IMG/VR virus record: IMGVR_UViG_3300030451_004628
Location: 1 to 22,021 of that record
Length of the DNA stretch: 22,021 nucleotides
DNA from: a virus
Strand: one strand, 5' to 3'
The position numbers and the translations under genes were made by a program. Positions within the stretch are counted from its first letter, which is position 1, and each line of letters starts with the position of its first letter. Under the pieces are notes generated by a model. That model was given only the letters and a program-made list of their open reading frames with translations. It was not told the origin of the DNA and did not search any database. Positions 1 to 22,021 of the stretch are shown one piece after another.

Positions 1-338
1 CCGCACCAGAAGGAGCAGTAGCAGCAAAACTTCCTGATGATAATATTGTAAAAGATGGAATATCAGCACCAAATTCTGAAGCATATTTAATGGATGATGG
101 TTTTGGCAATTTAATTGCAGGTTCTTCTGCACAAGGTAGTGGAACGATAGACTATGATACAGGTGCAATAAATTTAACAGGATGTCCAAGTAGAGCAGAC
201 TTTGTATTCTCTGCGATAGGAACATCAGGTTTAGCTTGTGGAGGAAATACAAATTTAAACACTCTTACAAGTATAAGAGCAAGAAGTACAAGTAACAAAA
301 GAAAAGCGAAAATACAGATAATAGCATTTAATAAATAA
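1..338 (+). CDS. C-terminal part of a virion protein (5' end outside window)
   Basis: The reading frame is open from base 3 and ends at a TAA at 336-338, so only the last ~111 residues are visible. The fragment contains the stretch GTIDYDTGAINLTG, a beta-strand pattern ('G-x-I-D-Y-x-T-G-x-I-x-L') that recurs in phage structural proteins, followed by a basic tail (SNKRKAKIQ). It heads the late gene series immediately before the small basic genes, where a capsid-associated or decoration protein is usual. An internal Met at 90 is not needed as a start because coding continues upstream. The specific function is not recognised. Confidence 0.6.
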   Translation, partial: APEGAVAAKLPDDNIVKDGISAPNSEAYLMDDGFGNLIAGSSAQGSGTIDYDTGAINLTGCPSRADFVFSAIGTSGLACGGNTNLNTLTSIRARSTSNKRKAKIQIIAFNK

Positions 339-349
339 GGAGAATAGAT

Positions 350-421
350 ATGCCAGGACATTATGGAAAGAAAATGAATAAAGGTAAGAAAAAGAAAAAA
401 GGGATGAAAAAGCGTAAGTGA
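350..421 (+). CDS. 23-residue lysine-rich miniprotein
   Basis: The ATG at 350 follows a good ribosome site (AAGGAG, about 7 nt upstream) and the frame runs to a TGA at 419-421. The product is MPGHYGKKMNKGKKKKKG followed by MKKRK, almost entirely lysine, glycine and methionine. Its stop is one base from the next ATG (423), so the two are probably translationally coupled. A nucleic-acid-binding or capsid-internal role is inferred from charge only. The good ribosome site and tight packing argue that it is real despite its size. Confidence 0.6.
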   Translation: MPGHYGKKMNKGKKKKKGMKKRK

Positions 422-422
422 A

Positions 423-602
423 ATGGCTAAAAATCTTAAAGGTATAAGTTTGAAAGGTCTTTCAAAGAGTCAAAAAAGTTTAATGTCTAAACATAAGATT
501 CATCATACAAAAGCTCATTTGAGAAAAATGGCTGTTGAGATGAGAAAAGGAAAGACCTTTAAACAATCACATAACATAGCTATGAGGAAGACTGGCAAGT
601 AA
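423..602 (+). CDS. 59-residue basic protein
   Basis: It begins at the ATG at 423 directly after the stop of the 23-residue gene and ends in a TAA whose last base is the A of the next ATG (TAATG at 600-604). The product, starting MAKNLKGISLKGLSKSQKSL, has many Lys, His and Arg residues and a helix-compatible centre (HHTKAHLRKMAVEMRKGK). No domain is recognised. It belongs to a run of five tiny cationic proteins encoded between a virion protein and the connector-like gene, suggesting a role in the head. Confidence 0.6.
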   Translation: MAKNLKGISLKGLSKSQKSLMSKHKIHHTKAHLRKMAVEMRKGKTFKQSHNIAMRKTGK

Positions 603-859
603 TGGCTAAGTATCAAGGAAGAACTGTACGTCTTAATAAGCCTAGTAGAATTACTAAAGGACAAGCAGGATATGGTCGCAAGAAATTTAAAGTATTTGTG
701 AAGTCAGGCAATAAAGTCAAGAAGGTTATGTTTGGTGATCCTAATATGAGAATAAAAAAGTCTAGTCCTGCTAGAAGAAAATCTTTTAGGGCAAGACATA
801 GATGCGCAACTGCAACGGATAAAACAACACCAAGATATTGGTCTTGTAAGAAATGGTAA
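602..859 (+). CDS. Small basic phage protein with FGDPNM and RARH-C-YWSCKKW motifs
   Basis: This 85-residue protein has the pattern V-K-K-V-x-F-G-D-P-N-M (about 39-49), then PARRKSFRARHRC (56-68) and a terminal YWSCKKW. I recall this combination as a small family widespread in tailed phages and large viruses. Its function is unknown to me, although it commonly sits among head genes. Two Cys and one His (H66, C68, C82) could bind a metal, which is speculative. Start and stop are tightly packed with the neighbours (TAATG upstream, 3 nt to the next gene). Confidence 0.75.
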   Translation: MAKYQGRTVRLNKPSRITKGQAGYGRKKFKVFVKSGNKVKKVMFGDPNMRIKKSSPARRKSFRARHRCATATDKTTPRYWSCKKW

Positions 860-862
860 GTT

Positions 863-1054
863 ATGGCTAGAAAAAAAAGAAGAAAAAGTAGAGTTAATGA
901 AGCAGGTAATTATACTAAACCTGCTATGAGAAAAAGATTATTCTATAGAATTAAGGCAGGTTCTAAAGGTGGTAGAGCAGGTCAATGGAGTGCAAGAAAA
1001 GCACAGATGTTAGCTCGTGCTTATAAAGCAGCAGGTGGAGGTTATAAGAAGTAA
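863..1054 (+). CDS. 63-residue arginine/lysine-rich protein
   Basis: It starts at 863, three bases after the preceding stop, and ends in a TAATG overlap with the next gene (1054). The N-terminus is MARKKRRKSRVNEAG and the C-terminus is AYKAAGGGYKK. There are roughly 22 Arg/Lys residues and almost no acidic ones. The middle (SKGGRAGQWSARKAQMLARAYK) resembles a conserved, probably nucleic-acid-contacting segment seen in other marine phage miniproteins. No named domain; membership of the basic cluster is the main clue. Confidence 0.6.
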   Translation: MARKKRRKSRVNEAGNYTKPAMRKRLFYRIKAGSKGGRAGQWSARKAQMLARAYKAAGGGYKK

Positions 1055-1299
1055 TGGCACTTAGAAAATCACAAAGGTCATTAAAGAAATGGACTTCTCA
1101 AAAATGGGATTATGTAAGTAAGGGCGACAAGAAAAAGCCTAGAAGTAAAAGAGGTAGATACTTACCTGCGTCTGTTAGGAAGTCAATGACAGCTTCACAA
1201 AAGGCTTATGAAAATAGAAAGAAACGAGCAGCTAGTAGAAAAGGTAAACAAAGAGCTAAATACTCTAGGTCTACAAGAAGAAAGATGCGAGGTAAATAA
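1054..1299 (+). CDS. 81-residue highly basic protein
   Basis: It is coupled at both ends through TAATG junctions (1054 and 1299). The product begins MALRKSQRSLKKWTSQKWDY and ends with repeated Arg/Lys clusters (KKRAASRKGKQRAKYSR and TRRKMRGK). The first half contains RSKRGRYLPASVRKSMTASQ, which looks like a folded helical segment, while the tail looks disordered and protamine-like. Charge suggests DNA or RNA binding, possibly packaged with the genome. Function is not recognised. Confidence 0.6.
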   Translation: MALRKSQRSLKKWTSQKWDYVSKGDKKKPRSKRGRYLPASVRKSMTASQKAYENRKKRAASRKGKQRAKYSRSTRRKMRGK

Positions 1300-2249
1300 T
1301 GGCAATAGCATATTGTACAGATAGAGAATTGAAAGACGTATACCCACATATTGATGACTTCGACAATAAGACACCTATATATGGGTTTGAGAATACAGAT
1401 ACGCCAAATCAATATCAGGCTAATAATACTGGTTTAATTACACAATTATTTTTTGATGGTATTAAAGGAACATCTGTTACAGATTCCCCTAATGCTACAT
1501 ATGAGTTTAATTACTCTTCTTCTACTGATTCTGTGCAAGTTTTTCATGCTACAAAGAATCCTAATGATATGCTTATAGAAGCAGGTGAAGATTGGGCGAC
1601 TTTGAAACAAAGATATAGAGAAAACGCATCAAGATATTTAGAAAGTAAATTAGACAAAACTTTACCTAGAGAACAGTTTAAAGATAAAGATGGTAACTAT
1701 GACTATATAATTGTAAGAACAACTGCATTACTTGCTGCTGTTTTTCTTATACGTTCTCATGATCCGACATCTGAAATTGCATCTAATTTAATGGAAGAAG
1801 CACAGGCAGAGATTGACAAGTTAAATGGTGGTGATAATATTTTATCATGGATGAAAACTGCTGACAGTTCTAAAGGAATAGTAAGAGAACAAACACTAAA
1901 TGGAAATTTAAGAATAGTAGATACTAGAGGCAGATACTTTGGTCAATATGATAGAATAGGTGTGAAGATAGTTACCGCAGGAAAGATTGGTGTAGCTCGT
2001 TATTCGGTATGGAGAAGAGATAGTGATAATCTAGGTGCTGAAAGAATGAATAATGGAGAATCAGCAGATATAGTAGAAGAACTAATAAATGGACAATATC
2101 AACCTTGTGCAGGATTAGAAATACGTTTTGGTGGCGATACTGCTGATGAAGCTACTTTAAATGATAAATGGGAAATAGAAGTATCTGGTTATTATGAGGA
2201 AGTAGATAACGCATCTAGTATGAGATCAGTAAGGATGACTAGATTATAA
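1299..2249 (+). CDS. Head-tail connector / neck-like protein
   Basis: This 316-residue protein starts with YCTDRELKDVYPHI, an opening typical of small head-tail adaptor proteins (gp6/DUF1320-like: 'Y-x-T-x-x-x-L'). It has a helical middle (ASRYLESKLDKTLPRE, then ALLAAVFLIRS and a long amphipathic helix ending DKLNGG, about residues 110-185) as in those families. An extra beta-rich N-terminal insertion and a beta-rich C-terminal domain (about 205-310) make it longer than typical adaptors. Ribosome site GAGG lies upstream and TAATG overlaps occur on both sides. Position before the tail terminator and tube supports a head-completion role, but the family call is an inference. Confidence 0.5.
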   Translation: MAIAYCTDRELKDVYPHIDDFDNKTPIYGFENTDTPNQYQANNTGLITQLFFDGIKGTSVTDSPNATYEFNYSSSTDSVQVFHATKNPNDMLIEAGEDWATLKQRYRENASRYLESKLDKTLPREQFKDKDGNYDYIIVRTTALLAAVFLIRSHDPTSEIASNLMEEAQAEIDKLNGGDNILSWMKTADSSKGIVREQTLNGNLRIVDTRGRYFGQYDRIGVKIVTAGKIGVARYSVWRRDSDNLGAERMNNGESADIVEELINGQYQPCAGLEIRFGGDTADEATLNDKWEIEVSGYYEEVDNASSMRSVRMTRL

Positions 2250-2683
2250 TGCCAGTAACATTTACAAATAATTGGAAGAATATAGTAGATAAACTTCAGT
2301 CTATTTTGAGAGCTGAGTTTGGCGGCAGTATGCCTGTATATAGAGGTATGCAAAAAACTACAGGTAACCAATATTTAAGATTAGTTCCTGTAAGTAGTGA
2401 TTTGTTAAATTACAATTCTACAAGTGAAACTAGAGAATTTACTATACAAGTTTTATATTACTTTTTTGAGAAGAATATGAGAGAAACAGCTTTAGATCAT
2501 GTAATGAGAATGACATCAAGAATTGAAGCATTAATACATGATAATATAACTATGACACTTGCAGATAGTTCAACATCATTTAATTGTAGATTTAATACTA
2601 CAACTTTAAACGCAGACGAGGAAGAAGAGGCATATGTTGTTGAATGGGAATGGAAAGGTCAGCATTTAGGAAATGTAACTTAG
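2249..2683 (+). CDS. Probable tail terminator / tail completion protein
   Basis: This 144-residue protein begins with a short helix (NNWKNIVDKLQSILRAEF) followed by alternating beta strands (YLRLVPVSSDLL, REFTIQVLYYFF) and a helix (HVMRMTSRIEALIHD). It ends in strands with an acidic loop (NADEEEEAYVVEWEWKG). This alpha-beta pattern and its size match phage tail-terminator or DUF3168-like completion proteins that cap the tail tube. It sits immediately before the small gene and the tube gene. Family assignment rests on layout and pattern, not on a diagnostic motif. Confidence 0.5.
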   Translation: MPVTFTNNWKNIVDKLQSILRAEFGGSMPVYRGMQKTTGNQYLRLVPVSSDLLNYNSTSETREFTIQVLYYFFEKNMRETALDHVMRMTSRIEALIHDNITMTLADSSTSFNCRFNTTTLNADEEEEAYVVEWEWKGQHLGNVT

Positions 2684-2690
2684 GAGTATT

Positions 2691-2873
2691 ATGAAAGTAA
2701 AATTAAAAGCAAATGAAAAAATATCATCCATGAATAACTATTGTGGTTTAAATATGGATAATTGGACAGCCTTAAATCAGGGCAAAGAGGTGGAATTAGA
2801 TGAGATTCCAAAATTAATAAAAGAACAAGTAGAGATAGTAAAAACTAACTCTAAAGATAAAGGAGAGAAGTAA
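2691..2873 (+). CDS. Small 60-residue protein upstream of tail tube
   Basis: The ATG at 2691 has an AGGAG ribosome site about 5 nt upstream. The stop overlaps the tail tube start as TAATG. The product begins MKVKLKANEKISSMNNYCGL and ends in a charged tail (KTNSKDKGEK). The middle reads like a short 'W-x-x-L-x-x-G-x-x-V-E-L-x-x-I-P' beta-hairpin segment seen in small phage accessory proteins that accompany tail genes. No specific function can be assigned; it is placed between terminator and tube genes. Confidence 0.6.
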   Translation: MKVKLKANEKISSMNNYCGLNMDNWTALNQGKEVELDEIPKLIKEQVEIVKTNSKDKGEK

Positions 2874-3865
2874 TGGCTAACGCAGCATTTTCACCTAGAG
2901 ATTTTAAGGCTTGGATCATAGAAGAAGCGACTCCTGGAACAATTCCTACTATAACATCAGGTTTGTATCAGTTAGATGTAGATTCGGTATCAATGCCATC
3001 TCTTAATGTGAATCAATTATTAGATGTAAGAACAAGTACAGGAAGAGTATTGAGTAGTGAGGATTTCTTCCAAGATAATAAAAATAGAGTAACAGAAGTA
3101 TCTTTATCAGGTATATTTCACAAAGATATAGGTCATACTATGTTACTACAGAATGTATGTGGTGCAAGTATGGGTTCTGTAGCAGATGTATCATTAGCTT
3201 ATAACGCTACTGGTGTTACAGGAAAATATGGAGTAGCTCAGAATGACGCTACTTTTACATTGGTTTTAGCTTCACCTGATACTACAGATGGATTTAATTT
3301 AATAGTTCCTGGAGCTATGTGTACTAATTTTCAAATAAGTGCAGACTCTACTGCTGATGGAGGTGTTTATAAATTTAGTGCTACTATACAATCAGGTAGA
3401 ATACCTACTCTTAATGACACAACTACAGAAGCAGGAACAGCTTATACCGCAAATCCTATTTCTATATCAACATTAACAACAAAAAAGGTTTATAGTGCAG
3501 ATGTGATCTTGTCTAATTTTGGCGTAACCATAGATAGTCCTGCTGTATATGCAGGTACTTCTGCTAATGGATACGAAGCATTTACAAGAGGTGCTGAAAT
3601 TTCAGTTACTGCAACTGCTCAATCAAAGTATGATTCTGCAACAAGAGGCTTTATAAATTCTTTTGACGGACAAGTAGCAGGTGGTCATGATGCAGCCGAC
3701 TCATTTACAATGACACAATCAACTGCAACAGACTGTTCTATTGATATACCTAGTGCAGTTTTAACAAATACTGCATTGAGTGAAGGTGATATTATGATGA
3801 TAGATACAGAGTTAAAAGCTGTTAATATTGGTTCAGGTAATGTAATAACTTTTGACTTAGCATAA
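2873..3865 (+). CDS. Major tail tube protein
   Basis: This 330-residue protein has the composition of a tail tube subunit: Thr/Ser/Ala/Gly-rich with many beta strands. The N-terminal FKAWIIEEATPGTIP ('I-x-E-E-x-T-P-G-T-x-P') is a pattern common to siphovirus tube proteins. It is the gene directly before the chaperone frameshift locus and tape measure, the conserved order tube - G/GT - TMP. The C-terminal section (about 200-330) may add a surface domain, since simple tube proteins are often about 200 residues. Ribosome site AAGGAG precedes the start. Confidence 0.8.
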   Translation: MANAAFSPRDFKAWIIEEATPGTIPTITSGLYQLDVDSVSMPSLNVNQLLDVRTSTGRVLSSEDFFQDNKNRVTEVSLSGIFHKDIGHTMLLQNVCGASMGSVADVSLAYNATGVTGKYGVAQNDATFTLVLASPDTTDGFNLIVPGAMCTNFQISADSTADGGVYKFSATIQSGRIPTLNDTTTEAGTAYTANPISISTLTTKKVYSADVILSNFGVTIDSPAVYAGTSANGYEAFTRGAEISVTATAQSKYDSATRGFINSFDGQVAGGHDAADSFTMTQSTATDCSIDIPSAVLTNTALSEGDIMMIDTELKAVNIGSGNVITFDLA

Positions 3866-3877
3866 TAAAGGAAAATA

Positions 3878-4159
3878 ATGAAAGAAATTAAACTTAAAAA
3901 TGGTAATAAGATAAAGTTAAAACAATTAACTTTAGATGATAGAGATTACTTACTAGATAATACACAATACGTCATAGATAATGGTGAGATCAAAGAAGTG
4001 AAAATGATGCACTCAACTCTCACCAAATATCTAAGAAGAGGTATAGATGGCGATACATCTGATAAAGCATTGATGAATATGTCATTTGAAGATAGAGTTG
4101 AAATATTCAAAGCTATACAAGGGAATATGTTGTTGGGGGAAGAGAATCCCTCAAGCTAA
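3878..4159 (+). CDS. Tail assembly chaperone, short (gpG-like) product
   Basis: This 93-residue protein starts MKEIKLKNGNKIKLKQLTLD with ribosome site AAGGAAAATA. Its N-terminal beta-strand opening and helical, charged remainder fit tail assembly chaperones that bind the tape measure and recruit tube subunits during assembly. It lies between tube and tape measure genes. The frame ends at the TAA at 4157-4159, while the minus-one frame is already open across the last ~58 nt, allowing a G/GT style fusion. Sequence homology to known G proteins is not obvious, so the call relies on context. Confidence 0.7.
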   Translation: MKEIKLKNGNKIKLKQLTLDDRDYLLDNTQYVIDNGEIKEVKMMHSTLTKYLRRGIDGDTSDKALMNMSFEDRVEIFKAIQGNMLLGEENPSS

Positions 4160-4593
4160 CTCTCAACATTCTTAATGAAAGTTGGTGCGAGGGTTGTCAG
4201 TACCATAATTTTCCTTACATAGCTACGCCACCTATAAGTGGTGCAAAGCCACGACAGTTTGAGTGTATGGATGATGTATGGACAGTAGTAGATTTATTAG
4301 TAGAGGAGGTGAAAAAGTTTAATAGTGAGGGTAAGAGCTTTGATGTTGGTAAGTCTGTTAATGCTCAGCTATCCTTTTTTACTTGCAAAAACTTATTTCA
4401 TTCTTCAGAGAATCAAAAAGATATACAAAGATACATCTATTGTCAAGATTTTAATATTCAGCCATATCCAGGTAGCTATGGTGAACAACCTTTTAAATGG
4501 ATAGAAAAAGCATTTATAATTAAGAGTACATTAGCAAAATTGAACAAGGATAAGATAGAAGATGTCAGAACAAAGCATAGTAGTCAAATTTAG
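4102..4593 (+). CDS. Tail assembly chaperone frameshift extension (T-like)
   Basis: This is the reading frame one base back from the 93-residue chaperone. It is open from 4102 (after a TGA at 4099) to the stop at 4591-4593. The first ATG is only at 4267 and lacks a ribosome site, yet the upstream part codes a convincing protein (LNESWCEGCQYHNFPY, a possible C-x-x-C...H metal site). A -1 shift near 4135-4141 would give a fusion of about 238 residues (87 + 151). Its end overlaps the tape measure start by 32 nt, as T overlaps H in lambda-like phages. An alternative is independent initiation at 4267. Confidence 0.65.
   Translation, partial: NIQSYTREYVVGGRESLKLTLNILNESWCEGCQYHNFPYIATPPISGAKPRQFECMDDVWTVVDLLVEEVKKFNSEGKSFDVGKSVNAQLSFFTCKNLFHSSENQKDIQRYIYCQDFNIQPYPGSYGEQPFKWIEKAFIIKSTLAKLNKDKIEDVRTKHSSQI
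4135..4141 (+). promoter_or_regulatory. Candidate -1 ribosomal slip site
   Basis: In the chaperone frame the codons here read TTG GGG GAA, giving a run of five G. A ribosome with GGG in the P site can re-pair perfectly one base back, while the A-site GAA would become GGA, so the heptamer is not ideal. A possible stem, CCCTC (4148-4152) with GAGGG (4189-4193), begins 6 nt downstream, enclosing smaller pairs CAAC/GTTG and CATT/AATG. No better slippery heptamer is visible in the 4102-4159 window. Confidence 0.45.
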
Positions 4594-6805
4594 AGCCACA
4601 GGTGATGCCGCGCTTAAAAAAGCTGTTATTGACTTAGAAAAAGCAACTGCAGCTTTAAAAGGAGAAACATCTAGGCTTAAAGGTGTAAGTGATCAACATA
4701 ACACAACTATGTTGAGGCAACAAAAAAATGCTACAGGACTATCAAGATCATTTGCTACTTTAAGAAATAAAATGTTATTGTTTAGCTTTGCTATGTCTTT
4801 AGGTGGTAGACAGTTAATTAGGTTTACAAGAGATGCCGCAAGAGTTGATACTATGTCAGATGCTTTTTCTAGTTTAGTTGGTGGTACGCAAAATGCAGAA
4901 ATAGCTTTAGACAAACTTAAAGGTGCAACAAATAATACTATGTCTGAGTTTGACTTGTTCCAACAAGCAAATAATGCTATGGTACTAGGTATAACTAAAA
5001 ACTCTGATGAGATGGCAGTTATGTTTGACAAGGCACAAAAACTAGGTGCAGCTTTAGGTAAAGATACAAGACAATCTGTTGAATCTCTAGTTACTGGTAT
5101 TGGTCGTCAATCTAGGCTGATGTTAGATAATATTGGTATTATCGTAAAAACAGACGAAGCATATAAGGACTTTGCAGATGCTAATAATACTACAGTAGCT
5201 GCTTTATCAGATACTCAAAAAAAACAAGCATTTTTAAATGCTACTTTAGATGCCGCAGATACAAAGTTAGCTGCTTTAGGACAAAAGTTTGGCGACACAG
5301 GCGATGAAATTCTAACGAATGAACAACAATTACAAAGAATTGATGCAAGTTTAGCAAACTTTACAGATACTATTGGTAGAGCATTTATACCTGCTATAGA
5401 ACCTGCAGCAGATTTAATAGTAGCATTTACAGAGGCTATTGATCCAGAAGATGTAAGAGTTTTCGTAGCTTCTATAGCTACAGGAACAGGCTCTATATTA
5501 GCTTTTAATGCAGGTACTACGATAGGAACTACTGCTGTTAATTTATATAGAGGTGGATTAGTTAAAGCGACAGTTGCTATGAGAGGCTTTACTATAGCGA
5601 TGTTGAAAAATCCTTTTGGAATAGCAGCAATAGCCATAGCAGGAGCTACAGCGGCAGCATTGAAACATTCAGGTGTTTTAAAAAACATGGATGATACAAT
5701 GAATAAGTTGATAGGCACTTCTAAAGAATTAACTGGAGAGTTTAATAAAGATGTATTTGTTAAAGCTTCAGAAAATGCAGTTAAAATGGGTATGGCTTTA
5801 GAAAAACTTGAACTTTCAAACAAAAAACTATCTGACAATGAAAAGAATAGAATTTTATTAGAAAAAGAACACGAATTATTATTAAATCAACAGTTATTTA
5901 TACAAAAAGCCTTAGGCGAGGATACTCAAGAATATTCAGATATTTTGTTCAAACTTATAGAAAATGAAACAAGGAGAAATGAATTAGCTCAAAAAATAGC
6001 AGAAGATACAGAAAAAGAAGCAGAAGCAACAAAGAAAAAGAACGATGCAAAAAAAGATGCAAATAAAAAACTATTAGAAGAAATAGAACTATTACAAGCA
6101 AGAAAAGATAATTTTGGTGATGAATTAGGTTTTTTACAAGCTGAAATTGATATTATGCAAAAACAAGCAGATGCTCTTGGAGATACTAATGAAGCTAAAA
6201 AATTACAATTAGAAATTGATATAAAACAAAAAGAATTAGATAAAAAAAGAAGTGAGCGTATAATAGAAGAAACTATTCAAACAAAGTTATTAGCAAGTTC
6301 AATAGACTCTATGTCTACTGCATTGGCAAACGCAGCTTTAAATGGTGATCATATGGGTAGACAAATAGAAAAAGCGTTAAAAAGAATTGCAGCACAAATA
6401 TTAGCTAAAGCAGGTGTGTTTGCTTTGCTTACTGCTATTTTTCCTGGTACTGCAGCTGCAGCAGGTTTAAAAGGTATAAATCCTTTTACATTTGCATTAG
6501 GTTTAAATACTGCTCATACAGGTGGCTTAATAAAAGATAGAAAAGTACAAAAGTTTGCTACAGGTGGTGTTGTTGAAGGTGAGGACAACGTACCTATTCT
6601 TGCTCAAAATGGCGAGTTTGTAATGAGTAGAAGTGCAGTAGAGTCTGTAGGTATAGAAACTATGAATAGGATTAATCAAACTGGCTCGGCAGGTGTTACT
6701 GTTAATATATCAGGTAACGTGATGTCGCAGGATTTTGTAGAAGGAGAACTTGCAGAGAGAATAAAAGAAGCAGTACGCAAAGGCTCTAACTTTGGAATGT
6801 CATGA
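4562..6805 (+). CDS. Tail tape measure protein
   Basis: This 747-residue protein sets tail length and is ejected with the DNA. Early residues (about 10-60) form a helical segment. Hydrophobic segments lie near residues 68-86, 300-330, 350-367 and 615-637, and a long charged coiled-coil region spans about 395-570. The end has the signature of tape measures: a Gly-rich stretch (FATGGVVEGEDNVPILAQNG) followed by EFVMSRSAVESVG. By the general relation of about 0.15 nm per residue it would give a tail near 110 nm, an inference. The start at 4562 overlaps the chaperone extension; the stop overlaps the next start as ATGA. Confidence 0.9.
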   Translation: MSEQSIVVKFRATGDAALKKAVIDLEKATAALKGETSRLKGVSDQHNTTMLRQQKNATGLSRSFATLRNKMLLFSFAMSLGGRQLIRFTRDAARVDTMSDAFSSLVGGTQNAEIALDKLKGATNNTMSEFDLFQQANNAMVLGITKNSDEMAVMFDKAQKLGAALGKDTRQSVESLVTGIGRQSRLMLDNIGIIVKTDEAYKDFADANNTTVAALSDTQKKQAFLNATLDAADTKLAALGQKFGDTGDEILTNEQQLQRIDASLANFTDTIGRAFIPAIEPAADLIVAFTEAIDPEDVRVFVASIATGTGSILAFNAGTTIGTTAVNLYRGGLVKATVAMRGFTIAMLKNPFGIAAIAIAGATAAALKHSGVLKNMDDTMNKLIGTSKELTGEFNKDVFVKASENAVKMGMALEKLELSNKKLSDNEKNRILLEKEHELLLNQQLFIQKALGEDTQEYSDILFKLIENETRRNELAQKIAEDTEKEAEATKKKNDAKKDANKKLLEEIELLQARKDNFGDELGFLQAEIDIMQKQADALGDTNEAKKLQLEIDIKQKELDKKRSERIIEETIQTKLLASSIDSMSTALANAALNGDHMGRQIEKALKRIAAQILAKAGVFALLTAIFPGTAAAAGLKGINPFTFALGLNTAHTGGLIKDRKVQKFATGGVVEGEDNVPILAQNGEFVMSRSAVESVGIETMNRINQTGSAGVTVNISGNVMSQDFVEGELAERIKEAVRKGSNFGMS

Positions 6806-9800
6806 TAAATAACGAAAAATTTAATTTAGCTACAGGTGGCAATACTTACAATGTAGTACCTTTAGTTACAATAGTATCTAATTCAGGCATAATTGCTAAT
6901 CATTTTTCAACACAACCTATAAACGTAGATTTATCATTTTCTGACGACACTACTTCATATGTTGCTTCTTTAAGTTATGATCCATTACTTTTAAACGTAT
7001 CTTCTATAAAAGAGTCAGTAGATGTTGAAACTCGTAAATATAAAACATCATCTGTTACCATTACACTTTCCAATGCTAAATATCTTGGTAGACGTTTAAG
7101 TGATAGTTATACAGATATAATAAATGGTGATGTAGAAATATATTTTAAAACACAAAACATTACTGACCGCTCAAGAGCAATGTTAGTTTATAAAGGTACA
7201 GTCAGAAGAATATCTCAAACTGACACAACTCTTACTTTAAGTGTAGAAGATGCTTCAGAACAAAAAGTACATAAAGATATACCAGAGAGTATAACAAACG
7301 AAACAGATTTTAAGTCTAAATTTAAAAATAAACCTTTTCCTATGGTAATAGGCAAAGTTGATAGATCACCTTGTATAACTTCATTTGGTACGACAGGAGA
7401 ATATGATATAGATAATGATGGTGATTTAGACGAATATGATTTTGTAAGAGAAGTTTTTGCTGACAGAAAAGAATTGGCAAAATTAATACCTGAAAATTTA
7501 CAAGTTGGAAATAATAAAATTGGCGTTACTTCATTATATGCCGAAGTAGATGATGACTATGTTGGTATTTATCCTAATACTCAAATAGACTTTGAATCTG
7601 GTTTAGGTGAAGGAGATTTAAACTATTCAACTCTAGTAACTAATAATGGATTTTGTTTTTTAAATTTATTCAATGAAGAAGGTGATACTATAGAAGAATT
7701 AGCACGAAATGATACTGCTGCAAATAAAGGTAGAGTTTTAGTAGAAAGAAAAGAAAATAAAATAGAAAGAGTTGTTCAAACTAAAGGATTGGATAGCAAT
7801 TTTACCTTTAAAAGTGGAATAGTACAAGGCGAAGATTTTATAGAAGATTCTAATTTAAATTTTAACAGAATAAATGATGGAAATTCAAATAGTTGTGTTG
7901 AAATAGAAGGCGACTATAAAATGCTAGAAGAAGAACAAAATTTCTTTAAATATTTACATTATAGTTTTGCCTATTTAAAATTTCATTTTGATTCGTTACC
8001 ATCTGGTGTTACTGTAGATATAAATGATGCTTCAACATGGTCAAGGTATATAGCAAAAATACAAATTTTAGACAACACTCTACATAATGTTCCAAGTGAT
8101 GGTTTACCTATTAAAATGCCATTAGTAAGTGTATTTACTCAAGAAAATAATTTTGGTGGACAGCTAGAAGCAAAACCTTTTGCAGATGTTGAACCTAAAA
8201 GTCTATTAATACATCATGATCATACTAGAATGAATGTTGAAAACGTATTTCTTCCTAATGATGATAATCCCAATTTGCCTATACCTGCAAAAATTATTAA
8301 ACCACCTGTAGATGAAAATAGTCAAGAGGATGGTAGATTGCATATTTTTGCAACAAGTCAATCTGAATACAATAGTTATGATGGTAATAGTCCATTAGGA
8401 AGAATACATCCAATTTTAGTGCCTAATGAATCTAATTATTATTGTCTTGGATTACCAAAAATTGCAAGAGAAGGACTTTATCGTGAGGAAGATGATAATG
8501 AAAATGTAACTCTCCACTATCCAAATATAGATATTCCTGCCAAAATAAGAATATTTGAATCATCTATGTGGGCGATGGGAACTTTAGACAACTTGCTGCA
8601 AAAAAATTTTTATGCAAACGTATGGGGTAGACCTACAGGTAATTTAGGTATATATAATTTACAATTAGTTCCTGATATTGGACAGTCTACAAATGAAATA
8701 GAAGAAAAAGCGACAGGACAACTCTTAAAGTATTTGTTTGATAATAATCCTTTTGTAGTTATAGATGCAAATACAATATATAACATATTAAGAGATAATT
8801 TACAAGTCTATCCTACGCAAATAATAGTAGAAGAGCAAGTTTCAACTGATCCTAACAATCCGTTTGGAGGAGTAACAATAGATATTACTGACTGGCAAAT
8901 AGTTAGAACAATAAATAGTAATGAAATATCATTACAATTTAGATGTGATGGAATTGTTACAAGCTATTCTAATGAGCAGGAGGAAGGAAGTGAACCTACA
9001 ATACCAAATGGTGATGTTAAAGTTGTATTATCAGATGGACAAGAATATACTTTACAATCTGAATATAGTGATTATTATGAATTTGCTACATTTGATATAA
9101 TACCTATTGAAAAAGCAGGAGAAATAGTACAGCATATTTTACAAGAAGAGTGTAAGTATGATGGAGAATTTAATGAAGATGAGTTTAACGATATAGAACA
9201 GATACATAGTGGATGGAATTTTGCTTTTACGCAGAGCAAACTAATAAGTTCCAAAAAATTAATAGAAGATTTTTCAAGATCAACTAAGTCATTTCCTAGA
9301 TTTAGAGCTGACGGAACTTTTGGTTGGAATGTAGTCAAAGATACTTACTCAGACGATGATATAGACTTAGTAATAGAAGAATCAGATATTATTAACTACA
9401 GATATGACAGGACAAAATTAGAAGATGTAAAAACTAAGGTAAAAGTGTTGTTTAACATTGACTATGCTAAAGGTAACCATTTATTTTCTACGGATGATAT
9501 TCTAGCGACAGACTATGTTAATACTAGTATATATCAGTATTATGGTTTAGCGACTGACGACTCAGACTCTACTTTAAACTTTGAAAGCGATTATATTAGA
9601 GATAGATATACAGCAGAACAGTTGCGTAATTGGTTGCTTACTTGGAATATGAATCAAAAGAATTTAATTAGTCTTACGTTACCAATTAAATATATAAACT
9701 TAGAAGTTGGTGATGTCGTTGCTTTAGACAAGGAAATACAAGGCACAAAGATATTTGGAGAAACCTACACACAGACATCAATTACCAGAAATGGACAAGA

Positions 9801-10128
9801 AATATATCCATATTTTATGGTATATGAAACCAACAAGAATTTAGAAAAGGTAGATATAAAACTAATACAACTACACAACCTTGATATTAATAATTTAGGA
9901 ATAGTCATAGAGCCAGAAGTGCAACAAGAAGAGTCTAATGTTGTAGTTCCAACAGGTGATGTAAATGGCGATGGCAATGTAGATGTTGTAGATATAGTAA
10001 ATGTAGTTAGTTTTGTTTTGGAAGTAAAGCAGCCTACTGATGAAGAGTTTTTTCAAGCAGATATAAATCAAGATGGAAACTTAGATGTATTGGATATAGT
10101 TGCTTTAGTAAATATAATATTAGGATAA
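6802..10128 (+). CDS. Large tail tip / hub protein with C-terminal dockerin-like domain
   Basis: This 1108-residue protein directly follows the tape measure (ATGA overlap), the place of distal tail, hub or receptor-tip proteins. Residues about 1-170 are beta-rich and resemble tail-hub N-termini. A region near 985-1000 (LEVGDVVALDKE) matches the 'leVGDvv-l' segment of hub proteins. Residues 202-213 (DIDNDGDLDEYD) form an EF-hand-type calcium loop. Residues 1052-1108 carry two dockerin type I repeats: DVNGDGNVDVVD and DINQDGNLDVLD, each with the D-x-N-x-D-G-x-x-D-x-x-D spacing and a following hydrophobic helix. Dockerins bind cohesins in bacteria; in a phage tip a surface-binding or subunit-docking role is inferred. 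Confidence 0.75.
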   Translation: MINNEKFNLATGGNTYNVVPLVTIVSNSGIIANHFSTQPINVDLSFSDDTTSYVASLSYDPLLLNVSSIKESVDVETRKYKTSSVTITLSNAKYLGRRLSDSYTDIINGDVEIYFKTQNITDRSRAMLVYKGTVRRISQTDTTLTLSVEDASEQKVHKDIPESITNETDFKSKFKNKPFPMVIGKVDRSPCITSFGTTGEYDIDNDGDLDEYDFVREVFADRKELAKLIPENLQVGNNKIGVTSLYAEVDDDYVGIYPNTQIDFESGLGEGDLNYSTLVTNNGFCFLNLFNEEGDTIEELARNDTAANKGRVLVERKENKIERVVQTKGLDSNFTFKSGIVQGEDFIEDSNLNFNRINDGNSNSCVEIEGDYKMLEEEQNFFKYLHYSFAYLKFHFDSLPSGVTVDINDASTWSRYIAKIQILDNTLHNVPSDGLPIKMPLVSVFTQENNFGGQLEAKPFADVEPKSLLIHHDHTRMNVENVFLPNDDNPNLPIPAKIIKPPVDENSQEDGRLHIFATSQSEYNSYDGNSPLGRIHPILVPNESNYYCLGLPKIAREGLYREEDDNENVTLHYPNIDIPAKIRIFESSMWAMGTLDNLLQKNFYANVWGRPTGNLGIYNLQLVPDIGQSTNEIEEKATGQLLKYLFDNNPFVVIDANTIYNILRDNLQVYPTQIIVEEQVSTDPNNPFGGVTIDITDWQIVRTINSNEISLQFRCDGIVTSYSNEQEEGSEPTIPNGDVKVVLSDGQEYTLQSEYSDYYEFATFDIIPIEKAGEIVQHILQEECKYDGEFNEDEFNDIEQIHSGWNFAFTQSKLISSKKLIEDFSRSTKSFPRFRADGTFGWNVVKDTYSDDDIDLVIEESDIINYRYDRTKLEDVKTKVKVLFNIDYAKGNHLFSTDDILATDYVNTSIYQYYGLATDDSDSTLNFESDYIRDRYTAEQLRNWLLTWNMNQKNLISLTLPIKYINLEVGDVVALDKEIQGTKIFGETYTQTSITRNGQEIYPYFMVYETNKNLEKVDIKLIQLHNLDINNLGIVIEPEVQQEESNVVVPTGDVNGDGNVDVVDIVNVVSFVLEVKQPTDEEFFQADINQDGNLDVLDIVALVNIILG

Positions 10129-10130
10129 AT

Positions 10131-10610
10131 ATGAATTTGTTATATGGAAATGGCGAGGTAGTTTTAGAGGAAAATACAGAAGTTGTTGGACTTCAAATAC
10201 ACTTTATGGGTAAAATAAATGTAGTAAGTAAACTTCCTGATAACTTTAACGTAATATTAGCAGATGGTAAGATATTAATATACAGCTTAGAATTATCAGT
10301 TTTACCTGAAATTCTATTTACTTATAATGGTTCTTTTAGAATAACACAATGTATAGCTTCCACAAATCAAGGTGAAAAGGTAAATGTTTTTCCATCAAAT
10401 AATTATTTAGGTTTTTGGTCTAAAACTAATAGCACTTACGATGCAGGATCGGAGTGGGAAAATTATTCAGGTGGATATAGATATGGAGCAAAGGTTTACA
10501 TACAGAAAAATAATATACCTAAATTAGAAAAAGGTACAAAAGTAGTTAAAAGAGAAAGTGTAGCAAGAAATGTGTCGCGACAGACAACTAGAAGTAGTGG
10601 AGGTTATTAA
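10131..10610 (+). CDS. Tail-associated protein of unknown function
   Basis: This 159-residue protein starts two bases after the tail-tip stop with ribosome site AGGATAAAT and ends in a TAATG overlap with the next gene. The first 100 residues alternate short beta strands (GLQIHFMGKINVV, NVILADGKILIYS). The last 25 are basic and Ser/Arg-rich (RNVSRQTTRSSGGY), looking disordered. It shows no known domain. Placement between the hub and the next tail protein suggests a tail tip or fibre accessory. Confidence 0.65.
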   Translation: MNLLYGNGEVVLEENTEVVGLQIHFMGKINVVSKLPDNFNVILADGKILIYSLELSVLPEILFTYNGSFRITQCIASTNQGEKVNVFPSNNYLGFWSKTNSTYDAGSEWENYSGGYRYGAKVYIQKNNIPKLEKGTKVVKRESVARNVSRQTTRSSGGY

Positions 10611-11731
10611 TGGCTAAATATCAAAACGTAGGTACGCCAAGATTTTATGTAGATTATTTTCAATATGCTATAACAACAGGTATATTATCGGATGAAGATA
10701 TAAATGTAGTAACTGGAAGTAATTTTAATTTAGATCAAATTAGAAATTTGTTTTATTTAAATCCTACCAAAACAAATATAATAAAGGAAGAATATCTGCA
10801 AGTGTACAATGATGCAGAGTTTAAAGAGCTAAATATACGCACCAATACTAATTTTAAAACAACAGACTATGCTTTTGATTATTATGGAATATTAAATCAT
10901 AACTTAAAAGAAATATATTCTCCAAATATAGAAGGTGGATCTATGGGTTTAAGCTATCAAGATGATAGTAATTATTATGCAGTTTTAGAAAATATACAAA
11001 ATACTAATAGCATAAATATGAATGTAGATCAAATTAATTCTAATGGTTTTTCTTTTGTAGATCTCAAATCAGGTAATAATGAAATAGGCGCAGATCCATT
11101 AGCAGTATCTTTTGATTTTAGATTTGTAAATGAAGAAAATGTAAATTTAAAATTAGGTGCATTGACTGCAGGATATTATTATGATATGCCTCATTCACCT
11201 GACTTGGATCTAACTCTTACTAGAGAGTATGGCGGCTCAACCAAACAGTTTACTAAAGGAGGTTATCTTTTAACAAACTATAACTATACTCAACCACCTA
11301 CTTGGGGAGATTCTGAGCCTTGGGGTACATATACAAATACACCAAGAAAAGTACAAAAAAGAAGAGCAGGTAGAAGAAGATGGGATTTAAAATTTTCCTA
11401 CATAGCATCATCAGATTTGATGGCTGATATTGAAACATTAGATAACGATATATTGTCAGATTTAAATGTTTTATCAAATACATACGATCAATTTGCAAGT
11501 GGTTCAACTGAAGATGGATTTGATTTTGCCTTCAGGCAAGACACAAGTTTTTTTACTCAATTTATGCAGAAAACTTTAGGTGGTAGTTTAAGGTTTATAT
11601 TTCAACCAGATAAAACCGACTTTAGTCCTGATGGTTTTGCTATATGCGTATTGGATCAAGACTCAATATCGTTTAAGCAGGTAGCTCACAACACTTATAA
11701 TGTAAGTCTTAAAATTCTTGAAGTCTGGTAG
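10610..11731 (+). CDS. Virion/tail protein (MAKYQNVGTPRFYVD family)
   Basis: This 373-residue protein begins with MAKYQNVGTPRFYVDYFQY, an opening I associate with structural proteins of uncultured marine phages. A Tyr/Trp-rich centre is followed by a basic spot (KVQKRRAGRRRWDLKF, about residues 245-260). The C-terminal domain ends in a strand (YNVSLKILEVW), resembling the distal domains of tail proteins. A GGAGG ribosome site lies in the end of the preceding gene. It is the last rightward gene, and its final 23 nt overlap the end of the leftward NinB-like gene. The exact role is not recognised. Confidence 0.65.
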   Translation: MAKYQNVGTPRFYVDYFQYAITTGILSDEDINVVTGSNFNLDQIRNLFYLNPTKTNIIKEEYLQVYNDAEFKELNIRTNTNFKTTDYAFDYYGILNHNLKEIYSPNIEGGSMGLSYQDDSNYYAVLENIQNTNSINMNVDQINSNGFSFVDLKSGNNEIGADPLAVSFDFRFVNEENVNLKLGALTAGYYYDMPHSPDLDLTLTREYGGSTKQFTKGGYLLTNYNYTQPPTWGDSEPWGTYTNTPRKVQKRRAGRRRWDLKFSYIASSDLMADIETLDNDILSDLNVLSNTYDQFASGSTEDGFDFAFRQDTSFFTQFMQKTLGGSLRFIFQPDKTDFSPDGFAICVLDQDSISFKQVAHNTYNVSLKILEVW

Positions 11732-12083
11732 GATCAGGTAGAGGAAAGTCTAAGAATTGAGCCGACCATCTAATAATTCTATCAAGATAGTCCTGAAACT
11801 CATCTTGTGATAATTTACTAGTAGACTGCACATCAAACTTAAACTTTAATACTTCGTGCATCTTATTATCAGAATAACCTAGATGTTGTGCTAAGAGCCT
11901 TACTATTACGCCTCTATAGTAGTTATTTTGTTTGCTAGTCTTTTTCTTTGGCAGTTCTTTTACAGTTAAGACGACATCTCCATGTAGCTTATACAAGTCG
12001 TTTTGAAAGTCGTCTTTATTATTCAAAGTAAGCTTACCATTCTTAACCTTGCCAAATACTCTAATCTCAATCATACAAATCAT
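11709..12083 (-). CDS. NinB-like recombination protein
   Basis: This 124-residue protein shows the pattern of NinB (lambda Orf-like) accessory recombination proteins: a beta-rich first half (IEIRVFGKVKNGKLTL), then KKKTSKQNNYYRGVIVRLLAQ ('S-x-x-Q-N-x-Y-Y' helix), then a DEFQDYLDRIIRWSAQF helix. NinB-type proteins bind ssDNA and aid annealing recombination, which fits the ERF gene in the same leftward set. Either the Met at 12083 or the one at 12074 may be the start; neither has a strong ribosome site and both overlap the upstream stop, suggesting coupling. The family call is moderate. Confidence 0.55.
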   Translation of the reverse strand: MICMIEIRVFGKVKNGKLTLNNKDDFQNDLYKLHGDVVLTVKELPKKKTSKQNNYYRGVIVRLLAQHLGYSDNKMHEVLKFKFDVQSTSKLSQDEFQDYLDRIIRWSAQFLDFPLPDPTRLQEF

Positions 12084-12252
12084 TTACTTCTTGGCAATCT
12101 TTTAAATATTCAATAAATTCATCATAACAACAAATATTATAATTGCTTTTGTAATCATTTATCTTAGACTGTAATTCAAATGCAAGTTCTTTAAGTTCAT
12201 CATATTCTTGTTTTTGTTGATATGGCATATTGTCTAATGGTATAACTTTCAC
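12067..12252 (-). CDS. Small 61-residue protein, GTG start
   Basis: The start is GTG at 12252, chosen because AGAGGA lies about 8 nt upstream; no ATG is as well placed. The product is helical and charged (QKQEYDELKELAFELQSK), probably a short coiled coil, with an acidic end (CQEVNDLYD). Its stop overlaps the NinB-like start, so the two form a two-gene operon behind the promoter-like sequence at 12282-12311. Function unknown. Confidence 0.65.
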   Translation of the reverse strand: MKVIPLDNMPYQQKQEYDELKELAFELQSKINDYKSNYNICCYDEFIEYLKDCQEVNDLYD

Positions 12253-12271
12253 TTTATAATTCCTCTATTAT

Positions 12272-12311
12272 TTATATTATTAATATAATACATATAACTA
12301 ATATAAGTCAA
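12272..12311 (-). promoter_or_regulatory. Leftward promoter with overlapping palindromic operator
   Basis: On the minus strand TTGACT (12306-12311) is followed, with an 18-nt spacer, by TATATT (12282-12287). A perfect 17-bp palindrome (TTATATTA T TAATATAA, 12272-12288) covers the -10 box, as operators often do. The expected RNA start (near 12275) would give a short leader to the GTG start at 12252. AT-rich DNA yields such matches by chance, so confidence is moderate. Confidence 0.45.
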
Positions 12312-12580
12312 GATATAAAATATCTCCTTAGTAATTTAAATGCTTCTTTCCATACATCTATTCGATAATGCTCGTTAAATCGTTTAATGCCCATACCATG
12401 CCTATCCTGGTGATGTTCTCTACATAGAGGTATACAACTGAAATCTTTAGGTGTTTGTTTGTTTCTATTATTACCCATACCTATAGCTTCTAGGTGATCA
12501 GGATCAACAGGTGTGCCGCCACATATCAGACAATGTTGTGATTTAATATACTTTAGGTATTCTTTTGTGTCAATCGCCAT
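12308..12580 (-). CDS. HNH endonuclease (DUF968-like)
   Basis: This 90-residue protein carries a zinc-supported HNH fold: CLIC (C17, C20), the DPDHLEA segment (D28-H29 catalytic-type pair), CIPLC (C49, C53) and REHHQDRH (H56, H57, H61). Such phage proteins nick or cut DNA and take part in recombination or packaging. The start overlaps the end of the cytosine methyltransferase by 28 nt, so the two are probably made together. Its stop lies at the -35 element of the next leftward promoter. Family recognition is strong; the substrate is unknown. Confidence 0.85.
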   Translation of the reverse strand: MAIDTKEYLKYIKSQHCLICGGTPVDPDHLEAIGMGNNRNKQTPKDFSCIPLCREHHQDRHGMGIKRFNEHYRIDVWKEAFKLLRRYFIS

Positions 12581-13515
12581 ATTTTTTCGCCTATTACTTT
12601 TACAACAGGTACACTTACTGCGTTGCCTAATTGTTTATATCTTTGAGTGTCAGACTGACCGTCTGTCCATCCATCAGGAAAGCCTTGCAATCTCTCTGCT
12701 TCTGTTGGAGTTAATCTTCTTATATTTTTATCTATTATAAGTGGTGGCATAGTAGATATATCAGTTTTAGAGTGCTTACGAGTAGACAAACAAGGACTAT
12801 TACCATCTTTTCTTATCCTCAAACCTTCATCATTTCTGAAGTCAGCAACCTTTATATAAGTTTCACCCATAGCATGAACGCCTTTATGTAAATTTGATGT
12901 TATTGTTGAACAATATTCGCTACTCCTTTGCCTCTCCTTTTTTCTGCTCTGTTCAAATACTCTATCGCTTTCTCTGATAGGAAATATTTTTGATCTACTT
13001 CCTTCTCCAATATATCCGACAATGTATATTCGCTCTCTATTTTGAGGTAAAAACCACTTAGTATTAAGTAGTTGGCATTCAATGGTATAACCAATTTCGG
13101 TAAGAACTTTGTATATTGTAGCAAATGTTTGTCCATTGTCGTGGTTAAGTAAGCCTTTAACATTTTCGAGTATAAAGTATGAGATTGGTTTGCCAGTTTC
13201 TTTGAAATATCTGAGAATCCGTGCAATTTCAAAAAATAATGTTCCTCTTGTGTCATTGAATCCTTGCCTTTTTCCAGCAATCGAAAACGCTTGGCATGGA
13301 AATCCTCCACAAAGGATTGTAATGTCGCTTGGCAAGTCTTTTGGTTGAATAGTTGTAACATCTCCGAGTTCTGTTGCATTTGAAAATCTCCTTTTATATT
13401 GCTTGGAGGCATATTTATCTATCTCACTATATCCTATCCAATCAAACTCAAAGCCTGACTGTTCAAGTCCTAAATGAAAGCCACCAATACCACTAAACAA
13501 GTCTAATAACTTCAC
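12553..13515 (-). CDS. DNA cytosine-C5 methyltransferase
   Basis: This 320-residue protein has the m5C methyltransferase motifs in order: DLFSGIGG (I, residues 5-12, AdoMet binding), GGFPCQAFS (IV, catalytic C74), ENV (VI, E117), QNRERIYIVG (VIII, about 158-167), then a short target-recognition region, and RLTPTEAERLQGFP and QLGNAVSVPV (IX-X). It methylates cytosine in a short site, probably protecting phage DNA from host restriction. The start is GTG, overlapping the previous stop as GTGA; the LLDLFSGIGG opening fits the family's normal N-terminus. All key residues look intact. Recognition site not predictable. Confidence 0.95.
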   Translation of the reverse strand: MKLLDLFSGIGGFHLGLEQSGFEFDWIGYSEIDKYASKQYKRRFSNATELGDVTTIQPKDLPSDITILCGGFPCQAFSIAGKRQGFNDTRGTLFFEIARILRYFKETGKPISYFILENVKGLLNHDNGQTFATIYKVLTEIGYTIECQLLNTKWFLPQNRERIYIVGYIGEGSRSKIFPIRESDRVFEQSRKKERQRSSEYCSTITSNLHKGVHAMGETYIKVADFRNDEGLRIRKDGNSPCLSTRKHSKTDISTMPPLIIDKNIRRLTPTEAERLQGFPDGWTDGQSDTQRYKQLGNAVSVPVVKVIGEKIWRLTQKNT

Positions 13516-13841
13516 TTGCTTAATTCGTATATCTTATCGTGTAATTCTTTTTTTTCTTTTAAATAATCAACTGCTCTCATCATTAAATACGTTTCTCCAC
13601 GATCCTCTTTAAACGCTACCATATCTACATTATCTGTCATACCTAAAAATTTTGGTATTTGCTTTCTGCATTTTGCCTGGACTTTAGTTTGACCTTCAAC
13701 AAGCAAATCTACTTCTTCAGGTAGTCCTAATGACTTACCATTACTTCCCCAAGCTCGGACAGCCTTAAATTTAAATGACTCAAACAACATAACAAGTTGT
13801 CTTTCAAATCTATTACCCTTCTCTTTGGATTTGTTCGGCAT
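13512..13841 (-). CDS. Hjc-like PD-(D/E)XK Holliday junction resolvase
   Basis: This 109-residue protein has the archaeal-type Hjc layout: KEKGNRFERQLV (E13 on the first helix), RAWGSNGKS, then EEVDLLVEG (D45) and KVQAKCRK (Q55, K57). The second acidic position of the PD-(D/E)XK site is Gln here, a known variation but worth noting. Such enzymes cut four-way junctions in phage recombination or debranch DNA before packaging. An AGGAG site precedes the ATG at 13841, and the gene is coupled to the methyltransferase by a GTGA overlap. Confidence 0.75.
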   Translation of the reverse strand: MPNKSKEKGNRFERQLVMLFESFKFKAVRAWGSNGKSLGLPEEVDLLVEGQTKVQAKCRKQIPKFLGMTDNVDMVAFKEDRGETYLMMRAVDYLKEKKELHDKIYELSK

Positions 13842-14025
13842 TTGATTCTCCTAATGTTTTGTTAAACTTCATTATTACATCGTTCAATTCACCATCACTT
13901 AAATTATTTATTTTATAATGTGGCGAATCATTTTGCACTTCTAGTTGATGTAATGGTTTACTTTTGTGATATAAGCCTAAATTTGCCCATATAAGGAACT
14001 TTTTTATTATACTTAGAGTGAACAT
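13813..14025 (-). CDS. 70-residue protein of unknown function
   Basis: A strong AGGAG site lies six nt before the ATG at 14025. The N-terminus (MFTLSIIKKFLIWANLGLYH) is hydrophobic with basic residues and could be a short helix or membrane contact. The rest (SDGELNDVIMKFNKTLGESN) is a polar helix. It overlaps the preceding small gene by 13 nt and the resolvase gene by 29 nt, supporting real, coupled translation. No family recognised. Confidence 0.6.
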   Translation of the reverse strand: MFTLSIIKKFLIWANLGLYHKSKPLHQLEVQNDSPHYKINNLSDGELNDVIMKFNKTLGESNAEQIQREG

Positions 14026-14186
14026 GGTATTCTCCTAACTCTTAGGTGTAAAAGCCTTGTTTTCAAAATGTCTATCATATCTCTTGTAATTTCTACATTA
14101 TAATCAGTTATCTTGCCTAAATTCTTTTCATAATGTTTTATCATCTTTTCGTATGTTTCTATTACGACATGGTTTTTTTCTTTCAT
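14013..14186 (-). CDS. 57-residue helical protein
   Basis: The ATG at 14186 has AGAGGA about 5 nt upstream, and the frame runs to a TAA at 14013-14015. The product begins MKEKNHVVIETYEKMIKHYE and continues as a charged helix ending RLLHLRVRRIPCSL, suggesting a small dimeric coiled coil. It is the first gene after the structured segment at 14205-14309, whose RNA would be its leader. It overlaps the next start by 13 nt. Confidence 0.65.
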   Translation of the reverse strand: MKEKNHVVIETYEKMIKHYEKNLGKITDYNVEITRDMIDILKTRLLHLRVRRIPCSL

Positions 14187-14204
14187 TATTTCCTCTACTT
14201 TATA

Positions 14205-14309
14205 CGGACTGATGCGGAAGGCAACATATACATATGGATTTGACTCCTCAATATAGTTCTATACACTTCCGCACTATCAAGTAGTTACCAATGACTGACG
14301 AACAGTCCG
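14205..14309 (-). ncRNA. Candidate structured RNA / cruciform element (nested cloverleaf)
   Basis: An outer inverted repeat CGGACTG (14205-14211) with CAGTCCG (14303-14309) encloses a second, TGCGGAAG (14213-14220) with CTTCCGCA (14266-14273). Inside the second stem lie three self-complementary 12-mers nearly end to end: CATATACATATG (14225-14236), TTGACTCCTCAA (14240-14251) and TATAGTTCTATA (14252-14263). That forms a cloverleaf of 61 nt. A competing hairpin GACTG-ACGAA-CAGTC (14293-14307) overlaps the outer stem. Strand is assumed from the leftward genes; a DNA-level role such as an origin or protein-binding cruciform is equally possible. It does not fit a normal tRNA. Confidence 0.5.
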
Positions 14310-14359
14310 CTTTGTTATGTTTGGAGTTTTTATCCTGCAACTTCCAGCCAGTAAATTTC
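14310..14359. other. Non-coding spacer beside the structured element
   Basis: Together with 14187-14398 this is the only gap in the leftward replication block. Between the two hairpin regions I see no ORF with a ribosome site and no promoter I can defend. A short AACTTCCAGCCAGTAAATTT stretch is relatively GC-rich for the neighbourhood. Confidence 0.4.
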
Positions 14360-14398
14360 GAAAATGAGCCAAGCCACATTCAAACCTGACTCATTTTC
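14360..14398 (-). terminator. Hairpin at gene end, weak terminator candidate
   Basis: GAAAATGAG (14360-14368) and CTCATTTTC (14390-14398) form a 9-bp stem with a 21-nt loop that spans the stop codon of the zinc-ribbon gene. On the minus strand the stem's 3' arm ends in TTTTC followed by GAAATTT, only partly U-rich, and the stem is AT-heavy. It could be a weak terminator or an RNA-end-stabilising hairpin. Confidence 0.35.
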
Positions 14399-14585
14399 TT
14401 TTCGTTCTCTCCCAGAGTTTCTTACCACTTTCTCTCTTAGCACAACTCTCACAAATTATTTGTTCTTCCCATTCTACCTCTTTAAACATGGCTTTCATTA
14501 AACTTTTATCATCTTTATACATATGTGTTCCATATTTACTACACATATCGCATTTACTATCAAGTTTGCCTAAATAATAGATCAT
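14391..14585 (-). CDS. Small zinc-ribbon protein
   Basis: The start is placed at the ATG at 14585 because GGAG lies 8 nt upstream; a longer frame from 14624 has no ribosome site. The 64-residue product contains CDMC and, about 28 residues later, CESC, a four-cysteine zinc ribbon, and a basic tail (KKLWERTKRK). It overlaps the end of the nuclease-like gene by 26 nt. Zinc-ribbon miniproteins in phages often bind nucleic acid or host proteins; no function can be assigned. Confidence 0.65.
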   Translation of the reverse strand: MIYYLGKLDSKCDMCSKYGTHMYKDDKSLMKAMFKEVEWEEQIICESCAKRESGKKLWERTKRK

Positions 14586-15021
14586 CTTTTTTACTCCATT
14601 TAACTGCAATATTATCTGCAACATTAATAGGCAAAAGATAACCTTTACTTGTTTTTGTTTCTGTATTTTTATATTTATTTTTTTTATGTAGAGTTTTTAA
14701 AGTACGGATTGGAAATTTCCAATAATTATCATAATCTCCAATTAAATATTCTTCAGATTTATCTTTTCTATATATGCCACTTTTAGTCCAATTTTTAATA
14801 TTTTCATTTGTTTTTTCATGAGTTTCAATATATAAATTTCCTGTTTTTTTATAATTACAATCTAATTTAATTTCAATGTTTAAATTATTTTCTCCAACTT
14901 CAAATTGAAATGTTTTAGTTTGGTAAAAAAACATATTTATACCTTTAGATTGATATAATTCTTGGATAAATGTAGCATATTTATCTCCTTTTTCCATCAT
15001 TTTTTCATAATATAATGTCAT
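14560..15021 (-). CDS. PD-(D/E)XK-like nuclease candidate
   Basis: This 153-residue protein contains a beta-hairpin core with acidic and lysine residues: IEIKLD (E50, K52, D54), GNLYIETHEK (E66, E69, K70), then SGIY (81-84) and IGDYDNYWKF. A late ETKTSKGYLLPI segment follows. I recall this arrangement ('G-N-x-Y-I-E...E-K...S-G-I-Y...T-x-T-S-K-G-x-L-L-P') from phage hypothetical proteins with a PD-(D/E)XK-type fold. It is joined to the MT-A70 methyltransferase by an ATGA overlap, so a linked cutting or repair role is plausible, but catalysis is unproven. Confidence 0.55.
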   Translation of the reverse strand: MTLYYEKMMEKGDKYATFIQELYQSKGINMFFYQTKTFQFEVGENNLNIEIKLDCNYKKTGNLYIETHEKTNENIKNWTKSGIYRKDKSEEYLIGDYDNYWKFPIRTLKTLHKKNKYKNTETKTSKGYLLPINVADNIAVKWSKKDDLLFRQT

Positions 15022-15977
15022 ACTTGATTACCCCAAACATCCCAATCGTCTACTTTTTTTCTTCCAAAAAGTTCAATTTTATTACTATAAGGATATAAGG
15101 TATTTATTATTTCTCTAAATTCTTCAGGTTTTTCACTATGTTTATTTGTTTTTTCAATACTTTGTACACTATCAAAAAGTTTAATATTTTGAGGCGTATA
15201 GCTACCTCTAGTACAAATTAATAAAAATTCATGTCTTACTGAGTTGTAATGCCCCATATTATGTTTTACTTTATCCCATACAAATGAAGATTTGTAATTA
15301 AATCCCCAAGCATTAATGACTAAAAAGGTATCTTCAAGAAGTGGTGATGTAGTCCATAAAAATAAAATAGAATTTTTATCTGCTATTTCACCTATATCTA
15401 ATTCACAAAGTTCATCTATTGACATCGTAGGATAATGTTTTTCTGCACCACCTAATTTTTCTGTATTTTGTTGATCATTATATTTCCATGGTGGATCAGC
15501 ATATATAACTTGATAAATACCTTCAACCTTTTGAGGATTAGATTTTTTAATTTCTTCTATTTTTTCTTGCCTTTCTATCTGCCTTGCTACTCTTATTGCT
15601 CCACTAGTAGATAGCTCTTTTTCAACCTCTAAATAATTTTCAAACTTTTCTTCAGGTATGTTTGCTATTTTTTGCCACTTTGACGATTGATTATAAGTAA
15701 TACCCATATCACTAAGTGTTTCACAACCCCTAACAGGCTGTGAGGGGTTAGGATTCCCACCTTTTGCTTTAGGCGTTTCTTTTAACAGTTCTCCTGCTCT
15801 TCTTTCGGCACGAAGTTTAATTTCTTCTGCCTTTCTTATAACTTCTGGCGACTCTTTAGCTTGTTTTAAGGCATACCTATAAGCCTCAGCTTTATCTCGC
15901 AGTTGTTTTATCTCATCTACAGAATGACACTCTATTACTGCGTTTTTCATTTTATTCCATAATATTAATTCACTCAT
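15018..15977 (-). CDS. MT-A70 family DNA adenine-N6 methyltransferase
   Basis: This 319-residue protein has the catalytic DPPW motif at 161-164 (in QVIYADPPWKYND) and the family segments EKHYPTMSIDELCEL, ILFLWTTSPLL and GHYNSVRHEFLLICTRG. It ends with a KPEEFREII...KIELFGRKK module, typical of phage and plasmid MT-A70 enzymes. Residues 1-150 form a charged helical N-terminal domain (KAEEIKLRAERRAGELLKE) with a helix-turn-helix-like part (LSDMGITYNQSSKWQKIANI), as in many phage members. It probably adds N6-methyladenine to phage DNA for protection. Ribosome site AAGGAAAACA fixes the start at 15977. Confidence 0.92.
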   Translation of the reverse strand: MSELILWNKMKNAVIECHSVDEIKQLRDKAEAYRYALKQAKESPEVIRKAEEIKLRAERRAGELLKETPKAKGGNPNPSQPVRGCETLSDMGITYNQSSKWQKIANIPEEKFENYLEVEKELSTSGAIRVARQIERQEKIEEIKKSNPQKVEGIYQVIYADPPWKYNDQQNTEKLGGAEKHYPTMSIDELCELDIGEIADKNSILFLWTTSPLLEDTFLVINAWGFNYKSSFVWDKVKHNMGHYNSVRHEFLLICTRGSYTPQNIKLFDSVQSIEKTNKHSEKPEEFREIINTLYPYSNKIELFGRKKVDDWDVWGNQV

Positions 15978-16326
15978 TGTTTTCCTTGCATTTTTTACAT
16001 ATTTTTTTTGTTTTTCCTAATGATGTAATATCGTAATACATCAATTCCTTGTTTAAATTCATGAACATAGGTGGTATTTCCCATACTTTTTTACATTTTG
16101 TACAGTATCTAAGCTTTTTATCGACTGAAGGCTCTTGTTGGCGTTCATGCTTTCGATGAGTTTCATGCCTAGATGGATACAAGTCTTGAAAGTAATCATT
16201 TACCCACCATCCGTTTGGAAACTTTGGACATAATTTCTCTAATTTCTTCTGGAGATGCAGATCGTTCTTCATATTTTTGTTGTTGTTTACGAAATTGTCG
16301 TCTTTCTTTCTGCATTTTCTCATCAC
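15970..16326 (-). CDS. Zinc-ribbon protein, start uncertain
   Basis: The C-terminal half is convincing: YCTKCKKVWEI and, about 30 residues later, KICKKCKENNE form a four-cysteine zinc ribbon. It overlaps the methyltransferase start by 8 nt. The start is unclear: the frame is open to a GTG at 16326 and has an ATG at 16272, neither with a clear ribosome site. The part beyond 16196 overlaps the replication gene in another frame, up to 131 nt. A shorter protein beginning near the GWWVNDYFQDLYPSRHE segment is possible only with a non-ATG start. Function unknown. Confidence 0.55.
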   Translation of the reverse strand: MMRKCRKKDDNFVNNNKNMKNDLHLQKKLEKLCPKFPNGWWVNDYFQDLYPSRHETHRKHERQQEPSVDKKLRYCTKCKKVWEIPPMFMNLNKELMYYDITSLGKTKKICKKCKENNE

Positions 16327-16945
16327 TCAAATCTACAATATTATTTTTATTATTTTCCATATTATTTTTATTCCAGTTTCCTGCCGCCATATGCCAATTC
16401 CTCATCTTATTCTTACCTACCATCCAACCTTTAGACTCGTAAAAGTAATAAAACTTTTCTGCTTGGTTCTTAAAGTCAGGATATTTCATTTTTTTAAAGT
16501 AATTTATAATTTCATCTAAGCTTGGACTTTTAAACCTAACATCCTTTTTAACTTTAACTTTATCCTTATCTTTATCTTTAACTCCTAATGAAGAGTTGTT
16601 TAAGTGTTGATTAAGTGTTGAATTTATAATATTATGTTTAGTTAAAATACCTATAACAGACTTATGTGCATTAACATTAGGATTTAAAGTTCCATATTGA
16701 AATTCACAAAAATCACTTAACCAATATTTTTTATCACTTATTTTTATAATTTGCTTTTCAAAGCTTTTTGGTAGTTTTGTAACCTGGAAGCCAACCATAA
16801 ACGAGGTCAGCTTCCAATTTACTTCCCAAACACCTGCATGATCGCAAGAATCGGTCATATATATCCACAAAAGCTTATCTTTAGGCTCTAAGTCCATAAA
16901 CCAAGACTTGTTCCATTTTTGAGTATCTGTGAATCGTTTAGCCAT
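16196..16945 (-). CDS. Phage replication initiator / helicase-loader-like protein
   Basis: This 249-residue protein has an N-terminal winged-helix type domain beginning MAKRFTDTQKWNKSWFMDL and DKLLWIYMTDSCDHAGVWEV, an opening I recognise from many phage replication proteins. A low-complexity linker follows (about 103-138, including VKDKDKDKVKVKKD). The C-terminal helical domain carries FYYFYESKGWMVGKNKMRNW and AAGNW (about 165-191), like DnaD/loader-type domains. It probably binds the origin and recruits a helicase. Three 11-bp repeats lie inside the linker-coding DNA. The start forms a TAATG overlap with the upstream small gene. Confidence 0.75.
   Translation of the reverse strand: MAKRFTDTQKWNKSWFMDLEPKDKLLWIYMTDSCDHAGVWEVNWKLTSFMVGFQVTKLPKSFEKQIIKISDKKYWLSDFCEFQYGTLNPNVNAHKSVIGILTKHNIINSTLNQHLNNSSLGVKDKDKDKVKVKKDVRFKSPSLDEIINYFKKMKYPDFKNQAEKFYYFYESKGWMVGKNKMRNWHMAAGNWNKNNMENNKNNIVDLSDEKMQKERRQFRKQQQKYEERSASPEEIREIMSKVSKRMVGK
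16545..16621 (+). repeat. Iteron-like repeats inside the replication gene
   Basis: TTAAGTGTTGA occurs twice in perfect tandem (16600-16610 and 16611-16621), preceded by a degenerate third copy TGAAGAGTTGT (16589-16599, 8 of 11 matching). Beside them (about 16545-16582) is a run of hexamer-like CTTTAA/CTTTAT units coding the KDKDKDKVKVKK linker. Eleven-bp spacing puts each copy on one face of the helix. The arrangement recalls lambda O, where origin iterons lie in the initiator gene, but simple coding repetition is an alternative. Confidence 0.5.
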
Positions 16946-17175
16946 TAGAATGGCATTCCATCATCTTCAGACTTTAAATTATCAGCTAAATTTATACTGA
17001 GTGATAAGAAAGCTTTACCACTATTTGTAGCAACTTTTTTCCAAGCTGCGATTCGAAACTCTGCTCCATCTACATTTAGCTTACCTGTCATATCAGGTTT
17101 TTTATCGTCTGGATTATTTGTATCTTTACCATCATTTACAAATAAAACACCTTTGTTTGTATTATCATACTCCAT
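16945..17175 (-). CDS. DUF736-like small protein with SSB-like acidic tail
   Basis: This 76-residue protein starts MEYDNTNKGVLFVND and continues through MTGKLNVDGAEFRIAAWKK to AFLSLSINL, a pattern shared with DUF736-like small phage proteins ('N-K-G-V-L-F...G-x-I-N-V-D-G-x-E-F...A-W'). The C-terminus is SEDDGMPF, close to the acidic D-D-x-I-P-F tip of bacterial single-strand binding proteins that recruits repair partners. It sits between the ERF annealer and the replication protein, so an ssDNA-associated role is inferred. AAGGAG precedes the start. Confidence 0.65.
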   Translation of the reverse strand: MEYDNTNKGVLFVNDGKDTNNPDDKKPDMTGKLNVDGAEFRIAAWKKVATNSGKAFLSLSINLADNLKSEDDGMPF

Positions 17176-17190
17176 AATTACTCCTTTAAT

Positions 17191-17667
17191 TTATAATTCG
17201 TTTATATCGAATTGTATTTTCTTTTTACTATAACTCTTACCTGATTTATTCAAAGGTAAATCATCTTTTGGTATAGACATTTCATTACCATCATCATCTT
17301 TTTGTCCAAGTCCAAGCATCGCAGTTAGTAAATATCTTCTACCATATGTCATAGCTTGTCCAACTGTATGAGGTGTTACGTTACCTTTCCTATCTTTGAC
17401 AGGCATCATTATTTCTGATGATAACATTTGACCTGATGTGTGCATTAATTTACAAGTAACCAGGAAGACACCATCTCGCCATTCTGATCCTTGTGTAACT
17501 GATAAGCCATATTTAGGCAGTATTTCAAGACTTGTTTCTAAAACTGCTTTCAAGTCTGCATAGTCTGAACCAAAATGTGGATTCTTTGAATTTTTTACAA
17601 CTCCATTTACTAACTCTTTTTGAGCCTCCATTAATGCAGTTGCTATTTCGTTTAAGTAATTTGTCAT
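17191..17667 (-). CDS. erf: ERF-family single-strand annealing recombinase
   Basis: This 158-residue protein has the ERF family order: an N-terminal helix (LNEIATALMEAQKEL), the segment NPHFGSDYADLKAVLET ('N-x-x-F-x-x-x-Y-A-x-L'), PKYGLSVTQ, VTCKLMHTSGQ, and GQAMTYGRRYLLTAMLGL with the conserved T-Y-x-R-R-Y-x-L. The end is DDDGNE plus a basic tail. ERF proteins bind ssDNA and anneal complementary strands in phage recombination and genome circularisation. The ATG at 17667 follows GAAAGGAAATAA. It begins the replication/recombination operon behind a terminator and an inverted-repeat leader. Confidence 0.92.
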   Translation of the reverse strand: MTNYLNEIATALMEAQKELVNGVVKNSKNPHFGSDYADLKAVLETSLEILPKYGLSVTQGSEWRDGVFLVTCKLMHTSGQMLSSEIMMPVKDRKGNVTPHTVGQAMTYGRRYLLTAMLGLGQKDDDGNEMSIPKDDLPLNKSGKSYSKKKIQFDINEL

Positions 17668-17679
17668 TTATTTCCTTTC

Positions 17680-17715
17680 ATTTGTAAGTTACCTACAAAT
17701 ACATCTATATTTGTA
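17680..17715 (-). promoter_or_regulatory. Triple inverted-repeat leader upstream of ERF gene
   Basis: Three related arms occur: ATTTGTA (17680-17686), TACAAATA (17694-17701) and TATTTGTA (17708-17715). The middle arm can pair with either outer one (8-bp stem, 6-nt loop; or 7-bp stem, 7-nt loop), so the hairpins exclude each other. The left stem abuts the GAAAGGA ribosome site of the ERF gene. It may be a translational switch or, at the DNA level, repeated operator half-sites. A 12-codon ORF (17705-17743, product MKGINIKTTIQI) ends inside the first hairpin. Confidence 0.45.
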
Positions 17716-17758
17716 TGGTAGTTTTAATGTTAATTCCTTTCATTGTTTATCGAAGAAC

Positions 17759-17788
17759 AAGAGCCTTTCATTAGGCTCTTTTTCTTTT
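17759..17788 (+). terminator. Rho-independent terminator, probably bidirectional
   Basis: AAGAGCCT (17759-17766), a six-base loop and AGGCTCTT (17773-17780) form a perfect 8-bp stem. On the plus strand it is followed by TTTCTTTT, a strong terminator tail. On the minus strand the stem is followed by GTTCTTCG, moderately U-rich, so it may also slow leftward transcription between the accessory genes and the ERF operon. It is the clearest terminator in the window. Confidence 0.75.
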
Positions 17789-17813
17789 CAAAATAATATC
17801 CTTATTTATAATT

Positions 17814-17939
17814 CTAACTTGCATAGTTTTTTATCAAATCTATCAATTTTTGTTTGATAGTAATATTATCTTTTGCAGTTTTAACTTTTAGTTTAGTCCA
17901 TAAATCAGAATCAACTTGCAGTAAATATTTTTTATCCAT
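17814..17939 (-). CDS. Ribbon-helix-helix (Arc/CopG-like) regulator, 41 residues
   Basis: The ATG at 17939 follows GAAAGGAATAAA and the frame ends in TAG at 17814-17816. The product begins MDKKYLLQVDSDLWTKLKVK and ends KQKLIDLIKNYAS. The pattern of a short beta strand (YLLQVDSD), a first helix (LWTKLKVKTAKDN) and a second helix (TIKQKLIDLIKNY) is that of minimal RHH DNA-binding dimers. Neighbouring inverted repeats (17680-17715) could be its operator, an inference. Size is at the lower limit of the family but complete. Confidence 0.7.
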   Translation of the reverse strand: MDKKYLLQVDSDLWTKLKVKTAKDNITIKQKLIDLIKNYAS

Positions 17940-17950
17940 TTTATTCCTTT

Positions 17951-18205
17951 CTATATTATGTCTGTTAATATCCAAGATGCTTGTCTTTGGCGAGGCAACC
18001 TTGCAGCTTCTTTAACTTTAATTATACTATCTTGTCGCATACTACGAAACTCACGTTCATAGCTACTACTACTACCTAGTCTTTTTCCAAACCTCTGTAA
18101 ACCTTCAAAGCTTAAGTCTTGTATATCAGACGTTCTAAAGGTCTTTTCTCCAATACTTTCTTTAACCTGGTAAAGGTAATTCAATATATGTTTTCTGATT
18201 GTCAT
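17951..18205 (-). CDS. Probable winged-helix DNA-binding protein
   Basis: This 84-residue basic protein opens with MTIRKHILNYLYQVKESIG. It continues with RTSDIQDLSFEGLQRFGKRLGSSS, then SYEREFRSMRQDSIIKVKEA, and closes with ASWILTDII. A helix-turn-helix followed by an 'R-x-x-R-x-x-x-x-D-x-I-I-x-V...W-x-L-T' wing is the usual order for small winged-helix proteins that describe ordered variable-tail and recognition helices. The ribosome site is AAAGGATAAACA. Just upstream of the RHH gene, it may be a second regulator. Alternatively it is a phage accessory protein of unknown role. Confidence 0.6.
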   Translation of the reverse strand: MTIRKHILNYLYQVKESIGEKTFRTSDIQDLSFEGLQRFGKRLGSSSSYEREFRSMRQDSIIKVKEAARLPRQRQASWILTDII

Positions 18206-18208
18206 TGT

Positions 18209-18229
18209 TTATCCTTTCTTATTTTATAG
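18209..18229 (-). repeat. Recurring leader module, diverged copy
   Basis: CTATAAAATAAGAAAGGATAA on the minus strand, in front of the 84-residue winged-helix-like gene. The stop of the 45-residue membrane gene (18219-18221) falls inside it. It matches the other copies with two insertions. Confidence 0.5.
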
Positions 18230-18356
18230 TTCTAAATATGAAATATATCTTGTCCATTATATCGTAAATCAATACTAACATACTTAAATTAGTTATTAAA
18301 ATTATAATAATAATTATAAGTATAAAAGTAAAATATTTATCAATTTTATAATTCAT
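18219..18356 (-). CDS. 45-residue membrane miniprotein
   Basis: The ATG at 18356 lies inside the last codons of the upstream gene (11-nt overlap) and the frame ends with TAA at 18219-18221. The product starts MNYKIDKYFT, then a transmembrane stretch with an isoleucine run (FILIIIIIIL), continues hydrophobic to MLVLIY and ends IYFIFRTIK. No ribosome site is evident, so coupling to the upstream gene is assumed. AT-rich DNA favours Ile/Phe-rich chance ORFs, which lowers confidence. The clean fit between neighbours supports it. Confidence 0.45.
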   Translation of the reverse strand: MNYKIDKYFTFILIIIIIILITNLSMLVLIYDIMDKIYFIFRTIK

Positions 18357-18531
18357 CAATATACCATTTTTCTTTAAATTGATCTATCTGTGATTTGATA
18401 TATGATGGATTAGAATTATGATCTATATCTAAACATATTTTTAGTAATTCGTAAAATTTAGTTTGATATTCACATAATATTAAGTCCATATCAGTCATCT
18501 CATCTGATTTAGTACCAAAAGTCATTTTCAT
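18346..18531 (-). CDS. Small acidic protein, about 61 residues
   Basis: The start is set at the ATG at 18531, six nt after AAGGAG. An ATG at 18534 or 18525 is possible, and an upstream one at 18546 has no ribosome site. The product runs MKMTFGTKSDEMTDMDLILC and then a helical region (EYQTKFYELLKICLDIDHN) and ends KEKWYIDEL. It overlaps the zinc miniprotein gene upstream by about 23 nt. No family recognised. Confidence 0.55.
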   Translation of the reverse strand: MKMTFGTKSDEMTDMDLILCEYQTKFYELLKICLDIDHNSNPSYIKSQIDQFKEKWYIDEL

Positions 18532-18646
18532 CATAATCTCCTTCATCTTTTAGTTTTTTAACATAGCAAGTTGAACAAAACAACTCTGTTCCTTCCGATA
18601 TACTTGCTTTTGATTCGTAACAAGTGTCGCACAATGCTTCTTTCAT
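18509..18646 (-). CDS. 45-residue zinc-binding miniprotein
   Basis: A strong GAGGAGG site precedes the ATG at 18646 and the frame ends at TAA 18509-18511. The product has CDTC (residues 6-9) and CSTC (24-27), spaced as a zinc ribbon, and an acidic, aromatic tail (DEGDYDENDFWY). It is coupled to the upstream gene by an ATGA overlap. Such tiny zinc proteins in phages may bind host polymerase or nucleic acid; nothing more can be said. Confidence 0.65.
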   Translation of the reverse strand: MKEALCDTCYESKASISEGTELFCSTCYVKKLKDEGDYDENDFWY

Positions 18647-18789
18647 TTTTCCTCCTCAAATACATTTTCTAATATGTCGAATATTGCCACGTCATTTAAC
18701 AACATTGCTCCGTCATTCCAAACCCTGGAATCGGTTAGTGCCGCCTCAAATTCTTTTTTAAGTTTTTTATATGTATTTTGTTTATTCAT
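18643..18789 (-). CDS. 48-residue acidic helical protein
   Basis: The ATG at 18789 follows AGAAAGGATAAACA, the recurring leader of this region, and the frame ends in a TGA that overlaps the next ATG (ATGA). The product opens MNKQNTYKKLKKEFEAALTD and ends LENVFEEEK, mainly helical. Its composition is more balanced than a random AT-rich frame (Trp, Ala, Asp). Function unknown. Confidence 0.6.
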   Translation of the reverse strand: MNKQNTYKKLKKEFEAALTDSRVWNDGAMLLNDVAIFDILENVFEEEK

Positions 18790-18821
18790 TGTTTATCCTT
18801 TCTAAAAATTATTAAGTGTTT

Positions 18822-19028
18822 TTATAATTCATCTAATTGTTTAAGTGTACCTTTAAAAATGGGTATTTCTTTATACTGATTTGCAACGACATCTATAGTT
18901 TTTATACTATACTCTATACCTTCAACAATACCTTCGTTTATGTGTTGTTCTTTAAGGTTAATAGGTTTATCATCGTTTTTAACCTCATCAAGGTAGTCGT
19001 TTAATAGTCTTTTAATTTCATCTAACAT
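18822..19028 (-). CDS. 68-residue helical protein
   Basis: The ATG at 19028 follows TTTATAAATAGAAAGGAAAAAA. The product begins MLDEIKRLLNDYLDEVKNDD and ends IFKGTLKQLDEL. It is highly charged, with an N-terminal amphipathic helix and a second short helix. It fills the space between two other small genes with no gap beyond the leader module. No family recognised; may be a host-interaction protein. Confidence 0.55.
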   Translation of the reverse strand: MLDEIKRLLNDYLDEVKNDDKPINLKEQHINEGIVEGIEYSIKTIDVVANQYKEIPIFKGTLKQLDEL

Positions 19029-19030
19029 TT

Positions 19031-19049
19031 TTTTCCTTTCTATTTATAA
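19031..19049 (-). repeat. Recurring leader module, copy 1
   Basis: On the minus strand TTATAAATAGAAAGGAAAA, matching the module in front of other small genes. The stop TAA of the upstream gene (19044-19046) lies within it and the GAAAGGA ribosome site serves the 68-residue gene. Confidence 0.6.
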
Positions 19050-19397
19050 AGAAGTTTCTTTTGTTGGTGCTTTATATTTAAAGTTTGATTTTATAACACT
19101 CCAAATGATCCAAATATCTTCAGATTCAAATATATATTCATATATATTATTTTCATCATCATTATAAGACAATACACTTGAATTAAACTCTTCATTATCT
19201 ATGTTGTCATTTTCACTATTAGCTAAAAATAATTGAATGTGTTTATCATCATCTATTTCTAAAGTAAAACTTGGACAAGTATCATTTTTATATGATGAGT
19301 CATAAAGTCCTAACAATTCAAGTTCTTTGCATACTTGATCATTATTGTACAATTTTGAATGCTTGAAACATTCTTTTGTAAATTCTGTATAATTCAT
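19044..19397 (-). CDS. 117-residue acidic protein of unknown function
   Basis: The ATG at 19397 follows TTATAAATAGAAAGGATAATTAAAA. The product starts MNYTEFTKECFKHSKLYNND and is strongly acidic in the middle (EIDDDKHIQLF, SENDNIDNEEF, SYNDDENNIYEY). It ends with an IWIIWSVIKSNF segment and a short basic tail. Acidic, small and early-located, it could mimic DNA or bind a host protein as many anti-host phage proteins do, but that is only a guess. Confidence 0.6.
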   Translation of the reverse strand: MNYTEFTKECFKHSKLYNNDQVCKELELLGLYDSSYKNDTCPSFTLEIDDDKHIQLFLANSENDNIDNEEFNSSVLSYNDDENNIYEYIFESEDIWIIWSVIKSNFKYKAPTKETSL

Positions 19398-19403
19398 TTT
19401 TAA

Positions 19404-19422
19404 TTATCCTTTCTATTTATAA
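19404..19422 (-). repeat. Recurring leader module, best copy
   Basis: TTATAAATAGAAAGGATAA on the minus strand, the clearest form of a module repeated before at least six small genes. It combines an AT box (TATAAATA) and a GAAAGGA ribosome site followed by an A-rich gap to the ATG at 19397. Confidence 0.65.
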
Positions 19423-19435
19423 TTGTTAAAATATG

Positions 19436-19912
19436 TTATCTAACTAATTTTATGCCTAAAACATTAGCAACTTTATTTAATAATATATTTGTATAATATC
19501 TTTTATCTGTTGTCATTTCATCAACAAAACCTTGCTCAAATAGGTATTCAATAGCATCTATACATTGTTTGTCATTAACATCATTTAATTGTGAATATTT
19601 AATTCTATTTAGTTCATGAAATGTTTTGTTTAATGTTTTAGATAGTTTTTTATTTTGTTCAATAAAAAAATCATAGCCTTTTTTATAAGGTGTTTCAATG
19701 TTTTTAAAACCTCTTTTGGTTATGTAATATTTTTTATTATTATCTTGTTTTATAATTCCTAATCGTTTCATTTCAGTTATATTTGTGCAATAATAACCTC
19801 TTGGTGCTTTGCCTTTATTGTTATTAATTTGCCAAATAATATTTTGAAATTCTGAATATCTGAATTTATTTTTGCCTATTTTTTTAAGTGCTTTTGTCAT
19901 TATGTTTTTCAT
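19436..19912 (-). CDS. 158-residue protein with winged-helix-like N-terminus
   Basis: The ATG at 19912 follows the leader module (AAAAAGGATAATTTTTAAA). Residues about 15-70 (FRYSEFQNIIWQINNNKG, GYYCTNITEMKRLGIIKQ, KKYYITKRGF) have the helix-turn-helix and beta-wing order of small winged-helix proteins ('...M-K-R-L-G-I-I-K-Q...Y-x-I-T-x-x-G'). The C-terminal half is helical with a second similar element (AIEYLFEQGFVDEMTTDKRYY). It may be a regulator of the accessory block. No named family. Confidence 0.6.
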   Translation of the reverse strand: MKNIMTKALKKIGKNKFRYSEFQNIIWQINNNKGKAPRGYYCTNITEMKRLGIIKQDNNKKYYITKRGFKNIETPYKKGYDFFIEQNKKLSKTLNKTFHELNRIKYSQLNDVNDKQCIDAIEYLFEQGFVDEMTTDKRYYTNILLNKVANVLGIKLVR

Positions 19913-19920
19913 TTTAAAAA

Positions 19921-19939
19921 TTATCCTTTTTATTTATAA
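19921..19939 (-). repeat. Recurring leader module, copy 3
   Basis: TTATAAATAAAAAGGATAA on the minus strand, differing at one base from the best copy at 19404-19422. It lies directly after the stop of the 67-residue zinc-site gene and supplies the ribosome site of the 158-residue gene. Confidence 0.6.
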
Positions 19940-20143
19940 TTAAAGTTTTATTAATTGATTTTCTAATTTCTTAATACAAATATTGCATAAATTATAATAA
20001 ATATCATTATTAAAAAATTGAGATGTATTATAATTATCTTCGGAATGTTTCCAATCTAAAATATGATAATTACTTTTATTTTCACATTTTTTACATTTAG
20101 AATTTGTGTTACTGCACATTATTTCTATTCTTTGAATCTCCAT
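19940..20143 (-). CDS. 67-residue zinc-site miniprotein
   Basis: The ATG at 20143 follows AGAAAGGATAACTTATA. The product MEIQRIEIMCSNTNSKCKKC continues through an aromatic and Asn-rich middle to YNLCNICIKKLENQL, giving CKKC and CNIC pairs about 36 residues apart with H27 and H33 between. This would support a zinc-binding fold. It is the second such miniprotein in the accessory block. Function unknown. Confidence 0.6.
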   Translation of the reverse strand: MEIQRIEIMCSNTNSKCKKCENKSNYHILDWKHSEDNYNTSQFFNNDIYYNLCNICIKKLENQLIKL

Positions 20144-20149
20144 TATAAG

Positions 20150-20169
20150 TTATCCTTTCTATTTTATAA
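20150..20169 (-). repeat. Recurring leader module, copy 4
   Basis: TTATAAAATAGAAAGGATAA on the minus strand, one extra A relative to the best copy. It begins at the base after the stop codon of the 112-residue gene and holds the ribosome site of the 67-residue gene. Confidence 0.6.
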
Positions 20170-20508
20170 TTAATTTTGTTCTAAATATTCTTTGTTTTTT
20201 ATTGCTTTATACATAGTCAATAATTGCATTTCTTGCTTATTAATTGTAAAGTTTTTTGATTTGATGTTAAGATCAACTAAATCATTAAATTTTAAATTTT
20301 TAGCTAAATTATAATTATTAATAAAGTCAATTTGATTTTTATTTAGTAATGTTTTTATATGATTGTAATAAATTGGATATATAATATTACAATCTTGTTT
20401 TTGTAATATTGCTTGTAAATTCATATTAGTAAACTTTTTATTAGCTTTTAATATCAATTTTGCTTTATATCCTTCATTGATTAAATTATTTAATTTTGTT
20501 TTATTCAT
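20170..20508 (-). CDS. 112-residue Lys/Asn-rich protein
   Basis: The ATG at 20508 follows TTATAAATTGAAAGGATAATTTTAAA. The product begins MNKTKLNNLINEGYKAKLIL and is helical and basic throughout with many Asn, Lys and Ile residues (FINNYNLAKNLKFNDLVDLN). Extreme AT content shapes its composition, so domain recognition is poor. A helix-turn-helix is possible near INKQEMQLLTMYKAIKNKEY but not convincing. Confidence 0.55.
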   Translation of the reverse strand: MNKTKLNNLINEGYKAKLILKANKKFTNMNLQAILQKQDCNIIYPIYYNHIKTLLNKNQIDFINNYNLAKNLKFNDLVDLNIKSKNFTINKQEMQLLTMYKAIKNKEYLEQN

Positions 20509-20515
20509 TTTAAAA

Positions 20516-20534
20516 TTATCCTTTCAATTTATAA
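20516..20534 (-). repeat. Recurring leader module, copy 5
   Basis: TTATAAATTGAAAGGATAA on the minus strand. The upstream membrane-protein gene ends within it (TAA at 20529-20531) and it provides the ribosome site of the 112-residue gene. Confidence 0.6.
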
Positions 20535-20675
20535 GAAATATCTTTTGTTAGTGTCAAGCTTGTAAGCGATGCCAAAACATATTATCGCAATAGGATAAAC
20601 TATTAAATGTTCTGAACCACTCAAAGCAATTAAGAAAAATATTGTTAATAGTGTTTTAATTATTAAGTGTTTCAT
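20529..20675 (-). CDS. 48-residue two-helix membrane miniprotein
   Basis: The ATG at 20675 follows AGAAAGGCATAAA and the frame ends at TAA 20529-20531. The product begins MKHLIIKTLLTIFFLIALSG (first membrane segment), has a short polar turn (SEHL) and a second hydrophobic segment (IVYPIAIICFGIAY) before a basic end (KLDTNKRYFL). This hairpin topology suits a small holin or inner-membrane inhibitor, but its early-side location argues against classic lysis timing. Balanced codons and a clear ribosome site support it. Confidence 0.6.
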   Translation of the reverse strand: MKHLIIKTLLTIFFLIALSGSEHLIVYPIAIICFGIAYKLDTNKRYFL

Positions 20676-20676
20676 T

Positions 20677-20808
20677 TTATGCCTTTCTAAATATGTTTTT
20701 AAGCTTGTAATAATACTTTTTTAATGTGTATATAATTAAACTTTCTTTATCTTGTAATAAGTTGTATTTATCCGATAAAATAAACATTTCTAATTCTTTT
20801 TTATTCAT
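20677..20808 (-). CDS. 43-residue basic protein
   Basis: The ATG at 20808 follows AAGAAAGGATTAAATCA. The frame ends at TAA 20677-20679, one base before the membrane miniprotein's ATG. The product begins MNKKELEMFILSDKYNLLQD and ends KKYYYKLKNIFRKA, a charged helical peptide with a basic aromatic tail. No family recognised. Confidence 0.5.
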   Translation of the reverse strand: MNKKELEMFILSDKYNLLQDKESLIIYTLKKYYYKLKNIFRKA

Positions 20809-20824
20809 TGATTTAATCCTTTCT

Positions 20825-21154
20825 TTATTTACCTAATTGCATTAATTCATCAATTAATTCATCATTAATAGTGTTTAATGACTGAATGCCAAAAAGAGAA
20901 ACTAAAGTTTTTTGTGCATAACCATAAGAACAATTATATTGCTCGGCTATAATTGAAACATAATTAAATATTACAAATTGAATTAATTTCTTTTTATTTG
21001 TTTCTTTTTGCATTTCTAAACTTTTTAAATAATCTTTTTCTGAAAAATCACCATATATGAAATGCCTCCACAAATTGAATCCAAAGTCAGTTAATTTGTT
21101 ATTAAAATAACCTTTTTGTAATATGTCTTGTTTTATTTGTTCTTTAATAGTCAT
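20825..21154 (-). CDS. 109-residue protein, first gene of the leftward accessory operon
   Basis: The start is placed at the ATG at 21154, nine nt after GAAAGGA; an ATG at 21172 lacks a ribosome site. The product begins MTIKEQIKQDILQKGYFNNK, with a helical N-terminal half and an aromatic middle (FGFNLWRHFIYGDFSEKDYL). The C-terminal half contains IAEQYNCSYGYAQKTLVSLF, a helix-turn-helix-like segment. As the promoter-proximal gene it may be a regulator or early anti-host protein. Function not recognised. Confidence 0.6.
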   Translation of the reverse strand: MTIKEQIKQDILQKGYFNNKLTDFGFNLWRHFIYGDFSEKDYLKSLEMQKETNKKKLIQFVIFNYVSIIAEQYNCSYGYAQKTLVSLFGIQSLNTINDELIDELMQLGK

Positions 21155-21186
21155 TGTTTTAAGTCCTTTCATTTATTGTTATTTTT

Positions 21187-21192
21187 ATTATA
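21187..21192 (-). promoter_or_regulatory. Leftward promoter candidate (-10 box)
   Basis: A perfect TATAAT lies on the minus strand at 21187-21192 with TG three to four bases upstream. No good -35 hexamer is at normal spacing, so it may depend on an activator or phage factor. A start near 21180 would leave a leader of about 26 nt before the ATG at 21154 of the first accessory gene. Confidence 0.4.
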
Positions 21193-21501
21193 TACATAAG
21201 TTAAATAATAAATATATATATAAAGCAACTTTTTTTTAAATAAAACTTTATTTTTTTATTTTTATGACGTGAAAAAAGTTTAATAAATAGCTAAAATGCG
21301 ACGGCATTAATGCAACTTCTTATATATAACACAATAAACAATAATAATTCATTTTAAATAGCTTTTTAAGCGTTTTAAATATCTTTTAATATATCTTTTT
21401 AAATGTCTTTATTTACTTTTTAAAATGTGTTTATTTAGTACGATCGCTCCACTTATAATTGCAAGTAATTTGTCTATTTTTTTAATTTGTATGGTTAAAG
21501 T
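21193..21501. other. Very AT-rich non-coding control region
   Basis: No ORF with a ribosome site is visible on either strand. The stretch is nearly all A and T, with a perfect GCATTAATGC palindrome at 21304-21313, a repeated CTTTTTAA family at 21361-21437 and one GC-rich patch (GTACGATCGCTCCAC, about 21438-21452). The region lies between leftward and rightward operons, the normal place for promoters, an origin and packaging signals. Confidence 0.5.
21361..21437 (+). repeat. Tandem 21-22 bp repeats with CTTTT(T)AA core
   Basis: CTTTTTAAATGTCTTTATTTA (21395-21415) is followed immediately by a copy (21416-21437) with one inserted A and one C-to-G change. The core CTTTT(T)AA also occurs at 21362-21369 and 21383-21389. 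Spacings of 21, 12 and 21 bp are close to whole helical turns. This is iteron-like or DNA-unwinding-element-like, but low-complexity DNA makes chance repeats common. Confidence 0.5.
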
Positions 21502-21516
21502 ATCACTTTAAGTGAT
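21502..21516. promoter_or_regulatory. 15-bp palindrome, operator candidate
   Basis: ATCACTT T AAGTGAT is a perfect 7-1-7 inverted repeat, the size of a dimeric repressor site. It lies about 200 bp upstream of the small-terminase-like gene. No matching repressor can be named in the window. Confidence 0.55.
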
Positions 21517-21536
21517 CCAGGTAACTCAATTTATGG

Positions 21537-21576
21537 TAAGTAAGTGTTTACTTGCTAAGTAAGTGAGTATTTACTC
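21537..21576. promoter_or_regulatory. Direct and inverted repeats (AAGTAAGTG), operator or packaging-site candidate
   Basis: TAAGTAAGTG occurs at 21537-21546 and 21556-21565, 19 bp apart. The first copy forms the dyad AAGTAA-GTGT-TTACTT (21538-21553). The second is followed by GAGTA-TT-TACTC (21565-21576). Such paired dyads suit cooperative protein binding, as in operators or small-terminase recognition sites beside cos or pac. Confidence 0.5.
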
Positions 21577-21581
21577 CAGGA

Positions 21582-21598
21582 TCGTGCATTTCGTGCAT
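21582..21598. repeat. Tandem 9-bp direct repeat
   Basis: TCGTGCATT is followed directly by TCGTGCATA-like sequence (TCGTGCAT at 21591-21598). This and the following GGGGCGTATAGGC (about 21600-21612) are notably GC-rich for the region, a feature to weigh when looking for the cohesive-end or packaging site. Confidence 0.45.
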
Positions 21599-21679
21599 AG
21601 GGGCGTATAGGCAAAAAAGGTATTGGAGAGATACCAAAACTCACAAATATGTCAAAATGAGTCAAGTCCTTAAAACAAG

Positions 21680-21709
21680 TTGTAATTTTGTCAAAAAAAA
21701 TTCTATATT
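21680..21709 (+). promoter_or_regulatory. Rightward promoter candidate, possibly leaderless
   Basis: TATATT (21704-21709) lies 18 bp after TTGTAA (21680-21685). A normal start about 6-7 nt beyond the -10 box would fall at the ATG (21715) itself, and there is no ribosome site before that ATG. Leaderless initiation is therefore possible; alternatively a distant promoter reads through. Confidence 0.35.
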
Positions 21710-21714
21710 TGACT

Positions 21715-22021
21715 ATGCCTAAATTAATTAAAAAAGAAGTTAAAGATAGAGCTATGCAAATGTTGGCTGAAGAACCTAATGCGTCTTTGGCGGCAGTTGC
21801 AGATGCTTGTGGTATTGGAATTACTACGCTTAAGACCTGGAAGAATGATGCAGGTTTTAATGAAGCTGTGTATACTAAGTATATGAGTACATCAGGTTTT
21901 AAGATGACGCAGGTTATGGATGCCGCGTTTAGAGAAGCTAAGCTAGGTAACGTATCTGCTATGAGGTTATGGGCAGAAATGTCAGGTAAGCTTGTTAAGC
22001 GTATTAGTATCAAGAATGAAA
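21715..22021 (+). CDS. Terminase small subunit-like protein (3' end outside window)
   Basis: The visible 102 residues start MPKLIKKEVKDRAMQMLAEE. A helix-turn-helix follows (ASLAAVADACGIGITTLKTW, about residues 23-42), then helices with MDAAFREAKLGNVSAMRLWA and the segment EMSGKLVKRISI. Helix-turn-helix plus a 'G-N-x-x-A-x-x-L-W-x-E-x-x-G-K' helix is the pattern of phBC6A51-type small terminases, which bind the packaging site. It is the first rightward gene after the control region, the expected place before the large terminase. The frame is open upstream to 21661, but ATG 21715 fits the family N-terminus. Confidence 0.7.
   Translation, partial: MPKLIKKEVKDRAMQMLAEEPNASLAAVADACGIGITTLKTWKNDAGFNEAVYTKYMSTSGFKMTQVMDAAFREAKLGNVSAMRLWAEMSGKLVKRISIKNE

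Follow-up and report, generated by a model that had tools for sequence, protein, structure and literature searches.

A pseudoknot-like motif and nested stems form a candidate gene-control leader in uncultured phages

Introduction

What function do ordered inverted repeats serve in a gap between two genes of an uncultured virus? In IMG/VR record IMGVR_UViG_3300030451_004628, of which we analysed a stretch of 22,021 nt (the window), the gap between the minus-strand open reading frames (ORFs) 14391-14624 and 14013-14186 holds CGGACTG/CAGTCCG enclosing TGCGGAAG/CTTCCGCA. A preliminary description had drawn these repeats as a nested cloverleaf and suggested a new phage RNA, a leader switch for the gene starting at 14186, or a cruciform origin or protein-binding site. 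Comparison with related sequences leads us to propose, with a probability of about 0.68, that the repeats are the structured part of a minus-strand mRNA leader that also carries a pseudoknot-like motif and regulates the next gene. The locus is probably an undescribed phage gene-control RNA.

Results

The gap holds two nested stems but not a cloverleaf

We found the 7-bp outer stem (P1), the 8-bp inner stem (P2, spanning 61 nt) and the hairpin that competes with P1 where the preliminary description had placed them (Table 1). Perfect nested stems of at least 7 bp occur in only two places of the 22-kb window, and none of 2000 dinucleotide-preserving shuffles of the leader reproduced their close arrangement. 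The three 12-mers proposed as cloverleaf arms (14225-14236, 14240-14251 and 14252-14263) are self-complementary at 10/12, 8/12 and 10/12 positions, respectively, and proved to be ordinary palindromes for this DNA. Two of them, if RNA, would require 2-nt loops, triplets of similar 12-mers occur in ~25 other places in the window, and all three are absent from a diverged relative, L108, whose inner loop is much shorter. The statement in the preliminary description that the structure is not a normal tRNA agrees with an ARAGORN scan, which reported 0 tRNA genes in the window.

The folding z-score of 14204-14310 was -3.0 for the minus strand and -3.3 for the plus strand. Strand asymmetry of folding does not separate RNA from DNA, and the palindromic 12-mers would also suit repeats that act as DNA, either as a cruciform replication origin or as a binding site for a dimeric protein. 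Against this, the 12-mers are ordinary and not conserved, the stems are missing from many of the leaders described below, and GC skew tracks gene direction and keeps its sign at the site. We dropped the replication origin for lack of a skew switch, and we regard a DNA role of either kind as very improbable.

A conserved 30-nt motif lies just upstream on the minus strand

The most conserved part of the locus is a 30-mer outside the interval first described, just upstream of it on the minus strand (Table 1; position n of the 30-mer is 14353 - n on the window). Allowing up to 3 mismatches, we found exactly one copy in 25 of 27 viral records and none in the relatives L117 and L118, with the second-best matches per record at background level. 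The motif is oriented with transcription, on the coding strand, and lies in early or replication regions ahead of differing genes. Judged by their structural gene sets, the motif-bearing records comprise at least two phage types; no protein cluster common to all of them was found, many of the contigs being incomplete.

A scan for the first 17 nt of the motif returned 79 stretches, which after removal of duplicates and 8 unrelated hits left 55 distinct elements from ~50 otherwise differing uncultured phages, each of which has the 30-mer or combines its first 17 nt with a differing 3' half. These fall into three classes: class 1 is the 30-mer itself (n = 23), class 1b has 19-66 nt between the 17-mer and the A-rich tail (n = 12), and class 2 has GARYYRYY directly after CAG (n = 20). 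In 38 further records the 17-mer was again present as a single copy, except in one 104-kb contig with two. The motif is not the tail of a protein, since in many members the frame encoding WLEVA closes only a few codons upstream, and we rejected a protein-coding reading for this reason.

Searches elsewhere returned little. In cultured phages (queried with the 30-mer and two class 2 sequences) and plasmids (queried with the 30-mer) all matches were partial and at chance level, genome contigs gave one match that we took as chance, and the 17-mer was not found in the literature searched. The search against Rfam that had been proposed for this gap returned no family at the gathering threshold (Rfam 15) in the window or in 13 motif-bearing loci, and permissive scans of the gaps in the window and in L108 gave chance-level matches only. 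The Rfam result includes no ribozyme match, which weighs against a self-cleaving ribozyme. Either a ribozyme or a nuclease-blocking pseudoknot that sets mRNA ends would make the motif a site of RNA processing or protection, and a compact pseudoknot with a near-invariant core and variable stems, found between genes and not at a fixed distance from either of them, is what such a site might look like. We nevertheless consider this role improbable.

The motif reads as an H-type pseudoknot

The 30-mer fits an H-type pseudoknot in which positions 1-4 would pair with 16-19 (stem 1) and positions 8-10 and 12-13 with 26-30 (stem 2); its outer stem 1 pair covaries, and pairing in stem 2 survives through wobble and a single compensatory change. 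The outer pair, 1-19, is C-G in 23 elements, A-U in 15, G-C in 3 and U-A in 1, with the rest unpaired; in the window itself it is a nonstandard A.G. The observed number of paired elements was reached by 0 of 20,000 permutations, though the elements are related. The other three pairs of stem 1 show no variation and hence no covariation signal. Our search patterns fixed much of the stem 1 sequence, so that joint changes there could be missed; among the sequences gathered, relaxed cores with other stem 1 sequences yielded none that was convincing.

In stem 2, A8 with U30 replaces G8-C30 in L162, which also has G9.U29, and the variants ending in ACUCU have G8.U30. Across 13 distinct class 1 and 1b sequences (inserts and L301, whose partner strand is ACUUC, excluded), 96.6% of cells were paired, compared with 92.3% in column shuffles (0/500 reached the observed value) and 36-56% with slid partners, and the covariation score was 0.174 vs 0.099. 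Class 2 (10 sequences) was paired at 96.7% vs 21-56% for slid partners, and one side is invariant there, which leaves the column shuffle powerless. A putative alternative pairing, AGUUGC/GUAACU, which could compete with the pseudoknot, occurs in 4/20 leaders (p ~0.01 against shuffles), probably not four independent lineages.

These pairings bear on whether the 30-mer could instead act as DNA, as a promoter or operator that a host factor recognises, with the downstream stems merely a structured 5' untranslated region. The motif would fit that description in being single-copy, transcription-oriented and sharply bounded, and in abutting the upstream gene in some genomes; in addition, TGGC..TTGCA is similar to a sigma-54 promoter and KATAAA to a -10 box. 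A promoter, however, would not tolerate variable spacing between its halves. Those of the motif lie 1 to ~66 nt apart depending on the phage, with inserts between them, and because of this we rejected a promoter as the main reading. The GG-to-GC spacing in the 30-mer is also 9 nt rather than the 10 of GG-N10-GC, the changes in the 3' half obey RNA rules of wobble and compensation, and no RNA polymerase or sigma factor family was matched by any of the 41 proteins of the relative G001 among the matches listed, which for PHROGs were the first 25 of 64 families. We therefore think a promoter or operator unlikely.

The nested stems lie between the motif and a ribosome-binding site

Under mechanical criteria, the ORF calls in relatives being mechanical as well, an ORF with a Shine-Dalgarno-like site lies downstream of 53/55 elements. 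Most leaders that lack structure place the start codon 17-51 nt behind the motif; where a stem-closed module is present the distance is mostly ~105-300 nt, and in the window it is 136 nt. L278 and L293 have similar genes downstream, the first without and the second with such a module, and the class 1 members ending in ACUCU or ACUUU (L125, L166 and L162) are among those without a structured leader. Mean folding z was -2.2 for leaders vs -0.6 for random windows of the same contigs (Mann-Whitney p = 8e-6, a generous figure in that near relatives are included). An asymmetry between sense and antisense folding at first seemed significant and was rejected, as matched controls along the operon had the same bias (p = 0.14).

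Table 1. Features of the locus, in window coordinates; pseudoknot assignments are predicted.
Feature	Position	Strand	Remark
Conserved 30-nt motif ACUGGCUGGAAGUUGCAGGAUAAAAACUCC, read as H-type pseudoknot	14323..14352	-	Single copy in 25 motif-bearing records; 55 elements; pair counts in text
Pseudoknot stem 1, 5' strand ACUG (positions 1-4)	14349..14352	-	Pair 1-19 varies as A-U, G-C, C-G, U-A
Pseudoknot stem 2, 5' strand GGAAGU (positions 8-13, A11 bulged), in stem 1 loop	14340..14345	-	Pairs with ACUCC
Pseudoknot stem 1, 3' strand CAGG (positions 16-19)	14334..14337	-	
A-rich linker AUAAAA (loop 3)	14328..14333	-	Variable insert just before linker in class 1b
Pseudoknot stem 2, 3' strand ACUCC	14323..14327	-	ACUCU, ACUUU variants still pair (wobble/compensation)
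Outer stem P1, 5' strand CGGACUG	14303..14309	-	Starts 13 nt after 30-nt motif
Competing hairpin GACTG-ACGAA-CAGTC over P1	14293..14307	.	In window; not preserved in L108
Joining segment UUGGUAACUAC, between P1 and P2 5' strands	14281..14291	-	Conserved, identical in L108
Inner stem P2, 5' strand UGCGGAAG	14266..14273	-	
P2 variable interior with three 12-mers	14221..14265	-	Much shorter in L108; 12-mers ordinary by count
Inner stem P2, 3' strand CUUCCGCA	14213..14220	-	1 nt from P1; 6/8 pairs changed on both sides in L108
Outer stem P1, 3' strand CAGUCCG	14205..14211	-	7/7 pairs replaced on both sides in L108
Ribosome-binding site region AGAGGAAAUA of downstream gene	14187..14196	-	
Downstream ORF, 57 aa, no family match	14013..14186	-	L108 homolog, 41% identity
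Upstream ORF, 77 aa, same strand	14391..14624	-	L108 homolog, 51% identity
Inverted repeat GAAAAUGAGUCA/UGGCUCAUUUUC, between upstream gene and motif; possibly terminator	14360..14398	-	Not scored as terminator by scan

We then compared the stems among relatives. Close relatives (94-100% identity over the gap) have the same stems unchanged, and the six sites in 14204-14322 that vary among them all lie outside stem pairs, which is not significant alone. The gap of the diverged L108 is syntenic, lying between homologs of both flanking genes, with P1 as GUAGGGAA/UUCCCUAC and P2 as GGAGAGGU/GCCUCUCC (one U.G pair). When the stems of the two gaps were aligned on their outer ends, 13/15 pairs had changed on both sides and 0 were broken, so that the covariation check proposed for homologous gaps came out in favour of conserved pairing; the joining segment is the same in L108 although both stems differ. 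The close stem arrangement of the L108 leader was reproduced in 1 of 2000 dinucleotide-preserving shuffles.

A third lineage, L146, carries a nested pair, CACGUUA/UAACGUG and GGGUAAUAC/GUAUUACCC, which starts at the window's offset, 13 nt downstream of the same motif; its stems and those of the window may be homologous or analogous. The nested P1/P2 layout is thus found in only two lineages besides the window, with the exact architecture in synteny only in the deeply diverged L108. Because the L108 stems are replaced yet complementary, and because L146 has a nested pair at the same offset, we assign the structure to the minus-strand leader of the gene at 14186, where compensatory stems lie between the pseudoknot-like motif and the ribosome-binding site. 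Of the possibilities first raised for the gap, this agrees with a new phage RNA that is a leader for that gene. The module that lies between pseudoknot and ribosome-binding site varies among leaders, and the nested stems are the form it takes in the window.

Other elements and genes in the window and its relatives

Further structured elements were seen around the motif. A second recurring stem-closed element has an inner hairpin loop like (C)UAAAAGG(A), for example GAGGGTTnATAC..GGTGnCTAAAAGGACATC..GTATnnnCCCTC, and is found, in motif-oriented coordinates, in L136 (~4568-4650), L164 (~9789-9876), L255 (downstream of 1614) and L146 (downstream of 4803). Another element, like GCAGrTAyGTTTC and set in a G+C-rich closing stem, occurs downstream of the motif in L136, L138 and L146, in the insert of L296, and in G025 (the record of L118). 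In L138, at offsets 54-158 after the motif, two long stems made by TTGAGCAGG and ATATTAGCCTTG with their complements cross each other and would give a large pseudoknot within a leader several hundred nt long.

Three coding regions elsewhere in the window also drew attention. ORF 15018-15977 and its counterpart in L013 (10778-11815, motif-oriented) have a common N-terminal part and differing methyltransferase-like C-terminal parts, which suggests domain exchange among relatives. A cytosine methyltransferase ORF at 12553-13515 has a shorter ORF in its place in the relative L020, and 6802-10128 encodes a 1108-aa tail-like protein with a dockerin type I domain (Pfam PF00404) at its end.

Discussion

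On the minus strand the order of elements is the 30-nt motif, a 13-nt spacer, the nested P1/P2, a ribosome-binding site and the gene starting at 14186. We infer that the leader would be transcribed along with early or replication genes, and that its pseudoknot may be recognised by a host component (the ribosome, RNA polymerase or a host protein) or by a small ligand. Such recognition would tune expression of the next gene post-transcriptionally, with the stem-closed module behind the pseudoknot possibly acting as a spacer, a stabiliser or a second regulatory domain. The motif is common to unrelated phages that have no protein in common, and for this reason we favour a partner on the host side or a small ligand.

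We tentatively raise the broader possibility that these elements constitute an undescribed class of compact pseudoknot RNAs, spread over unrelated uncultured phages with a probably common host group, which senses a host metabolite or binds the host ribosome or polymerase to control a downstream early gene. Structured regulatory RNAs are seldom recognised in uncultured phages, and a short, near-invariant pseudoknot in phages whose structural genes are unrelated would point to one host-side partner or ligand exploited by many. Related leaders with and without the inserted stem module offer ready comparisons for the role of each part.

A host-borne partner would also be expected if the motif acted at the elongation stage, as a nascent pseudoknot that binds host RNA polymerase and suppresses termination in the early operon. 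The put RNA of phage HK022 offers a functional analogy, being a cis-acting phage RNA of the early region that acts on host polymerase with no phage protein (PMC9378689). The motif occurs in unrelated phage types with no common protein cluster, making a host-borne partner plausible, and in the window it lies inside the early operon, behind an inverted repeat. Unlike put, which is ~70 nt long with two stem-loops, lies behind early promoters and has no pseudoknot of this kind, the element here is a 30-nt pseudoknot before many differing genes. We accordingly hold an antitermination role to be unlikely and return to a leader that regulates the next gene.

For such a leader, the gene 32 mRNA of phage T4 provides one precedent, in which a pseudoknot of ~28 nt lies 5' of a less structured ribosome-binding-site stretch and serves as the binding site of T4's own SSB (PMC535899). 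The motif resembles this operator in being a pseudoknot of similar size in a phage mRNA leader, upstream of a ribosome-binding site. It differs in its core, in the hairpin module that often separates pseudoknot and ribosome-binding site, and in preceding many genes in unrelated phages where the T4 element precedes gene 32. No family matches the downstream ORF of the window, and the genes that follow the motif vary between phages, so that the association with an SSB gene is not reproduced here.

Riboswitches provide another comparison. The preQ1-I aptamer is ~30 nt long, with a short stem 1 and a loop that pairs with the 3' tail, and lies upstream of the Shine-Dalgarno site. Its H-type pseudoknot has an A-rich loop 3, and the 3' strand of its P1 directly follows a C (in UC or AC) (PMC11625349). 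Classes 1 and 1b appear to fit this H-type layout with its A-rich loop 3. In contrast, a G stands in place of the conserved C, with UG preceding CAG in all elements, and class 2 elements have no A-rich loop; moreover, Rfam returned no match here and no queuosine gene was recognised downstream. We do not claim membership of preQ1-I, because G replaces C in class 1 and class 2 is without the A-rich loop. With a G where preQ1-I has its specificity C, a riboswitch for another ligand would be conceivable.
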